Part shown: positions 1 through 64,000 of the stretch, one piece after another
Layout of the letters: each line of letters starts with the position of its first letter
How positions within the stretch are numbered: the first letter of the stretch is position 1
From: Bacteroidia bacterium
Lineage (GTDB): Bacteria; Bacteroidota; Bacteroidia; B-17B0; Aurantibacillaceae
DNA length: 64,000 nucleotides
Direction of reading: 5' to 3'
Assembly: GCA_014378485.1 (NCBI GenBank)
Contig: JACMNO010000061.1
Coordinates: forward strand, 1-64,000
Notes under the pieces: generated by a model
Told to the model about the DNA's origin: nothing
Database searches by the model: none
The model's input: only the letters and a program-made list of their open reading frames with translations
Translations under genes and position numbers: made by a program

Positions 1-168
1 CGTGACTAACGTATGATAAATGTGCTGCTAAATGATGCAAACCTTTTCAAATATTTTCTGCAAAAGCCTTGCATAAAAAAGAAAGTAAACTCTTTAAAAT
101 AGTTGAATCTATTACTATTTCAGTGTTTTGAGTGAACCCTATTTAATAAGGGAAGGTTTTATCATAAT

Positions 169-189
169 GATACTTTTACGAAAAGTATC
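169..189. repeat. 9-bp palindrome, copy 1
   Basis: Perfect inverted repeat GATACTTTT / AAAAGTATC with a 3-base loop. The same arms occur at 742-762, with a looser version at 685-710, so the two perfect copies bracket the structured region. Confidence 0.75.
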
Positions 190-245
190 CAAAAGCTCTT
201 CTATCTTACTTTTTTCCTTGATGAAAAAAATAACAAAAAAATCAA

Positions 246-325
246 GAACGAACGCCAACTCCAATCTTTTTCGGGGCGCACAGCGCAAGAACTCCCGAAA
301 AAATTGTAGTTCGCACCGTTCGTTC
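246..325. repeat. 80-bp nested hairpin
   Basis: The outer arms GAACGAACG (246-254) and CGTTCGTTC (317-325) are perfectly complementary. The inner arms TTTTTCGGG (267-275) and CCCGAAAAA (294-302) are also perfect. The sequence between them pairs partly (AACTCCAAT against ATTGTAGTT). Together they make an almost continuous stem with a loop of about 18 bases. Confidence 0.7.
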
Positions 326-467
326 ACGTCCCTGCGCCATTCCAAATAATATTTTTCGAAGTTTCCGGCACCCAGGAGCTTTAAATCAAAATATCATATC
401 TGAGTTTATAGTACATCTATATCTCACAATAGAATAATGAGCATCTGACTTGTGGTTCTTCCGCCTT

Positions 468-609
468 TTAAATTTAGCGAAGAAAATAGATGCACTTTCA
501 GCAGGGAATGATGCGACGATTTTAGGCTGTCTGAGGACGGGTTTTTTCACCCGGACGAGTTTCTAAAATCGGGCGGGAAAGTGCTTCGTTATTTTCGAGG
601 TAAATTTAA
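468..609. repeat. 142-bp multi-stem nested inverted repeat
   Basis: Four nested stems share one centre: 468-476/601-609, 492-499/577-584, 517-525/563-571 and 538-542/549-553. All arms are perfectly complementary and they are stacked in order, which is unlikely by chance. This suggests a folded RNA or a palindromic repeat element. Confidence 0.65.
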
Positions 610-629
610 GAAGCGGTGATTTTTCTTTG

Positions 630-662
630 TTACTTTCTTTGCATGGGATGCAAAGAAAGTAA
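630..662. repeat. 15-bp perfect inverted repeat
   Basis: Arms of 15 bases (630-644 and 648-662) around a GGG loop, with core CTTTGCAT / ATGCAAAG. It follows the nested element at 468-609 directly and may be its end. It has no U-run of the usual terminator type. Confidence 0.75.
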
Positions 663-741
663 GTCCTAAAAAGGTGAGATTTTGGATACTTTTTAGTTGC
701 ATAAAGTATCATAGAAAAAAAACTTAAAAAGAATATTTTAC

Positions 742-762
742 GATACTTTTAACAAAAGTATC
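742..762. repeat. 9-bp palindrome, copy 2
   Basis: Same arms as the palindrome at 169-189 with a different 3-base loop. It lies 7 bases beyond the stop codon of the minus-strand DUF1801 gene and is preceded on that strand by a T-rich run, so it may also help terminate that transcript. Confidence 0.7.
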
Positions 763-769
763 AAAAAAA

Positions 770-1249
770 CTATTTTTTAGTCTTCTGTGACTTCGATTGT
801 ATAAATAGCCCTTCATAAAGCGCAATCCATTCTTTGGGCGTCATTTTTTTGCAGAGCTCAGCAATGAGTTCAACAGGAATGTCTTCCGGTTTTTTAAACC
901 GAATGCAGCTTTTGCCCATATCTAATTTTGCTTTACTGTGCTTGGGAAATTCGGTAACAAACCAGTTCAGTAATTTAGGATCAGAGTAAATGCCCATGTG
1001 GTAAAAGGCGATGAAATTCTTTTGGTTGGCAATACTTATAAAGCCCAGGGGCAGGGAAGGATCACAATGATAACCGGCAGGGTAGGTTTTGTGTGGCACC
1101 ACATAGCCGATCATGCCGTATGACATGCATTCTTCAAAACCTTTGGGAATATTTTTAAGAATGGTATCGCGTAATTTAGTAAAGGCCTGAACCCGCTCTG
1201 CAGGAAGCTCCTTTAAATAATCTGTAACATTGGTAGTTTTGGATTGCAT
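770..1249 (-). CDS. DUF1801 family protein
   Basis: A 159-residue protein of the DUF1801 (YdhG-like) family, cytoplasmic and of unknown biochemical function. Family features are the N-terminal helix that follows a 'YLKELPAER' segment, the 'FEECMSYGMIGY' strand, and a C-terminal 'DMGKSCIRFKK' strand followed by helices ending in 'TPKEWIALYE'. I place the start at the ATG at 1249 because the family begins near 'MQSK'; an ATG 19 codons upstream would add a cysteine- and tyrosine-rich tail that is probably not translated. It is transcribed away from the MazG operon, so the two share a divergent promoter region of about 150 bp. G+C is clearly higher than in the neighbouring 1399-3905 operon. Confidence 0.85.
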   Translation of the reverse strand: MQSKTTNVTDYLKELPAERVQAFTKLRDTILKNIPKGFEECMSYGMIGYVVPHKTYPAGYHCDPSLPLGFISIANQKNFIAFYHMGIYSDPKLLNWFVTEFPKHSKAKLDMGKSCIRFKKPEDIPVELIAELCKKMTPKEWIALYEGLFIQSKSQKTKK

Positions 1250-1398
1250 GGCATCTGGTTTAAAACAGTAATAAATATAGGGTTTTGGTTGTAAAATACA
1301 ACACACCGAATTGCGCTATTAATAGAAGGAATAAATAGTCAAATAATATGTTGTACAATTCACAGTAAAGCTTATTTTTGGAAGAAGCATTATTGGAT

Positions 1399-1737
1399 AT
1401 GAGTGATATACAGGAAATAATAAATGAATTAGTGAAATTTAGAAATGAACGTGATTGGGCGCAGTTTCATGATACCAAAAATTTAGCTGTGGCAATTTCA
1501 ATTGAGGCTGCTGAGTTAAATGAATTATTTCTTTGGAAAGACCTAAAGGATAGTGATGCCGTTGATAAAGAGAAAATAAAAGAAGAATTGGCAGACGTTT
1601 TAGCTTATGCTTTTTTGCTAGCAGAGAAACAGGGCTTGGATGTTAAACAAATAGTATTGGATAAGATTAAACGTAACGGAGAAAAATATCCCGTTGATAA
1701 ATCAAAAGGCTCTGCTAAGAAATATAACGAGTTATGA
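1399..1737 (+). CDS. MazG-like nucleotide pyrophosphohydrolase
   Basis: A 112-residue all-alpha NTP pyrophosphohydrolase of the MazG / RS21-C6 (dCTPase) group. Known members cleave (d)NTPs to the monophosphate and pyrophosphate. The metal-binding pattern is present: E36-x-x-E39 in 'IEAAELNE' and E63-x-x-D66 in 'EELADVLAY', plus the C-terminal 'RNGEKYPVDKSKG' that is typical of the group. The start is the ATG at 1399; a TTG at 1378 would add seven residues without family support. Its stop overlaps the ATG of the next gene by four bases (ATGA), so the two are surely co-transcribed and translationally coupled. It could be house-cleaning, but coupling to a nuclease-helicase suggests a role in depleting or sensing nucleotides during phage infection or DNA damage (inference). 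Confidence 0.88.
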   Translation: MSDIQEIINELVKFRNERDWAQFHDTKNLAVAISIEAAELNELFLWKDLKDSDAVDKEKIKEELADVLAYAFLLAEKQGLDVKQIVLDKIKRNGEKYPVDKSKGSAKKYNEL

Positions 1738-3905
1738 GTTTATCTTTCGAATTAGCAGTTGAAGTATCTGAACAGTATGATTTTAATAAAGCATCGTTAA
1801 GTAAAATCGAAGCAAATCCCTGGGTTAAAAACCAATGGCCTCTTGTTTATTTTATAAGAAATGATGGTAGAAAAGAGGCTTATGTTGGTGAATCGACTAA
1901 TGCGCTAAACAGGATAAAAAATCACCTTGATAACCCTAAAAAGACGGTATTAAATAAGATTTCAATCATTGGTTCAGATAAGTTTAATAAATCTGTAACC
2001 CTCGATATAGAGTCGAAGCTTATTCAATATATTTCTGCCGAAGAGACTTATGAATTACAAAATGGTAATTATGGTTTAATAAATCATACCTATTATCAAC
2101 AGGATTTATATAAAGACATTTTCAGGGAAGTTTGGACTAAATTAATTGAAAAAAAGATCGTCAGTAAATCACTTGAAGAAATTGAAAACTCTGAATTATT
2201 TAAATATTCACCTTATAAGACATTAAACGAAGATCAATATAGATCTGTATTGGAAATTATTAAAGGTCTTGGTACAAAAAAGTCGAACAGGATTTTTGTG
2301 AAAGGAAGCGCAGGAACAGGTAAAACCATTCTCGCAACCTACTTAATAAAATTATTGAACTCCGATGTTTCAGATAATAATGATGATTATAATAAGGACG
2401 AAATATTGGAAGTTAATTTAATCAGAGTCTTTAAAGAGAAGTATCCAAATGCTGAAATTGGCTTTGTTGTGGCAATGAGTTCCTTACGTAAAACATTACA
2501 GAATGTATTTCGGAAAGTACCCGGATTAAAATCATCAATGATTATTAGCCCTTCTGATACATTTAAAAAGAAATATGATCTCTTAATAGTAGATGAGGCT
2601 CATCGGTTACGTCAATATAAAAACATTGGATGGATGGGTGTTTTTAGACAAAATAATATGAAACTCGGATTGGATGATAAAGGAAATGAACTTGACTGGA
2701 TTCTTGCAAACAGTAAAAACCAGATTTTCTTTTATGATGCAGCGCAATCTGTAAAACCATCAGACATAGATGGATCTCATTTTGATGAGTTATTATCCCA
2801 GAATAATTTAATAATTGAATTGTCTTCTCAAATGCGAGTTCAAGGCAAGGATTATATAAGTTTTGTAGATAAGCTATTAAATCTGAAACTAAACCACACT
2901 GAAGTTTATGAAGATGAAAATTATGAACTTTTAGTATTTGATTCATTAAAGGTCTTGTATGAACAGCTTACGGTTAAAGAAAATAAACATGGTTTATGCA
3001 GATTAGTAGCAGGTTATTCATGGCCCTGGTTATCTAAAGAGAATAAAAAAGCTATTGATATTATCATTGACGGATTAGAATTACGATGGAACCAAACAGA
3101 TAAAGATTGGATCAATTCACCTAATGCTTTTAAAGAAGTTGGGTGTATTCATACGACTCAAGGGTACGATTTAAATTATACAGGAATTATTTTCGGGGAG
3201 GAAATTATTTATAATAAACATAGTGGTAAAATTGAAATCGACGCCTCAAAGTATTTGGATCAGAATGGAAAAAAAGGAATCGCTAATCCAGATGATTTGA
3301 AGGCATACATCATTAATATTTACAAAACAATTATGTACCGGGGCATTAAAGGAACTTTTATTTATGCTTGCAATGAAAATTTGAGAGATTATCTGAAAAC
3401 TCATATATCTTCTTTTAAAAATGAATTACCCTTTAGAATTATTCCTTTAAACAATGCAAAGCCATTTATTAATAGTGTTCCTTTAGTTGATATTTCAGCT
3501 GCAGCTGGGTCTTTTAGTAATCTGCAGATTTCGTCAGACTTCCAGTGGATTGAGTTGCCAATGAATTACACACCTAAGGAAGGCTACTTTGTTTGTAAAG
3601 TAATCGGAGAATCAATGAATAAAATAATCCCGAATGGTTCTTACTGTTTATTTAAACAAGATGAAGGCGGCTCAAGGAATGGTAAAATAGTTTTAGTTGA
3701 ACGTAAAGCCATCCAGGAAGATTCGGGCTCACGATATACTGTTAAAGAATACCACAGCAAAAAGAATATAGATAATGACCAATGGAACCATCAATCTATT
3801 ATTTTAAAACCATTATCTGATTCTAAAGAGTTTAAAGATATTGTTTTGAATGAAGAAGAGGCGATTGAATTAAAAGTTGTTGGTGTGTTTGTTGGGTTTT
3901 TATAA
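1734..3905 (+). CDS. GIY-YIG nuclease / DUF2075 (Schlafen-type) helicase / S24 peptidase fusion
   Basis: A 723-residue three-domain protein. Residues about 35-105 fit a GIY-YIG nuclease: 'PLVYFI', 'AYVGES', R60 in 'NALNRIKNH', and a candidate catalytic Glu in 'LDIESKLI' (E93). Residues about 160-570 are a DUF2075 superfamily-1-like ATPase: Walker A 'KGSAGTGKT' (190-198), Walker B 'LLIVDEAH' (283-290), 'HTTQGYDLNY' (473-482) and 'MYRGIKGTF' (534-542). Residues about 585-723 look like a LexA/UmuD-type S24 domain with a likely Ser-Lys dyad, S627 ('IGESMN') and K671 ('YTVKEY'). There is no signal peptide, so it is cytoplasmic. It overlaps the MazG-like gene by four bases. The region is more AT-rich than its flanks, which hints at transfer. 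Role is inferred: nucleic-acid cleavage in defence or stress, perhaps controlled by self-cleavage. Confidence 0.87.
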   Translation: MSLSFELAVEVSEQYDFNKASLSKIEANPWVKNQWPLVYFIRNDGRKEAYVGESTNALNRIKNHLDNPKKTVLNKISIIGSDKFNKSVTLDIESKLIQYISAEETYELQNGNYGLINHTYYQQDLYKDIFREVWTKLIEKKIVSKSLEEIENSELFKYSPYKTLNEDQYRSVLEIIKGLGTKKSNRIFVKGSAGTGKTILATYLIKLLNSDVSDNNDDYNKDEILEVNLIRVFKEKYPNAEIGFVVAMSSLRKTLQNVFRKVPGLKSSMIISPSDTFKKKYDLLIVDEAHRLRQYKNIGWMGVFRQNNMKLGLDDKGNELDWILANSKNQIFFYDAAQSVKPSDIDGSHFDELLSQNNLIIELSSQMRVQGKDYISFVDKLLNLKLNHTEVYEDENYELLVFDSLKVLYEQLTVKENKHGLCRLVAGYSWPWLSKENKKAIDIIIDGLELRWNQTDKDWINSPNAFKEVGCIHTTQGYDLNYTGIIFGEEIIYNKHSGKIEIDASKYLDQNGKKGIANPDDLKAYIINIYKTIMYRGIKGTFIYACNENLRDYLKTHISSFKNELPFRIIPLNNAKPFINSVPLVDISAAAGSFSNLQISSDFQWIELPMNYTPKEGYFVCKVIGESMNKIIPNGSYCLFKQDEGGSRNGKIVLVERKAIQEDSGSRYTVKEYHSKKNIDNDQWNHQSIILKPLSDSKEFKDIVLNEEEAIELKVVGVFVGFL

Positions 3906-3941
3906 AAGGAATTGAAATAATTTAAATTCATATACATTACT

Positions 3942-5249
3942 ATGACACACTTTATAAAATATACCTGTAAGTTCATTGCTTGCTTGGTTTTGATAAACAT
4001 CAGCTTTTCGATACAAGCGCAGGAAAATTGGGCTGCTTATTCCAAAAAAATTGATGTTAAGCCATACATTGGAAAAAACTTTAGGTTTAAAACAAAAATA
4101 AAAACGAGTGCAACAGCCGATAGTGCGGCTGCACGCCTTTGGGTGAGAATAGATATGACTACTGGCTATAATTTTTTTGATAATATGCAAAAACGGCCCG
4201 TTCGCTCAGTTGAATGGAAAGAGGTAAGCATTGAGGGAAAAATAAACGAAAAAAGCGAGTACGCTGTTGTGGGTGCTTTATGTGAATTTAATGGTAAATT
4301 TTATTATGACGATTTACTATTTGAAATTGAAAATTCGCCCAACAACTGGACTGCTCTTTACGCAAACAATTTCGAAAAAAATAATGACGATTTGCAAGCG
4401 GGCATTTTTATAAAGGATTATGGTATCAATACTCATTTTAAGAAAAGCATAACTACCCAAAACACCAATCACTGTTTAATGATTGAAGGCAGCGGTATTA
4501 TTGCATACGGTCATAACAAAGAAACCGGGCATTTTGCTGAAGTAAATGGCATTAAATTATATTATGAAATATATGGTAATGGGCAACCACTTTTGGTATT
4601 ACACGGCAATGGGGGCTCTATTGAAAATGCATCGCCTTTTTATCCCGACTTAATAAAACACTATCAGGTAATTGCTATCGACAGCCGCGCACAAGGAAAT
4701 TCTACCGATACCAACGAACCGCTTACCTATGATAAGATGACAAGTGATATTAACGAACTATTAACTCAGCTGCATATTGATTCCACTTATGTTTGGGGAC
4801 AAAGTGATGGCGCAATATTAGGCATATTGCTAGCGAAAGATTATCCTAAAAAAGTAAAAAAAGTGTTGGCATTTGGTTCAAATATGCAGCCCGATAGTAT
4901 GGCTATTTTTAAATGGGATATCATAGCAACGCAGCATATTTGCGAAAAAAGTAAAGATCAAACAGAGGTAAAGCTAAATCGCATGATGTTAGACTACCCT
5001 AATGTACCATACACTGAACTTAAAAAAATTAAAGCACCGGTTTTAATTATGCAGGGCGATAGAGATGTGATACGACCAGAGCATAGTTTGAAATTATTTC
5101 AACATATTCCAAACTCACAGCTCTGCATTTTACCAGGTACTACACACGGTGCTTGCTGGGAAAAACAAACTATGTTTTTAAGTATTTTACATGAATTTTT
5201 TGACAAACCTTTTACTATGCCCGATAGCAAGGAAATTTATGGGGAGTAA
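3942..5249 (+). CDS. secreted alpha/beta hydrolase with N-terminal beta domain
   Basis: A 435-residue protein with a signal peptide of about 27 residues ending 'SFSIQAQ'. Residues about 30-190 form a beta-rich domain I do not recognise; it may be a jelly-roll or carbohydrate-binding-like fold. Residues about 195-425 are an alpha/beta hydrolase: oxyanion segment 'LHGNGGS', nucleophile elbow 'GQSDGA' (the Ser), acid 'GDRDVI', and catalytic His in 'GTTHGA'. The nearest known type is the small-molecule esterase/lactonase or proline-iminopeptidase-like group; the substrate cannot be told. It starts 36 bp after the helicase fusion gene but is richer in G+C and exported, so it is probably a separate unit. 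Periplasmic or outer-surface location is expected. Confidence 0.85.
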   Translation: MTHFIKYTCKFIACLVLINISFSIQAQENWAAYSKKIDVKPYIGKNFRFKTKIKTSATADSAAARLWVRIDMTTGYNFFDNMQKRPVRSVEWKEVSIEGKINEKSEYAVVGALCEFNGKFYYDDLLFEIENSPNNWTALYANNFEKNNDDLQAGIFIKDYGINTHFKKSITTQNTNHCLMIEGSGIIAYGHNKETGHFAEVNGIKLYYEIYGNGQPLLVLHGNGGSIENASPFYPDLIKHYQVIAIDSRAQGNSTDTNEPLTYDKMTSDINELLTQLHIDSTYVWGQSDGAILGILLAKDYPKKVKKVLAFGSNMQPDSMAIFKWDIIATQHICEKSKDQTEVKLNRMMLDYPNVPYTELKKIKAPVLIMQGDRDVIRPEHSLKLFQHIPNSQLCILPGTTHGACWEKQTMFLSILHEFFDKPFTMPDSKEIYGE

Positions 5250-5348
5250 TAGATAATAGTTACTACTATATGTTATTACAGAAAATACTCCATACCCATG
5301 CATTTGCAATGCTGCGACACTTCTACCACAACAAAAATTAGCACATGT

Positions 5349-5780
5349 TTATGTTGTCGCAAACCGTTTGGCCTGTACCAGCGATCTTCTTTTCTTATAG
5401 TGCTCATACAGTCTGCCACCTATCCATGCCAATGGCACACCTAGTAATGCCTTTGTAATGTTATACCAAGTAGGTGAATGATCATATAATATGAACGCTC
5501 CTACTACCCACATAAATAACTCTTTGGTACCGAGTATTAACACGGCTTTGCGTGATTGGTTTTTTGCAATTTTGGCTGTAACCATTGCGCCTATGATAGC
5601 ATATATACTATGATAGAATAAAGTGAACTGAACCTGATTATCATCCAGCATTGGTTTAAACAAGAGTGGATGCTGGCCTAACAGATTTAATATAACATGG
5701 GTTAGCATGGTAAGGAACATGGTGGCGGCAATACCGGCAATAATGGAGACAATGAGTCTGTATGGAATGCGATGTGTCAT
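5349..5780 (-). CDS. small multi-pass membrane protein
   Basis: A 143-residue inner-membrane protein with about four hydrophobic segments: 'IVSIIAGIAATMFLTML', 'LFYHSIYAIIGAMVTA', a middle segment around 'FMWVVGAFILY', and 'ITKALLGVPLAWIGGRLY', ending in a basic tail 'YEHYKKRRS'. I chose the ATG at 5780 because translation from 5840 would put an extra hydrophobic stretch and a His-rich linker before the basic 'MTHRIPYR' start. I do not recognise the family. It stands alone, convergent with the hydrolase gene. Confidence 0.7.
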   Translation of the reverse strand: MTHRIPYRLIVSIIAGIAATMFLTMLTHVILNLLGQHPLLFKPMLDDNQVQFTLFYHSIYAIIGAMVTAKIAKNQSRKAVLILGTKELFMWVVGAFILYDHSPTWYNITKALLGVPLAWIGGRLYEHYKKRRSLVQAKRFATT

Positions 5781-6066
5781 AACGTGGTGTGGGTTTGTAT
5801 GGTACAAAATTACAATGAAAAACAGCGGAGATACCAACACTTTGATAAGATCCCGTTTTTATACTCCAAAGGCATTGCGTTGTTGTTTAGGCGAGGGTAG
5901 ATGTAAAATGAAAAGTGCAACAATTGTTTTCAAATAGTTCAATAAATCTTACTACTTGCCTGCTGTTTAAACTTTAGCATTTTGATTTTAAGGCATTTAA
6001 ACGTTTAGATAGCCAATGCTACAAAACATAGCAATAGATGCCTACGGTCTTCTATAGCTTTGTAAC

Positions 6067-6516
6067 ATGAAACTTGTTGTTAAACTCCCAAAAGATAAAC
6101 CCCCTTTTATAGGTATTGTTTTTGATCATGAGAGTGATGCCGAAAAAGTAAACCAGAACCTGATTACCGATCATAAGTATGCCGATTATCGAATCGTGTT
6201 TGAGTTTATAAGTGATTGGGTCAATGTAAAGCTCATCTCCAATTCTATTCCGGCTGTTAAGTTCTACAATAAGCTGTCGTATGATAAAGAAAAGCTCATT
6301 GCCTGGTTTTATATTACCAAAAACATGAAGGGATTTAATTTCTCTCAATTATATGTGTACGGTAATAAAGAGTGTGTAGCGAAAACAATTGCTAAACAAA
6401 AATTGTTTGTACTAAAGGTAGATAGCTACGAAGTGCATACCGGTGAACCCGATGACTTTGAACCGGCCAATGTGATCAGGGCCACTAATAATAAGAACAG
6501 GCTCTATGAACCTTGA
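6067..6516 (+). CDS. hypothetical cytoplasmic protein
   Basis: A 149-residue protein with no signal peptide, membrane segment or known motif. The N-terminus 'MKLVVKLPKDKPPFIG' looks like a beta strand; the middle has alternating strands and helices ('DYRIVFEFISDW', 'LIAWFYITKNM'), and the C-terminus is polar. The start ATG follows 'TTTGTAAC'. It is a lone gene between an AT-rich spacer and the 22-bp minisatellite, which begins 10 bp after its stop codon. Codon use is like that of its neighbours, so I believe it is a real gene, but I cannot assign a function. Confidence 0.65.
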   Translation: MKLVVKLPKDKPPFIGIVFDHESDAEKVNQNLITDHKYADYRIVFEFISDWVNVKLISNSIPAVKFYNKLSYDKEKLIAWFYITKNMKGFNFSQLYVYGNKECVAKTIAKQKLFVLKVDSYEVHTGEPDDFEPANVIRATNNKNRLYEP

Positions 6517-6525
6517 GAAGTAGCA

Positions 6526-6876
6526 TAGTACGCTGAGCAATAGGTGGTAGTGCGCTGAGCAATAGGTGGTAGTGCGCAGGTGTGTTGGTGCTAGTCCGCG
6601 GGTGTATCACAACCTATCCGTGGGTGTATAGGTAATAGTCCACAGGTGTATCACTCCCTATCCGCGGGTGTGTGGGTGCTAGTCTGCGGGCGCATCAGTA
6701 CTAGTCTGCGGGTGTATCGGCACTAGTCTACTGGTGGGTAGGTAGTAGTCCACGGGTGTGCAGGTAGTAGTCTACGGGTGTATCAGTGCTATTCCGCGGG
6801 TGTGTCACGGCCTATTCCCATGGGTATCACGCCCTATTCCAAAATATTTTCACGTAATACTCCGGTGCATCACTAC
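6526..6876. repeat. GC-rich degenerate 22-bp tandem repeat (minisatellite)
   Basis: About fourteen consecutive 22-bp units run from 6526 to 6833, with a decaying tail to about 6876. The core is TAGTCCGCGGGTGTATC followed by five variable bases. Units begin at 6526, 6548, 6570, 6592, 6614 and so on every 22 bases. Adjacent units differ at several sites, so the array is old. G+C is far above the surrounding sequence. The period is not a multiple of three and no open frame runs through it, so it is non-coding. Confidence 0.9.
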
Positions 6877-7566
6877 TAATTCCATTGTTTTTTATTAAAA
6901 AAGGACAGGGCAAAGGCATCAGTTCAAACAATTTTTACACCGATGCAACACGTTTGGATACTCTTCAAATGTTAATGCAACATTTCTACAGAAAAAATTT
7001 CGTTACCAGATATCAATTCATTTCCACCACTTATGGTGCGGTTACAGTCAGCCGTCAATTAAAACACGTTTTAACTTTTTTTAGAGCTTGTTAAAATTTT
7101 GTTTTGGCACGCGGCTTGGAATGCCTGTGGTAGGCTCACCGCAGAGACACGGAGAAGAAGGGATGAAAGAGACTAAGGAGATTGAAGGGATGGAAGAGAG
7201 GGTAGGGAAGGAAGGGATTAGAGAGACTAAAGAGATTGAAGGGATAGAAAAGAATGGAAAGATTAAAAGCCCGCGTTAAGGATTGAAGTGGAAATCCTTT
7301 TGTGATCACGCCGGGGCGTGAGAACAAAAGATTGAAACGAAAAGCCTGACCCGACGATAGGAGGGTAACGCCCAAACAATAAATAAGAAAAGAATGACAC
7401 CAAAAAAAACTTAAAAACATCTTGCGATGAGTAGCAGGGCAAAAGTTAGCAAGCGACATTACCAAAACAATTCACGAAAGAAATAGTTTTAAATTAAATC
7501 ATAAAATAAATCGCCTTTGATCACGCCAGTGCGTGATGCTAAAGGCAAATTAAAAAAAGTAAAAAA
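6877..7566. other. intergenic stretch with purine-rich repeats and small hairpins
   Basis: No supported gene. Two short open frames at 6885-7094 and 7088-7279 lack family or codon support. Contents are the purine-rich 54-bp repeat at 7157-7252, a hairpin TCACGCC / GGCGTGA at 7306-7321, and a two-part hairpin at 7513-7546 (outer GCCTTT / AAAGGC, inner ATCACGC / GCGTGAT). The phrase GTAGGCTCAC near 7129 recurs near 8791. Confidence 0.5.
7157..7252. repeat. 54-bp purine-rich direct repeat, two copies
   Basis: The 42-base segments 7157-7198 and 7211-7252 match at all but a few positions and start 54 bases apart. They are almost pure purine on the plus strand. The period is a multiple of three and the open frame through it repeats a Lys/Glu pattern, but codon bias gives no support for translation. 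Confidence 0.75.
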
Positions 7567-8262
7567 ATGAGTAATTCTAAATTCATCCCCTTAGGGGATT
7601 CAGAAAAAGTTGTATGGTTAAACAACTTTACAACTAAGATGGGTACCAATGCAACCCTTCTTGGTTTCACACCCGCAGAAATAACCGCGCTGCAAAAAGA
7701 CAATGCGTTCTTTCAATACCTTGTCAGCACCATTGAACTCTTCAGGCAAAACCTTTTGAACTTCATAGGCTACAAGAACATGGCCAAGTACGCTAAAAAG
7801 GATCAGCACAACGGCGCTTTGCCTGCGGTTCCTTCGATGGGAACTCCACCGCCGGCTGTAACCGAAGGAATCTTTGAACGTGCATCCAAAATGGCAGGCC
7901 GTGCAAAATTAAGCCTTAACTACACGGAAGCAATCGGTGCCGACCTGGGAATCATTTCGCCTTCATCAACGGTAGATGTGGCTACGTTGCAACCTGAACT
8001 GAAGATCAAAATTGATGTGGGGAAACCACACGTGAGATGGATAAAAGGTTACTCCGATGCCCTTGACCTTTATGCCGATCGTGATGATGGTCAAGGATTT
8101 ATTTTAATTGGCCGTTTCACCCGCAACGAGTATTTAGACATTACGCCTTTAGCCACTGGTAAAGTGTTTGATGAATGGAAGTACAAAGGCATCTATGTGA
8201 TTGCTGATACACAGGTAGGGTTGTACTCTAATGTGATTAGTGTGGATGTAAAAAGAATGTAG
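7567..8262 (+). CDS. conserved hypothetical protein of a Bacteroidota-type orphan family
   Basis: A 231-residue soluble protein. The N-terminal half is helical ('DSEKVVWLNNFTTKM', 'FTPAEITALQKDN', 'FFQYLVSTIELFRQNLLN'), followed by a proline linker around residues 85-105, a second helical part, and a C-terminal beta domain from about 145 that reads like a fibronectin-type sandwich ('HVRWIKGYSDALDLYADR', 'WKYKGIYVIADTQ'). I recall similar uncharacterised proteins in other Bacteroidota, where they lie in repeat-rich spacers, but cannot name a function. There is no signal peptide. A rho-independent terminator follows at 8285. G+C is higher than nearby genes. Confidence 0.8.
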   Translation: MSNSKFIPLGDSEKVVWLNNFTTKMGTNATLLGFTPAEITALQKDNAFFQYLVSTIELFRQNLLNFIGYKNMAKYAKKDQHNGALPAVPSMGTPPPAVTEGIFERASKMAGRAKLSLNYTEAIGADLGIISPSSTVDVATLQPELKIKIDVGKPHVRWIKGYSDALDLYADRDDGQGFILIGRFTRNEYLDITPLATGKVFDEWKYKGIYVIADTQVGLYSNVISVDVKRM

Positions 8263-8284
8263 GTTGTTTTATTTCTCTTCCTTT

Positions 8285-8320
8285 AAAAATCCTTTCGCCA
8301 ACTGGCGGAGGGATTTTTTA
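8285..8320 (+). terminator. rho-independent terminator
   Basis: The stem AAAATCC...CGCC pairs with GGCG...GGATTTT across an AACT loop and is followed by T-rich sequence. It lies 23 bp after the stop of the gene ending at 8262. Confidence 0.8.
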
Positions 8321-8403
8321 TTTATATTAATTGTCTTTTAATACAACGGTTCGCTCAAAAGTTCAGTGAATTTTTGTTGTGTCCCAAGTAACAGTATAAA
8401 GAT

Positions 8404-8667
8404 TTATATGTTTCTGTAAAGATCGGATAGATCTACAAAAGCGGTAAATAAGTGTAAACGCTCTTCGCTTGGATCCAGGAATTCTACATCTTCAATATCG
8501 TTAGAATGGCAATTGTAGTAAACTTCAACAAAGTCTCCATCTACAATGTAAAGGTTAATGAAGTAACCAAAGTATTTAATTCTGGTAATGTATTCGCCGC
8601 TATTATTTACAATCTCTATCCGTTCGTCAAGTGTGCTGGAATAAAACATATTTAGATCTAATGCCAT
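8404..8667 (-). CDS. small hypothetical protein
   Basis: An 87-residue acidic cytoplasmic protein with no signal or membrane segment. It looks mainly beta-stranded ('ERIEIVNNSGEYITRIKYFGYFINLYIVDGD') and ends in a helix ('LHLFTAFVDLSDLYRNI'). I do not recognise it. It has a clean start and stop and no competing frame, and stands alone between a terminator and a repeat-containing spacer. Confidence 0.6.
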   Translation of the reverse strand: MALDLNMFYSSTLDERIEIVNNSGEYITRIKYFGYFINLYIVDGDFVEVYYNCHSNDIEDVEFLDPSEERLHLFTAFVDLSDLYRNI

Positions 8668-8854
8668 TATCGTAATCTTTTGGATTCTGATTTAAAGGTA
8701 GTGGATGAAAAAAGGTTTACTATTAATTATTCGGTAACAAAGGGTAAACAGTAGCCGTATTCTTAAATTCTTTTTGTGCTGAACAATGCTGTAGGCTCAC
8801 GTTATGAAAGAAGTTGACTCTCGAAAAAAAAGGCAGGGCTGATAACAGAAAAAA

Positions 8855-9781
8855 CTACTTCAAAGGCAATCTGTAAATCAACACTGCCTGAAATAACAGT
8901 CCATCTGAAAAAGTTTTGTTCAGCTGCCGGCGATGGTCATTAATATAAGTTAACGGAAATGCAAGATCCGTTTTATCATCATCATGGTACACTCGATACT
9001 TTCTACCCAAAGAATATCCACACTTGGTTAACAAAATAATGTTTTTAGGTAACGTAAATTTCAAGTATCCATAAAGTTCATTGGTTACTCTTACCACATA
9101 AGAGCTCTTTAGTCCGGGAGAAATATTTGATACATGGTAGGAGCGTGTTTGGCCAAAGAAGTTTGCACCAATACTCATGAATTTGATGAGCCGGTAATTC
9201 ATATCAGCTGATAAAGGCAGCATCACATTCAATTCGAACCTGGTGTTATTACTTAAATAATACACACCTAATAGTGGCACAAAGAAAGGGCCAAACCGCT
9301 CGGCGTTATAATACAAACCATAGCGGTAATTTAGGTTTTTATTAACTGCATATTTAAATAAAGCAATGCCGCCTAACTGCATATCTTTTTGAGTGAGTGT
9401 TCCAAAGTTGGTAGCCAGTTTTGGTAACAGTACCATTGTGGTAGAAAAATGTTCGTTGAAATTATGGTTGACTCCTAGTTTAAGTGTGATACCACTTAGA
9501 CTTTGCATTGCCTCATCCGGAAATAATTTTGTATTGATGTTCTCGTAAATGGCACCGGTTAAAAAAGCTGTTTTCTCATTTAGTTTGATGGGTAATGAAA
9601 GATCTGCTCCGTATTCGTTCAGCACCGATTGGCTCCTGCTTGAATCAAAAGTATTGAGGGGTGTAGTGCTGGCGTTGAGTTTTACGAGATCAACATAGTT
9701 TTGGCCATGTGTGTTTATTACTATGATGAATTGCAATGTTAAAACATAGCAGAAAATCCTGAATTTATATGATGAAAACAT
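8855..9781 (-). CDS. outer-membrane beta-barrel protein (DUF6268-like)
   Basis: A 308-residue protein with a signal peptide ending near 'NTHGQ' (residue 27). The rest alternates amphipathic strands ('AALFKYAVNKNLNYRYGLYYN'-type pattern) and ends 'LIYRLPLK', as in outer-membrane barrels. The layout resembles the DUF6268 family, but I hold that loosely. It probably sits in the outer membrane; ligand unknown. It stands alone on the minus strand. No terminator is obvious. Confidence 0.75.
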   Translation of the reverse strand: MFSSYKFRIFCYVLTLQFIIVINTHGQNYVDLVKLNASTTPLNTFDSSRSQSVLNEYGADLSLPIKLNEKTAFLTGAIYENINTKLFPDEAMQSLSGITLKLGVNHNFNEHFSTTMVLLPKLATNFGTLTQKDMQLGGIALFKYAVNKNLNYRYGLYYNAERFGPFFVPLLGVYYLSNNTRFELNVMLPLSADMNYRLIKFMSIGANFFGQTRSYHVSNISPGLKSSYVVRVTNELYGYLKFTLPKNIILLTKCGYSLGRKYRVYHDDDKTDLAFPLTYINDHRRQLNKTFSDGLLFQAVLIYRLPLK

Positions 9782-9996
9782 TCTGTGCTTTTTGATATAT
9801 CAATACTAAGATTTATTTGTGATTTTACAAAATCGGGATTAGTGCAGTATCGTGCAGTTTCAGCATTCGGCACCCAGCCTGACAAACCCCGGCTAACCCG
9901 CCGAACGGAAAGTTTAAATGTTTTATATTTGTAATACATGAATCAACGGCTAAATAACCTGGGCTATTAAAAAAGTTTCTGTAAAGATTTCCGCAA

Positions 9997-10315
9997 CAAT
10001 TTTACAAGGCTGAAGCAATTTGGTAGAAACTATTTTGGGGCAGCAAGCTGAACGGAAAAAGTTTCGCGGACAACACAGTGCAGGGAATTATAGTTTAGAT
10101 TTTCAAGGTTAGAGACAAAAGCTCACGTTTGAAATGGATGGCGCCAATCATTTTACCGAAGAATGAGTGGTGGAGATAAACAATGCACATTATATTTAAA
10201 TGAATGCGATATTACTATCATTAGGTTTGAAAACAAATTGATATTTGATAAGACAGATTGGGTGGTGCATGAAATAATGAAAAATTTTAAAGAATCTGTA
10301 AAAAGTGAAACCTAA
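9997..10315 (+). pseudogene. decayed DUF559 (VSR-like) endonuclease gene
   Basis: Translating 9997 onward gives 'EAIW', an in-frame TAG, then 'KLFWGSKLNGKKFRGQHS' and 'AGNYSLDF', then after a frame change 'KLTFEMDGANHFTEE', and after another frame change 'GDKQCTLYLNECD' and 'ITIIRFENKLIFDKTDWV' up to TAA at 10313-10315. These match, in order, the conserved blocks of DUF559 proteins (N-terminal LW..L, RRQ..I.NYIVDFYC, L..E.DG..H, and the C-terminal VIRF.N..V block). At least one stop and two frameshifts break it. It is a remnant with no intact product. Confidence 0.8.
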
Positions 10316-10380
10316 TCTTAAGGATTATATAATATCAAGTGTAACATTCTGCTATAACTTTACAATATAAAATCATAATC

Positions 10381-10608
10381 ATGGACATATATCTTAAGGA
10401 AAAAAAGAAAACTGTATTTGTTAACTATAAAACAGTTCGCAGTGCCATTCATTTAAATAAAATAAATGCAGACCAAAAAGAGGCATTAAACACGCAATGG
10501 GCAAGCAACTGGTTAGAACAGGTTACGGAAATGAAAATGGAATTAACCCCTGTTAACCAAACGGGTTTCAAATATAATAAGCTGATCATTAAATGGTGGG
10601 AGAACTAG
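10381..10608 (+). CDS. small hypothetical protein
   Basis: A 75-residue basic cytoplasmic protein ending 'KLIIKWWEN'. No motif is recognised. The segment 'SAIHLNKINADQKEALNTQW' looks helical. It begins 65 bp after the DUF559 remnant and is followed by a hairpin terminator at 10672, which supports a real transcription unit. Confidence 0.55.
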   Translation: MDIYLKEKKKTVFVNYKTVRSAIHLNKINADQKEALNTQWASNWLEQVTEMKMELTPVNQTGFKYNKLIIKWWEN

Positions 10609-10671
10609 ACTTTCCACATTACTTTTTTCTATTATGAAAAAAAGTACGGAAAGAAAATATATCATTAAATA

Positions 10672-10705
10672 AAAACGCCTGCAATCTATTGATTACAGGC
10701 GTTTT
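10672..10705. terminator. bidirectional terminator
   Basis: The stem AAAACGCCTG...AATC pairs with GATT...CAGGCGTTTT with one mismatch. It lies between the plus-strand gene ending at 10608 and the 3' end of the minus-strand tRNA, with A/T runs on both sides. Confidence 0.8.
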
Positions 10706-10718
10706 AACTTTTTAAAAG

Positions 10719-10792
10719 TGACCCCGATTGGATTCGAACCAATGGCCCACAGCTTAGAAGGCTGTTGCTCTATCCAGCTGAGCTACGGGACC
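10719..10792 (-). tRNA. tRNA-Arg (anticodon TCT)
   Basis: On the minus strand a 74-nt cloverleaf begins GGTCCCG and ends CGGGGTCA. The anticodon arm loop is CTTCTAA, giving TCT. The D arm reads GCTCAGCTGGATAGAGC and the T loop TTCGAAT. The acceptor stem has G-T pairs at positions 2 and 3. CCA is not encoded. Confidence 0.95.
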
Positions 10793-10923
10793 ATATCCAG
10801 AAATATAAAGTATATTGCTGAATTTGGAATGCGAATTTACTGTTTTTTTTCATACTAATAGTTACTTTTTTAAAATCTTTGGTTTTCACAATATTTTGTT
10901 ATTTTTAGAAAATTATAGCACCC

Positions 10924-12876
10924 GTGACTAAACTATCCGTTGTTATTGTTAATTACAATGTCAAGCACTTCATCGAACAGTGCCTGTTTTCTGTATTAAA
11001 AGCTTCTGAGAACTTTCAATGTGAGGTATTTGTCGTAGATAACAATTCCGTAGATGGTTCTGTAACACTAATTAAAGAGAAATTTCCCCAGGTAAATTTA
11101 ATCGTCAATAAAACAAATACCGGTTTTTCTGTGGCTAATAACCAGGCAATTCGTCTAGCCAAAGGTGAATATGTATTGCTCTTGAACCCTGATACAGTGG
11201 TGCAGGAGGATACCTTTTCAAAGATCCTTGCTTTTATGGATGCACATCCTGAAGCTGGCGGTTTGGGTGTAAAGATGTTGGATGGCCAGGGTAATTTTGC
11301 CCCAGAATCAAAGCGCGGTTTGCCAACTCCCGAAGTGGCCTTTTATAAGATGTTTGGCTTTTCACGATTTTTTCCGAAATCCAAACGCTTTGGCAAATAT
11401 CACCTCTCCTATTTACCCGAAGATCAGCTGAGCGAGATTGATGTGATGAGTGGTGCTTTTATGCTTATTCGTAAATCTGTGTTAGATCAAATAGGTTTAT
11501 TGGACGAAACATTTTTTATGTATGGAGAAGATATCGATCTGTCATACAGGATCAAAAAAGCAGGGTATAAGAATTACTATTTTCCGGATACGCAGATTAT
11601 TCATTATAAAGGAGAAAGTACTAAACGAAGCAGTCTGAACTATGTGGTGATCTTTTATAAGGCCATGGCTATTTTTTCCAAAAAGCATTTTAGTGGTTCT
11701 AACGCATTTTGGTTTAATGCGCTCATTCACTTAGCTATTTTTTTAAAAGCAGGGTTGGCTTTATTGTCACGGTTTTTAAAGGCGTTCACAGTTCCAATTT
11801 TTGATTTCTCAATCATCACAATGGGATTATTCGTGATTAAAAATATTTATCAGCAAAACACGGGTGTTGACGGAGATATCTATTCGCAGAAATTATTGAG
11901 CGTTGCTTTTCCATTATACGCTATTGCGTGGATCATCATGGTGTATTTTAACGGTGGATATGATAAGCCCATTAAGCTTTTGAAAATTGTTCGTGGTGTA
12001 GTGCTAGGAACAGTATTTATTTTATTAGGCTATTCATTGTTACCGGAATCACTGAGGTTTTCGCGCGCGCTCATTTTATTAGGAACCAGCTGGGCTCTTA
12101 TATGTTTCTTATTAACGCGTGTGTTATTTCATTTCCTAAAATTTAAATCATACAGTTTAAGTACCGCCAAATTAAAACGCATTGCCATTATTGGAGAAGA
12201 GCAGGAGTTTTACCGCGTAGCGGATTTACTGAAAGAAACGCAGATTAATCCCGGCTTTGTTGGTTTTGTAAGCGCTGAAATAAACGGAGTTCATAATCCG
12301 AATTTCATCGGTAAAATAAACCAGATTGATGAAATCATAAAAGTACACCAGATTAATGAAATTATTTTTTGCGCAAAAGATATCAGTTCGCAATTCATTA
12401 TTAATAACATGCTCACTCTTGTATCAAGCGGTGTGGATTTTAAGATAGCGCCACCGGAAAGTTTATCCATCATTGGCAGTAATAATATTGATACCGCGGG
12501 AGATCTTTATATGATCGATGTCAATAGTATCTCCAAATCCAATAATAAACGAAACAAACGTTTATTGGATATTGCTGTGAGCATAATAGCCATTGTATTA
12601 AGCCCAATCTTACTATTCATACAGTTTAATAAAGGCAATTATTTTTTAAATTGTTTCAATGTGCTGTTCGGTTTTTATTCCTGGGTTGGTTACGGCAAAG
12701 TAACTGATAAATCATTACCTGAAATTAAACGCTCCGTACTTTCGCCGGCTATGCTGCTGAGCGCTGATGCGGAGAATAATAAAATTAAACTGGCAAACCT
12801 GCGTTATGCCAAGGATTACAGAATAGAAAATGACATTGTAATAATTTGGAAGTGCCGAAAAAAACTAGGGGTATAA
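10924..12876 (+). CDS. family 2 glycosyltransferase fused to membrane and CoA_binding_3-like domains
   Basis: A 650-residue protein. Residues 1-260 are a GT2 transferase of the rhamnosyltransferase type: 'SVVIVNYN', 'VVDNNSVDGS', the nucleotide-sugar/metal site 'LLLNPDTV' near 90-98 and the catalytic 'YGEDIDLSYR' near 200. Residues about 265-410 contain several membrane segments. Residues about 420-530 resemble the CoA_binding_3 domain of polyprenyl-phosphate sugar transferases ('LKRIAIIGEEQEFY'). The end keeps a WcaJ-like 'KRLLDIAVSIIAIVLSPI' helix and a final 'RYAKDYRIENDIVIIWK' but lacks the usual catalytic block. It starts with GTG; no ATG fits. It probably acts at the inner membrane in surface-polysaccharide or lipid-glycan assembly. 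Confidence 0.85.
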   Translation: MTKLSVVIVNYNVKHFIEQCLFSVLKASENFQCEVFVVDNNSVDGSVTLIKEKFPQVNLIVNKTNTGFSVANNQAIRLAKGEYVLLLNPDTVVQEDTFSKILAFMDAHPEAGGLGVKMLDGQGNFAPESKRGLPTPEVAFYKMFGFSRFFPKSKRFGKYHLSYLPEDQLSEIDVMSGAFMLIRKSVLDQIGLLDETFFMYGEDIDLSYRIKKAGYKNYYFPDTQIIHYKGESTKRSSLNYVVIFYKAMAIFSKKHFSGSNAFWFNALIHLAIFLKAGLALLSRFLKAFTVPIFDFSIITMGLFVIKNIYQQNTGVDGDIYSQKLLSVAFPLYAIAWIIMVYFNGGYDKPIKLLKIVRGVVLGTVFILLGYSLLPESLRFSRALILLGTSWALICFLLTRVLFHFLKFKSYSLSTAKLKRIAIIGEEQEFYRVADLLKETQINPGFVGFVSAEINGVHNPNFIGKINQIDEIIKVHQINEIIFCAKDISSQFIINNMLTLVSSGVDFKIAPPESLSIIGSNNIDTAGDLYMIDVNSISKSNNKRNKRLLDIAVSIIAIVLSPILLFIQFNKGNYFLNCFNVLFGFYSWVGYGKVTDKSLPEIKRSVLSPAMLLSADAENNKIKLANLRYAKDYRIENDIVIIWKCRKKLGV

Positions 12877-12924
12877 AAGCCTGTCCTTTGTTACTTTTAT
12901 AATCCTAATCTTTGTATTTTATTT

Positions 12925-15408
12925 ATGTCTTTCAATGCCTTACATATTCAACTTCCGATTGTAGAAATTATTCCCGACGTAAAAAAAATACTGAAGGATC
13001 ATTCCACATTAATTGTTGGTGCGCCACCAGGTGCAGGCAAAAGCACGTTGCTCCCCCTCGCTTTATTTGAAGAAGATTTTTTGCAGGGTAAAAAAGTAAT
13101 TATGCTGGAACCCCGTCGTTTGGCAGCACGTAGCATCGCCATGCGAATGGCAGAACTCCTTGGAGAAGAAGTGGGGCAGACCGTTGGTTACCGTATTCGT
13201 TTTGAAAATCGTGTAAGCAAAGAAACACGTATTGAAGTGGTCACAGAAGGAATTCTCACCCGCATGTTGCAAAGTGATAACGCTTTGGAGCAATATGGGC
13301 TTGTTATTTTTGATGAGTTTCACGAACGTAATTTACAGGCCGATCTTGCTCTTGCACTTTGCAGAGAAGCACAACAGGTATTAAGGCCGGATTTGCGATT
13401 AATGATTATGTCGGCTACACTCAACATTACTCAACTACAATTATTACTAAAAGCCCCGGTGATAGAAAGTATGGGCCGGCAACATCCGGTTGAGGTCATA
13501 CATACAAATGATGCCGATGAATACTTGTTACCCGAATTAGTGGCGCAAACCATTGCCCGTGCCGTAAAAGAACATGAAGGAGATGTATTGGCATTTTTAC
13601 CAGGCGAAGGCGAGATCCGTAAATGCGAAGAAATTTTACGTTCCCAGCTCTCTGAGTTCAGCATTCATCCCTTGTATGGAATGTTACCTCAAAATGAACA
13701 GTTTCTCGCTATTATGCCAAATAAAAACGGCCAGCGAAAAATAGTTTTGGCCACATCCATTGCGGAAACCAGTTTAACCATTGAGGGTATTCGCATTGTT
13801 GTGGATTCAGGCTTTGGGCGAAGATCGTGTTTTGACCTGCCTTCTGGTTTATCACGATTGGAGACTTTACGTATTTCAAAAGATGCCGCCATTCAGCGGG
13901 CGGGCAGGGCAGGCCGGTTAAGTGCTGGTGTGTGTTACCGATTGTGGACCAAGGCTACACATGAACGCATGGCCGAACATCGCATCCCGGAGATTATGGA
14001 AGCAGATCTCTGTGCGTTAGTGCTCGAACTATGCAAATGGGGAACAGATGACATTACTAAAATGTGTTGGTTAACCTTGCCTCCAAAAAATTCCCTGCTG
14101 CAGGCTCATGATACCTTAACTCAAATTGGCGCCTTAGAAAATGGAAAGATAACTGAACACGGAAAACAAATCCATCAATTGGCATGTCATCCGCGTATTG
14201 CCCACATGCTTTTACTGGCAGAATCTACCGGGATGAAACAGCTAGCCTGTGATATTGCCGCCATACTTGAAGAACGGGATCCTTTACCGAAAGATAGTGG
14301 CATTGATCTTAACCTTCGCATTGAAGCCCTTAGAAGAGCACGAAGTCATAACGCTTTTAATAATAAATTTAAACGTATTGAAAAAAATGCAGCCAGCTAT
14401 CGTAAATTATTAAACCTTAATGCAGATAATGATCCTGTGGATCCGAATGAAACAGGACTTCTTCTTGCTTATGCCTATCCTGAAAGAATTGCTTCTGCTA
14501 AACCGGGAAACAATGCGCAATTTCAGCTGGCTAACGGTAAGGTTGCAACAGCCGGACATAAGGATGACCTGGCACATGAAGCATGGCTTGCAATTGCCAA
14601 TATGGATTTGAGAGATGGCCTTGGAAAAATATTTATGGCAGCGCCGCTTAATCCTAAAGATCTTATTCATTTAGTGAAAGAAAAACAAAACATAGCTTGG
14701 GACACGCGTAAAGGCGGATTGATATGCTCAACTGAACTTAAGATTGGAAGTATTTTGTTGCAATCAAAACCTTTGACCAAACCTGATGAAACCTTAGTGC
14801 TCGATGCTATTTGTCACGCCATTAAGCTAGAAGGAGAAAGTTTGCTTGATTTTACGGATCAGTTCACGCAATTGCAAAATCGCATCAGCAGCCTTGCCCT
14901 ATGGAATCCGGATGAACAATGGCCTGTGGTAAATACATTATATTTACTAAACACCGCACAGGATTGGCTTGGGCCTTATGTGAAAGACATACGAAAAACA
15001 GACGGCCTTAAAAAAATAGATCTCTCCGAATGTTTACTGCATTCCTTATCATGGGAACAGCAGCAGATTTTAGAACAACTTGCCCCATCAAAATTAGAAG
15101 TCCCCAGTGGTTCAAAGATCCGTATGGAATATTTTGCAAATGGTACAGCACCGGTAATTGCTGTTCGTTTACAGGAAGTATTTGGAATGGAAGACACTCC
15201 AACTGTTAACTACGGTAAAATAAAAACAGTCTTACATTTATTATCTCCCGGTTACAAACCTGTGCAGGTAACAACGGATTTAAAAAGTTTCTGGAACAAT
15301 ACTTACCATGAAGTAAAAAAAGAATTGCAAAGGCGTTATCCAAAACATGCATGGCCGGATGATCCTTGGAGCGCTAAAGCCATTGCAAAGGGTAGGAGTA
15401 TTAAATAA
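12925..15408 (+). CDS. hrpB: ATP-dependent RNA helicase HrpB
   Basis: An 827-residue DEAH-group helicase. Walker A is 'GAPPGAGKS' (32-40), motif II is D130-E-F-H ('DEFHERN'), motif III 'MSATLN', motif V 'TSIAETSLTI', and motif VI 'IQRAGRAGR'. The C-terminal HrpB-specific domain ends 'DPWSAKAIAKGRS', the family signature. Length matches the family. It is cytoplasmic; its substrate RNA in bacteria is not well known. It lies 48 bp after the GT2 fusion gene in the same direction and could be read through from it. Confidence 0.96.
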   Translation: MSFNALHIQLPIVEIIPDVKKILKDHSTLIVGAPPGAGKSTLLPLALFEEDFLQGKKVIMLEPRRLAARSIAMRMAELLGEEVGQTVGYRIRFENRVSKETRIEVVTEGILTRMLQSDNALEQYGLVIFDEFHERNLQADLALALCREAQQVLRPDLRLMIMSATLNITQLQLLLKAPVIESMGRQHPVEVIHTNDADEYLLPELVAQTIARAVKEHEGDVLAFLPGEGEIRKCEEILRSQLSEFSIHPLYGMLPQNEQFLAIMPNKNGQRKIVLATSIAETSLTIEGIRIVVDSGFGRRSCFDLPSGLSRLETLRISKDAAIQRAGRAGRLSAGVCYRLWTKATHERMAEHRIPEIMEADLCALVLELCKWGTDDITKMCWLTLPPKNSLLQAHDTLTQIGALENGKITEHGKQIHQLACHPRIAHMLLLAESTGMKQLACDIAAILEERDPLPKDSGIDLNLRIEALRRARSHNAFNNKFKRIEKNAASYRKLLNLNADNDPVDPNETGLLLAYAYPERIASAKPGNNAQFQLANGKVATAGHKDDLAHEAWLAIANMDLRDGLGKIFMAAPLNPKDLIHLVKEKQNIAWDTRKGGLICSTELKIGSILLQSKPLTKPDETLVLDAICHAIKLEGESLLDFTDQFTQLQNRISSLALWNPDEQWPVVNTLYLLNTAQDWLGPYVKDIRKTDGLKKIDLSECLLHSLSWEQQQILEQLAPSKLEVPSGSKIRMEYFANGTAPVIAVRLQEVFGMEDTPTVNYGKIKTVLHLLSPGYKPVQVTTDLKSFWNNTYHEVKKELQRRYPKHAWPDDPWSAKAIAKGRSIK

Positions 15409-15603
15409 TCTTTAAGTTAGCCATTGCAAAGCTGCTAACACTGAAAGTAATCTGCAATCACCTATACACTCTAATCAGTAAATATTCAATCAGGAATCTG
15501 TGAATAGCGTAACAAATTTGTTATAGATGTAAAACTATTGACATTGTTCCCTGTATTTTTGTGGAGTAGCGAAAACATATTCGCCATTTTAAAAATAAGT
15601 AGC

Positions 15604-16137
15604 ATGACAATAGCAAAAAAAATAATCTTATCTATGGTAATAGGGTTGGCCTTATCGGGTTCGGCATTTGCACAGGAATTAAGTGATTCGGCTAAAGTTA
15701 AATTGAAGGAAGAGGAGAAGATGGCTGACCAAAAAAAGAAGGAAGATCGCACTGCGGAGAAACGAAACCGTGAAATTGAAAAGTCTGAAAAACGAATTGA
15801 GAATAAAGATAAAAACGTGAAAAGAGCACAGGATGATGCTAATGATGAGACAGAAAAATTAAGAAAATCACAGGAGAGAACAAATGATAAAGCAGATGAT
15901 TTGAGGAAAGCTCAAAATAAAACAGATAACCAGGCTGAGGATTTGAGAAAATCCAATAGTAATGTTAGTGAAAAAGAAGCTGAAAAAGTAAAGGCTACAG
16001 AAAAGTTAGAGAGACGGAAAGAGGAGATGAAAAAAGAAGACGAAAAGACCGCAAAGAAAAAACAAAAAGAAGCAGATAAGAAAGCGGTAGAAGATGAGAA
16101 GAAAGCAAAAGAAGCTGCCGAACAGAAGCCACAATAG
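15604..16137 (+). CDS. secreted highly charged coiled-coil protein
   Basis: A 177-residue protein with a signal peptide 'MTIAKKIILSMVIGLALSG' cleaved near 'AFAQ'. The rest is almost all Lys, Glu, Asp, Gln and Asn, with heptad-like coiled coil and internal repeats ('DDLRKAQNKTDNQAEDLRKS'). I start at the ATG at 15604 because it begins the signal peptide; the reading from 15538 has no such start. A promoter-like TATTTTTG at 15553-15560 would give a leader of about 40 bases. A terminator follows at 16158. Function unknown; probably periplasmic and structural or stress-related. Confidence 0.8.
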   Translation: MTIAKKIILSMVIGLALSGSAFAQELSDSAKVKLKEEEKMADQKKKEDRTAEKRNREIEKSEKRIENKDKNVKRAQDDANDETEKLRKSQERTNDKADDLRKAQNKTDNQAEDLRKSNSNVSEKEAEKVKATEKLERRKEEMKKEDEKTAKKKQKEADKKAVEDEKKAKEAAEQKPQ

Positions 16138-16157
16138 AAGAATTACAATATGAAGAG

Positions 16158-16201
16158 AATCTTCTGATATTCGATCGTCCGGATTTCAGAAGATTTTTTT
16201 T
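16158..16201 (+). terminator. rho-independent terminator
   Basis: Perfect 10-bp arms AATCTTCTGA (16158-16167) and TCAGAAGATT (16186-16195), followed by a run of T. It ends the transcript of the coiled-coil protein gene. Confidence 0.9.
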
Positions 16202-16378
16202 GATGATTTTTTTTGATTGGCACTGCGAAGGTGACCCATTAGGCGAATCTTTAAGTAAAAAATCCAAAACTATTTTAAAACCCCTTCATGAAAGTGGATA
16301 ATTGCAACGCCTATTAATTCCTTTGTGTATGATCATTTTTTCAGTTCTTCACACACACACAAATAATTCTTTATATTT

Positions 16379-17179
16379 ATGAATTCCAAATCACAAACTG
16401 AAATGAACTTGCATCTTAAAAAATTTCAGGAAGAAATAGAACCGATCAGTCAGGAAATAATAAATCACAAAGTTTACTCCACCATAAAAACCGTAAAGGA
16501 TATTACTGTTTTTATGGAGCACCATATTTTTGTCGTATGGGAATTTATGAGCCTTCTCAAATCATTTCAAAAAAATCTTATTGGTGTAAATGTATCATTG
16601 GTTCCAGTTGGAAGCTCATTATCAATGTTTTTGACAAATGATGAATTAAGAGAAGAATCGGATGTTGATGAAGAAAGGAAAAGTACCAGCCATTTTGAAT
16701 TATATTTAACAGCTATGGAGCAGGCTGGTTGCAACATGGAACCTATTCATACTTTTATAAAAAGCCTCAATAAAAAGATCCCGGTTACCGAGAGCGGTTT
16801 GATAGCAGGTATTCCTATGGAGTCTGCAGAGTATATTGAAAATACGTTTTCTTTGAACAACGCTGATGTTCTGCATATTCAGGCTGCAGTATTTACATTT
16901 GGCAGGGCAAACCAGATTTCTGGTATGTTCATCAGCTTTGTAAATGAATTGAATAAACAAACCAATAATAAAATCAGTATTTTAAAAGATTATTTGGAAA
17001 GACATATTGAAGTTGACGGTGATCATCATTCTCACCCGGCTTATCAATTGATAGAAAAATTATGCGGCGATGATCCTTTAAAATGGGAAAAAGTCACTGT
17101 TGCAGTCAAAGACACTTTGCGCCAGCGTATTATATTATGGAATGCGATAACCGCGAAAGTGATTGTGCGGCATAAGTAA
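16379..17179 (+). CDS. DUF3050 family protein (haem-oxygenase-like fold)
   Basis: A 266-residue cytoplasmic protein of the DUF3050 family, predicted to have a haem-oxygenase-like all-helical fold. Family blocks are 'ITVFMEHHIFVVWEFMSLLKSFQ' (best read as the first helix with H49), 'PVGSSLSMFLTNDELREESD', 'HFELYLTAMEQAG', and 'YLERHIEVDGDHHSHPA' near the C-terminus. The His and Glu residues could bind a metal, as in the related di-iron oxidases, but activity is not known. Length is normal. It has its own transcription unit between a terminator and the two-component genes. Confidence 0.88.
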   Translation: MNSKSQTEMNLHLKKFQEEIEPISQEIINHKVYSTIKTVKDITVFMEHHIFVVWEFMSLLKSFQKNLIGVNVSLVPVGSSLSMFLTNDELREESDVDEERKSTSHFELYLTAMEQAGCNMEPIHTFIKSLNKKIPVTESGLIAGIPMESAEYIENTFSLNNADVLHIQAAVFTFGRANQISGMFISFVNELNKQTNNKISILKDYLERHIEVDGDHHSHPAYQLIEKLCGDDPLKWEKVTVAVKDTLRQRIILWNAITAKVIVRHK

Positions 17180-17355
17180 AGTATTTGTGAGGTATAATGA
17201 TGAAGTTTATTATCCTGGTATCTTCGTGTTTGTTCATTATAAATTTAGCTGTCTTGAAACCATAAATTGGTAGTTCATGAGATTAGCTTAAATTAAGGCT
17301 TAAACTTTTTTATGTTCTTTAGAATGCCTTTAGATTTACAAGGTATATTTATCAT

Positions 17356-18036
17356 ATGAAAATTCTGCTGATAGAAGACGAACCGGATTTGCGAAAATCA
17401 ATAAAGCAATACCTTCACCAAGAAGGTTATGTGGTAGAATCGGCGTCGGATTTTATAAAAGCTTTGGAAAAAACAATGGTTTATGAATATGATTGTATCC
17501 TTGTTGATATTACTTTACCAAATGGAAGCGGACTTGACATCATAAAGCAACTTAAGCAACAGCATTCCAAAGCGGGCATCATTATTATTTCCGCTAAAAA
17601 TTCTTCAGATGATAAAATTATAGGTCTTGATATTGGCGCGGACGATTACCTGGCAAAACCATTTAATTTAGCAGAACTCAATTCAAGGATCAAAGCATTA
17701 ATACGGAGGAGAAACTTTGATGGGAATAAAGCCATTGTTGTGAATGAAATAAATATTATTCCCGAAGAACGAACCGTTAAAGTGAATAACGAACAAGTCA
17801 TGTTAACCGCTAAGGAGTACGACTTATTATTATTTTTTATCACCAATAAAAATAGGGTTGTTTCAAAAAACTCTATTGCTGAACATTTATGGGGAGATGA
17901 TAGTGACCAAATGGATAATCATGATTTTATTTATGTACACCTGAGAAATTTGCGTAAGAAGCTAGCTGAAAAAGGCTGCAGAGATTATATACAAATGATC
18001 TATGGGATTGGTTATAATTTTAAAGTAAACGTTTAA
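17356..18036 (+). CDS. OmpR/PhoB-family response regulator
   Basis: A 226-residue DNA-binding response regulator. The receiver domain has E7-D8, phosphoacceptor D51 ('CILVDITLPNGSG'), S79 ('IIISAK') and K101 ('LAKPF'). The C-terminal winged helix-turn-helix covers about 125-226 ('LTAKEYDLLLFFITNKNRVV', 'SDQMDNHDFIYVHLRNLRKKL', 'IYGIGYNF'). It is the partner of the histidine kinase that starts 84 bp downstream. It probably controls envelope or metal-uptake genes nearby, such as the TonB receptor, but this is only inferred from position. Confidence 0.94.
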   Translation: MKILLIEDEPDLRKSIKQYLHQEGYVVESASDFIKALEKTMVYEYDCILVDITLPNGSGLDIIKQLKQQHSKAGIIIISAKNSSDDKIIGLDIGADDYLAKPFNLAELNSRIKALIRRRNFDGNKAIVVNEINIIPEERTVKVNNEQVMLTAKEYDLLLFFITNKNRVVSKNSIAEHLWGDDSDQMDNHDFIYVHLRNLRKKLAEKGCRDYIQMIYGIGYNFKVNV

Positions 18037-18120
18037 AATAACTATTTTACAGCAACGTTAACACAGATGAAAATAACATGGATAAACCTTACAACAAATA
18101 GAAAACGATAAAATCTCTGT

Positions 18121-19374
18121 ATGAAACTAATTACTAAAACAATTACCTATTATTTACTGATTAGTATTCCTCTATTGCTTTTGGCTGTTATGTTTTCTTA
18201 TTATCGGATAAAGGTTCAGTTAAATGAAGAAATAGAAGAGAGTTTATACAAAGAAGCGCTTCATGCTGAAACCCTTGCCACTTCTGTCAAACCTAATGAT
18301 TTGAAATTGGATTTCAGTAATCTTTCTTCGATAAAATCATCTGCGCCTCATGAAAATAGCCACACTTTCTATGACACCTCAATTTATAACCAACTAGAGC
18401 ACGAGCTCGTTCCCTACAGAATGCTTAAAAGCTATATTAATTGGGAAGGACAAACTTATTTAATTACAAATGTGAAATCAACTTTAGAAGATGATGATCT
18501 CATGGAAAGTTTATATTCTGTTTGTGTAATGATCATTGGTTTTTTAATACTTGCTTTTTTCATAGTTAGCTGGTTGCTCTCAAAAATATTATGGCGTCCT
18601 TTTTACGCTACTTTGTCGAGGTTGAATGAATACGATATCAAGCAACACAAGCCTTACCAATTCGATAAATCTTCTACCGCTGAATTTAATCAATTGAACA
18701 CAGCACTTAATAAAATGACAGATAAAATGTATCATGACTTTTTACATCAAAAAGAATTTGCTGAAAACGCTTCGCATGAAATGCAAACACCTTTAGCTGT
18801 TATAAAAGCAAATCTTTCCTTATTGTTGCAATCACCAAATTTAAAGGAAAATGAAATGAATCAATTGCAGTCTATAGAAAATACGATTAAGAAATTATCC
18901 GCTTTAAATAAGGCCCTTATTCTCCTTTCTAAAATTGAAAACAACCAGTTTAATGAAAACAGTTCTGTAAATTTGAACGACAAAATAAAAGCAGCTATTG
19001 AGAATTACCAGGATCTGATACAGGCTAAAAATATTAAAATTGAAACAGAATTAAGCAATGACTTAATCATCCGGATTAATCCTGCCTTGTGCGAAATACT
19101 TATTGCTAATTTATTACAGAACGCCATTCGGCATAATTATATGAATGGAACGATTGAAATTTCGATAAAAAACGAAACTCTCCTTATTGCAAATACAGGC
19201 GAAACTTTAAGTATATCTGAAGACGAATTATTTGTACGGTTCAAAAAAAATGATGCCGCTAAAGATTCATTGGGCCTTGGTTTGTCTATTGTAAAAAGTA
19301 TAGTTACTCTTTATAATACGCAGATCCAATATCTTTACTCGTTAAATAAACATATTTTTACTTTAAAATTTTAA
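18121..19374 (+). CDS. membrane sensor histidine kinase
   Basis: A 417-residue kinase of the class paired with OmpR-type regulators. Membrane segments lie at about 9-28 and 131-155, enclosing a periplasmic sensor loop of about 100 residues with no recognised fold. The DHp box 'AENASHEMQTPLA' carries H219; the N box is 'LLQNAIRHN' and the G2 box 'LGLGLSIVKSI'. The HAMP linker is short or degenerate. It should phosphorylate the upstream regulator. The spacing and direction indicate an operon; the downstream EamA gene starts only 2 bp after the stop, so it is probably co-transcribed. Confidence 0.93.
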   Translation: MKLITKTITYYLLISIPLLLLAVMFSYYRIKVQLNEEIEESLYKEALHAETLATSVKPNDLKLDFSNLSSIKSSAPHENSHTFYDTSIYNQLEHELVPYRMLKSYINWEGQTYLITNVKSTLEDDDLMESLYSVCVMIIGFLILAFFIVSWLLSKILWRPFYATLSRLNEYDIKQHKPYQFDKSSTAEFNQLNTALNKMTDKMYHDFLHQKEFAENASHEMQTPLAVIKANLSLLLQSPNLKENEMNQLQSIENTIKKLSALNKALILLSKIENNQFNENSSVNLNDKIKAAIENYQDLIQAKNIKIETELSNDLIIRINPALCEILIANLLQNAIRHNYMNGTIEISIKNETLLIANTGETLSISEDELFVRFKKNDAAKDSLGLGLSIVKSIVTLYNTQIQYLYSLNKHIFTLKF

Positions 19375-19376
19375 TT

Positions 19377-19799
19377 ATGCCTGCTTGGATTTTATATGCC
19401 TTAGCCTCCATGTTTTTTGCTGGTCTAACTTCTGTGATAGCAAAATTCGGTTTAAATAATGTACCATCTGATTTGGGTTTGGCAATACGAACTACCATGG
19501 TATTTGTTCTCATTTGGATTAATGCCATTGCATTTAAGCATGTGCAGCAAATGGGAAGTTTCACTAAGAAAGATATTGTTTTTTTATGTATTTCTGGTTT
19601 AACCACAACGCTTTCATGGATATTTTATTACAGAGCTATTAAAATTGGTGATGTATCAGTAGTAGCTAGTATTGACAAAGCGAGCCTCGTAATCACGATC
19701 ATCTTGGCGTTTTTTTTCTTAAAAGAACCAATTACTCCAAAAGTTTTGCTGGGTGCGGGATTAATAACCGCAGGTACATTGGTGCTTGTTTTTAAATAA
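19377..19799 (+). CDS. EamA-domain membrane protein, single-domain
   Basis: A 140-residue inner-membrane protein made of one EamA (drug/metabolite transporter) repeat with about five transmembrane helices: 'ALASMFFAGLTSVIAKFGL', 'TTMVFVLIWINAIAF', 'IVFLCISGLTTTLSWIFYYRA', 'ASLVITIILAFFFLKEP' and 'VLLGAGLITAGTLVLVF'. Full-length members have two repeats, so this one is likely to dimerise. Substrate unknown. It begins 2 bp after the histidine kinase gene, which places it in that operon. Confidence 0.88.
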   Translation: MPAWILYALASMFFAGLTSVIAKFGLNNVPSDLGLAIRTTMVFVLIWINAIAFKHVQQMGSFTKKDIVFLCISGLTTTLSWIFYYRAIKIGDVSVVASIDKASLVITIILAFFFLKEPITPKVLLGAGLITAGTLVLVFK

Positions 19800-19843
19800 C
19801 TAAGTTCATTCATTTTTAAAACAATATTGCGAAAATCCTTTCA

Positions 19844-22003
19844 ATGAAAAAGAAACTGCTTATTTATTTCCTGTTTTCATTTGCAGCATTAAAGGCTCAA
19901 AATAAAGTGACATGGATTATTAAAGATAGTGTAACGAAAGAAATATTACCCGGTGTCAGTATTATTTTGGATGCAACAACTAACGGTACGTCAACAGATA
20001 TCAATGGTAAAGGGACTCTCTTTCAAATACCCGACGGAGAGAATACAGTGCATTTTAATTTTATCGGATACAAAAATATTAAGCACACATATCTGTTTCC
20101 ATTAATTGATACAGCAGAAACGCTTCTCATTTTACTGCCTGAGCAAAATGAAAACCTGGAGGAAGTGATTATTTCTTCAACAAGAACCAATTCACGCATT
20201 GAGGATTTAAATACCAAAGTTGAAGTATTGGGTCAGGATGATATGGATGAAGAAAGTACGGTAGTTCCGGGAAGTGTAACAAGTATCCTGGGTGATTTGT
20301 CGATTATTACCATACAGCGCACTAATCCAGTGAATGGTAATGAGGCTATCCGTATGCAGGGTCTTGATCCTCGTTATACACAGATAATGCGCGATGGACT
20401 TCCTTTGTATGGAGGTTTTTCAGGTAGCCTTGGCGTGTTGTCTATTCCACCCCTGGATTTAAAACAGGTGGAAATTATCAAGGGATCAGCTTCCACCTTA
20501 TATGGGGGGGGTGCTATTGGCGGCTTAATTAACTTTATTTCTAAAGCACCTGTTGATTCTGCTAAAACAACTATTACTTTAAATGCCAGCTCCTTAAAGG
20601 AGTATAACTTAAATGCCTTCACTTCCAAAAAAAACGAGAAACTTGGATTGACCTTATTTGCTGGTGTCAATATAAAAACTCCCTATGATGTGAATGGTGA
20701 TGGATTTGCCGAAGTACCGGAACATAAAAATGTAACATTGCACCCCCGCGTGTTTTACAATTTTAATAAAAACAGTTCATTAGTTATAGGGCTTACTTCT
20801 TCTTATGATACACGTATGGGTGGTGATATGAAAGCAATTTTGTATAAAACCGATTCAATACATACTTTTTTGCAAAAAGAAAAAACATTCAGAAATACTT
20901 TGGACGTGGCTTTTTCAAGCGCATTAAATGAAAGGCACCTTCTTACTTTTAAAACAGCAGGGAGCGCTTTTCAACGTTCCATCGATTACTCGGGATTTAT
21001 ATTTAACGGAACTCAGTATTCTACCTATTCTGAGTTAAATGACTTTATAAAGTTAAAAAGACATAGTATTGTTATAGGAACTAATTTAACCAGTGAAATC
21101 TTTTTGAATGATGGTTCCGATTCTGTTTTATTTCATAATTATGAGTATCAGACCAATGGTTTTTTTATTCAGGATGATTGGCAGTTGACAAGTAAATTCT
21201 CCATCCAGGGTGGTTTTCGTTTCGATCATCATAATAAATTTGGCAATTTTTATTTGCCGCGCTTGTCTTTATTTTATAAAGCCAGTTCAAATTGGTCGGT
21301 GCGCCTTGTTGGAGGTACAGGGTATAAAGTACCTAACCTTTTTGATTTTTATAGCCCTTCCAATAATTTACTGGATATACAATCTTCTGTAAAACCTGAA
21401 AATTCTTATGGATTGAATTCCGACATTAATTACCATACCGTATTATTTGAAAAGTTAAGTGTTCAGGTTAATGAAGCTTTGTATTATACCCATATTGATA
21501 ATCCGGTTATGACAAATTATAATTCAATAGGGCAAAAGATCTTACAAAATGGAAATTATGTTGTGAACAGTTACGGGACCGATACTTATATTCGTTTATC
21601 TTACCATTCGTTTGAATTATACTTAGGCTATAATCATACGGAGTCTTTGCAGGAAACAACTACAACTTATTTAAATATGCCTTTCAATCCTAAAGATAAA
21701 TGCTCAACTACTTTGGCTTATGAAATTGAAGGTAAATGGAGGATGGGAATAGAAGCAAGCTGGATGGGAAATCAGTATATTTATAATAATCAAAAAGTGA
21801 ATAATTTTTGGTTTCTGGCAGCGATGGTTGAACGAAAATTCAGAAAAGGCAGTGTGGTATTAAACTGTGAAAATTTATTGGACACAAGACAATCAAAGTA
21901 CGAACCGATTGTCACTGGTACAACATCCAGTCCTGTTTTTAAATCTGTTTGGGCGCCTTTGGAAGGCAGGGTGATTAATTTGTCCATTAAATTATCGATA
22001 TGA
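19844..22003 (+). CDS. TonB-dependent receptor
   Basis: A 719-residue outer-membrane receptor. A signal peptide ends at 'ALKAQ' (residue 19). Residues about 22-100 form a CarboxypepD_reg-like domain ('SVTKEILPGVSIILDATTNG'), about 115-230 the plug ('SILGDLSIITIQRTN', 'MQGLDPRYTQIMRDG', 'VEIIKGSASTLYG'), and the rest a 22-strand-type barrel ending 'VINLSIKLSI'. It imports a ligand such as a metal chelate using TonB energy; I cannot tell which. A run of eight G (20504-20511) lies in the plug coding region and keeps frame here; slippage would truncate the protein. It follows the regulator/kinase/EamA unit by 45 bp, and a PepSY-like gene follows. Confidence 0.93.
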   Translation: MKKKLLIYFLFSFAALKAQNKVTWIIKDSVTKEILPGVSIILDATTNGTSTDINGKGTLFQIPDGENTVHFNFIGYKNIKHTYLFPLIDTAETLLILLPEQNENLEEVIISSTRTNSRIEDLNTKVEVLGQDDMDEESTVVPGSVTSILGDLSIITIQRTNPVNGNEAIRMQGLDPRYTQIMRDGLPLYGGFSGSLGVLSIPPLDLKQVEIIKGSASTLYGGGAIGGLINFISKAPVDSAKTTITLNASSLKEYNLNAFTSKKNEKLGLTLFAGVNIKTPYDVNGDGFAEVPEHKNVTLHPRVFYNFNKNSSLVIGLTSSYDTRMGGDMKAILYKTDSIHTFLQKEKTFRNTLDVAFSSALNERHLLTFKTAGSAFQRSIDYSGFIFNGTQYSTYSELNDFIKLKRHSIVIGTNLTSEIFLNDGSDSVLFHNYEYQTNGFFIQDDWQLTSKFSIQGGFRFDHHNKFGNFYLPRLSLFYKASSNWSVRLVGGTGYKVPNLFDFYSPSNNLLDIQSSVKPENSYGLNSDINYHTVLFEKLSVQVNEALYYTHIDNPVMTNYNSIGQKILQNGNYVVNSYGTDTYIRLSYHSFELYLGYNHTESLQETTTTYLNMPFNPKDKCSTTLAYEIEGKWRMGIEASWMGNQYIYNNQKVNNFWFLAAMVERKFRKGSVVLNCENLLDTRQSKYEPIVTGTTSSPVFKSVWAPLEGRVINLSIKLSI

Positions 22004-22074
22004 TCATCTTAAGAATTACTAAAGAATTACCTGCTAATTTTGAATCATAAAACTAACCATCTAAAAATAAAAAA

Positions 22075-22539
22075 ATGAAAACAACCATCTCAACAATTGC
22101 ATTATGCTTAGGTTTTACAATCTTAAATGCACAGGAAGTAAAAGAAGCTGAAGTGCCTGCTCCCGTAAAAAACACATTCTCGAAAAAATATGCCGGTGCA
22201 AAAGTTGAAAAATGGGAAAAGGAAGACGCCGGTTACGAAGCAGAGTTTAAATTAAATAAAGTGGAATCCTCTGCATTGTTTGCTGAGGACGGTTCTTTTA
22301 AAGAAGTGGAACAGGAAATAAAAATTTCTGAACTCCCTAAAGGTGTTGCAGAGTATTGTACAAAATCTTTTGTAGGATACAAATTATCGGAAGCTTCAAA
22401 AATTACAGATGCAGCCGGAAAAGTAATGTTCGAAGCAGAAATGACAAAAGGAAAAGAACATTTTGATGCTATTTTTGACAGCAAAGGTGCCTTCAGTAAA
22501 AAAACGGAGCCTTCATCAAAAGAAGAAGATAAGGATTAA
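22075..22539 (+). CDS. secreted PepSY-like protein
   Basis: A 154-residue periplasmic protein with a signal peptide ending 'TILNAQ' (residue 19). It holds two PepSY-like (BLIP-type beta) repeats: 'VKNTFSKKYAGAKVEKWEKEDAGYEAEFKLN' split around residue 45, and 'YCTKSFVGYKLSEASKITDA' near 105. The C-terminus is acidic. Such proteins are common in Bacteroidota beside two-component and metal-uptake genes; function is unknown. It follows the TonB receptor by 71 bp and is closed by a terminator at 22563. A promoter-like TAATTTTG lies at 22035-22042. Confidence 0.85.
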   Translation: MKTTISTIALCLGFTILNAQEVKEAEVPAPVKNTFSKKYAGAKVEKWEKEDAGYEAEFKLNKVESSALFAEDGSFKEVEQEIKISELPKGVAEYCTKSFVGYKLSEASKITDAAGKVMFEAEMTKGKEHFDAIFDSKGAFSKKTEPSSKEEDKD

Positions 22540-22562
22540 TTAGCCATTTAGCTTTAAAATTA

Positions 22563-22589
22563 AAGTCTCCTTTTGGGAGACTTTTTTAT
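22563..22589 (+). terminator. rho-independent terminator
   Basis: The arms AAGTCTCC and GGAGACTT pair around a short loop and are followed by a T run, 24 bp after the PepSY-like gene. Confidence 0.92.
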
Positions 22590-22601
22590 TTGCCTTACGA
22601 C

Positions 22602-22775
22602 TCAACTTTTTGGTAAACTCAGATGTGCGCCCAACGCATAACAAAGAGTGCGGGACTCATTATATGGCCACCAGAATTCTTTGGCTGTTCTTTCCACAAT
22701 AGGAGAAATAACTTTATAATGCACATGACAGATATTCGGGAACAGATGATGTTCAACTGTTAATTCAACATGTCC
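22602..22775 (-). pseudogene. C-terminal fragment of a fatty-acid desaturase gene
   Basis: On the minus strand the frame from 22775 to the TGA at 22602-22604 reads 'GHVELTVEHHLFPNIC' then 'HVHYKVISPIVERTAKEF'. That is the third histidine box (HHLFP) and tail of acyl-lipid / linoleoyl-CoA-type desaturases. Everything upstream of the box is gone and no start codon is present. A MITE-like element begins 36 bp beyond the break, so it may have caused or marked the truncation. There is no functional product. Confidence 0.85.
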
Positions 22776-22811
22776 TTATGCCCGTATAGCCTCTTATATA
22801 TCTTTCAAAAA

Positions 22812-22955
22812 GAGGCTGTCTCAAAAGTTCGATATTTGTCGTCATTCTGAACTTGTTTCAGAATCTGTTCTCAGCAAAATCAATGGTTATAGAGATGCTG
22901 AAATATCACGCCTTGGCGTGACAGCATGACCATTTTAAGCTTTTGAGACAACCTC
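22812..22955. mobile_element. MITE-like element, copy 1 (144 bp)
   Basis: It has 16-bp terminal inverted repeats, GAGGCTGTCTCAAAAG at 22812 and its near-complement CTTTTGAGACAACCTC ending at 22955, with one mismatch. Inside is a non-coding sequence shared, in reverse orientation, with the element at 24946-25077, plus a small palindrome around TCACGCCTTGGCGTGA. No transposase and no clear target duplication are visible. The ends resemble those of IS1182-type elements (recalled, not searched). Confidence 0.85.
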
Positions 22956-23002
22956 ATTAATTTATCAATAAAATTTCCTCTAATTCATACAGTGAATTGA
23001 AT

Positions 23003-23512
23003 TTATTTTTTCTTTTTTTCTTTAATAGCATTACAGGTTTCTTTAGTCATTTCTTTATGCTGTTCCAGAGTTTTTAAGGTGTTAGCGGCCCATGCTTTTA
23101 TATCAGTGTCACTTCCTTTTTTTACTTCCTTTTTAAACATGCAGATGCTTTTTTTAAGTGTCATCATCAGGCACATGGTATAGGCTTTATCAAAATCCTT
23201 CCCTTGTTTTTTAGCAAGCTTATCGTAATGTTTCATTGCTTTGCTATTCATGCTAGTTGGAAAAGCAATCCCTTTTTTGTCGGCCAGTTCTTTTAATTCA
23301 CTGTTGGCTTTGGAATGGTCTTCAACCATATGTGTAGCCAGAGCTTTTACATCTATCGATAACCCGGTCTTTCTCGCTAATTCGCCAAGTTTCACTTCAT
23401 AAAGTCCTTCTTCAGCAGTGCACTTTACAAATTTTCGATCCCTTTCGGATAGCTGCGCCTTTATTGCTAATGAGAACAATGATATGAGAGTAAATACAAT
23501 AACCTTTTTCAT
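23003..23512 (-). CDS. secreted DUF4142 protein
   Basis: A 169-residue protein with a signal peptide ending 'LAIKAQ' (residue 19) and a four-helix, ferritin-like DUF4142 domain: 'DRKFVKCTAEEGLYEVKLGELA', 'VKALATHMVEDHSKANSELKELA', then two further helices, with a Lys-rich tail. Members are periplasmic and of unknown function, often tied to stress resistance. It carries more cysteines than I expect for the family (30, 123, 133 and 161 by approximate count). It is between the MITE copies, in line with the next minus-strand gene (68 bp upstream). Confidence 0.85.
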   Translation of the reverse strand: MKKVIVFTLISLFSLAIKAQLSERDRKFVKCTAEEGLYEVKLGELARKTGLSIDVKALATHMVEDHSKANSELKELADKKGIAFPTSMNSKAMKHYDKLAKKQGKDFDKAYTMCLMMTLKKSICMFKKEVKKGSDTDIKAWAANTLKTLEQHKEMTKETCNAIKEKKKK

Positions 23513-23579
23513 AATGTTTGAGTTTAGTAAAATAAAAAAAGGAGCCGGTATTACCTGCTCCCCTTTTAGTTAGTTGGTT

Positions 23580-24260
23580 TTATTTTGTTTTAGATTTGTC
23601 TTCCATTTTTTGATCAGCTTTTCCTTGTTTGCCCGGAAAGTATTTTCCGTCCTTGTCAAACCAGGTTGTACCGTTTTTACGTTTAGTATAAAACCATTTG
23701 GTTCCTTTGTCATCGTTTGTTTGCCAAACTTTGTAGCCTTCATTCGGAAAATTTTTGTTATGGTAATCACCAATTGACGATGGATAGCTCATTCCGTCAG
23801 AACTCATTTCATTGTCTGAACGGATGATATTTCCATTGCGGTCATACACTATATTTCTTCCCATGTTAGTACTTTTATCCATATACTCTGCTGAATAATT
23901 ATCACCATCCATTCTCCAGTTTGGATTCATATTTGGATTTTTACTATTGAATTTGTCATTGATGGTTGAGGGAGGGGTGATGCCGCCACTATTCATTTCC
24001 GAATCTTCCGAACCACTTTGACGCATTCCTTTTTGACCGGTTTGATTGCTATTTGGCTGATTGCCTTTTTGCGTTCCGTTTTGATCGTTTCCTTTTTTTG
24101 TACCGGTTTGTTTAGTTCCTTTTTGTGTACCGTTTTGATCGGTTCCATTTTGTTCAGTGCCGGTTTGCTGAGTGCCTTTTTGTTTTGTTGGCTGTGTTGT
24201 TTGTGCTGTTAATGTGAAAGCACCAAGAGCGATGCTTAATACTAAGATTTGCTTTTTCAT
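23580..24260 (-). CDS. secreted protein with Gln/Gly/Thr repeats and PepSY-like C-terminus
   Basis: A 226-residue protein with a signal peptide ending 'FTLTAQ' (residue 20). Residues about 25-80 are a low-complexity tract of repeated 'QNGTQKG' and 'QTGT' units. The C-terminal part (about 95-215) has the look of PepSY-like beta repeats: 'NPNWRMDGDNYSAEYMD', 'IVYDRNGNIIRSD', 'TKWFYTKRKNGTTWFDKDG'. It would be periplasmic or surface-exposed. The repeats are imperfect 6-residue units at DNA level and could expand or contract. It likely shares a transcript with the DUF4142 gene downstream. Confidence 0.75.
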   Translation of the reverse strand: MKKQILVLSIALGAFTLTAQTTQPTKQKGTQQTGTEQNGTDQNGTQKGTKQTGTKKGNDQNGTQKGNQPNSNQTGQKGMRQSGSEDSEMNSGGITPPSTINDKFNSKNPNMNPNWRMDGDNYSAEYMDKSTNMGRNIVYDRNGNIIRSDNEMSSDGMSYPSSIGDYHNKNFPNEGYKVWQTNDDKGTKWFYTKRKNGTTWFDKDGKYFPGKQGKADQKMEDKSKTK

Positions 24261-24558
24261 ATGGTTTGTTTTTATGTTTTTAAATAATTAATATTTGATA
24301 GCAAAGTTGTTCTGATTTGAGAGGAATTGTATTATACCTTTTCTTAAAAGAATTGTAATTTTTTTATTGAAATTAAATTGATATTCTAAAGAACCTGTTA
24401 GTAGAGTATTTTGCATGGTGAATTATAAAATAAAAGATAATAAATGAATGTAAGCATGTGATTGTTTTTAGTATAATACCTGATTAATGATATATCTGTT
24501 AACCGGTTGAAATGCATTAGAAACAAAGAGGGCACAGGTTTAATTAATAGCGCCATCT

Positions 24559-24924
24559 TTAGGAACAATTAAAAGCGCCGGTGGGAAAGATATCACTATA
24601 AATTAGAGTTTTCTATCTTCAGTTTCTGTTGTTTTGACTTGGTTTATGTTCCTTCTGGAAGCAAAAGTGTGGAGAATTAAAAAATAATGTGGATGCAATT
24701 CATTTTATTAATGAAGCCTACAAGCATTGCAAAACTATTGCCGCTGATAATGAAGGGTGTAGAATTATTAAGATTGTCATACATCACGGTGAATAAAAAA
24801 GGTACAGATGAAAAAGGTATTGGCACCTTTGCCTAAAAACAGTTCTATAGAAAAAGAATTTATTAAGGCCATAGCGAACGACCGTTTATGGGAAAGGGAA
24901 CCCGAAAGTAAAGTGTCTGCTTAA
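24559..24924 (+). pseudogene. C-terminal remnant of a large-subunit (KatE/HPII-type) catalase gene
   Basis: Pieces in shifting frames match the C-terminal domain of large catalases in order: 'LGTIKSAGGKD', then 'FDLVYVPSGSKSVE', then after a frameshift near 24670 'LKNNVDAIHFINEAYKHCK' and 'TIAADNEG', and finally 'KEFIKAIANDRLWEREPESK' before the TAA at 24922-24924. Stops fall between the blocks. The catalytic core is absent. The 298 bp upstream to 24261 show nothing recognisable. A MITE-like element starts 21 bp after its stop. Confidence 0.8.
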
Positions 24925-24945
24925 ATTATAGAATGGAAATAAAAT

Positions 24946-25077
24946 GAGGTTGTCTCAAAAGCCTAAAACGGTCATGCTGAATTTGTTTCAGCATCTCTGA
25001 AAACGCTGATTTTGCAATGAATAGTTTCTGAAACAAGTTCAGAATGACGACGAAAATCGAACTTTTGAGACAGCCTC
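24946..25077. mobile_element. MITE-like element, copy 2 (132 bp, inverted relative to copy 1)
   Basis: Terminal inverted repeats GAGGTTGTCTCAAAAG (24946-24961) and CTTTTGAGACAGCCTC (25062-25077). Its sequence matches the reverse complement of 22812-22955 through most of its length, with a small internal length difference. No transposase or clear target duplication. Confidence 0.85.
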
Positions 25078-25087
25078 TTTTTAATAT

Positions 25088-25261
25088 TTATTTTCTCTTC
25101 GACATCCTGAAGATCAGAAAAATGATAAATGCCACAACTAATGTAACCATGATCACGCCGGTTGTAATGCCTGCTTTAAAAATGCCGCCAACGATTTCAC
25201 AACTTTGTAAGCTTAATAAAAGCACCATACATAATGCGAATAAACTGAATTTGTTTTTCAT
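25088..25261 (-). CDS. small membrane lipoprotein-like protein (57 residues)
   Basis: A 57-residue protein: a lipoprotein-type signal 'MKNKFSLFALCMVLLLSLQS' with a Cys at 21, then 'EIVGGIFKAGITTGVIM', a strongly hydrophobic helix and a basic end 'FRMSKRK'. This is a small family widespread in Bacteroidota, often carrying the wrong name phosphatidate cytidylyltransferase; it is far too small for that enzyme. Role unknown. Its stop lies 11 bp from the MITE end, so the element sits just downstream of it. Confidence 0.75.
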   Translation of the reverse strand: MKNKFSLFALCMVLLLSLQSCEIVGGIFKAGITTGVIMVTLVVAFIIFLIFRMSKRK

Positions 25262-25434
25262 AAAAAAAGTTTTTAATATTCCTGTAAGAAATCTGTTCAG
25301 TCAAAAGTCAGCATATGATATGGTTATTGCATTATACGAAATCATAAATCTGTTATAATATTTTCCTGTTGAAGCTGAATTCGTGTAATATTTTAGGAGT
25401 GTGATGTTAAATTTTACAAATGATTTATTTAGAT

Positions 25435-26124
25435 TTATTCTTCAACTGGTTCATTAATAATGAGGAAGTTCGTTTTTCTTTTTATTTGAATGACTGATCC
25501 GTTCAGAATTCCTTTCACTAATTTTTTCCATTGTGGTTTAGCTAAACCTAAACTAGCCGAAAATGCTACAATCATATTTCGTATTTTATTAAGGAAAGAA
25601 ACAGGATGTGTGTTTGGAATTTCATTTCTTCCTATTTCCATGACAGATAAAATTTCGCTAGTTCTTTTTAATAAAAAAGTACTGCTAGCGTCTGAAGTAT
25701 AGAAATGCGCACTAGTCTCTGTTTGTTTTAATGGGTTCTTTATAGGTCTAACGCGGAAACCATAAACCTCTTCATCTTTTAAAATATCTTTTACATGTTT
25801 AAAAACCTCGATCCTCACCCAGTCGTATCCGCTTCCTAATTTATTTCCTGGCGCAGGCAGTTTAATGCGGATAAGGTTTCCAACTCTTGGCCTATTGGAT
25901 TTCAGAACATGCCCATTTTTATCAGTCAGTCTAAATTCAGCACTGCCCTTACCGCTTATTTTTTGCCAGGAATTGATATCCAATAAACGGTGTTTGGCTT
26001 GGCCAAATAGTTTTATGGCCTCATCAACGGATGCTGTTTTTAAGTGAGCCTTTGCACCGGTATGGTTTCCTTTTTTTTGCGAAGGCACAATATGTGAAAC
26101 AGGATTTTCTATTATATTACTCAT
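25435..26124 (-). CDS. conserved hypothetical protein
   Basis: A 229-residue cytoplasmic basic protein without signal or membrane segments. The first 40 residues are flexible; the middle has beta-rich parts ('GSAEFRLTDKNGHVLKSNRPRVG' split, 'LIRIKLPAPGNKLGSGYDWV', 'RIEVFKHVKD') and the C-terminal part is helical. No domain is recognised with confidence, though the pattern resembles uncharacterised Bacteroidota proteins. A 50-residue gene ends 4 bp upstream of its start, so the two form an operon. Confidence 0.7.
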   Translation of the reverse strand: MSNIIENPVSHIVPSQKKGNHTGAKAHLKTASVDEAIKLFGQAKHRLLDINSWQKISGKGSAEFRLTDKNGHVLKSNRPRVGNLIRIKLPAPGNKLGSGYDWVRIEVFKHVKDILKDEEVYGFRVRPIKNPLKQTETSAHFYTSDASSTFLLKRTSEILSVMEIGRNEIPNTHPVSFLNKIRNMIVAFSASLGLAKPQWKKLVKGILNGSVIQIKRKTNFLIINEPVEE

Positions 26125-26128
26125 TTTT

Positions 26129-26281
26129 TTATTTTTTAAACTGCATATTCCAGCTTACTTTCCGTTTCCTTTGGCCCCATTGAGTTTTTATTTCCTGGTA
26201 TGGAAAATGATCGGGTTGGTAACTCGTTTTTATGAATTTTATTTCTGTTGCGTCGTATTTTTTAATAACAATTCTATTCAT
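26129..26281 (-). CDS. small basic hypothetical protein (50 residues)
   Basis: Reading from the ATG at 26281 to the TAA at 26129 gives 50 residues, beginning 'MNRIVIKKYDATEIKFIKTS' and ending 'KVSWNMQFKK'. It is basic, has no membrane segment and no known motif. It is only 4 bp from the ATG of the next minus-strand gene, which is the main reason to believe it. It shares an intergenic region of 286 bp with the divergent cphA gene; I see nothing else there. Confidence 0.55.
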   Translation of the reverse strand: MNRIVIKKYDATEIKFIKTSYQPDHFPYQEIKTQWGQRKRKVSWNMQFKK

Positions 26282-26567
26282 AATTTTATTTTTATATGTA
26301 AGCCCGGCTTTATAATTCGTTGTAACGCACTAAAAATGCAAAGATGAATACAGGATCAGGATTTATCTTACAAGGAATATAAAATACATTACATAATTGA
26401 AAATGTCTTTTTCGGGCATGTTAAGAATATAATTTAATAGGTGATTCCTGTAATGAAAAAAGGCTGTTGTTTTAACAACTTTGTGGCTAACCATGTATTA
26501 AAATTGAAATGATCTTATACTGGCCGTAGTAAAACATGGTTTGTGCATGGTGCTAAAAAAGTAACTT

Positions 26568-29207
26568 ATGGAAATTCTAAAAATCAGAGTAATGCGAGGA
26601 CCCAGTATCTGGTCAGTTTCTCGCAAAAAACTTATTAATATGAAACTGGACCTTGGTAAATATGAGGATTTCCCAACCAATAAAATTCATGGATTTAAGG
26701 AGGCTATTGAAGAATTGATGCCTTCTTTGAAAAATCATCGTTGTTCTGAAGACAAAGAAGGGGGATTTTTTGAGAGAGTACGTGAAGGTACATGGCTGGG
26801 TCATGTAATTGAACATGTTGCTCTTGAATTACAAACTCTCGCAGGTATGGATTGTGGTTTTGGACGAACGCGTTCTACTGATACAAAAGGTATTTACCAT
26901 GTAGTATTTGCTTATGAAATTGAAAGAGCCGGTATTTATGCTGCCCAGGCAGCTTGTCGCCTGGTTGAAAAACTGGTCACCGGTGATTTTTATGATATTG
27001 ATGCAGACATAAAAGAATTGCAAGTAATTAATCGTCGTGATAAATATGGCCCAACTACTTTATCCCTGACCGCTGAAGCTGAAAAAAGAAATATACCTTA
27101 CCGAAGGCTTAATAATAATTCGTTAATTATGTTAGGGCAGGGTAGCCGGCAAAAAATTATTTGCACATCGCTTGCCTCAACTACCAGTAACCTTGCCGTT
27201 AATATGGCCGGCGACAAAGAAAAAACAAAACGGTTGTTAGCTAAAGAATATATACCGGTGCCAAAAGGCACAGTTATTTACAGAGAAAAACATTTAGCTG
27301 AAGCCATTGATGAAATAGGATTTCCGCTGGTTACAAAACCTATTGATGGCAATCATGGACGAGGAATAACCACGCGTATTACAACATATGAGCAGGCTGT
27401 TATTGCATTTCGATATGCTCAAACTGTTTCAGAAGATGTGATCATTGAAAAATATATTCAAGGAACCGACTTTCGTTTTCTGCTCGTTAATTTTAAATTA
27501 ATTGCTGTAGCAAAACGAACGCCGGCTATGATAACCGGTGATGGCACATCCACAATTCAACAATTGATTGATGATGTTAATAAAGATCCTGCCCGTGGAG
27601 AAGGACATGAAAACATATTAACGAAAATAAAAGTTGATAAAGGAACAATAGATATTCTAGATGAAAAAAACATAGCACTTGATTCTGTGCTTCCAATGGG
27701 TGAAAACGTATTTTTAAAGAATACAGCAAACATTAGTTCGGGTGGAACAGCATCGGATGTTACAGATTTTGTGCATCCAGAAAATGTGTTTCTTGCAGAA
27801 CGAGTAGCTCGTTTAATGAATCTCGATATTTGTGGTATAGATATCATGGCAAACAATATTGAGACTCCTTTCACTGAAAACGGCGGAACGATTTTAGAGG
27901 TAAATGCGGGTCCGGGTTTCCGAATGCATTTAGCTCCTTCTAAAGGATGGGCCAGGAATGTTGCAGAACCTGTGATAAATATGCTGTATCCAAATGACGC
28001 GCCGGCACGCATTCCTGTAGTAGCGGTTACAGGTACTAACGGAAAAACAACTACAACACGATTGATTGCTCATTTGGCAAACGCAGCAGGACATCGCGTA
28101 GGCTTTACAACCACCGACGGGATTTTTATTAACCACCATCCTATTTACTATGGTGATTGCAGTGGACCGGCAAGTGCAGAAGTAGTGTTACGAGACCCAC
28201 TGGTAGATTTTGCAGTACTGGAATGTGCAAGGGGTGGGATCATGCGATCTGGACTTGGTTTTGATAAATGTAATATCAGTATTGTTACCAATGTCTCTGA
28301 AGATCATATTGGTCTTGACGGACTTAGCACATTGGAAGATCTTGCCAATGTAAAAGCGGTAGTTCCGCAAACCACATTTAAAAACGGGCATGCAATCCTG
28401 AATGCAGATGATGACCTTGTGTATAATATGAGAAAAGATTTGGATTGCAATATCGCTTTGTTCAGCATGGATTCAGAAAATAAACGTATTAAAAGACATT
28501 GCGCCAATGATGGACTGGCGGCCATTGTGGAAGATGAATATTTTGTGATTTGTAAAGGTGAATGGAAATCGCGTATCATTAAAGTGAATGAAGTGCCCCT
28601 TACTTTTTCAGGTAAAGCGGAATGCATGGTGAAAAATATTTTACCGGCAATGCTGGCTGCGTACATTAGTAATTTTACAGTGGAAAATATTGTAGCCGCT
28701 TTAAAATCATTCATTCCTTCTCCAGAGCTCACTCCAGGCAGGATGAATATTTTTGCGTTTAACCGGTTTAACGTAATGGTTGATTATGCGCATAATGAAG
28801 CCGGTTATATCGAATTACAGAAGTATATGCGAAGTGTCAATGCCTCTGTTAAAGTGGGTGTCATTTCCGGTACAGGTGACAGGCGCGACAGTGACATTCA
28901 AAATATCGGATTCTATGCGGCACAGATGTTTGATGAATTAATTATCAAACATGATAAGGATTGCCGTGGAAGGACCCCGGAGCAAATCACAGAGCAATTG
29001 ATGAAAGGAATCAGCAAGGTAAAAAAAGAGGTTCTGGTTAAAGTAATCAGTGATGAAGCTGAGGCGATACATTATGTCATTGACAATGCGAAAAAAGATT
29101 GTTTTATATTTATTACAGCAGATGATGTGAAAGAAACATTAGCTACTATAACAGGAATTTATAAAAATAAAACTGAAAAAAGTTTGGAATTTACAACAAA
29201 TACTTAG
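26568..29207 (+). CDS. cphA: cyanophycin synthetase
   Basis: An 879-residue enzyme that adds Asp and Arg to a polyaspartate chain to make cyanophycin, an N storage polymer, using ATP. The N-terminal domain (about 1-160) has 'GTWLGHVIEHVALELQTLAGM'-type sequence, here read in two parts, followed by an ATP-grasp domain (about 215-475; 'PLVTKPIDGNHGRGI') and a Mur-ligase-like domain with the P-loop 'VTGTNGKTTTTR' near 487. Length is normal. No cyanophycinase or isoaspartyl dipeptidase is in the window, unlike many cphA loci. Downstream genes are stress-type (Hsp20, PEBP, SDR). It could be a cyanophycin-like polymer enzyme with altered amino-acid choice. Confidence 0.95.
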   Translation: MEILKIRVMRGPSIWSVSRKKLINMKLDLGKYEDFPTNKIHGFKEAIEELMPSLKNHRCSEDKEGGFFERVREGTWLGHVIEHVALELQTLAGMDCGFGRTRSTDTKGIYHVVFAYEIERAGIYAAQAACRLVEKLVTGDFYDIDADIKELQVINRRDKYGPTTLSLTAEAEKRNIPYRRLNNNSLIMLGQGSRQKIICTSLASTTSNLAVNMAGDKEKTKRLLAKEYIPVPKGTVIYREKHLAEAIDEIGFPLVTKPIDGNHGRGITTRITTYEQAVIAFRYAQTVSEDVIIEKYIQGTDFRFLLVNFKLIAVAKRTPAMITGDGTSTIQQLIDDVNKDPARGEGHENILTKIKVDKGTIDILDEKNIALDSVLPMGENVFLKNTANISSGGTASDVTDFVHPENVFLAERVARLMNLDICGIDIMANNIETPFTENGGTILEVNAGPGFRMHLAPSKGWARNVAEPVINMLYPNDAPARIPVVAVTGTNGKTTTTRLIAHLANAAGHRVGFTTTDGIFINHHPIYYGDCSGPASAEVVLRDPLVDFAVLECARGGIMRSGLGFDKCNISIVTNVSEDHIGLDGLSTLEDLANVKAVVPQTTFKNGHAILNADDDLVYNMRKDLDCNIALFSMDSENKRIKRHCANDGLAAIVEDEYFVICKGEWKSRIIKVNEVPLTFSGKAECMVKNILPAMLAAYISNFTVENIVAALKSFIPSPELTPGRMNIFAFNRFNVMVDYAHNEAGYIELQKYMRSVNASVKVGVISGTGDRRDSDIQNIGFYAAQMFDELIIKHDKDCRGRTPEQITEQLMKGISKVKKEVLVKVISDEAEAIHYVIDNAKKDCFIFITADDVKETLATITGIYKNKTEKSLEFTTNT

Positions 29208-29360
29208 AATATATAAGTGTCATGTTTGATTGCAAACAGATTGGTATATAAAATTGTAATTTTTAAAAAAATTCATATAACGGTTTTTGTTTTAAAGCAC
29301 CCGACCTTTGTGATGTATTAACGGTTCCTTAGTCTCTTAAATATTTACAAACTTAAAAGA

Positions 29361-29813
29361 ATGACACTATTAAAGAAAAGAAATGGGAACGGAAGCCATT
29401 TGTTTCCAAGCCTGGCAGATGCCTTTTTTAGCAATAAATTTTTAACACCGGATTTTGATTTTGGTGATTTCGGAAAAGGGTTACAAATGCCTCCTGCTAA
29501 CATCTTAGAAAAAGAAACAGAATTTAGAATTGATCTTTCATCACCAGGTTTAAAAAGATCTGATTTTAAAGTCGAAGTCGATAACGGGGATCTGGTTATC
29601 AGCAGTGAGAAAAAAGATGAGGATAAAGAAGAAACAGAAAACTATATGCGCAGGCAGTTTTCATACTCGAGTTTTTGCCGTCGTTTTCCACTTCCGGATA
29701 ACGCGCAGGATGAAAAGATTTCTGCCAAATATGATAATGGTATGCTTCATATAACAATTTCTAAAAAGGAAATTACTGCGACGAAAGTTAAGAAAGCGAT
29801 TGAAGTCGCTTAA
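29361..29813 (+). CDS. Hsp20/alpha-crystallin small heat-shock protein
   Basis: A 150-residue small heat-shock protein, an ATP-independent holdase that keeps unfolding proteins soluble in the cytoplasm. The alpha-crystallin domain spans about 45-140: 'PPANILEKETEFRIDLSSPG' at its start, 'FKVEVDNGDLVISSEKK', and the conserved 'AKYDNGMLHITISKK' strand. The N-terminus is short ('NGSHLFPSLADAFF'). It starts 153 bp after cphA and sits 32 bp before the PEBP-family gene, probably in one stress-induced unit with it. Confidence 0.94.
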   Translation: MTLLKKRNGNGSHLFPSLADAFFSNKFLTPDFDFGDFGKGLQMPPANILEKETEFRIDLSSPGLKRSDFKVEVDNGDLVISSEKKDEDKEETENYMRRQFSYSSFCRRFPLPDNAQDEKISAKYDNGMLHITISKKEITATKVKKAIEVA

Positions 29814-29845
29814 GGAATATATATGAGTATTAAAAATTTTTAACA

Positions 29846-30301
29846 ATGGAAATAGTATTGAATGCCATATTGGAAATCACAAGTCCGGAATTCGATAACA
29901 ACGGCTCAATCCCGGTTGATTATACCTGTGACGGAAAGAACATTAGTCCGGAACTGAAGATAGGCAACCTACCTTCGGAAACAAAAACTTTGGCATTAAT
30001 CATGGAAGACCCAGATGCGCCATATGGGACTTTTGTTCATTGGATTATGTGGAATGTACCACCCACCGATTGTATTGGTAAAAATTGTTCTCCAGGATTA
30101 CAGGGCAAGAACGGGAAACATGAAACTAAATACCTGGGACCATGTCCTCCCGGTGGTGCTACTCACCATTATTATTTCAGATTGTATGCCCTTGACACAG
30201 AGCTTGAGCTGCCTTTTAATACTGATAAGGCAGATCTTTTAAGAGAAATGGAAGGTCATATTTTGGGCGCAGGAGAATTGATAGGAACCTATAAAAAATA
30301 A
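29846..30301 (+). CDS. YbhB/YbcL-family (PEBP-like) protein
   Basis: A 151-residue cytoplasmic protein of the bacterial phosphatidylethanolamine-binding family. The family signature is clear: 'DGKNISPELKIGNLPSETKT', 'LIMEDPDAPYGTFVHWIMWN' with the ligand-site Asp and His, and 'YLGPCPPGGATHHYYFRLYA'. It has no signal peptide. Its function in bacteria is not established. It lies directly after hsp20 in the same direction. After its stop, about 100 bp separate it from the convergent SDR gene; a weak hairpin is possible there. Confidence 0.93.
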   Translation: MEIVLNAILEITSPEFDNNGSIPVDYTCDGKNISPELKIGNLPSETKTLALIMEDPDAPYGTFVHWIMWNVPPTDCIGKNCSPGLQGKNGKHETKYLGPCPPGGATHHYYFRLYALDTELELPFNTDKADLLREMEGHILGAGELIGTYKK

Positions 30302-30409
30302 ATATTTGCAATAATAGTTTGATCCCTCTCACTATTAAAGCAATAGAGATCTGCATCTGAAAAGTGCGGATTTCTTTTTTATTAGAACCAATTCAATGAA
30401 TGTGGTTTT

Positions 30410-31279
30410 TTAACCATTTACAATCTCACCTCCGTTCACATGAATGAATTGCCCTGACATGTAACTAGCATCTTCGCTTGCTAAAAAAACATAAGCGGGA
30501 GCTAGTTCTTCTGTTTGTGCAGGGCGCTTCATAGGGGCATCTGAGCCAAATTCTGATACTTTTTTCGGCGTGAAACTTCCGGGGATCAATGGTGTCCATA
30601 CAGGTCCTGGGGCTACTCCATTTACTCGTATTCCTTTATTCATAAGGTTTGCAGATAAACTCCTTGTGAAGGAAACAATGGCGCCTTTTGTCGCACTATA
30701 ATCCAGGAGTTCAGGACTTCCACGATAGGCAGTTACTGAACTCGTATTAATAATGGAGCTGCCACGTTTCATGTAGGGTAAAGAGGCTTTGGTGATCCAG
30801 AACATAGCGAATATGTTTACTGAAAAGGTTTTGATCATTTTTGCTGAGGTAATTTTTGAAATATCTTTAACAGGATATTGCACCGCCGCATTGTTCACTA
30901 AAACATCAATATGCGTAAATTCTTTTATGATCTTTTGAATTGAACTTTTGCACTTATCTTCTTTTGAAATATCAGAAGCTATCGTGATACACTTTCTCTT
31001 AAATTTATCTTCGATATATTTTGCAGTAAAATGCGCGTCTTTTTCTTCACTTTTTAAATAAATAATAGCCACATCAGCACCATGTTTTGCAAAGGCAATG
31101 GCCACGGCTCTTCCAATGCCACTGTCACCACCGGTAATCACGCATTTTTTATTGTGGAGTTTGCTGTTTCCATTTGATCCATCGTCAAACTCTGGCAATG
31201 GATCCATTTTGTACTCCATACCCGGCTGTGATTGAGATTGTTTTTTTACAATCTTTTTTTTTGGATTACTTTTTTGCAC
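30410..31279 (-). CDS. SDR-family oxidoreductase (YhdF/YghA-like)
   Basis: A 289-residue short-chain dehydrogenase with an extra basic N-terminus ('NPKKKIVKKQSQSQPG'). The NAD(P) loop is 'GGDSGIGRAVAIAFAKHG' near 50-68; 'DVLVNNAAVQYP' and the catalytic Ser...Tyr-x-x-x-Lys ('NTSSVTAYRG', 'YSATKGA') are present, with 'PGPVWTPLIPG' and 'GQFIHVNGGE' at the end. It belongs to the group that includes the stress proteins YhdF and GspG-type; substrate unknown. Convergent with the PEBP gene. Confidence 0.93.
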   Translation of the reverse strand: MQKSNPKKKIVKKQSQSQPGMEYKMDPLPEFDDGSNGNSKLHNKKCVITGGDSGIGRAVAIAFAKHGADVAIIYLKSEEKDAHFTAKYIEDKFKRKCITIASDISKEDKCKSSIQKIIKEFTHIDVLVNNAAVQYPVKDISKITSAKMIKTFSVNIFAMFWITKASLPYMKRGSSIINTSSVTAYRGSPELLDYSATKGAIVSFTRSLSANLMNKGIRVNGVAPGPVWTPLIPGSFTPKKVSEFGSDAPMKRPAQTEELAPAYVFLASEDASYMSGQFIHVNGGEIVNG

Positions 31280-31496
31280 TGGAATTGATTGTTTAATTGA
31301 TTGATGTTATTCGCAAAAATGATCAAGGATCCACATAATAACCTTACAAGTTATTTTAATAATGTTATATCAATATATCTTTATATTATGTGGCTTTCAA
31401 CCCTCCAAAAATTATTAGGTTCTTTTTATTATTAAAAAAAGGTGTAATAGAAAACCTCTATATATGGCGTAATATTGATATTAAAAATTAAAGCTT

Positions 31497-31586
31497 ATGT
31501 TGTTACCTTTTTTAATATTTGTAGGACTCGCAGTAGTTATTTTCTTTATTTATAAAGCCAAGAAAAAAGATGAAGGAGGAATCTGA
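31497..31586 (+). CDS. putative 29-residue membrane microprotein
   Basis: From the ATG at 31497 to the TGA at 31584-31586 a 29-residue peptide is read: 'MLLPFLIFVGLAVVIFFIYK' followed by 'AKKKDEGGI'. One hydrophobic helix followed by a positive patch is typical of bacterial membrane microproteins. There is no homologue I recognise, so it rests on this pattern alone. The flanking 31280-31496 and 31587-31774 stretches show nothing else. Confidence 0.4.
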   Translation: MLLPFLIFVGLAVVIFFIYKAKKKDEGGI

Positions 31587-31774
31587 AGATCGCTTGCGAA
31601 AAAATGTGGGTCATCTCCATCCTTACAGCTGATTTGTTTGTTTTAAAGAATATCTATGATTTCTTTTTAGGAACCTGGATGATTGTGTGCATAAAGCTTC
31701 CGGAATTTAATTTCCTGATATGAATATTGCTCCATTAATCTTTTTATATTTATCAACCCATATAAAAATATTCA

Positions 31775-32125
31775 ATGGTAGAAACAGAAGAACAGGTTGA
31801 GATAGAAGTCAAAACCCTGGAAAGCGAAGAAAGACAAACGATCGTGCATTGTACCTGCGGTGATGATTATGCTTACCGTATCTGGCCTTCCACTTTTTTA
31901 ATAGAACACGGTACCAATAAACGCGCCGGGTTAATTACTGCTTTTAATATTTCATTTGCCCCGCAATGGACCATGAATGACGGAAAAGGATTTACTCTTA
32001 TTTTTCAAGGTCTGAGCAAAGGTTGTACAGCTTTTGATTTGAAGGAAGTTATTCCGCAGGAAGGTGGCTTTGAAGTATTAAGTATTCCTCGCAACAATAC
32101 AGATGTATACCATGTCAGTTTTTAA
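31775..32125 (+). CDS. conserved hypothetical protein
   Basis: A 116-residue cytoplasmic protein. The N-terminus is acidic; then 'IVHCTCGDDYAYRIWPSTFL' contains Cys-x-Cys-x-Asp, followed by strands 'ITAFNISFAPQWTM', 'FTLIFQGLSKGCTAFDL' and 'FEVLSIPRNNTDVYHVSF'. I do not recognise the family. Its end overlaps the start of the RluA-type gene by 14-23 bp, so the pair is co-transcribed and it may serve RNA or translation, but this is only context. Confidence 0.7.
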   Translation: MVETEEQVEIEVKTLESEERQTIVHCTCGDDYAYRIWPSTFLIEHGTNKRAGLITAFNISFAPQWTMNDGKGFTLIFQGLSKGCTAFDLKEVIPQEGGFEVLSIPRNNTDVYHVSF

Positions 32126-32780
32126 ATTTGCTGAAAGCGAATTGGAACATTTGAATATCATATATGAGGACGATGTTTTATTGGTTTGTAATAAGCCGGC
32201 AGGCCTCATGGTGGAACCTGATCGAAATAATTTCCCTAATTTATTACAGCAGGTCAAAAACTATTTAAAAGAAAAAACAGGTTCGAAAACGCTTTATGTT
32301 CAACATCTTCATCGCCTTGACAGGCCTGTAAGTGGTGTTGTCTTATTTACAAAAAAAAGAGAATACCTGAAAGATCTGAGTGAGCAATTTGCTCAAAGAA
32401 CAGTGTCAAAATATTATCAGGCATTAACGTCCACCGCTCCTGCTCAACTATCGGGAACATTAGAACAATGGCATCGCAAAGAAAAAAAGAAAGCAGTTTT
32501 GGTTCCTGAAGGAACGGAGTTTTCAGAACGTATAAAATTAGAGTACAGTGTAAAACAATTTGGTAACAGATTTTTATGGGAAATAAAATTACACACGGGT
32601 AAGTATCACCAGATCCGTGTTCAGTTGGCAGGATTGGGTTGCCCGATCATTGGCGATGCTTTATATGGTTCCGATGAGCAATATAAGTCAAACGCGATTG
32701 CGCTCCACGCTGCTAAACTTGTAATTCAACACCCTGTGACTTTAAAACAAATGGAGTTTAAAACTCAATCAGATTTTTAA
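32103..32780 (+). CDS. RluA-family pseudouridine synthase
   Basis: A 225-residue enzyme that isomerises uridine to pseudouridine in structured RNA. The family shows in 'LNIIYEDDVLLVCNKPAGLM', the catalytic 'HRLDRPVSG' with its Asp, 'RTVSKYYQAL', and 'THGKYHQIRVQLA'-like 'LHTGKYHQIRVQL'. There is no S4 RNA-binding domain, so it is of the short single-domain kind; the target (23S rRNA or tRNA) cannot be told. The ATG at 32103 overlaps the preceding gene; a second ATG at 32112 is possible. Confidence 0.92.
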   Translation: MYTMSVFKFAESELEHLNIIYEDDVLLVCNKPAGLMVEPDRNNFPNLLQQVKNYLKEKTGSKTLYVQHLHRLDRPVSGVVLFTKKREYLKDLSEQFAQRTVSKYYQALTSTAPAQLSGTLEQWHRKEKKKAVLVPEGTEFSERIKLEYSVKQFGNRFLWEIKLHTGKYHQIRVQLAGLGCPIIGDALYGSDEQYKSNAIALHAAKLVIQHPVTLKQMEFKTQSDF

Positions 32781-32988
32781 TAGTTTTAATTCTAAATATT
32801 GATCTATGGATTTAGACAAGCTGAATCAAGTAGATGATATCTGTGATTTGTGTAGTTATTTGTAATATAACAGTATCGATTAGGATGTGTATAGATTGAT
32901 CTAATTGTAATCTATTTTTACGATTTATTGCATTAATATTAATTTACTTTTAATTTCACATAAAATAAAAAATTATTAATAGACCTTT

Positions 32989-34203
32989 ATGCAACAAAAA
33001 GAGATTTCTATAAAAGATTATCACTATGATTTGCCTTTTAATCGCATTGCCAAATATCCTTTGCCAGAAAGAGATTTGTCCAAACTGTTAGTGTATAATG
33101 ATACTTCAATAGAACAGACACAATATCAAAATATTGCGGAATATTTGCCTCAAGGTTCTTTGTTATTTTTTAATAATACTAAAGTAATTCCTGCACGTTT
33201 CTTTTTTAAAACATCTACTGAAAAGGATATTGAAATATTTTGTTTAGAGCCTTTATCAAATGCCGCCAATGTATATGATAGCATGATACAACAAAGCAGT
33301 GTGAAATGGAAATGTTTGGTTGGTGGTGCAGTAAAATGGAAAGAGCAATTTGTGTATTTAGAAACCGAAGACTTAAAAGTAAAAGCGCAAATTATTGAAC
33401 GCCATCAAGGAACTTTTAATTTAGAATTTACCTGGGAACCAGCACAAAAAACATTTTCGGAAGTGTTACAAATTGCCGGCAAAATTCCTATTCCTCCCTA
33501 TTTAAGAAGAGCAGCAGAGGCTATTGACTTTGAGCGATATCAGACTATATATGCCGATAAAGAAGGCTCGGTTGCTGCACCAACTGCTGGATTACATTTT
33601 ACAGATAAAGTATTTGAAAAGTTAAAAGAAAAAAATATCATTCCAGCATACATCACATTGCATGTTGGTGCAGGAACATTTATACCTGTTAAATCTATTA
33701 CGATGGCAGAACATGAAATGCATAGCGAATATATAGATGTTTCTTTGGATATAATCAATTATATATATCAAAATATCGAAAATACAATAACGGCTGTGGG
33801 CACAACTTCTTTAAGGACCTTAGAGAGTTTGTATTGGATTGGAGAAAAAATTGCAAATAATCCTAATATACAACCAAAAGATTTATTAGTTGATCAATGG
33901 CAGCCATATGCCTCTTCAAACATAAAGCTAGGATCTAAGGAATCAATAAAGTATATTATTGATTTATTAAATCAGTATCAATTAAAATCACTGTATGCTA
34001 AAACTAGTATTATTATAGTTCCTGGATATAAATTTAAAATAGTAAATGCATTAGTTACTAATTTTCATCAACCTGAAAGCACATTGATTTTATTAATAGC
34101 TGCTTTTATAGGGGAGAATTGGCGAAAAGTTTACCAACATGCTTTAAATAATGATTTTAGATTTTTAAGCTATGGAGATGGAAGTTTATTGTTTAGAGAA
34201 TAG
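32989..34203 (+). CDS. queA: S-adenosylmethionine:tRNA ribosyltransferase-isomerase QueA
   Basis: A 404-residue enzyme that moves the ribosyl part of SAM to 7-aminomethyl-7-deazaguanine in tRNA, the next-to-last step of queuosine synthesis. Family blocks are 'DYHYDLPFNRIAKYPLPERD', 'FFNNTKVIPARFFF', 'VAAPTAGLHFTDKVFEKL', 'LHVGAGTFIPVKS' and 'FHQPESTLILLIAAF'. Length is slightly above the usual 340-360 because of extra material around 70-120. The gene is clearly more AT-rich than its neighbours (about 20-30 percent G+C in sampled lines), which hints at transfer or relaxed selection. It has no partner queuosine gene here. Confidence 0.96.
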   Translation: MQQKEISIKDYHYDLPFNRIAKYPLPERDLSKLLVYNDTSIEQTQYQNIAEYLPQGSLLFFNNTKVIPARFFFKTSTEKDIEIFCLEPLSNAANVYDSMIQQSSVKWKCLVGGAVKWKEQFVYLETEDLKVKAQIIERHQGTFNLEFTWEPAQKTFSEVLQIAGKIPIPPYLRRAAEAIDFERYQTIYADKEGSVAAPTAGLHFTDKVFEKLKEKNIIPAYITLHVGAGTFIPVKSITMAEHEMHSEYIDVSLDIINYIYQNIENTITAVGTTSLRTLESLYWIGEKIANNPNIQPKDLLVDQWQPYASSNIKLGSKESIKYIIDLLNQYQLKSLYAKTSIIIVPGYKFKIVNALVTNFHQPESTLILLIAAFIGENWRKVYQHALNNDFRFLSYGDGSLLFRE

Positions 34204-34385
34204 TAATATATTCAAAATATTTTTTTTCCCCATTACAGTTCAAAAACTATATACTCTTCTAGGAGAGTACTTTGTTGGCATTTAAAACAGTTTTATTGCT
34301 CACCGGATTTAATTCAATTACCTTGGACGAGTCACTAGCATTTTTTAAAACAGTTAAAGAATCAAATTTTTTTTGATAAGTATTT

Positions 34386-36698
34386 TTAATAAGGAACTCT
34401 AAAATCACATCCTTCTTTATAACGGTTGCAGCCATAAGCTGTTTTCCCTTTGATGATAAGCCCTTGTTTGCATTTTGGACAAGATTGATTTTCTGTAAGA
34501 GCACTTACTTTCTCAATTTCTTCAATAAAGTTAATTTTGAAATCGGATGTTAAAATCAAATGGCCGTTAACTTTTTTAGTATTGATAATAAAACCTTTAA
34601 TAGAAGGTGATTTCCTTTTTTGGATCAGCGTTAATAATTGTTTTTCACTTAATGTTTTCGTTGCAAATTCAAAATCAATTTTAAAGCCACACTCCTTAAA
34701 AGCTGAACAACCATATGCTGATTTGCCTTTTAGTATTTTTCCCGATTTACATTTAGGACACAATAATTCTGCCTCTGCTTTTGGTTCTGCCTGTTTTTTT
34801 AAAACTGCTTTTTTTGAGGCAGAAAGCTCTACCGTTGTTGAAGTATTTGAGTCATCGCTAATTATACTTTGTATAGTTGAGCCTGAGGTAACTCCGATTG
34901 TTATTGAACTGCCATATTCGTATTTCACTTCTTTGGTCAGCTCACTCACCATTTCTTTCATCTCTGCTAAAAATAAATGAGGGTCGTATTCTCCTTTTTC
35001 TATCTGTCGCAATTTCTTTTCCCACATCCCTGTCAGCTCAACTGATTTTAGTAATTCGTTATTAATCGTTTTAATGAGTTGAATTCCTGTAATAGTAGGG
35101 ACCAGATTTTTTTTCTGGCGAATAATATAGTTCCGCTTAAAAAGTGTTTCAATAATATTGGCTCTAGTAGATGGTCTTCCAATTCCGTTTTCTTTCATCA
35201 AATCTCTTAACTCGGGATCATCGACTTGTTTACCTGCTGTTTCCATGGCTCTCAGCAGAGTTGCTTCGGTATGCATTTTTGGAGGCTGAGTTTGCTTCTC
35301 CTGCAAATCAGGAATATGTTCGCCTTTTTCTCCCTTCACAAACAAAGGCATTAATTGTTCTTCATTTTCTTTACCTTCTGTTTGCTCACTGTAAGCTGAG
35401 CTTGTCGAAGCTTTAGGAAATAATACTCGCCAGCCTTCTTCCAGAATCACTTTTCCGGTGGCGCTGAATTCATTGCCATCCACATCTCCCAAAACAACGG
35501 TATTACTTACAACGCAATCCGGATAAAAAGCAGCAATGAAACGGCGCGCAATTAAATCATAAACTTGTTTTTCGGGCAAATACATTCCTGAAGGCGGCAT
35601 CACACCTGTTGGAATGATCGCATGGTGATCTGTTATTTTTTTATCGTCAAATACTTTTTTACTTTTCCGGATCGGTTTATCCAATAGTGGGTTTGTAAAC
35701 TGCGAATATGGCTTCATGTTTTCTAAAATGCCTTTTATTTTAGAATGCATATTCTCAGGCAGGTAAGTAGTATCAACCCTTGGATAAGTCACCAGTTTTG
35801 ATTCATATAATTTTTGCAGATGTTTTAAAGTGTCATCTGCAGTGAAGCTTAATTTCTTATTGCATTCTACCTGAAGTGAGGTTAAGTCGAATAGGGGGAA
35901 CGGACTTTCATTCGCGTTTTTTTTAGTGCTTGAAACAATTTCAAATAAATTATTTTTAATGCTTTCTAATATCTGCGCGGCATCTTCTTTTTTTGTAAAT
36001 TTTCTTTTGGCAGAATTAAATATAACAGCGCGATACGTTGTTTTTAATTCCCAGTAAATTTCCGGTTTAAAATTTTGTATCTCGTTATAGCGGTTAACAA
36101 TCAATGCCAGGGTAGGAGTCTGCACCCTGCCAATGGACAACACACCTTTTCCGTTCGCATATTTAACGGTATATAACCTGCTGGCATTCATACCTAATAA
36201 CCAATCTCCAATAGCACGGGCATTGCCGGCAGCGTATAACAAGTCGTAATCTTTACTGTCTTTTAAATTTTCAAAGCCTTCTTTGATCGCTTCATCCGTC
36301 AGGGAGGAAATCCATAAACGTTTAACCGGTTTAGTGTTGGATGCTTTTGATAGAACCCAACGCTGTATCAACTCTCCTTCTATGCCGGCATCACCACAAT
36401 TCACTACTTCCGTGCATTGTTCCATTAACGATTTTAAGGTATTGAATTGTTTTGTAACTCCACTGTTATCAATGACTTTTAACTGAAAGCGTGGAGGGAT
36501 CATTGGTAAAAAATTCAAGTCCCAGCGTTTCCAGTCAGCACTATAATCATCAGGAGCTTTTAGTGTACATAAATGTCCAAAGGTCCAGCTAATGAGATAA
36601 CCATTCCCTTCATAAAAACCATCACGTCGGCTGGTTGCTCCAACGATCCTGGCAATTTCTTTTCCAACGCTTGGTTTTTCGGCAATACAGAGAATCAC
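34386..36698 (-). CDS. topB: DNA topoisomerase III (type IA)
   Basis: A 770-residue type IA topoisomerase that relaxes negative supercoils and decatenates DNA. The toprim domain starts 'ILCIAEKPSVGKEIARIVG' and has 'NCGDAGIEGELIQRW'; the active-site Tyr is in 'LVTYPRVDTTYLP'. The C-terminus carries two zinc-ribbon-like Cys4 motifs ('CPKCKSGKILKGK', 'CPKCKQGLIIKGK'), with toprim and zinc parts separated by a divergent stretch. The last residues are 'CDFRVPY'. An overlapping out-of-frame ORF at 34259-34504 is not credible. It is divergent from the M24-like gene and shares a spacer of about 84 bp with it. Confidence 0.96.
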   Translation of the reverse strand: MILCIAEKPSVGKEIARIVGATSRRDGFYEGNGYLISWTFGHLCTLKAPDDYSADWKRWDLNFLPMIPPRFQLKVIDNSGVTKQFNTLKSLMEQCTEVVNCGDAGIEGELIQRWVLSKASNTKPVKRLWISSLTDEAIKEGFENLKDSKDYDLLYAAGNARAIGDWLLGMNASRLYTVKYANGKGVLSIGRVQTPTLALIVNRYNEIQNFKPEIYWELKTTYRAVIFNSAKRKFTKKEDAAQILESIKNNLFEIVSSTKKNANESPFPLFDLTSLQVECNKKLSFTADDTLKHLQKLYESKLVTYPRVDTTYLPENMHSKIKGILENMKPYSQFTNPLLDKPIRKSKKVFDDKKITDHHAIIPTGVMPPSGMYLPEKQVYDLIARRFIAAFYPDCVVSNTVVLGDVDGNEFSATGKVILEEGWRVLFPKASTSSAYSEQTEGKENEEQLMPLFVKGEKGEHIPDLQEKQTQPPKMHTEATLLRAMETAGKQVDDPELRDLMKENGIGRPSTRANIIETLFKRNYIIRQKKNLVPTITGIQLIKTINNELLKSVELTGMWEKKLRQIEKGEYDPHLFLAEMKEMVSELTKEVKYEYGSSITIGVTSGSTIQSIISDDSNTSTTVELSASKKAVLKKQAEPKAEAELLCPKCKSGKILKGKSAYGCSAFKECGFKIDFEFATKTLSEKQLLTLIQKRKSPSIKGFIINTKKVNGHLILTSDFKINFIEEIEKVSALTENQSCPKCKQGLIIKGKTAYGCNRYKEGCDFRVPY

Positions 36699-36782
36699 TT
36701 TTTTATTCAGGTCTTTATGAAAGCATTAAATTATAGTTTAATTTTAGAACTTATAAAAAAAGTTATTCTCAATTTTCTAAAG

Positions 36783-37460
36783 ATGCATACAGATAAAGTA
36801 AAACAATTATTACAAGCAGAACAGAAAGCGTTGAACTTATTTCAGGTAGCTGAAAGACGTGCATTAATTGTTCAGGGAAAAACTGAGAAGCAATTAAATG
36901 ATGAATTGTTTGCTTTAGCTTTTGAGTTGTATGGTATAAAAAAATTCTGGCATAAGCGCATTGTTCGTTCGGGAAGAAACACATTGTTTCCTTACAGGGA
37001 AAATCCACCGAATTTAGAATTACAGGAAGATGATATTTTGTTTTTTGATTTCGGTCCCGTGTTTGAAGATTGGGAAGCTGACGTGGGCCGAACATATGTG
37101 ATTGGAAACGACCCATTGAAGCATAAATTAAAATCAGATATTGAAACAGCTTGGAACGAATCAAGGAATTGGTTTTTTACACAAACATCTATCACCGGTG
37201 CAGAATATTACCAATATAATGTTGAATTAGCAACGAAATATGGCTGGACATTTGGCGGCGATATTGCAGGACATTTAATCGGAAATTTTCCGCATGAACA
37301 GATTGAAAGTGAAAGTCGGGATAATTACATTCATCCGGATAATAAAAAAAACATGTTTGCACCAGGAGTTTTAGGAACTAAAAGAGAATGGATTTTAGAG
37401 ATACACTTTGTGGATAGCGAAAAACAAATTGGCGGTTTTTTCGAACAATTTTTAGTGTAA
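36783..37460 (+). CDS. M24-family metallopeptidase-like protein
   Basis: A 225-residue protein of the Xaa-Pro aminopeptidase / methionine aminopeptidase fold. The start is the ATG at 36783; the 70 codons before it in the same frame overlap topB on the other strand and are unlikely to be translated. Metal ligands expected in the family are visible as 'DILFFDFGPVFEDWEADVGRTYVIG' (Asp pair, read in two parts), 'GGDIAGHLIGNFPHE' (His) and 'EIHFVDSE' (Glu). It lacks the N-terminal creatinase-like domain, so it is the short kind. It may act on peptides or be a non-peptidase member. Confidence 0.83.
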   Translation: MHTDKVKQLLQAEQKALNLFQVAERRALIVQGKTEKQLNDELFALAFELYGIKKFWHKRIVRSGRNTLFPYRENPPNLELQEDDILFFDFGPVFEDWEADVGRTYVIGNDPLKHKLKSDIETAWNESRNWFFTQTSITGAEYYQYNVELATKYGWTFGGDIAGHLIGNFPHEQIESESRDNYIHPDNKKNMFAPGVLGTKREWILEIHFVDSEKQIGGFFEQFLV

Positions 37461-37500
37461 ACGGTAGTGTGAAGTTTTAATAAATATATACTTTTAATCT

Positions 37501-38742
37501 ATGGCATTATTGCTTAAAGAAAATATTAAAATTGCTACTGACTCCATTAAAGGAAATAAACTAAGAGCGTTCTTAACCATGCTTATTATTTTTTTTGGTA
37601 TCACGGCTTTGGTGGGAATTTCCTCTGCGATTGATGCAATGAAGGGTTCCATTAACAGTAACTTCACGAGTATGGGCGCAAACTCATTCACTATCCGAAA
37701 CAGGGATATGAATGTGAGAGTGGGCAAAAATGGCGGGAGAGCAAAAAAATATGAATCCATAACTTATAAGGAAGCAATACGTTTTAAGAATGAATTTTCT
37801 TTCCCGGTAACAACAGCTGTAAGCACCATGGCCTCTTTTAATTCACGATTAAAATTTGGCGTTGAAAAAACTAATCCTAACATTCAGGTATTTGGTGGAG
37901 ATGAGAATTATCTTGGGACCAGTGGATACGAATTAGAAAAAGGTAGAAATTTTTCGCAGCAGGAAATTATCAGTGGAACGCATGTGGTTATCATAGGAAA
38001 AGATGTCGAGTTTGCCTTGTTTAAAGGAAAACAAAAAGCACTTGATAAAACTGTAATTATTAGCGGAGGAAAATATAAGATCATTGGTGTGATGGCGAGT
38101 AAAGGAAATAGCATGGGATTTGGGGGTGACAAAGTCAGTATTATTCCTTTAACGGCCGCTAGACAGTATTTTGGCAAACCTGACATGAGTTTCACTATCA
38201 ACGTTCTTGCAAAAGATGCTCACTGGCTGGAAATGGCATTAGGTGAAGCAAATGGTTTATTCAGGAAGATCAGGCAGGTTCCGATTGGCGAAGAAGATAA
38301 TTTTGAGATCACACGCGCCGATAGTCTGGCAAGTATGCTGATTGGTTTAACCAGCAAAGCTTCAATGGGCGCATTAATCATAGGAATAATTACTCTGATT
38401 GGTGCTTCCATTGGATTAATGAATATTATGTTGGTTTCAGTTACGGAGCGTACAAAGGAAATTGGTGTAAGGAAAGCTTTGGGAGCTACTTCAGAAGCTA
38501 TTAAAAATCAGTTTTTGATTGAGAGTATTGTGATCTGTGTCTGTGGTGGATTTTTTGGAATTCTGATGGGAATTATTGCTGCTAATTTAATTTCTTTTCA
38601 ATTAAGTTCTTCTTTCTTTATGCCTTGGACCTGGATCATTATTGGCTTTAGCGTGTGCCTCGTTGTAGGTTTGATCAGTGGTTACCTTCCAGCAAAACGG
38701 GCTTCCCTTTTAGATCCGATAGAGAGCCTGAGATTTGAGTAA
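37501..38742 (+). CDS. ABC transporter permease (MacB/FtsX type)
   Basis: A 413-residue inner-membrane protein. An N-terminal helix ('LRAFLTMLIIFFGITALVGI') is followed by a large periplasmic MacB_PCD domain (about 45-275), then an FtsX-type domain with three membrane helices from about 285, including the signature 'LMNIMLVSVTERTKEIGVRKALGA' and the end 'GYLPAKRASLLDPIESLRFE'. This topology is shared by MacB- and LolC-type exporters that move lipids, peptides or drugs outward. No ATPase gene is adjacent, so its partner is elsewhere. Confidence 0.93.
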   Translation: MALLLKENIKIATDSIKGNKLRAFLTMLIIFFGITALVGISSAIDAMKGSINSNFTSMGANSFTIRNRDMNVRVGKNGGRAKKYESITYKEAIRFKNEFSFPVTTAVSTMASFNSRLKFGVEKTNPNIQVFGGDENYLGTSGYELEKGRNFSQQEIISGTHVVIIGKDVEFALFKGKQKALDKTVIISGGKYKIIGVMASKGNSMGFGGDKVSIIPLTAARQYFGKPDMSFTINVLAKDAHWLEMALGEANGLFRKIRQVPIGEEDNFEITRADSLASMLIGLTSKASMGALIIGIITLIGASIGLMNIMLVSVTERTKEIGVRKALGATSEAIKNQFLIESIVICVCGGFFGILMGIIAANLISFQLSSSFFMPWTWIIIGFSVCLVVGLISGYLPAKRASLLDPIESLRFE

Positions 38743-38748
38743 TTAAAT

Positions 38749-39396
38749 TTATTTAAACTGATAGATCAGTCCTATTTTAATGGACAAACAACCCTCTAAA
38801 TTATAATTCCTCAATTTTCCATTTTGATAATATTTTTCTGAAGTTTTAAATGTAGCAATTCCTCCTCCTATGGATTGATTTAAAAATAAGTTTTTGTAAA
38901 GTCTTACTTTCAATCCAAAACCAACATAATTTTCGGTTACAAATAATGGTTCTGAAATTTCGGTAATTGTTTTGTAATAAATACTATTACTACTGTTTGT
39001 TTCGAATCTTTCATACTCTTGTTTAAATCTTATGTTTGATAATTGGGATTGAAAAAACACATAGGGCATTAAATATTCATGGCTTTTAAATAAATCAAAC
39101 TTATAGCCAATATTAATTCCAATAGATTCAATGAAATTATTTGCATGGCCTCTGTTTTTATACAAATAATGTTGATTATCAGTAATAGCCCCATTATTAT
39201 AATGTTGCTTTACACCAATAGTAATAGCATGTCTCCCGATATATTGATTATAGTTAATGCTTAAATTTCGCCCAATATGTGACCAATTATAATTACAGTC
39301 AATTTCTTTTTTAAATTTCCTTGCAATGGTATCCGTTTGAGCATAATAATTCAATGTATTCATACAAACGATAATTACAATCGATAAATTTTTCAT
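38749..39396 (-). CDS. outer-membrane beta-barrel protein
   Basis: A 215-residue protein with a signal peptide ending near 'LNYYAQ' (residue 20). The rest reads as antiparallel strands with aromatic girdles ('YNQYIGRHAITIGVKQHYNN', 'ENYVGFGLKVRLYKNLFLNQ') and ends 'CLSIKIGLIYQFK', a Phe-terminated-like barrel end. It is probably an 8-strand barrel. It is similar in size and layout to the next gene but not obviously a duplicate. Convergent with the ABC permease gene (6 bp between stops). Confidence 0.78.
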   Translation of the reverse strand: MKNLSIVIIVCMNTLNYYAQTDTIARKFKKEIDCNYNWSHIGRNLSINYNQYIGRHAITIGVKQHYNNGAITDNQHYLYKNRGHANNFIESIGINIGYKFDLFKSHEYLMPYVFFQSQLSNIRFKQEYERFETNSSNSIYYKTITEISEPLFVTENYVGFGLKVRLYKNLFLNQSIGGGIATFKTSEKYYQNGKLRNYNLEGCLSIKIGLIYQFK

Positions 39397-39464
39397 AAAT
39401 GTTTTATTATTGGTTAAGACGATACTTGAAAAGTGACAATTAAATAATTCAAATAAAAAACAAA

Positions 39465-40136
39465 CTATTTATTTCTTGCAATTCCGTAATAAAAACCAAA
39501 GCCAAGTGTCACCATGCTCATGTTCCATTTATTGGAAAGTTTAGTGTAACCGTCTGGCCCCCATTGTTGAAACTGAGGATACAGGGGATCGAATTTGGTA
39601 AAGCTATAATTGTAAGAAATATGCGCTCCGATTGCAAAGTTAGGATCAACGACAAAATACAATCCTATCAATGGTTCAATAAAGACATTTGAAAATTGTG
39701 TAGGGGTTTTCCCAATCAAAGAATCATTTTTGTAACGCACGCTGGTGTACTTTCCCTGTCCGCCACCCATGTTAATAGCAAAAGTTGCAAACCCATTATC
39801 ACTAAAAAAATGATCGTAGCCCAGCTTCAAATAACCATTTTGCATTTGCAACGTTGTATTGATATTATCCCTTAACGGATCTCTGAAATATTTTTGACAT
39901 TTAAAGTAAGTGTAAGAATATCCTAGACCTGCAAAAAAGTTTGAGAAGAGTTTATAGTTAACATTTGCATCTCCTGTAATTACTCCTGAAAATGAATTTT
40001 TGTATTGTTTGCTCGACGCAATTTTGGGAATACCAATATTTGCCCTTACAGAAAAACGGGGTAATTCAGGTGCTTTATCCTGAGAAAAAGATATCATGTA
40101 ACTCATGATTACTAAATATGATAATAAATACTTCAC
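39465..40136 (-). CDS. outer-membrane beta-barrel protein
   Basis: A 223-residue protein with a signal peptide ending 'SYMISFSQD' (near residue 19). Strand pattern: 'PRFSVRANIGIPKIASSKQY', 'FFAGLGYSYTYFKCQKYF', 'YTSVRYKND' and 'SMVTLGFGFYYGIARNK' at the C-terminus. It is likely an outer-membrane barrel of unknown ligand, in tandem with the gene downstream (68 bp). It is transcribed in the same direction as serC, which ends 47 bp upstream of its start... the two need not be linked. Confidence 0.78.
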   Translation of the reverse strand: MKYLLSYLVIMSYMISFSQDKAPELPRFSVRANIGIPKIASSKQYKNSFSGVITGDANVNYKLFSNFFAGLGYSYTYFKCQKYFRDPLRDNINTTLQMQNGYLKLGYDHFFSDNGFATFAINMGGGQGKYTSVRYKNDSLIGKTPTQFSNVFIEPLIGLYFVVDPNFAIGAHISYNYSFTKFDPLYPQFQQWGPDGYTKLSNKWNMSMVTLGFGFYYGIARNK

Positions 40137-40183
40137 TGAGTAATAACGAGCGACCTGATTAATTATTGTAATTGAAAAAAGGA

Positions 40184-41257
40184 TTAAGCAAACTTCGCTT
40201 CAAAGGCTTTCATCACATCCACTAAAACTTGGACGCTTTCAAGTGGTAAGGCGTTATACATTGAAGCTCTATAACCACCAACATCTCGGTGCCCACGGAT
40301 TCCATCAATACCTGCACCTTTCCATAATTTATCGAATTCAGGTTCTAACTCCGGTTTGTTTAATAGGAAACAGGCGTTCATATTACTTCTGTCTTCTTTA
40401 GCGGTGGTTCCTACAAACTGTGAATTTCTATCAATTTCGTTATATAATAAATCTGCTTTTTGCTGGTTGATGTTTTCTATCCAGCTCACACCGCCGTTTT
40501 TCTTTAACCAACGCAGGGTTAACATACTCACGTATATAGGAAAAACAGGAGGTGTATTGTACATAGAACCACCTTTAATATGTACCTGGTAATCCAGCAT
40601 CGATAGCATTTTACGGCCAGTTTTACCAAGAATATCTTTTTTCACCATGATCATAGTGCTTCCTGCTGGCCCCATATTTTTTTGGGCACCGGCATAAATT
40701 AAAGAAAAATCTTTAGCGTTGATTCTACGACTAAAAATATCGGAGCTCATATCGCATACTAATGGCACATCACATTTAGGAAAACTTTTCATCTGAGTTC
40801 CATAAATCGTATTATTGGAAGTAATATGAAAGTAGTCTGCGTCCTTAGGGATTTCATATCCCTTGGGAATGTAGTTAAAATTTTTATCTTCTGACGTTGC
40901 TATTACGTTTGTTTTTCCAATAATCTTTGATTCTTTAATAGCTTTAGTTGCCCATACACCGGTATTTACATAAGCTGCAAAACCATTATCGGTTAACAAA
41001 TTATATGGAACCATTGCAAATTGCATGCTGGCACCACCACCTAAAAATAACACTTCATAATCATCACCAACTTCAAATAATTCTTTGACTAAAGCTTTTG
41101 ACTCATCAATAACAGCTTCATAATTTTTGCTACGATGTGAAATTTCCAATAACGATAAATTCATATTATCGAAATTGATGCAGGCGTCTGCTGATTGTTT
41201 TAAAACTTCTAAAGGTAAAATACCAGGGCCGGCACTAAAATTATGAACTTTTGACAT
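40184..41257 (-). CDS. serC: phosphoserine aminotransferase
   Basis: A 357-residue PLP enzyme that converts 3-phosphohydroxypyruvate and glutamate to phosphoserine in serine synthesis, and also acts in pyridoxine synthesis. The family start 'HNFSAGPGILPLEVLKQSAD', 'LFLGGGASMQFAMVPYNLL', and the PLP lysine in 'YAGAQKNMGPAGSTMI' are present, with the conserved end 'GHRDVGGYRASMYNALPLE'. Length is normal. No other serine gene lies in the window. Confidence 0.97.
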   Translation of the reverse strand: MSKVHNFSAGPGILPLEVLKQSADACINFDNMNLSLLEISHRSKNYEAVIDESKALVKELFEVGDDYEVLFLGGGASMQFAMVPYNLLTDNGFAAYVNTGVWATKAIKESKIIGKTNVIATSEDKNFNYIPKGYEIPKDADYFHITSNNTIYGTQMKSFPKCDVPLVCDMSSDIFSRRINAKDFSLIYAGAQKNMGPAGSTMIMVKKDILGKTGRKMLSMLDYQVHIKGGSMYNTPPVFPIYVSMLTLRWLKKNGGVSWIENINQQKADLLYNEIDRNSQFVGTTAKEDRSNMNACFLLNKPELEPEFDKLWKGAGIDGIRGHRDVGGYRASMYNALPLESVQVLVDVMKAFEAKFA

Positions 41258-41360
41258 GAGAAAAAGTGTTAGTTTTTATGAATTCGAAATTAGCAATTAT
41301 TATAACAGCATGAAAGTATAATGAATAAATATCCGTTAAAGGAAATCGTTCTTTTATAAG

Positions 41361-41495
41361 TTATAACCAACCTCCCATGGCAGTTTTTACCGTTTTCTTT
41401 CTACCCTTGCAATCACGGTGCGTTTTACAGGCACTCATACAGCCCAAGAACAGCGCAAGTACTAAAATAAGACAAATGTTTTCAAAGTGCTCCAT
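41361..41495 (-). CDS. small lipoprotein-like protein (44 residues)
   Basis: From the ATG at 41495 to the TAA at 41361 it reads 44 residues: a signal-like start 'MEHFENICLILVLALFLGCM', a second Cys in 'SACKTHRDCKGRKKTVK' and the end 'TAMGGWL'. It resembles a lipoprotein with a very short mature part. The 'MGGWL' ending and Cys-Lys-rich middle remind me of small Bacteroidota lipoproteins, but I am not sure. It lies between serC and a terminator. Confidence 0.55.
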   Translation of the reverse strand: MEHFENICLILVLALFLGCMSACKTHRDCKGRKKTVKTAMGGWL

Positions 41496-41547
41496 ATTAT
41501 TTAGGTATAATTTATATTTTTCATTTAGTAACAGCTGTTTCTAAATA

Positions 41548-41579
41548 AAAAGTCCACAGATTAAAAACCATGGACTTTT
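41548..41579 (-). terminator. rho-independent terminator
   Basis: The arms AAAAGTCCA and TGGACTTTT pair, and on the minus strand the hairpin is followed by a T run. It ends the transcript of the T9SS protein gene (stop at 41602). Confidence 0.85.
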
Positions 41580-41601
41580 TAACTTCTAAACTTTAAAGAA
41601 A

Positions 41602-44091
41602 TTATCCTTTTACGAATTTTTTGACACTTGTGTTTTTTCCTTGCTGGATCTTAACGAAATATATCCCATTTGGAAATTCATTCACCGAGATACTGGAAGC
41701 AGTTCCTTCATTAAGTTCAAAACTTGAAATCACCTTTCCTAAAACATCTGTTATCACAATTTTAGTATTTGCTTTAATCTCTTCTTTAAAAGATATTAAT
41801 AATTCAGTAATTGCAGGGTTAGGGGACAGGCTAACAACAGAATTTAATTCATTAACCTTTATTGATGTTGGCAAACCACCAACATTAAAATTATTTTTTA
41901 CGTTCGATTTCGATTTATTAAAAGTCTGTATTGCTTTGTAGGTAGGATTACAGTTAAATCCTAATCCATCAATTCTCCATACGGCATTAGGATAAGAGGC
42001 AGCTGCGGGGTCGTTTATATTGGTTTGAGTTCCTGCACAACTTCCGGCAACAGTCCAGGTATTTGTACCAAAGTTATCTCGTAATAAATTACAGGTACTA
42101 ACCGGTGTTGCAGCTTGCCCTTCGATGGAATATGAATTCCAAATAAAATTTCCACTAGAAACAGTCGTAAAATAAAAACAGTTATGATAAGGGCTTAAGG
42201 CGCTGTAATTTCCACAGCTATCTCTTAATTGTAATTTATATCTATAGGATGTAACGTTAGGATTTCCGTTTGCAGGGCCAACACTTCTGGTTGTATCTAT
42301 AAATCGGCTGAGGGCAGAGTAATGTTGAGCCCCTATTCGTTTATAGATATTGGTACTAACTTCTCTGTAAATAATAAAACTATCTATTTTATTGGTTACC
42401 ATTTTATCCCAAAATACAATATTGTTTGCAAAAACACTATCAATAGTTACCATGCAAATATTGGGTATTGTTGTAGCAGGAATAATCACAGAGGAAATAG
42501 CTGAATTAGAACAACCGTTTGTTGTTCCTGTTACTGTATAATTTGTAGACGTTGCAGGTGTTACTATTATTGAAGCTCCAGTTTGTCCAGAACTCCAGGC
42601 GTAACCCGCGGCACCAGTTGCTGTTAGGGTGGCCGTTGATCCGCCGCAAATGGTTGCAGATGTTGCATTTACAACAGGAACAGAGTAAACTGCAATGGTT
42701 CTGGAATAGGCAGCACTTGTATTGGTAGAACCTATAACATTAGTGGCATATAAAGTAATAGTTTTAGTTCCTGTATTTGCGTATGTAACCTGTGGGTTTT
42801 GTAAAGTTGAACTGGAGGGTGTTCCACCTGGCATAATCCAGTTCCAGCCACTAACCATGTTTGCAGAATTATCTGTTAATTGAACAGGTTGTAAAACGCA
42901 ACCGGCGGCAGGTAAACTGAAATTAGCAACCGGTAATTTCTGCGATTTAAAATACATGTTATCAATTTTCAAATCTGATCCGATGTATGAGTTAGGCAAT
43001 GGATTGGTTGAATAAGAAGATGAGGACATATTTATTATGATTGAATCTGGAGCAAAAACCGGAACACTAAACGGCATTTGAGCCATTTGATAACCACCGG
43101 CTGTATGCAAATATTTCATAATTCCCCAATAGTTATTACCATTTAATTTAAACGCTATATTAACGTTAGCACTGTCATTAGGATCTGCTGGTAAATATTT
43201 ATAATAAAACACAAGAGTATCTATTTGTTTATTATAAGGGTATCCTCCATTAGGCGGGCCATTATTAGTAAAATTCCCACTGGTTGCAAAGGATGAATTA
43301 ACACCATTATTACCCCCACCAAAAGAAGGAGTCTGGGTTTGAAGTTCAAGAGCATAAGATCCACTATAGGCATCTGTAGTTTGATAATTGCCCCCCTGGT
43401 TGCTACCATTGATATTCCATTTTACGATTTGAGAATTATTAATGGTTTGCCATAATTCCAAATCACCATTAAAACCTATAGGCTGAGAGCCTACACCGGT
43501 AAACGATATATTATCTACCTGAAGCATGTTTCCCGGAATACCTCTGTTGCCTCCAAAAGGGAAGCTTGAAGCCACACCTATTAAAACGGTGTCAGGCGCC
43601 ATAGATAGCGCAGGACTAAAAGTTTTTTGGAAAAGGGTGTAGGAAGATTGGGACGAAGTAATAGCCCATGCATATTGGCCTATCAGGACACCGTTCTTTT
43701 TAAACATAACCAATATCAAAGAAGAGTCACCCGGCATGATATTGCTCTTATAATGTAATTTGATGCCTGAAGGTGTTTGATTATAAGGCATTCCCCCTCG
43801 TGGAGGGTTTTTACCCGGATCTCCGTTGCTGAAGAAAGCAAAGCTTGTATCAATACCAAAAGCAGCAGTGGTTAATTGAATGGCAAAATTACCGGTATAA
43901 GCATCGGTTGTTTTTAGTGCATTGATTGGACCTACTGCTCCATTACCTCCTTTAAGGTTAGATGTTTCGTAACCAGTGGGGTTTTCGTAAGTTAAAGTCG
44001 TCCAGCTTTCAAAGCCACCATTTGGAATGGACTGACCAAATAAAATAACAGAAGATAAAGTAATTAAAATAGTAAATAAATGTTTTTTCAT
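41602..44091 (-). CDS. T9SS-sorted multidomain surface or secreted protein
   Basis: An 829-residue protein with a signal peptide ending 'SVILFGQ' (residue 20). Two related carbohydrate-binding-like domains follow (about 22-200 and 205-385; compare 'NGGFESWTTLTYENP' with 'NGDLELWQTINNSQIVKW'). A PKD domain ('DNSANMVSGWNWIMPGG') lies near 395-470, an Ig-like region near 475-540, a fibronectin-like region near 545-650, and a C-terminal type A sorting domain ('SPNPAITELLISF', 'ITDVLGKVISS', 'GIYFVKIQQGK') from about 750. It will be exported by T9SS and attached to or released from the cell surface. I chose the ATG at 44091 as the start. Confidence 0.9.
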   Translation of the reverse strand: MKKHLFTILITLSSVILFGQSIPNGGFESWTTLTYENPTGYETSNLKGGNGAVGPINALKTTDAYTGNFAIQLTTAAFGIDTSFAFFSNGDPGKNPPRGGMPYNQTPSGIKLHYKSNIMPGDSSLILVMFKKNGVLIGQYAWAITSSQSSYTLFQKTFSPALSMAPDTVLIGVASSFPFGGNRGIPGNMLQVDNISFTGVGSQPIGFNGDLELWQTINNSQIVKWNINGSNQGGNYQTTDAYSGSYALELQTQTPSFGGGNNGVNSSFATSGNFTNNGPPNGGYPYNKQIDTLVFYYKYLPADPNDSANVNIAFKLNGNNYWGIMKYLHTAGGYQMAQMPFSVPVFAPDSIIINMSSSSYSTNPLPNSYIGSDLKIDNMYFKSQKLPVANFSLPAAGCVLQPVQLTDNSANMVSGWNWIMPGGTPSSSTLQNPQVTYANTGTKTITLYATNVIGSTNTSAAYSRTIAVYSVPVVNATSATICGGSTATLTATGAAGYAWSSGQTGASIIVTPATSTNYTVTGTTNGCSNSAISSVIIPATTIPNICMVTIDSVFANNIVFWDKMVTNKIDSFIIYREVSTNIYKRIGAQHYSALSRFIDTTRSVGPANGNPNVTSYRYKLQLRDSCGNYSALSPYHNCFYFTTVSSGNFIWNSYSIEGQAATPVSTCNLLRDNFGTNTWTVAGSCAGTQTNINDPAAASYPNAVWRIDGLGFNCNPTYKAIQTFNKSKSNVKNNFNVGGLPTSIKVNELNSVVSLSPNPAITELLISFKEEIKANTKIVITDVLGKVISSFELNEGTASSISVNEFPNGIYFVKIQQGKNTSVKKFVKG

Positions 44092-44237
44092 GTGATATGT
44101 TTTTTTCAAAACAAAAATAGCACTTTTTTTGATTTTAGAGTTTGACTATCCTGTTAAAATTGAATTCAATCGTATCAAATCAAACATTCATCGATCCCGA
44201 AATTTATGCGTTTTTCGATTATTAATTTTATATTTAC

Positions 44238-47200
44238 TTGGTACTAATATTGCCTCAATTGTTTCTTCGATCCATACATATTTACTGCATATTCCTGATT
44301 ATGGGTTCGTTCGATTCGTTTTCTCAGGATGGAAATGGTTATACCAGCAATTTCACGCCTGCCATTTACAGAGGAAGTGATCAAAATTGGGACGCGGTGC
44401 AAGATACAGTGGGAAAATTATATTTCGCAAACTTAAACGGGGTAATTATGTATAACGGCCGTTTCTGGAAAACAATTTATTTAGCCAATAATTCCAGTGT
44501 TTTTTCTTTGGATAAAGATGAGCAAGACAAGGTCTATGTGGGTGGTGATAATGAATTCGGATTCCTCAGGCAAAATTCGCGCGGCGTAATCAAATATGTG
44601 TCATTGTCAAAACAATTATTAGAAAAGGATAAGGATTTTACTTCTACATGGGCTACCCATTGCATTGGTTCAGATGTATTCTTTTGCAGTAATGAAAAAC
44701 TATTCTGGTATAATCAGAAAACCATTAAATCTTTTTCACCTGAAGATGAAGCGTTCCATACTTTTTTTAAAGTAGGGAAACATTTATTGGTACGTGAGTT
44801 TGGCAAAGGATTTAAGGTATTTGAAAACGGCGAACTGAAACTCATTAAAGGCAGCGAAGAATTTGCGGATAAAAAAGTATACGCAATAATGCATTTGGAA
44901 GGTAACACTTACATTGTTGCAAGCAGGAATGATGGTATCTATATGCTTTACTATAATGATAAGAATCCTACCAAGTCAGTATTTGTTAAACGTTCTTCTG
45001 CAATTGATACCTGGCTAAAGGACAATGAATTGTATTGCGGGGCACGCATTGGTAACAATCGTTTTGCATTTGGGAGTTTGAAAGGTGGGATGGTCATCAC
45101 CGACCGTACCTTTAAAATTATTTCAAAATTAAATTCTAATAATGGTTTGCAGGATGATGCCGTTAAAAATATCTATAAAGATTCCAATGATAATCTTTGG
45201 TTGTCGTTAAATTTCGGTATCGCCTTTTATGAAAATAATACACCTATCACTTTTTGGAAGAAAACAGAAGGTGTAAAAGGTGTAGTGGAGAGTGTTATTT
45301 TGTTTAAAGGATATACCTTCGCTGCTACCGACAAAGGATTGCTAAAGTTAAATGCCTTGACTTCTAAATTTGAAGAAACAGAGATCACTAACGGCTGTTT
45401 TTCTTTAGCGGCCTCAAACGAACATATGTTTGTGGCGTCAGTAGATGGTCTTTATTTATTTGATGGCAAAAATTATAAACCCATTCTGGAAGAATTTGCT
45501 TACTCCGTTTTTTATGACAGTTTGAGAAATGACTTGTATGTTGGTACAGATTATAATTTTTACAAGGGTAAATTAAATAAAGGAAAATTTGAGATTAAGG
45601 ATAAATTGCAAGATATTGGTGCAGTGCGTTATATTGCTAGTGATAAAGATGGGAATATTGCTGCAGCGACAGCGATCAATGGTGTGTATATATTAAGAAA
45701 CAACGGAAAAAAAATACAACTAACAATCAAGGAAGGTTTGCCAGGGCTTACTGAAAATCACGTATTTTCTTATAAAGAAAGACTATGTATTTCAACAGAT
45801 ATCGGTTTTTTTGATTGGGATCCGTCAAATGAAATGAAAGTGAAACGGTCTGTGATGAATCCTTTTTCTAAAAATGTATATATTACCGCAGCAGCGCAGA
45901 TAAAAAAAGAGATTTGGTTTCAGTCAACACACGAAGACAAAATTAAAGAGAGTATTGAGGAGATTTTAAGCATTGCCCCTGATGGCGACAAGTTTAAAAT
46001 AACATCATCATTTTTAAACCGTATTCAAGGTGCCAATGCCAAGCATTTTTTTTACCATAATAACAAAGTTTACATTGGTACCAATCAGGGTTTGTTCTGT
46101 TATAATCTTCGGCAGGAATTGAAATCCTCAGATTTCAAAACCATTATTTCGAAAGCGTATTTCGGCACGGAAAGGGACAGTAGTTTTCTTGAAAATTATT
46201 CGGGTGAATTTGGTATTGAATCGGAGGATATTCCTTTCAAAAGCAACCAACTGTATGTGTACCCTGCTGCCAGCACCTATTTTGGACCGGAGCTTATTAA
46301 ATTCGCCTATTACATTGAAGGAGCTGATGAAGGTTATAGCGATTGGGCAGAAAGAAAAATCATTGAGATTCCAAAAATTAATGAAGGCCACTATACGTTT
46401 CATTTAAAAGCAAAAAATTTATTGGGAATGGAATCAGAAGAGATCCGTTTTTCATTTACCATTTTGCCTCCATGGTATCGCACAACTTTGGCTTATGCAT
46501 GCTATGTATTGTTACTGATTGGTGCCGTGATACTGTTTGTGACCTTGTATACAAAGAGATTGAAAGACCAGAATATCAGTCTGGAAAACACAATTGCTCT
46601 TCGTACGAAAACCATTGTTGATCAAAAGTTTGAACTTGAACATAAGAACAAAGAGATTGTGGATAGCATAAATTATGCGCAACGCATCCAACGCTCATTG
46701 CTGGCAAGTGAACAACTGTTGCAGAAAAACCTGAAGAATTATTTTGTCTTTTTTCAACCAAAAGATATTGTAAGCGGAGATTTTTACTGGGGCGCTGAAT
46801 TGCCAGAAAACCGTTTTGCGCTTGTTACAGCTGATAGTACAGGACATGGCGTTCCTGGTGCAATAATGAGTATGTTAAATATTTCCTGTTTAAATGAAGC
46901 CATTGAAGCGCAGAAATTAAAACAGCCAAGTGATATTTTAAACTACACCCGTAGCAAGATCATTAATCATTTATCGAATGATGGCAGTGAGGCAGGAGGA
47001 AAGGATGGGATGGATTGCAGTTTGATTAGCTTTGATTTAGATCATCAAAGAATGACCTATAGTGCAGCTAATAATCCAATCTGGATCGTTCGAAATAATG
47101 AACTGATTGAATTGAAACCTGATAAAATGCCTGTAGGTAAACATGATAGGGATTCTGAATCTTTTAAACAGCATGATTTTAAACTGCAAAAAAATGATGT

Positions 47201-47408
47201 GGTATATGCTTTAACAGACGGTATGCCCGATCAGTTTGGAGGACCAAAAGGAAAAAAATTTATGTACAAGCAACTAAAAGAGTTATTAGTGAGCATTAGT
47301 AATTTACCTTTGGAAGATCAAAAACAAAAATTACAATTGGAATTTACTTCCTGGAAATCTGAGATGGAACAGGTAGATGATGTTTTACTGATTGGAGTAA
47401 GAATATAA
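44238..47408 (+). CDS. two-component propeller / SpoIIE-type phosphatase sensor
   Basis: A 1056-residue inner-membrane sensor. A signal-type start (hydrophobic around residues 10-20, cleavage near 'SFSQD') leads to a periplasmic two-component regulator propeller (about 30-640), a Y_Y_Y beta domain (about 650-745), one membrane helix ('LAYACYVLLLIGAVILFV'), a coiled coil ('LENTIALRTKTIVDQKFEL'), and a cytoplasmic PP2C/SpoIIE domain with 'SGDFYWGAEL', 'TADSTGHGVPGA' and 'LTDGMPDQFGG'. It should dephosphorylate a cytoplasmic anti-sigma-type partner in response to a periplasmic ligand. No ATG fits the signal peptide; the start is a TTG at 44238, 44250 or 44259, the first ATG (44301) being too late. 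Confidence 0.85.
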   Translation: MVLILPQLFLRSIHIYCIFLIMGSFDSFSQDGNGYTSNFTPAIYRGSDQNWDAVQDTVGKLYFANLNGVIMYNGRFWKTIYLANNSSVFSLDKDEQDKVYVGGDNEFGFLRQNSRGVIKYVSLSKQLLEKDKDFTSTWATHCIGSDVFFCSNEKLFWYNQKTIKSFSPEDEAFHTFFKVGKHLLVREFGKGFKVFENGELKLIKGSEEFADKKVYAIMHLEGNTYIVASRNDGIYMLYYNDKNPTKSVFVKRSSAIDTWLKDNELYCGARIGNNRFAFGSLKGGMVITDRTFKIISKLNSNNGLQDDAVKNIYKDSNDNLWLSLNFGIAFYENNTPITFWKKTEGVKGVVESVILFKGYTFAATDKGLLKLNALTSKFEETEITNGCFSLAASNEHMFVASVDGLYLFDGKNYKPILEEFAYSVFYDSLRNDLYVGTDYNFYKGKLNKGKFEIKDKLQDIGAVRYIASDKDGNIAAATAINGVYILRNNGKKIQLTIKEGLPGLTENHVFSYKERLCISTDIGFFDWDPSNEMKVKRSVMNPFSKNVYITAAAQIKKEIWFQSTHEDKIKESIEEILSIAPDGDKFKITSSFLNRIQGANAKHFFYHNNKVYIGTNQGLFCYNLRQELKSSDFKTIISKAYFGTERDSSFLENYSGEFGIESEDIPFKSNQLYVYPAASTYFGPELIKFAYYIEGADEGYSDWAERKIIEIPKINEGHYTFHLKAKNLLGMESEEIRFSFTILPPWYRTTLAYACYVLLLIGAVILFVTLYTKRLKDQNISLENTIALRTKTIVDQKFELEHKNKEIVDSINYAQRIQRSLLASEQLLQKNLKNYFVFFQPKDIVSGDFYWGAELPENRFALVTADSTGHGVPGAIMSMLNISCLNEAIEAQKLKQPSDILNYTRSKIINHLSNDGSEAGGKDGMDCSLISFDLDHQRMTYSAANNPIWIVRNNELIELKPDKMPVGKHDRDSESFKQHDFKLQKNDVVYALTDGMPDQFGGPKGKKFMYKQLKELLVSISNLPLEDQKQKLQLEFTSWKSEMEQVDDVLLIGVRI

Positions 47409-47445
47409 AAAGCCTGCATATTAATTATACGCAGGCTTTTTTTGT
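47408..47445. terminator. bidirectional terminator
   Basis: The arms AAAAAGCCTGC and GCAGGCTTTTT pair around a loop of about 13 bases. It lies between the convergent stops of the SpoIIE sensor gene and pyrH. Confidence 0.9.
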
Positions 47446-47459
47446 TTAGTAGTATTCTT

Positions 47460-48167
47460 TTATGCTTCTACAATAGTTCCCACTTTTTCACCTTTCAAAA
47501 GGTTTTGCAGGTTGCCTTTTTTATTCATATCAAATACGATGATTGGCAAATTATTTTCTTTACATAAAGTAAAGGCCGTCAAATCCATTACTTCCAGTCC
47601 TTTACTGTATACTTCATCAAAAGAGATGTTGTCATATTTGGTAGCAGAGGGATCCTTTTCAGGATCGGCTGTGTAAATACCATCAACGCGCGTACCTTTC
47701 ATAATCACATTCGCTTCAATTTCGATAGCTCTTAATGCTGCAGCTGAATCGGTTGTGAAATAAGGGTTTCCTGTTCCTGCTCCGAAAATTACCACACGTC
47801 CTTTTTCTAAATGACGAACAGCTTTACGGCGAATGAATGGCTCACAGATCTGTTCCATCTTGATGGCGCTTTGTAAGCGGGTCTGAACACCTAAACCTTC
47901 TAAAGCTGATTGTATTGCCATAGAATTGATCACCGTAGCCAGCATACCCATATAATCACCGTGTACTCGATCCATTCCGCCTTTCTCGGCCTGTATGCCC
48001 CTGAAGATGTTCCCACCGCCAATAACGATTGCTACCTGGCAACCGGCATCATAAGCATCTTTAATTTCTGCGGCGTATTCCATTAAGCGTTCCTGATCAA
48101 TACCGAAACCTTTGTTACCCATTAAAGCTTCACCTGATAATTTTAAAAGTATGCGTTTGTATTTCAT
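47460..48167 (-). CDS. pyrH: UMP kinase
   Basis: A 235-residue cytoplasmic enzyme that phosphorylates UMP to UDP in pyrimidine synthesis. Family motifs are '[20 protein letters not shown]', the nucleotide site '[13 protein letters not shown]', '[16 protein letters not shown]' and the C-terminal '[15 protein letters not shown]'. It is separated from tsf by a terminator at 48321, so it is probably transcribed apart from it or by read-through. Confidence 0.97.
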
Positions 48168-48320
48168 AGTTGTTTAATTAACCGTGATCCAGATTACTAA
48201 AGGATCGCAGATTTTTTTGTCAGTCTGAACGTAGGCGAAGACCACTTTGTTTTTATTATTTTGTTAATTCGACTCCGCTCTGTGTGACAAAATTGTTATT
48301 CGATGATTTTGAACAAAAAA

Positions 48321-48344
48321 AATCCCGATTAAAAAATCGGGATT
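48321..48344 (-). terminator. rho-independent terminator
   Basis: The arms AATCCCGATT and AATCGGGATT pair perfectly; on the minus strand a T run follows. It lies just after the tsf stop codon. Confidence 0.92.
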
Positions 48345-48352
48345 TAAATAAA

Positions 48353-49177
48353 TTAAGATAAAGCGTAACGTTTAAAGTCTGTTGCTGTAAGGTCTTTATC
48401 TAAGCTTTTTAAATATGCGCTAACGGTTAGCTTATTATCTTTAATATATTCCTGATTCATTAAAGTAGATTCTTTATAGAATTTAGCAATTTTCCCCTGT
48501 GCAATTTTTTCCACCATATCTTCTGGCTTACCTTCAGCACGAATTACCTCACGGGCAATTTCTAATTCTCTTTCTAACATTTCAGGAGTAACTCCTTCTT
48601 TATCCAAAGCTACAGGTGCCATTGCCGCTGCCTGCATTGCAACATTTCTTCCTGCTTCATCAGAAATTTCTTTGTTGAAGCCAACGATAACAGAAACACG
48701 ATTTCCCGGATGAATGTATGCAGAAACTTTTTCAGCAGTAATAGTTTCAAAATATCCTATCTCGATTTTCTCACCGATTTTACCAATCTGCTCCATAAAT
48801 TTATCGCTTACTTTAATATCATTATTGTAAGGTAAGTTTAAGATCTCTTCTTTTGTTTTCGCACCTTTTTCTAGAGCGATGTTTGCAATTGAATCTGCAA
48901 AAGCAATAAAATCTGCATTGATGGCTACGAAATCAGTTTCGCAGTTTACCCAGATCAAAATACCTGTTTTATTATCTTTTGATGTTTTTGCTAAAACAAC
49001 ACCTTCTTTTGAATCTCTGTCTCCACGATTAGCCGCTACTTTAGCGCCTTTTTTACGAAGGTAATCTACAGCCTGTTCAAAATCACCATTATTTTCTTCT
49101 AATGCTTTTTTACAATCCATCATACCTGCTCCGGTTTGCTGACGTAATTTGTTTACTTCTTGTGCTGTAATTGCCAT
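48353..49177 (-). CDS. tsf: translation elongation factor Ts
   Basis: A 274-residue nucleotide-exchange factor for EF-Tu. The N-terminal UBA-like domain starts 'ITAQEVNKLRQQTGAGMMDC'; the core has 'ALEENNGDFEQAVDYLRKKG' and 'VNCETDFVAINADFIAFADS'; the coiled-coil and C-terminal parts include 'GRNVAMQAAAMAPVALDKEG' and 'YKESTLMNQEYIKDNKLTV'. It follows rpsB (also minus strand) with a terminator between, so part of its transcription may be independent. Confidence 0.97.
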   Translation of the reverse strand: MAITAQEVNKLRQQTGAGMMDCKKALEENNGDFEQAVDYLRKKGAKVAANRGDRDSKEGVVLAKTSKDNKTGILIWVNCETDFVAINADFIAFADSIANIALEKGAKTKEEILNLPYNNDIKVSDKFMEQIGKIGEKIEIGYFETITAEKVSAYIHPGNRVSVIVGFNKEISDEAGRNVAMQAAAMAPVALDKEGVTPEMLERELEIAREVIRAEGKPEDMVEKIAQGKIAKFYKESTLMNQEYIKDNKLTVSAYLKSLDKDLTATDFKRYALS

Positions 49178-49211
49178 TGTATTATTGTTTTAGTATTAGT
49201 TAATTATGTTT

Positions 49212-49248
49212 TAAAAAAAACGGCCTTCCCTAGAGAGGAACGGCCGTT
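49212..49248 (-). terminator. rho-independent terminator or attenuator between rpsB and tsf
   Basis: Arms AACGGCC (49219-49225) and GGCCGTT (49242-49248) with an inner TTCC/GGAA pair; on the minus strand a run of eight T follows. It lies about 20 bp after the rpsB stop. Confidence 0.85.
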
Positions 49249-49268
49249 AAAATTATAATAGTGAAAAA

Positions 49269-50114
49269 TTATTTTTTCGCTGTAGTTCTTTTACGAGCCG
49301 CTGGTTTACGCGCACCTTCTTCATCATCAGATTTTGCACCTTTTACCTGTAAGCCTTCTGCTAATTCTTCTGCTTCTTCTTTAGAATTTTTACCTTCTTT
49401 TTCATCAGCTGCGATAGCTTCTTTATCCATCTTGCGTTCTCCTAAACCTTCGTTAATTGCTTTACACATTAATTCAATGATATAGGCAACAGAAGTTGAA
49501 GCATCGTCGTTAGCAGGAATTGCATAATCAACAAAGTTTGGGTTAGAGTTTGTGTCAACAATGGCAAACGTAGGAATGTTCAAACGTTTTGCTTCTGCAA
49601 CTGCTATATGCTCTTTCGAGATATCAACAATAAACAATGCTGATGGTAAACGTGTTAAATCTGCTACAGATCCTAAGTTTGTCTCTAATTTAGCACGCTC
49701 ACGGGAAATCTGTAATTTTTCTTTTTTAGAAATATTGTCAAATGTTCCGTCCGTAGCCATTTTGTCAATTTGAGACATCTTACGAACTGCTTTACGGATA
49801 GTAGCAAAGTTAGTTAACATACCACCTGGCCAACGCTCAGTTACGTATGGCATACCCACGTTTTTTACTTTTTCGGCTACAATATCCTTAGCTTGCTTTT
49901 TAGTAGCTACAAATAATATTTTTTTACCTGAACGTGCAATCTGCTTTAACGCTGCAGCTGCTTCATCAATTTTAGCAACTGTTTTGTTTAAGTCGATAAT
50001 ATGAATGCCATTTTTTTCGGCATAGATGTAAGGAGCCATTGCTGGATTCCATTTTCTTTTTAAGTGACCAAAATGAGCACCTGATTCTAATAATTCGTTG
50101 AATGTATTTGACAT
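49269..50114 (-). CDS. rpsB: 30S ribosomal protein S2
   Basis: A 281-residue ribosomal protein of the small subunit. The family start 'SNTFNELLESGAHFGHLKRK', 'WNPAMAPYIYAEKNGIHIID', 'VATKKQAKDIVAEKVKNVGM' and 'FAIVDTNSNPNFVDYAIPAN' are present. The C-terminal 50 residues are an extension of charged, Ala- and Lys-rich sequence ending 'KPAARKRTTAKK', common in this phylum. It follows rpsI by 27 bp. Confidence 0.97.
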   Translation of the reverse strand: MSNTFNELLESGAHFGHLKRKWNPAMAPYIYAEKNGIHIIDLNKTVAKIDEAAAALKQIARSGKKILFVATKKQAKDIVAEKVKNVGMPYVTERWPGGMLTNFATIRKAVRKMSQIDKMATDGTFDNISKKEKLQISRERAKLETNLGSVADLTRLPSALFIVDISKEHIAVAEAKRLNIPTFAIVDTNSNPNFVDYAIPANDDASTSVAYIIELMCKAINEGLGERKMDKEAIAADEKEGKNSKEEAEELAEGLQVKGAKSDDEEGARKPAARKRTTAKK

Positions 50115-50141
50115 GTTTGTATAATGAATGGTAAATAAATA

Positions 50142-50528
50142 TTAACGTTTGCTGAATTGGAAACGAGCACGGGCTTTTTTCTGACCGAATTTCTTACGTT
50201 CAACCATACGCGGATCACGTGTAACTAATCCTTCTGCGCGTAAATCTTTTTTCAATTCCGGGTTGATCTCTACTAACGCTTTGGCTATTGCTAAACGTAC
50301 AGCCTGAGCTTGTCCTGTAGTTCCACCACCGTTTACGTTTATTTTCACATCATATAAACCAACAGATTTAGCGTTGTTTAATGATTGTAAAACGTAATAC
50401 TGTAAAGTAGGAGTTTTGAAATATTCTTTATAATCTCTTTTGTTGATAGTGATCACGCCTGTACCTGATGATACATAAGCACGTGCTACCGAACATTTTC
50501 TGCGACCTGATGTGTTAATTACTTCCAT
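50142..50528 (-). CDS. rpsI: 30S ribosomal protein S9
   Basis: A 128-residue protein of the small subunit. It has the full S9 layout: 'NTSGRRKCSVARAYVSSGTG', 'ALVEINPELKKDLRAEGLVT' and the C-terminal basic tail 'RKKFGQKKARARFQFSKR' that reaches the decoding centre. Co-transcribed with rplM (5 bp between). Confidence 0.98.
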   Translation of the reverse strand: MEVINTSGRRKCSVARAYVSSGTGVITINKRDYKEYFKTPTLQYYVLQSLNNAKSVGLYDVKINVNGGGTTGQAQAVRLAIAKALVEINPELKKDLRAEGLVTRDPRMVERKKFGQKKARARFQFSKR

Positions 50529-50533
50529 GTATA

Positions 50534-50992
50534 TTATGCAATAATTGTTGTTAAATCTACTTTTTTTGGTTGTTGTGCAGCATGATCATGCTCAGGGCCT
50601 GCGAATACAAATAAATTTGTATTTATAGCTCTTCCTAAACGGCCTTTAGGTAACATACCATGCACCGCATGTTTAATTACTTCTTCAGGTTTTTTTGCTA
50701 ACATTTCTTTTGGAGTTGCAAAGCGCTGCCCACCAGGATGCCCTGTGTAACGAACATATTCCTTATCTTCCATTTTAGCTCCAGTAAAACGAACTTTTTC
50801 AGCGTTGATAACAACGATGTTTGCACCGCCATCAGTATGAGGTGTAAAATTAGTTTTATGTTTGCCGCGTATCAAATACGCTAGTTTAGAGGCCAAACGA
50901 CCCACTACTTCATTTTCTGCGTCAACCAACAACCACTCTTTTTCTGAATTGGCTTTATTGACAAATTTTGTTTTATAACTTAATGCGTCCAC
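50534..50992 (-). CDS. rplM: 50S ribosomal protein L13
   Basis: A 152-residue large-subunit protein and first gene of the operon rplM-rpsI-rpsB-tsf. Family blocks are 'KEWLLVDAENEVVGRLASKL', 'GKHKTNFTPHTDGGANIVVI', 'YTGHPGGQRFATPKEML' and 'HAVHGMLPKGRLGRAI'. The start is GTG at 50992, supported by the family start 'MDALSYKT'; no ATG is available there. A good promoter lies 35 bp upstream. Confidence 0.97.
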   Translation of the reverse strand: MDALSYKTKFVNKANSEKEWLLVDAENEVVGRLASKLAYLIRGKHKTNFTPHTDGGANIVVINAEKVRFTGAKMEDKEYVRYTGHPGGQRFATPKEMLAKKPEEVIKHAVHGMLPKGRLGRAINTNLFVFAGPEHDHAAQQPKKVDLTTIIA

Positions 50993-51026
50993 TTCTTAAT
51001 GTTTTAATTAATTCTAATTTGGGCGG

Positions 51027-51057
51027 CAAATATATGGCTTTAATTGTAAGCGGCAAA
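51027..51057 (-). promoter_or_regulatory. Bacteroidota-type promoter of the rplM operon
   Basis: On the minus strand TTTG, 19 bases, then TATATTTG (51034-51027), an exact match to the Bacteroidota housekeeping form. The TTTG belongs to a near-copy of the same GCCATATATTTTGCCGC segment, so the two direct repeats supply the two elements. Predicted start of transcription is near 51020, with a leader of about 28 bases. Confidence 0.75.
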
Positions 51058-51222
51058 ATATATGGCACTTATAATTCAATTAATTTTAGTTTTTGCGTTA
51101 TTTGTGCAAAAATGTGTATTTTTGAAATTCAAAGATACATAATTGTTCCGCTAATATCACGGATTTCCGCAGATTTTTATTTCCGTTAATGTCTGCTATC
51201 AGCGGGAAATATAACTACACTC

Positions 51223-51846
51223 ATGGATCATTTTATATTAATGTCATCAATTCGTTATCCCGGAAGGGATAAACGTGAAGAAATTGAAAATCAGTTAAAA
51301 AATGTAATTACAGTAATCAATAAAATTCATAAAAAGCATTTTATCACATCCCTCGATATGGTACTGGATTATGAGTTTCAGGGAATCACCAATAGTTTGC
51401 AGGGTAGTTTGGAAATGATTTTCGATATTGAAGAATGCATTATTGAAAACAATCTCGATTTCAAATTGAAGCATGTTCTTTATCATAACACCATTAAAAC
51501 GGTGCAAAGTAAGCATACGGCTTATGAACGTTTAGGTTTCGGTCTTATTGATGCAAGGGAGAGATTGCAATTGATAAAAAAAACAGATAGCCGTTTTTTA
51601 ATTGCTACCAATAATGAGAAAACAAGCCTCTATTTAAATAACCTCCTTTTAATTTATGAAGATTACCTTGATTCATGGAAAAAAAGTGATTACGAATATG
51701 TGAATGCTTTTTTGAATCATTTGAATTATAAAGAAGTAGCTGCGTTATTTAATATGAATGTATCAAGCGGGTGGAGGAGGGAAAAGAGTCTGAAAATGAA
51801 ACAATATTATACAATCAAAGAAATGATACTTTCAGGCATAGAATAA
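51223..51846 (+). CDS. SatD-like protein
   Basis: A 207-residue cytoplasmic protein that resembles the SatD family in outline: a central 'YEFQGITNSLQGSLEMIFDI' block, 'AYERLGFGLIDARERLQLIKK' and a C-terminal helix-turn-helix-like 'NYKEVAALFNMNVSSGWRRE'. The usual N-terminal GD-containing nucleotide-type motif is replaced by 'MSSIRYPGRDKREE', so it is a divergent member at best. Function is unknown. It is divergent from rplM, and the 230 bp between them holds the rplM promoter. Confidence 0.6.
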   Translation: MDHFILMSSIRYPGRDKREEIENQLKNVITVINKIHKKHFITSLDMVLDYEFQGITNSLQGSLEMIFDIEECIIENNLDFKLKHVLYHNTIKTVQSKHTAYERLGFGLIDARERLQLIKKTDSRFLIATNNEKTSLYLNNLLLIYEDYLDSWKKSDYEYVNAFLNHLNYKEVAALFNMNVSSGWRREKSLKMKQYYTIKEMILSGIE

Positions 51847-51914
51847 TCTTAAACTTTAATTTTGTTGGACATTTTTTTATTTCTTTAATAAATCAAATTA
51901 TTTTAAAGATATTT

Positions 51915-51944
51915 TTTGTGATTAAAAAAATAAGTGTAAATTTG
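51915..51944 (+). promoter_or_regulatory. promoter of tRNA-Asp
   Basis: TTTG (51915-51918), 18 bases, TAAATTTG (51937-51944). It fits the phylum consensus and lies 26 bp before the tRNA. Confidence 0.7.
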
Positions 51945-51970
51945 CAATCCCAATTCGAAAGAATGGTGTT

Positions 51971-52044
51971 GGTCCGGTAGTTCAGTTGGTTAGAATGCCG
52001 CCCTGTCACGGCGGAGGTCGCGGGTTCGAGTCCCGTCCGGACCG
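51971..52044 (+). tRNA. tRNA-Asp (anticodon GTC)
   Basis: A 74-nt cloverleaf starts GGTCCGG and ends CCGGACC plus G. The anticodon loop CTGTCAC gives GTC; the D arm has GTTCAGTTGGTTAGAAT and the T loop TTCGAGT. CCA is not encoded. A promoter and a terminator flank it, so it is a single transcript. Confidence 0.96.
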
Positions 52045-52046
52045 CA

Positions 52047-52081
52047 AAAAGCCCCTAGAGTCATTGATTCTAGGGGCTTTT
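52047..52081 (+). terminator. rho-independent terminator after tRNA-Asp
   Basis: Perfect 13-bp arms, AAAAGCCCCTAGA (52047-52059) and TCTAGGGGCTTTT (52069-52081), just after the tRNA. It works for both strands and could also serve the minus-strand gene at 52112. Confidence 0.9.
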
Positions 52082-52111
52082 GCATTAAAGCGAACATAAA
52101 AGGTTTACTGA

Positions 52112-52756
52112 CTATTTCTTTATATTCTTTTCAATGCCTTTCATTACGTCTTCCTTTGTTAATCCTGTGGTGTTTTTATCGGGATCAGCAGTATTATCCT
52201 GCGCGGCAAAGGTGAGTTTTTGCATATATTCTGGATTTCCGCCGTTCATTTTTTCTTTTACTATATCTCCATAGGCCTGTCGCGCTTCATCAACATTTTT
52301 TTTGCCTGTTAAAATATCATTCGCCAAATTTAATGCTAAAAAGTTATTCCCTTCTTTATCACATCTTGCGCTCATTGTGCCTTGTGTGCGGTCAAATGTT
52401 ACACTTCCATCAAATTTTCCAAGTTCGTCCATTTTATCTTCCTGTACTTTATACATAATGGTGGTTTGCATCATATCTGTGTGCTCGATTGGGAAACTAT
52501 GCTTTGTTTCCATTTTATTAATGCATATTTTTTTCCAGACTCCTTTATTCCACCAAATTAGCTCATTCGAAGTAACACCGTCCGGTTTGCCATACTTATC
52601 GGTTATTTCCTTAACGGCCATTTTTGAAGCTTCGGGCCAGCTGCTAACATCAGGCATCATCATTTCTTTTTTATCATTATGCATGTTATCCTGTGCATTG
52701 ATTGTTCCTAATCCTGTAATCAGAATCAAAGAAACCTTTAAAAGTGTCTTTTTCAT
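52112..52756 (-). CDS. secreted hypothetical protein
   Basis: A 214-residue protein with a signal peptide ending 'LGTINAQ' (residue 22). The mature part starts with a Met- and Asp-rich stretch, then 'WPEASKMAVKEITDKYGKPD' and 'LIWWNKGVWKKICINK', and later 'MSARCDKEGNNFLALNLAND'. I believe I have seen similar conserved Bacteroidota proteins of unknown function. Expected location is the periplasm. It stands alone and is followed by the tRNA terminator. Confidence 0.72.
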   Translation of the reverse strand: MKKTLLKVSLILITGLGTINAQDNMHNDKKEMMMPDVSSWPEASKMAVKEITDKYGKPDGVTSNELIWWNKGVWKKICINKMETKHSFPIEHTDMMQTTIMYKVQEDKMDELGKFDGSVTFDRTQGTMSARCDKEGNNFLALNLANDILTGKKNVDEARQAYGDIVKEKMNGGNPEYMQKLTFAAQDNTADPDKNTTGLTKEDVMKGIEKNIKK

Positions 52757-53021
52757 TTTATTTAGTTTTTATATTTAGTAGCTTCTTCTATTCTTATTCA
52801 TAATCAAATTTACTTCAAGAATCAAGCATTAATTCGACTTTTCGGTTATTCTAGTTTTAATGTAGGCAGAAATTAATTTATATTGCGAATAAGCTAGATG
52901 CCGCAAATCAAAAGTTTTTTCTTTATAAACGATACAATTCTAAGTAATACAACTTCTGTGATAACTGTAAAATAAAAAATTAACAGAATTAAACTTTTTA
53001 TATATTTTTACGTTCTAGTTT

Positions 53022-53037
53022 GGCATACACATTGATC
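53022..53037 (+). promoter_or_regulatory. possible sigma-54-like promoter upstream of the LolA-type gene
   Basis: TGGCAT, 5 bases, TTGAT fits the -24/-12 form (TGGCAC-N5-TTGCW) at all but two positions, including a lost -12 C. It lies 60 bp before the start codon at 53097. The rest of the 340-bp gap from 52757 shows nothing recognisable. Confidence 0.3.
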
Positions 53038-53096
53038 CTTAAAGGCGTGATTCAAATTAACCACGTTTTCAGGAATGAAAATTTAAATTAAAAATT

Positions 53097-53759
53097 ATGA
53101 AAAAGATAATCTTATTAATAGCAACCATAACTTTAACAGTATTTAATTCTTACGCTCAGGACCAGGATCCTAAAGCTAAAGTAATTCTTGACGACCTAAG
53201 TAAAGTTACCAAAGCCTACAAAACAATCACTTCAGAATATATTTTTACTATCCTGAATAAAGATAAAAAGCAAACAGAAAAACAAACCGGAAAAGTATTT
53301 GTAAAAGGTTCTAAATTTAAATTGGAAATTCCCGGTAACACTATTGTTTGCGACGGAAAAACAATCTGGGCACATAACAAAGATGCAAACGAAGTTACCA
53401 TTAAGAACTTTGATGCTACTAATGAAGACCAGTTAAATCCATCCAAGATTTTTACACTATATGAAACTGGTTATAAATATAAATATGAGAAAGAAGAAAA
53501 AGTTGGTGCCGCTATGTGCCATGCTATCATTCTTTACCCTTCTGTTAAACCAGAAAAAAAGAAATTTCATACCGTGAAAATATTTGTTGATAAAGCCAAA
53601 AAGCAAGTTGCCAGATTAACGATGATGATGAAGGATGGAACAACGCAGAACTACGATATTAAAACCTTTAAGCCAAATGCAGTAATTGCAGACAATATAT
53701 TTGTATTTGATACAAAAGCGTTTAAAGCCGACCAGATTACTGACGAAAGAGATCTGTAA
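53097..53759 (+). CDS. LolA-like outer-membrane lipoprotein carrier
   Basis: A 220-residue periplasmic protein with a signal peptide ending 'NSYAQ' (residue 20). The LolA-like fold shows in 'DDLSKVTKAYKTITSEYIFT', 'GKVFVKGSKFKLEIPGNTIV', 'CDGKTIWAHNKDANEVTI' and 'VFDTKAFKADQITDERDL' at the end. It is predicted to carry lipoproteins, or another lipid, across the periplasm; without more evidence I do not call it lolA. The gene lies 6 bp before aroE, so the two are co-transcribed. Confidence 0.88.
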   Translation: MKKIILLIATITLTVFNSYAQDQDPKAKVILDDLSKVTKAYKTITSEYIFTILNKDKKQTEKQTGKVFVKGSKFKLEIPGNTIVCDGKTIWAHNKDANEVTIKNFDATNEDQLNPSKIFTLYETGYKYKYEKEEKVGAAMCHAIILYPSVKPEKKKFHTVKIFVDKAKKQVARLTMMMKDGTTQNYDIKTFKPNAVIADNIFVFDTKAFKADQITDERDL

Positions 53760-53765
53760 CAACTG

Positions 53766-54509
53766 ATGAATTTTGGGCTCATTGGCAAATCCTTGTCACA
53801 TTCATTTTCTAAAGCTTATTTAGAGAAAAAATTTATTAAAGAAGATAAAATTGGCTTTCAGTATTCTAATTTTGATCTTGAAAATTTGGATTCTTTTATG
53901 GAAATAATCTCTGCTAACCATTTGACAGGATTAAATGTAACCAAGCCTTATAAAGAAGCAATCATTCCTTATTTAAACGAGTTGGATGTTACAGCCAAAG
54001 AAATTGGAGCAGTAAATTGTGTAAAAATATCCTGGCAGAGCAATACGCCTTTTTTAATCGGTTATAATACCGATTATTATGGATTTGCTCAAAGTATAAA
54101 ACCATTTTTGGAACCCATTCATCAACGAGCGTTGATATTGGGAACCGGAGGTGCATCTAAGGCCATTGCGTATGCCTTAAAAAATGTAGGAGTTGATTTT
54201 TATTATGTCACGTCTGGTAAAAAAAAAGCTTCTAATTATTTTCACTATTCAGAACTAAACGAATATGTGTTGAATGCATTTAAACTGATTGTTAATTGTA
54301 CTCCGCTAGGAATGTACCCAAAAACAGACACCTGCCCTGAGATTCCATTCGAGTTTATCGATAGAGAACATTTATTATATGATTTGATTTATAACCCGGA
54401 AGAAACATTGTTTTTGAAAAAGGGAAAAGAGCGCGGGGCCGCGACGATTAATGGATTGAATATGCTGAAATTACAGGCAGATAAAGCATGGGAGATTTGG
54501 CACACTTAA
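53766..54509 (+). CDS. aroE: shikimate dehydrogenase
   Basis: A 247-residue enzyme that reduces 3-dehydroshikimate to shikimate with NADPH in aromatic amino-acid synthesis. The substrate site is seen in 'GKSLSHSFSKAYLEKKF' and 'LNVTKPYKEAIIPYL', and the NADP loop in 'ALILGTGGASKAIAYAL'. The C-terminal 'NGLNMLKLQADKAWEIW' is typical. It is shorter than the 270-residue norm, as in other Bacteroidota. Confidence 0.95.
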   Translation: MNFGLIGKSLSHSFSKAYLEKKFIKEDKIGFQYSNFDLENLDSFMEIISANHLTGLNVTKPYKEAIIPYLNELDVTAKEIGAVNCVKISWQSNTPFLIGYNTDYYGFAQSIKPFLEPIHQRALILGTGGASKAIAYALKNVGVDFYYVTSGKKKASNYFHYSELNEYVLNAFKLIVNCTPLGMYPKTDTCPEIPFEFIDREHLLYDLIYNPEETLFLKKGKERGAATINGLNMLKLQADKAWEIWHT

Positions 54510-54547
54510 TTTATTTCCTGATTTTTATAAAAAGATATAAATAGAAA

Positions 54548-54573
54548 AGAGAGCAAATTTTATTTTGCTCTCT
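54548..54573. terminator. bidirectional terminator
   Basis: The arms AGAGAGCAAA and TTTGCTCTCT pair between the convergent genes aroE and the OmpA-family gene. Confidence 0.88.
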
Positions 54574-54607
54574 TCTCATTTTATATTGTTTGTTATTTGT
54601 CAGAAAT

Positions 54608-56557
54608 TTATTTTTTCATAATAATAAATTCTGTCCGCCTGTTCTTTTGAAACTCCTCATCCGAACAATTAGAAACAACAGTACCCTCACATGAACATCC
54701 GTTTACAGGATTTTCTTCGCCATACCCTTTTCCTGAGATACGCTCCGGTTTTGTAATTCTTGATTTGATAAACCATGCAGTCGTTTTTGCTCTCTTGTCT
54801 GATAACGCCTGGTTGTATTCTTTTGTAGCCCTGCAATCAGAGTAGGATCTTAATTCTACCACCATGTTTGGATAATCATTCATTATTTTAACGATGTTCT
54901 TTAATTCTTCCAATGCATCCTCACGAAGATTAAATTTATCCAGGTCAAAATAAACAGTTTCCGATTTGAAATCTCCTGTGTAAGAGATTTTTCCTAAATC
55001 TGCACCAACTTCAATTTGTTTGTCAATGGCCTCTTCTTTACTTAGTAAAGTAACATCAGCATTTACTATATTTTCTTTATCAAAGGCTACTTTGGTTTGG
55101 CCTTTTGTGTACTTCTCTTTCTTGCCGGTTAATTCATATTTTTTATCTGTACCAACTACAAAAGAAAAAGCACCTTCAGTATTTGTTGTTACAGTATCCA
55201 ATACATAACCTTTTTCACTTAACAAGGTGATGAATGTATTTGGAATTGGATTTCCGTCTTTATTTTTAGCAATACCCTGGATCTTTTTCTCAACAGTAAA
55301 GCCTTTTAATAAATCAAAAGAATAAATGTCGTCATCACCTTCTCCTCCAACTCTATCCGATGAAAAATAACCTTTGTTTGTTTTAGTATTTACTATCGCT
55401 GCGTAATCATCGTATTGAGTATTTAGAGGAGAACCTGCGTTATAAGGAGCACCTAATTTAGAACCATTAGCTTGGCAAATAAAAATATCCATTCCCCCAA
55501 GGCCAAAACGTCCGTTTGAAGCAAAAAGAAGTGCTTTACTGTTTTCTTCATAAAACGGAAAGGTTTCATCTCCTTCAGTATTTATTTCAGGTCCCAGGTT
55601 TTCTGCTTTGCTCCAAGTTCCTTTATCATCTTTAGTTACTTTATAAAGATCGCTGCCTCCAAATCCTCCGGGCATATCACTTACAAAATACATAGTATTT
55701 CCATTAGCACTTAAGCAGGGATGGCCAACTGAATAATCTTTGTTATTAAGATAAAACGATTCTTCTTTTGACCATTTTCCTTCAGTGTTTTTAGTGAAAA
55801 ATATTTCAAGAGTTACAACTTTATCTTTTTTTGTAAGATCATAATTGTTTTTTGTGAAAGCCGCGTAGTTACCATCAGCACTGAAGCTAGCCGGACCATC
55901 ATGCATTTTTCCATCTAACTTTTTTGCAAGAATTTTTGGTTTTTTCAATTGATCTCCATCCACTTCAGAAATATACATATCAAGGTAAGGTTGTCCGTTC
56001 CAGTTTGATTTGCGCGCAATCATTTTAGCATTTGATCTGCTTGATGCAAAAACAATACTGTTTTTGTAATAAGCAGTTCCAAAATCCTGAGCTTCTGTAT
56101 TTAAGTCCGGATGTCCTACTTTGTATTTACCATCATCTGTTTTCATATTGGTTATGTTTCCTTTGTTGGCAACATAGTCTTTTGAACGCAAATCATTTGG
56201 TTTAAGATCTTTGTATTTATCCATCCAGGTGTTAGACTCATCGTATTTTCCATTGCTTTTTAAAATCATGGCATAATTAAAAAAGTCTTCCGATTGATTT
56301 CCGTCAGGCATAGTAACCAGTTTGGAATAGGCAATTTCTGATTCTTTAAATTTACCAATGTTGGAATAGCTTTTGGCTAATCGTCGTTGCCCTTCAACAG
56401 ATAAATCTTTTGAACGTTTATAGAGATCAATGGCCTTGTCAAACGCATAAGTAAAATAATACTTGTCGCCTTTTAATTCTCTGTTTGATTTGTCGGCTGC
56501 AAAACTGTTAAGGCTTGCGGCAAGACATAATATAATTGTTATAATGAGTGATTTCAT
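54608..56557 (-). CDS. PorE-like OmpA-family protein (TPR, propeller, OmpA)
   Basis: A 649-residue periplasmic outer-membrane-anchored protein. A signal peptide ends near 'LNSFAAD' (residue 20). TPR-like helices cover about 20-135, a PD40-type propeller about 150-400 ('FASSRSNAKMIARKS', 'GNTMYFVSDMPGGFGGSDLY', 'KALLFASNGRFGLGGMDIF'), a CarboxypepD_reg-like domain about 430-510, and a peptidoglycan-binding OmpA domain about 535-649 ('YFDLDKFNLREDALEEL', 'RSYSDCRATKEYNQALSDKR'). This is the PorE layout of the T9SS. It follows the PorP/SprF gene on the same strand, 30 bp away, so they probably act together in secretion or surface anchoring. Confidence 0.9.
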   Translation of the reverse strand: MKSLIITIILCLAASLNSFAADKSNRELKGDKYYFTYAFDKAIDLYKRSKDLSVEGQRRLAKSYSNIGKFKESEIAYSKLVTMPDGNQSEDFFNYAMILKSNGKYDESNTWMDKYKDLKPNDLRSKDYVANKGNITNMKTDDGKYKVGHPDLNTEAQDFGTAYYKNSIVFASSRSNAKMIARKSNWNGQPYLDMYISEVDGDQLKKPKILAKKLDGKMHDGPASFSADGNYAAFTKNNYDLTKKDKVVTLEIFFTKNTEGKWSKEESFYLNNKDYSVGHPCLSANGNTMYFVSDMPGGFGGSDLYKVTKDDKGTWSKAENLGPEINTEGDETFPFYEENSKALLFASNGRFGLGGMDIFICQANGSKLGAPYNAGSPLNTQYDDYAAIVNTKTNKGYFSSDRVGGEGDDDIYSFDLLKGFTVEKKIQGIAKNKDGNPIPNTFITLLSEKGYVLDTVTTNTEGAFSFVVGTDKKYELTGKKEKYTKGQTKVAFDKENIVNADVTLLSKEEAIDKQIEVGADLGKISYTGDFKSETVYFDLDKFNLREDALEELKNIVKIMNDYPNMVVELRSYSDCRATKEYNQALSDKRAKTTAWFIKSRITKPERISGKGYGEENPVNGCSCEGTVVSNCSDEEFQKNRRTEFIIMKK

Positions 56558-56587
56558 GTTTTATTATTTTAGGTAATGTTTTTTCTA

Positions 56588-57529
56588 TTAAAAATGTCTT
56601 GGTGTGTGGATTTGTTTTTTGCTGTTAAAAATAAAATCGTAACGCAACATGATTTCATGACTTCCACTGTTATAACGTCCGGTTTTTAAGCCATAAGACC
56701 AATCATAAGAGTAACCTACATGTAACTGATTAGTCAAATCAACCCCAATAAGTCCGCCAAAAGCATCGCCCGTGCGGTACATAGCACCAAGAGTTAATTT
56801 TTTCATAATAACAAACGAAGCGGTAAGGTCAGCCTGCATTGGAGCCCCCGGAGTAGCTTTCACTAAAGTTGTCGGTTTAAACGCCAGGTTATCACCCAGG
56901 TTTATTACACCACCGGCAATGAAAAAATAGTGTCTTTGTTCCGCTCCAAGTAAAGTGGTTCCGGCAACCTGACTTACTTTTGAATAATTATTTTGTATCA
57001 GGCCTGGTACAGAGATACCCGCATAAAAACGTTCTCTTGAATAGTAAATTCCAAAACCAAAATTTGGTACGGCCCTGTTTGATAAATTATTTTGAAAAGC
57101 AGGATCATTTTGTTGATCTAATTCAAGCGCACTTAAATTTGCCTGAAAAATATTTGCACCTCCACTTATGCCTAGAGCCAACTTTGATTTTTTTGTCAAT
57201 TTCATTCTATAAGCAAAATCTGCAAAGATGGATGTTCGGTTGGTGGGCCCGATTTTATCGTTTAAGACTGAAAGACCTACACCGATATGATCATTGATTA
57301 AAGGTGAATGCATAGTTAATGATTGAACAACCGGTGCGCCTTTATAGTTCACCCATTGAGAGCGATGAAGACCAGTAACGGTTAATGCATCTCTACTTCC
57401 TGCATATCCGGGATTTACCATCAGTGTATTGTACATATAGTGCGTATACATTGGATCCTGCTGAGCTTGCGCGGTTAAACTCCCTAAGGTTGTAACCAAT
57501 GCCAATGTTATTTTTTTAAGTGTTTTCAT
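56588..57529 (-). CDS. PorP/SprF-family outer-membrane protein
   Basis: A 313-residue outer-membrane barrel of the PorP/SprF family (type IX secretion and gliding). A signal peptide ends 'GSLTAQAQ'. The family start 'QDPMYTHYMYNTLMVNPGYA' and 'GLHRSQWVNYKGAPVVQSLT' are unmistakable, and the end 'RYDFIFNSKKQIHTPRHF' is typical of such barrels. SprF is needed to secrete the SprB adhesin; here it sits between a CHU_C-type adhesin gene (upstream) and a PorE-like gene (downstream). Confidence 0.95.
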   Translation of the reverse strand: MKTLKKITLALVTTLGSLTAQAQQDPMYTHYMYNTLMVNPGYAGSRDALTVTGLHRSQWVNYKGAPVVQSLTMHSPLINDHIGVGLSVLNDKIGPTNRTSIFADFAYRMKLTKKSKLALGISGGANIFQANLSALELDQQNDPAFQNNLSNRAVPNFGFGIYYSRERFYAGISVPGLIQNNYSKVSQVAGTTLLGAEQRHYFFIAGGVINLGDNLAFKPTTLVKATPGAPMQADLTASFVIMKKLTLGAMYRTGDAFGGLIGVDLTNQLHVGYSYDWSYGLKTGRYNSGSHEIMLRYDFIFNSKKQIHTPRHF

Positions 57530-57568
57530 TTTATATATTGTTTATTGAATGTTATTCTAATTTTATTT

Positions 57569-60550
57569 TTATCTGTTTAAATAGATGGTTCCTTTATAAA
57601 CCGGCGAATCATTTTTCAGGTCAAGTAGATAAAAATATGTTCCAACTGGTAATTCGTTTCCTCCAATTCTTAAGCCTATTGTTGCATTTCCAGTCCATGT
57701 ATTTTGATAGTTATTGGTTTCATACACTTTATCTCCCCAACGGTTAAAGATGGTAAATGTGTTGCCTGTATAGATCTGGATTCCACGAATAAAGAAGACA
57801 TCATTTATTCCATCACCGTTTGGTGAAAAGCCTTCAGGGATAAAGAAATCGGTTGTATCACAATTGATAACCGAAACATCTGTTGTTGTAGAAGCAGTTC
57901 CGCAACTATTGGTAACATTTAAAGAATAGGTTCCTGCATTTGCCATTGTTGTATTTGCTATAACCGGATTTTGTGAAGAATTTGAAAAAGCATTAGGTCC
58001 TGCCCAGTTGTATGTAGCTCCTGACACTGATTGCGCTGTTAAGTTTATTAAACCATCAACACAAGCCGGGGAATTACTGCTGGCTATTGCAACCGCTAAA
58101 GGAGTTATAGAAAGAGAAACTAATACTGACGTATCATTTGGTGCACATGCTCCTGAGACAACTACATTGTAATTAGAAGCTACATCCGATAAATTTGCCG
58201 GATTAATTGTCATGGTAGCTGTAGTTGCTCCAAAAATATTTCCTCCATTAATTAAATTAACAGTTCCTTTTCTCCATTGGTAAGTCAGTGATGATCCTGT
58301 CGCAGAAATTGAAAAGCTTACCGGACTTCCTACACATGTTACTTTATTAGTAGGCTCTGTAGTAATAACAGATCCCCCAACATTTAAAGAAACAAATATT
58401 GATGTATCATTTGGAGGACAAGACCCTGTTACAATAACATGATAATTTGAGGCCACATCCGCTAAACTTACAGGGTTAATTGTAAGCGTGGCAGTAGTTG
58501 CACCTGAAACATTTCCTCCGTTGATTAAATTTATCAATCCTTTTTTCCATTGGTAGGTAAGGCCTGAACCAGAAGCTGCTATTGAAAAACTAGCAGAACT
58601 TCCAGGACAAACTGTTTGATTAACTGGCTCTGTGGTGATAATAGAACCCCCAACATTTAAAGAAACAAATATGGATGTATCATTTGGAGGACAAGTCCCG
58701 GTTACAATAACATGATAATTTGAGGCCACATCCGTTAAACTTACAGGATTAATTGTAAGAGTAGCAGTAGTTGCACCCGAAATAGTTGCTCCGTTGATTA
58801 AATTTATCAACCCTTTTTTCCATTGGTAGGTAAGGCCTAAACCCGAAGCTGCCACTGTAAAGCTAGCAGAACCTCCCAAGCATGTAATCTGATTGGATGG
58901 TTCTGATGTAATAATAGTGCCATTATTAACATTCAAAGAGACATTGATAGAAGTATCACTAGGCGCAAAAGAACCATTTACGATTACGTTGTAGTTAGAA
59001 GCCGCGTCGATCAAAGCTGCAGGGTTAATTGTAAGAGTAGCAGTTGTTGCTCCTGAAATATTTGCTCCGTTAACTAAATTTGCATTTCCTTTTCTCCATT
59101 GATAAGTAATATTTGTACCTGTTGCAGAAACAACAAAACTAGCAGAGTTTCCTACACATACATTTTGAGTAGATGGATCAGTAACAACTAAAGGAGAATT
59201 AAATCCACAATTTCCTAAAGGTATATTAACGGTTACTGCATTTGTATTTACTGCACCATTAATAGTCAATACTCGTCCGTTAATTGTTGCGTTAGTTTGT
59301 AAATTCACAGCACCTGCACCAATAACTGTTCCATTGAAAATTGTATTACTGTTAATATCAGTAGCACCGTTTATATTCCAATACACATTTTTTGCCTGTG
59401 CACCATTTCTTAATATTACTCTGGCATTTACACTTGTAGAAAATGCACCGTTTATCTTAATAACAAATACTGCATTTGGACTGCCCTGTGCATCCAAATA
59501 AAGAGTATCTGTTAGTGCAGTAGCTGCACCTAAAAGGTAAGAGTGTGGTGTTAGTACCAGGTTATGACCGAATAAGGCTGGAGCCATTAGAATGATATCA
59601 GATGGTAAAGCATTTAAATAATTGTAAGCGTTATTTAAATCTGTTGCGCAGGATGCGGTTGCTGCATCAGGAATAGGATGAATCATCCCTGTAACAAATA
59701 ATGGATTAAAACCAGTTGCTCCACCGCTGTTTGTTCCAACATCACCTCTCACTAAAGTAGGATCAATATTGTTGGTAACAGGTCCGATAGAAGAAAATAA
59801 AGCGAAGCAATTTGCAGATGCAAGATTTGGTGCAAGCGGTCCTACAAGAACCGGACTTCCGCAGCCAATAGGTTTATAAGCAAATATGCCGGAGACAGTA
59901 ACTGCCCCATTAGTTGAAAGCGCTCTTCCTTCAAGTGTATCTCCGGTACTCATATTAATGGCTGCATTGTTTGCAATAACAGTTCCCCTCATAGTGGTTC
60001 CTGTACCCATATCAACTAAACCTTCAACTTTCCAAAACACATTACATGCTTTAGCTCCATTTACTAATTTAACTTTTGAATTCGCATTGGTAGAGAAAGG
60101 CCCTTGAATTTTAAAAATAAATACAGCATTGGGATCTCCAAGACCGTCTAATGTAAGATTCAGGTTTAAAGTTGTTGCAGCAGGGCTGGAGTGCACTCCC
60201 GGAGTGAGGGTTTGCCCATTCCCTAATAAGACACCTGGAAAAGAAGTTGCAACAGTAGCATTTAACTGATTGTAAGCAACTATTAAATCTGCAGCACATG
60301 CCGCGCTTTGAGGCCCACCAGGATATAAATTACCATCTACGTTTCCGAAGTTAGTTATTGGCCCACTGTTTGCTCCAACATGGCCTGTCAAAAGTGTAAG
60401 ATATTGTGTACCTACGTTTGTTACAGCTCCAATAGAAGAAAACAGAACAAAATCAGCTGTAGTTCCCAAAGTGGGAGCCTGAGCAGATACTGCGTTTGGC
60501 AGTAATAATATAAGGCCCGCTGTTAAGAAATTAAATACTTTAGTTTTCAT
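57569..60550 (-). CDS. T9SS/gliding-type surface adhesin with two ice-binding-like DUF3494 domains
   Basis: A 993-residue protein with a signal peptide ending 'NAVSAQ' (residue 24, from the ATG at 60550). Residues about 26-225 and 240-440 are two DUF3494 (ice-binding-like) beta-solenoid domains; each repeats the 'FVLFSSIGAVTN'/'FALFSSIGPVTN' start and the 'FIFKIQGPFSTNANSKV'/'FVIKINGAFSTSVNARV' middle. Four Ig-like repeats of about 91 residues follow (about 450-815), then a fifth Ig-like part and a CHU_C gliding-motility-type C-terminus ('FFIPEGFSPNGDGINDVFF', 'FNRWGDKVYE') that sends it through the T9SS. Two of the Ig units are nearly identical at DNA level. Ice binding, or use of the fold in adhesion, is inferred. 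Confidence 0.92.
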   Translation of the reverse strand: MKTKVFNFLTAGLILLLPNAVSAQAPTLGTTADFVLFSSIGAVTNVGTQYLTLLTGHVGANSGPITNFGNVDGNLYPGGPQSAACAADLIVAYNQLNATVATSFPGVLLGNGQTLTPGVHSSPAATTLNLNLTLDGLGDPNAVFIFKIQGPFSTNANSKVKLVNGAKACNVFWKVEGLVDMGTGTTMRGTVIANNAAINMSTGDTLEGRALSTNGAVTVSGIFAYKPIGCGSPVLVGPLAPNLASANCFALFSSIGPVTNNIDPTLVRGDVGTNSGGATGFNPLFVTGMIHPIPDAATASCATDLNNAYNYLNALPSDIILMAPALFGHNLVLTPHSYLLGAATALTDTLYLDAQGSPNAVFVIKINGAFSTSVNARVILRNGAQAKNVYWNINGATDINSNTIFNGTVIGAGAVNLQTNATINGRVLTINGAVNTNAVTVNIPLGNCGFNSPLVVTDPSTQNVCVGNSASFVVSATGTNITYQWRKGNANLVNGANISGATTATLTINPAALIDAASNYNVIVNGSFAPSDTSINVSLNVNNGTIITSEPSNQITCLGGSASFTVAASGLGLTYQWKKGLINLINGATISGATTATLTINPVSLTDVASNYHVIVTGTCPPNDTSIFVSLNVGGSIITTEPVNQTVCPGSSASFSIAASGSGLTYQWKKGLINLINGGNVSGATTATLTINPVSLADVASNYHVIVTGSCPPNDTSIFVSLNVGGSVITTEPTNKVTCVGSPVSFSISATGSSLTYQWRKGTVNLINGGNIFGATTATMTINPANLSDVASNYNVVVSGACAPNDTSVLVSLSITPLAVAIASSNSPACVDGLINLTAQSVSGATYNWAGPNAFSNSSQNPVIANTTMANAGTYSLNVTNSCGTASTTTDVSVINCDTTDFFIPEGFSPNGDGINDVFFIRGIQIYTGNTFTIFNRWGDKVYETNNYQNTWTGNATIGLRIGGNELPVGTYFYLLDLKNDSPVYKGTIYLNR
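58108..59200. repeat. four tandem DNA repeats of about 273 bp within the adhesin gene
   Basis: Units start near 58108, 58381, 58654 and 58930, each about 273 bp (91 codons; the third is 276). Units 58381-58653 and 58654-58929 are nearly identical in long stretches, which implies recent duplication or gene conversion. They code for the Ig-like units. Confidence 0.85.
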
Positions 60551-60844
60551 TGATATTATATTTTTATATGAATTAATTTTCACAACACAAAAGTGATAAC
60601 TAAACACTTGTAAGTTTTATACAACGGGTGGCAATACTTACATATTTCACGGAATAAATAGTGATTCCAAATTTTAAGGACGCTTTAATCCATTTTGGAC
60701 CTCATAAGAATTTCGATCAATGAAATAGTATTAACAATAAAAAGAGTGAAAGAGATCTTATAGAATTAGGAAAATCGCTCAAAGATTTCCTGCAATAACA
60801 ATCTATTAATTAACTGATCAAAAGCGGACTGTTTAATTATTGTT

Positions 60845-62071
60845 CTAATTAAATTTACAGGTCAGCATGGCAATGTCATCTATAAACGGCATCTCACCTT
60901 TAAATTCTTCCAAGAAATAAAGTATGGCTTTGTTGATGAAAGCACAATCAGAATTCTTGTTGTTGATCAGAATATTTTTTATTTCATCAACCGATACAGT
61001 ATCTTCTCTATTATTAATTGTATCCGTTAATCCATCTGTGTAAGCAAATAAAACAGAATTCGAAGAAACTAACAGGGTTTCAGATTCAAGGGAAATCAAA
61101 GGGTTTGTAATTCCCAGTAAAGTACAACCAGTATCCAGACTGATGGCTTTATTGTTATTTAATAAAAGTGGAGCATTATGACCAGCATTGATGTATGATA
61201 ATTTTCTTGTGTCAATATTGTATTTGGCAATGAATAAAGAAATGAATTTTTCGCTTTTGGCATTATCACAAATCAACTGGTTGATATCGATTACTATTTC
61301 GGTTAAGCTTTGTGTGTATTTTAAAAGAACACGTAAAGCCGCTTGTAAATTACTCATCAATAAAGCCGCAGCAACTCCTTTACCAGAAACATCTGCCAAA
61401 CAAAATACCAGTTCAGAATCGTTGATCCAGATAACATCGTAGTAATCCCCACCAATTTGCTGATGAGGTAAATAAAGAGCATTCATCTCCAACTCTTTAA
61501 TATTTGGCAATGAGGAAGGAAATAGCATTTTCTGCATACTTTGGGCCAATTCTAACTCCTTTTGTATTGCTGCTTTTTGAATGGAAGTTTTATAAAGCTT
61601 TTTGTTTTCAATCGCAACTATCATCACATTTGTTAACGTTTGAATAAAAGGCAAATGTTTAATCGCCGAACTCATTTCAATTTTTTTCTCATCAAGGTCG
61701 CCCAATAATACAAATGCCAATGGAGTATGTTTGTGGTAAACCGGGATTACAATCTCAAAACGTTTGCTTAAATTTCCTTTGGAATAAGAGATGGTTTCAA
61801 TTTCCTGAATGTCTAATAGTTCAGGTTCAAATATTAAATGATTATAATCTTTATCAACTCCATATTTTAAAATGCAGGTCCATTCATTGGTGAAACTAAA
61901 TAAAACTAGTTTTCCAACTTTTAATTGGTTTTCTAAAATATCCTGGTAAATATCTAATAACTGTGCGGTAGTCACATTATTGTTGATCGCCTTTGTCATA
62001 AGTAACAAAGAGTTCAGCTTCACATCTTTTACTGAACTTGCAGTTTGTATGCTTGTTTTAGAAGTTTTCAA
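60845..62071 (-). CDS. GAF / SpoIIE-type PP2C phosphatase
   Basis: A 408-residue cytoplasmic protein. A GAF-like sensor domain spans about 30-165, a linker helix ('IQKELELAQSMQKMLFPSSL') follows, and the SpoIIE-type PP2C domain (about 200-408) has 'GGDYYDVIWI', 'LADVSGKGVAAALLMSNLQ' and 'AYTDGLTDTINN' with its metal Asp residues. It should dephosphorylate an anti-sigma-factor antagonist in a partner-switching network; no such partner gene is in the window. It lies directly after the LpxD homologue (2 bp), on the same strand. Confidence 0.93.
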   Translation of the reverse strand: MKTSKTSIQTASSVKDVKLNSLLLMTKAINNNVTTAQLLDIYQDILENQLKVGKLVLFSFTNEWTCILKYGVDKDYNHLIFEPELLDIQEIETISYSKGNLSKRFEIVIPVYHKHTPLAFVLLGDLDEKKIEMSSAIKHLPFIQTLTNVMIVAIENKKLYKTSIQKAAIQKELELAQSMQKMLFPSSLPNIKELEMNALYLPHQQIGGDYYDVIWINDSELVFCLADVSGKGVAAALLMSNLQAALRVLLKYTQSLTEIVIDINQLICDNAKSEKFISLFIAKYNIDTRKLSYINAGHNAPLLLNNNKAISLDTGCTLLGITNPLISLESETLLVSSNSVLFAYTDGLTDTINNREDTVSVDEIKNILINNKNSDCAFINKAILYFLEEFKGEMPFIDDIAMLTCKFN

Positions 62072-62073
62072 AA

Positions 62074-63006
62074 TTACTTGTCGTATAATTTATGAATTAA
62101 TGATGGAAGCTGTTTGAGAGCAAATATTTCTCTCATTTTGGCTTTTGCATCGGCCGCAGGTGAACCAAAAAATACTTTTCCTGAAGGTACATTTTCTCCT
62201 ACGCCGCTCTGAGCCTGTATCACTGCATCATCACCAATAATAATATTACTGGAGATACCAACCTGCCCCCACATTGTTACGCGGTTGCCTATAGTACAAC
62301 ATCCGGCAATTGCCACATTAGCGGCAAATAAACACATTTCGCCTATAACAACATCATGAGCTATATGAACTAAATTATCAATAATAGTTCCTTTGCCGAT
62401 AACCGTATCGGATGTAACACCCTTATCAATGGTGCAATTAGCGCCAATGTGCACGTTATCTTCTATCACCACATTACCGCAAGTATCCAATTGTTCAAAA
62501 TGTGTTCTTCGGTTTTTAAAATAAAATGCGTCAGATCCAACAATGGTTCCTGCATGAATAACCACATTGTTGCCGATTTTGCAATTGTCATAAACAATAA
62601 CATTAGGGTTCAGTATGCAGTTATCACCTATTGATACATGATTACCGATAAAAGCTCCAGGCATAATAATCGTGTTGACACCAATAATAGCAGATGAACT
62701 GGTAAACTGATTGGAATACTGCTTTGGTTTAAAATGCCGTGTTAATTTATTGAATGCCGTAAAAGGGTCTTCATGAATGATCAAGGCTTTTCCCTCAGGA
62801 CATTCCACTTCTTTATTTATCAAAATGGTGGTAGCTGCTGATTGCAATGCTTTTTCATAGTATTTGGGATGATCTACAAAAACTAAATCTCCACTTGTAA
62901 CACGATGTATTTCGTTAAATCCGGAAATTATATGAAGGTCATTTCCAATATATTCTGCATTAATAATAGCGGCAATATCTTTAAGGGTCGTAGAGTTAAT
63001 CTGCAT
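62074..63006 (-). CDS. lpxD: LpxD-like UDP-3-O-acylglucosamine N-acyltransferase
   Basis: A 310-residue acyltransferase of lipid A synthesis: it adds a hydroxyacyl chain to UDP-3-O-acyl-glucosamine. The N-terminal domain (about 1-100) is followed by a left-handed parallel beta-helix with hexapeptide repeats ('IGNHVSIGDNC', 'IGNNVVIHAG', 'HIGANCTIDKGV') and the active-site His in 'NLVHIAHDV'. Bacteroidota may have more than one LpxD-like gene, so it could be a paralogue rather than the main one. It is first in the operon, followed by the SpoIIE gene. Confidence 0.9.
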   Translation of the reverse strand: MQINSTTLKDIAAIINAEYIGNDLHIISGFNEIHRVTSGDLVFVDHPKYYEKALQSAATTILINKEVECPEGKALIIHEDPFTAFNKLTRHFKPKQYSNQFTSSSAIIGVNTIIMPGAFIGNHVSIGDNCILNPNVIVYDNCKIGNNVVIHAGTIVGSDAFYFKNRRTHFEQLDTCGNVVIEDNVHIGANCTIDKGVTSDTVIGKGTIIDNLVHIAHDVVIGEMCLFAANVAIAGCCTIGNRVTMWGQVGISSNIIIGDDAVIQAQSGVGENVPSGKVFFGSPAADAKAKMREIFALKQLPSLIHKLYDK

Positions 63007-63127
63007 GTGGAACTATATTTTAATAATTTTAAATATAAGAAAAGAAATTCTAATTTAAAATTTCGATGAATTAATAGTGAAAATTTATACTTAAATATAC
63101 ATTTGTAAAAATAAGAACTGAAAATAA

Positions 63128-64000
63128 TTGAAACGTTATCTTTATATTTTTTTATCGTTAATTGCAACAGTAGGGTTTTCTCAAAATGATAAGTCATTAA
63201 CTATCAATAAAACAAACGAGCTCATAATAATTGATGGCGAATTAAACGAAGCTATATGGAAAACTTGTGAACCAGCTTTAGATTTTTGGCAAAATTTTCC
63301 ATACGACACGTGTCTTTCACAATCTAAAACTACAGCTTTTGTAACCTATAACGATCAATCTATTTTTGTGGCTGCAATTTGCTATGACTCGTTGCCGGGC
63401 AATTATGTTGTGCAATCATTAAAACGAGATTTCTCTTACCCTGCAAGCGATTGCTTTGTGGTAACCATTGATCCTTTTTTTGATAAACAAAATGGCTTTA
63501 GCTTTGGGGTAAATCCATACGGTGCGCAACGGGAAGGGTTAATTGCGGGTGGGGGAGGACAGGGAGTAACAACAAATTGGGATAATAAATGGTTTAGCTC
63601 TGTAAAAAGAAAGCAAAATTACTGGGTTGTTGAAATGGAGATTCCTTTTAAAACGCTGCGCTATAAAAATGATATAAAAACCTGGGGAATTAATTTTTCC
63701 CGGAATGATTTAAAGCGTAATGAAAATTCAGCTTGGTGTAAAGTTCCTCGTCAGTTTAATGTTTCGTCTTTAGCTTACATAGGAATTTTAAACTGGGATA
63801 CTTTACCTAAAAAAGCGGGAACCAATATTGCCATCATACCATATGTCATTGGTAAAGTAAGTAAGGATTATAAAGCAAAAACACCTTCGGTTTATGAAGG
63901 AAATGCCGGTGCTGATGCTAAAATCGCATTATCATCGTCAATGAATTTAGATCTTACTTTTAATCCTGATTTTTCTCAAGTAGAAGTAGATAGACAAATT
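63128..64000 (+). CDS. DUF5916 / CBM9-like protein, 5' part (runs off window)
   Basis: The first 291 codons, from a TTG at 63128, give a signal peptide ('LKRYLYIFLSLIATVGFSQ') and then a CBM9-like domain ('IDGELNEAIW', 'AFVTYNDQSIFVAAICYD', 'FFDKQNGFSFGVNPYGAQ', 'VVEMEIPFKTLRY', 'WGINFSRND') followed by the beginning of DUF5916 ('NLDLTFNPDFSQVEVDRQI'). These are outer-membrane-linked proteins of unknown role, perhaps in carbohydrate or peptide handling. No ATG fits the start; the codon is TTG. The rest lies beyond 64000. It is divergent from lpxD. Confidence 0.85.
   Translation, partial: MKRYLYIFLSLIATVGFSQNDKSLTINKTNELIIIDGELNEAIWKTCEPALDFWQNFPYDTCLSQSKTTAFVTYNDQSIFVAAICYDSLPGNYVVQSLKRDFSYPASDCFVVTIDPFFDKQNGFSFGVNPYGAQREGLIAGGGGQGVTTNWDNKWFSSVKRKQNYWVVEMEIPFKTLRYKNDIKTWGINFSRNDLKRNENSAWCKVPRQFNVSSLAYIGILNWDTLPKKAGTNIAIIPYVIGKVSKDYKAKTPSVYEGNAGADAKIALSSSMNLDLTFNPDFSQVEVDRQI

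Follow-up and report, generated by a model that had tools for sequence, protein, structure and literature searches.

A short operon in the genome of a Bacteroidia bacterium (GCA_014378485.1, contig JACMNO010000061.1) joins a small MazG-type pyrophosphohydrolase to a large protein that carries a putative nuclease, a helicase and a LexA-like tail. Is this pair a defence system, as an initial annotation of the DNA had suggested, or does it serve repair or the persistence of a mobile element? The window, i.e. the whole stretch of DNA analysed here, is 64,000 nucleotides long.

The two genes and their active sites

The operon and the domains of its products are as follows.

1399..1737, + strand: MazG-like (DCTPP1-like) NTP pyrophosphohydrolase, 112 aa (PF12643, 8.9e-20; profile match to dCTP pyrophosphatase 1, 2.5e-21)
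1734..3905, + strand: GIY-YIG / SLFN-g3 helicase / S24 fusion, 723 aa (Pfam; model pLDDT 84.8)
1833..2093, + strand: GIY-YIG nuclease domain, about residues 34-120 (PF01541, 22.4 bits; Y39, R60, H64, E93 and N112 in 61/61 rows)
2292..3371, + strand: SLFN group 3 helicase domain (PF09848, 1.1e-60; Walker A at residues 191-198, DEAH at 287-290)
3486..3887, + strand: S24 (LexA-like) domain (PF00717, 2.7e-7; LexA profile match 7.1e-5)
3504..3509, + strand: Ala591-Gly592, LexA-like self-cleavage site (Ala-Gly in 50/53 rows, aligned with the Ala-Gly of LexA 3k2z)
3612-3614, + strand: Ser627 (Ser in 53/53 rows with S24)
3744-3746, + strand: Lys671 (Lys in 53/53 rows with S24)

The MazG stop codon (1735-1737) overlaps the ATG of the fusion (1734-1736) by 4 bp (ATGA) and both reading frames are intact, which confirms the two-gene operon as annotated. 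The ATG at 1399 is the alignment start in five MazG relatives; an alternative upstream TTG start is possible at 1378. The lower G+C content that had been noticed is real (31.4% in the operon vs 35.3% in the window right of 10718) but only mild, as 3 out of 204 overlapping segments of the same size right of 10718 are equally low.

Two patterns derived from the fusion protein were used to scan a genome collection. This gave 142 stretches, 60 of which encode a relative (58 in Bacteroidota, one gammaproteobacterial and one in a Taylorbacteria bin). Conservation was counted over the window and these 60 loci, i.e. in 61 rows.

The MazG protein matches PF12643 with 71.2 bits in the Pfam search (cut-off 27), and its metal-binding residues E36, E39, E63 and D66 are invariant in all 61 rows, i.e. 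the metal motif is intact, as first read. The best match of its profile is dCTP pyrophosphatase 1 (DCTPP1, RS21-C6). Eight pocket residues are named for the human enzyme, and its Trp47 and Trp73 have been tied to better use of 5-methyl-dCTP (PMC4491611). Counted along the DCTPP1 profile alignment, the equivalents W20, E36, E39, W46, E63 and D66 are invariant in the 61 rows, the equivalent of Tyr102 is Tyr in 36 rows and Phe in 25, and His38 is not kept (Leu in 60 rows, Ile in one). In other words, both tryptophans of the cytosine pocket (His38, Trp47, Trp73 and Tyr102) are present throughout, the tyrosine is Tyr or Phe and the histidine is Leu or Ile. The pair's MazG thus shares with DCTPP1 the fold family and seven of the eight pocket positions, one of them as Tyr or Phe (PMC4491611), and differs from it at His38. 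This MazG probably destroys cytosine building blocks; a specificity for dCTP or 5-modified dCTP is our prediction from the pocket residues.

The catalytic residues of GIY-YIG nucleases are Tyr, Tyr, Arg, Glu and Asn. In the fusion this set is present as Y39, Y50, R60, E93 and N112, and these residues are found, like G52 and H64, in all 61 rows, although the conservation of Y50 and G52 is biased because the search bait included AYVGESTN. The PF01541 match (1.5e-4) lies 0.2 bits below the Pfam cut-off of 22.6. When residues 1-145 were modelled alone (pLDDT 84.3), the most probable of the 50 Foldseek matches listed were those to the UvrC GIY-YIG domain (0.80-0.82; TM to target 0.61-0.64); this support for the fold is modest because the UvrC hits are at ranks 3-4 with E-values of 0.26-0.40.

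The helicase domain (PF09848, SLFN-g3_helicase, formerly DUF2075) spans residues 187-546 with 206.2 bits (cut-off 24). Its Walker lysine is kept in 61 out of 61 rows, so that the GIY-YIG and Walker motifs of the initial annotation both stand. A model of the whole fusion from a 34-row alignment (pTM 0.72) matched Upf1 (2.8e-9), SLFN11 (9.0e-9) and RecD2 (1.1e-8), and these matches come via the helicase part because the whole-length TM-scores are low (0.25-0.29 by query). The description as a Schlafen-type helicase therefore holds for the helicase family; a Schlafen nuclease domain was not found among the 16 Pfam matches at E<=0.1.

A LexA-like tail with a candidate self-cleavage site

The S24-like C terminus was borne out by Pfam and by its Ser-Lys pair. 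With the cleavage site also present, the LexA-like signature is complete. Neither this nor the likeness of MazG to DCTPP1 had been pointed out in the initial annotation. Residues 591-592 are Ala-Gly in 50, Ala-Ser in two and Cys-Gly in one (L069) of the 53 rows with the domain; the Cys-Gly is reminiscent of UmuD. When the S24 profile is aligned with LexA 3k2z, Ala-Gly falls on Ala-Gly. The search bait lies outside the S24 region, hence this conservation is informative, and selection appears to maintain the chemistry of self-cleavage. The Ser-Lys pair and the Ala-Gly site are shared with the LexA / UmuD / CI family, whereas in our protein the S24 domain follows a nuclease-helicase and Pfam finds no DNA-binding repressor domain.

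The domain is absent in 8 out of 61 rows. L057 is cut at a contig end, and L062 and L067 are broken genes. In the other five (L046, L060, L061, L063 and L070) the fusion ends before S24 at its own stop codon and the contig continues. On the tree, which comprises 58 rows (without L057, L062 and L067), this pattern needs four changes. If the tail is a latch, it is dispensable, because five rows with continuing contigs end ahead of it.

These rows also bear on the direction in which such a latch would work. The tail could be an off-switch or a timer, i.e. the uncut fusion would be active and self-cleavage would stop it once RecA loads on host DNA. The five naturally tail-less proteins, with their four changes on the tree, indicate that the core can exist without a tail, and the chemistry of self-cleavage is compatible with either direction. 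Nevertheless, a cut at this site leaves nuclease and helicase joined and whole, which makes a poor switch-off, and we consider this reading rather doubtful. Arming of the enzyme by cleavage is the simpler reading, because residues 1-591 remain whole.

Pairing, mobility and surroundings

It is conspicuous that the two genes stay together. With the helicase protein alone as bait, the pair's MazG subfamily was found upstream on the same strand in 60 out of 60 loci; the spacing is -4 in 51, -11 in two and +2 in two, with -14, +10, +27, +49 and +615 once each. Adjacent pairing is thus not rare outside this genome but a rule, far beyond chance. Among 247 genomes of the phylum there were 31 PF09848 matches at E<1e-40, 30 of which were made into loci. 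MazG is adjacent to the GIY-YIG-bearing SLFN-g3 helicases in 7 out of 7 cases, the window's own among them, and also in five loci with another N terminus; in L085/L148 it lies about 1.1 kb upstream of the helicase, behind a TPR gene. The idea that MazG accompanies every SLFN-g3 helicase was rejected, as 17 of the 30 loci are without MazG in the fetched stretch.

The co-divergence of the two proteins is weak (r 0.26 over 58 rows, a value reached in 23 out of 2000 permutations), also with the MazG core only (r 0.14, 203 out of 2000, 56 rows, L069 and L070 being left out as well).

Within the family, 9 out of 87 genomes have the MazG subfamily, six of them beside a SLFN helicase. It is one gene away from such a helicase in G032, an orphan adjoining a Bro-N-like gene in G042 and a 44-residue relic in G083. 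An orphan or relic MazG where the helicase is missing is what might be expected of an addiction or anti-plasmid module, in which a toxic nuclease-helicase is tempered by MazG and selection acts on the persistence of a mobile element, not on phage defence; the tight two-gene coupling and the small upstream partner would also fit. But in 61 out of 61 rows the active site of MazG is complete and its pocket, save for His38, DCTPP1-like, and an antitoxin that only binds needs less, which makes this explanation quite improbable in our view.

The pair lies in an insert with the following borders.

770..1306, - strand: DUF1801 gene, bordering the insert on the left (PF08818, 4.2e-19; match in 16/20 genus genomes, own included)
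1307..10717, no strand: 9,411-bp insert holding the pair, from the DUF1801 gene to tRNA-Arg (28 / about 76 bp in G069 / G084; other content in G075)
10718..10792, - strand: tRNA-Arg (tct), bordering the insert on the right (same tRNA in G069, G075 and G084)

The presence of the pair is patchy. Matches to the fusion in 8 out of 87 family genomes, read locus by locus, gave an intact pair in four (G000, G016, G035 and G059), a broken pair in G081 and a C-terminal piece alone, at a contig start, in G011; the matches in G032 and G040 are other helicases. We note that L051, L058 and L065 appear to be contigs that were also sampled as G035, G016 and G059. Fifteen other congeners match DUF1801, and the neighbourhood of this gene was compared in 10 of them. 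In G069 and G084 the DUF1801 gene, tRNA-Arg and a glycosyltransferase gene (89 and 85% identical to that at window 10924-12876) stand next to one another, and 28 and about 76 bp replace the insert. In G075 the DUF1801 gene and the tRNA are separated by 7,609 bp of different content. In G074 the DUF1801 gene is followed by HsdM, HsdS, GmrSD and HsdR (type I restriction and GmrSD) and in the remaining six by other genes, the tRNA being outside the fetched stretch in these seven genomes. No integrase or recombinase was found in the 9,411-bp insert, and no att-like repeat of the tRNA end within 1200-10930. Judged by this comparison of gene order, the pair sits in a variable insert, not in a conserved housekeeping context, and its context is mobile.

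Mobile-element collections held partial relatives. One viral_contigs scan gave no relative. In a phage collection seven records match the fusion, none over more than 80% of the query and three of them by the S24 part only; among plasmids there were 39, none with more than 80% in one place. Eight of these 46 records were examined, and one, Microcystis phage Mwe-JY31, has the pair's MazG subfamily.

The surroundings were compared with PADLOC families at E<=1e-10, taking at most three genes from either flank of the 60 pairs (337 out of 338 genes; a fragment of the broken helicase in L062 was omitted). Three scans of 113, 103 and 121 genes gave 97, 195 and 77 matching families. The listings, of 25 families each, include mREase_IV (1.5e-239), PycC (5.9e-226), AbiP2 (8.7e-209), HerA (5.1e-160), SIR2 (1.7e-117), SoFic (2.4e-113) and Cas9 (1.7e-82). 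A control of 120 genes from 20 fixed-position regions in 20 genomes, unmatched for genome type, gave 35 families with a best value of 1.3e-91. The flanks thus sum to 369 matches, which count families that overlap between scans and not genes, vs 35 in the control, and their best hits are stronger; in this comparison the association with defence islands is above background. In L045 a TPR-GreAB-C-PIN gene begins 26 nt after the helicase ORF.

These surroundings bear on a further explanation, a stress or repair module in which MazG would clean damaged dNTPs, the nuclease-helicase would act where host DNA is stalled or damaged and the tail would tie the module to SOS, with phage protection secondary. 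The modelled UvrC-like GIY-YIG domain, the SLFN11/RecD2-like helicase fold and the LexA-like cleavage site are all consistent with it, and house-cleaning is a known role of MazG enzymes (PMC10014863). Patchy presence, an exchangeable insert and restriction-rich surroundings would be unusual for a repair gene, and we find this explanation unlikely.

None of the PADLOC 2.0 models describes the pair: MazG is without a match and the fusion has partial ones only, the best to Nhi (3.7e-10). The earlier proposal of a candidate defence system is partly supported, by the pairing, the variable insert and the defence-like flanks, and is without a counterpart among these models; the notion that one protein cleaves nucleic acid and the other changes nucleotide pools would fit the conserved active sites. 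The helicase family is shared with other SLFN-g3 helicases such as the PADLOC candidate PDC-S41, which one flanking gene in the 121-gene scan matches at 4.3e-287, whereas the match of the fusion to PDC-S41 is confined to residues 360-552, at 1.9e-5. Bacterial Schlafen defence proteins also have a Schlafen-type helicase (PMC12839542), but our fusion is without their nuclease domain. In DefensePredictor MazG appears as a defence domain that is predicted and unvalidated; the main text of that study does not name DUF2075, S24, GIY or Schlafen, and it cites Burroughs et al. 2015, which may cover part of the pair (PMC13092281). No paper on the MazG-fusion pair was found in the open-access literature (preprints excluded). 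Descriptions exist of the domains; for their coupling and for the latch we came across none.

Modular variants and a proposed mechanism

Some SLFN helicases that follow the pair's MazG are shorter, about 620 residues, and begin with a different N terminus, in which E69, D80, E98-x-K100 and Q131 are invariant (7 out of 7 rows). This alternative N terminus looks like a PD-(D/E)XK nuclease, a label that rests on the invariant residues as read by eye because a search gave no PDB match. A TPR gene of about 650 residues is directly upstream of MazG in 10 out of 60 loci (one is split and one shorter); HExxH occurs in 8 out of 8 aligned TPR genes, although in the one searched with Pfam nothing but the TPRs was reported. 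A role of this gene as a substitute for the S24 tail was unsupported (independent pairs, median p 0.5). The Microcystis phage carries the TPR gene, MazG and the alternative helicase together, annotated as hypothetical.

Another interesting variant is L130 (G032), with the gene order MazG, Bro-N, alternative helicase, Nudix and an enzyme of the PLD/ResIII/DUF3427 type. This enzyme has an S24 tail with AAAG and GESMN motifs, 49% identical to that of the window, and the PADLOC matches in the locus are PDC-S13 (4.6e-131), PDC-S07 (4.1e-49) and mREase_IV (6.6e-230). L027 and L029 likewise have a Nudix gene and an enzyme of the same type, ending 43 and 29 nt ahead of MazG; the one enzyme examined there has no S24. 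SauUSI, a type IV restriction enzyme (mREase_IV), cleaves 5mC and 5hmC DNA (PMC3874153). It resembles our fusion in having nuclease and helicase in one chain, and differs in its PLD and DUF3427 domains, which Pfam does not find in the fusion, in place of GIY-YIG and the SLFN-g3 helicase. The mREase_IV match of L130 is closer, as it has the S24 tail and follows a Nudix gene as the fusion follows MazG. By analogy, this parallel suggests that both pairs (MazG and fusion; Nudix and SauUSI-like enzyme) may face modified cytosine. As far as gene content tells, the set is modular: the nuclease is replaceable, a SauUSI-like enzyme bears a related tail and some loci may begin with the TPR/HExxH gene.

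Taken together, the pair looks like an undescribed antiviral system. Our best explanation, with a probability of about 0.5, is a horizontally moving defence cassette in which a restriction-like nuclease-helicase with a self-cleaving latch would be coupled to a MazG acting as (modified-)dCTP pyrophosphatase. The regular pairing, the near-invariant catalytic residues, the profile matches to LexA and DCTPP1, the patchy presence, the variable insert and the defence-like flanks speak for it. The weak co-divergence, the rows that end ahead of the tail, the replaced His38, the marginal GIY-YIG match, the merely partial PADLOC matches, and the failure to find a relative in the viral_contigs scan or a recombinase in the insert speak against it. 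From the operon, the conserved active and self-cleavage sites and the mobile setting we infer activities, substrates, signal, latch direction and the defence role itself as follows. The DCTPP1-like MazG would hydrolyse dCTP and probably 5-modified dCTP too, and would thereby starve or clean the nucleotide pool used in phage replication. The fusion would travel along nucleic acid by its SF1-type helicase and cut with its GIY-YIG domain, much as a restriction nuclease made of one chain would, the target being foreign or replicating DNA. The LexA-like tail would be the latch: a damage signal, most simply RecA on single-stranded DNA, would trigger self-cleavage at Ala591-Gly592 and free residues 1-591, i.e. 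nuclease and helicase, which probably arms the enzyme, though it could also end its action.

A more far-reaching version is a two-layer modular immunity against phages with 5-modified cytosine. Here the DCTPP1-like MazG (or Nudix) would clear modified dCTP and the nuclease-helicase would destroy modified DNA, a LexA-type tail common to two unrelated helicases would license it via a DNA-damage signal, and the TPR/HExxH protein would add a second proteolytic control in some loci. We regard this version as speculative and, as a whole, improbable.

If the latch works, the fusion would be a restriction-like enzyme set by LexA-type self-proteolysis, linking the SOS signal directly to nucleic-acid defence. 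Its coupling to a dCTP-pyrophosphatase-like MazG offers a precise two-gene test of the predicted role of MazG in defence (PMC13092281). That related tails are found both on a SauUSI-like enzyme and on a SLFN helicase suggests a reusable control part.

The remainder of the insert

Besides the pair, the following features are found in the 9,411-bp insert:

Window 3942-5249: alpha/beta hydrolase gene, directly after the pair
Window 6526-6827: 22-nt tandem repeats, with G+C above that of the surroundings
Window 7148-7262: purine-rich 9-nt tandem repeats

The top match of the alpha/beta hydrolase in the other 19 genomes of the genus was 36% across the hydrolase part, and the gene is probably a passenger of the insert.

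Tandem pairs and variation of the S24 tail

Two consecutive NTP-pyrophosphohydrolase/helicase pairs are present at L130:6726-13740, one with MazG and the other with Nudix. The second helicase resembles SauUSI and bears an S24 tail of its own. We also note a copy in a Taylorbacteria bin (L069:7298-9439) in which the S24 tail is divergent and has Cys-Gly at the cleavage position, as does UmuD.

A conflict gene, clusters elsewhere and a phage record

A TPR-GreAB-C-PIN conflict gene (L045:9035-12844) starts 26 nt past the helicase ORF. The Lactobacillus amylolyticus plasmid p1 (L198:1-9716) encodes a GIY-YIG/SLFN helicase without a MazG of the window's subfamily; the annotations of its cluster include an NTP pyrophosphohydrolase, a DUF262 protein, a restriction endonuclease and another nuclease. 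In the record of Microcystis phage Mwe-JY31 (PP438423.1, submitted as a complete phage genome) a TPR gene, MazG and an SLFN helicase occur together (L202:894-5128), all three being annotated as hypothetical. At L132 (G083:C5:11000-29000), an intact TPR/HExxH gene is followed by a MazG relic and then by a gene labelled HsdM-like by eye, as if from past decay of the module next to a type I RM locus.

The TPR/HExxH gene upstream of MazG

A TPR protein of ~650 aa, with an HExxH motif in all 8 copies aligned, is encoded immediately 5' of MazG in 10 of the 60 loci with a relative of the fusion protein, among them:

L012:5700-7673: TPR/HExxH gene
L060:1682-3652: TPR/HExxH gene
L070:5406-7367: TPR/HExxH gene

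This protein, a putative metallopeptidase, is a candidate third component of the module.
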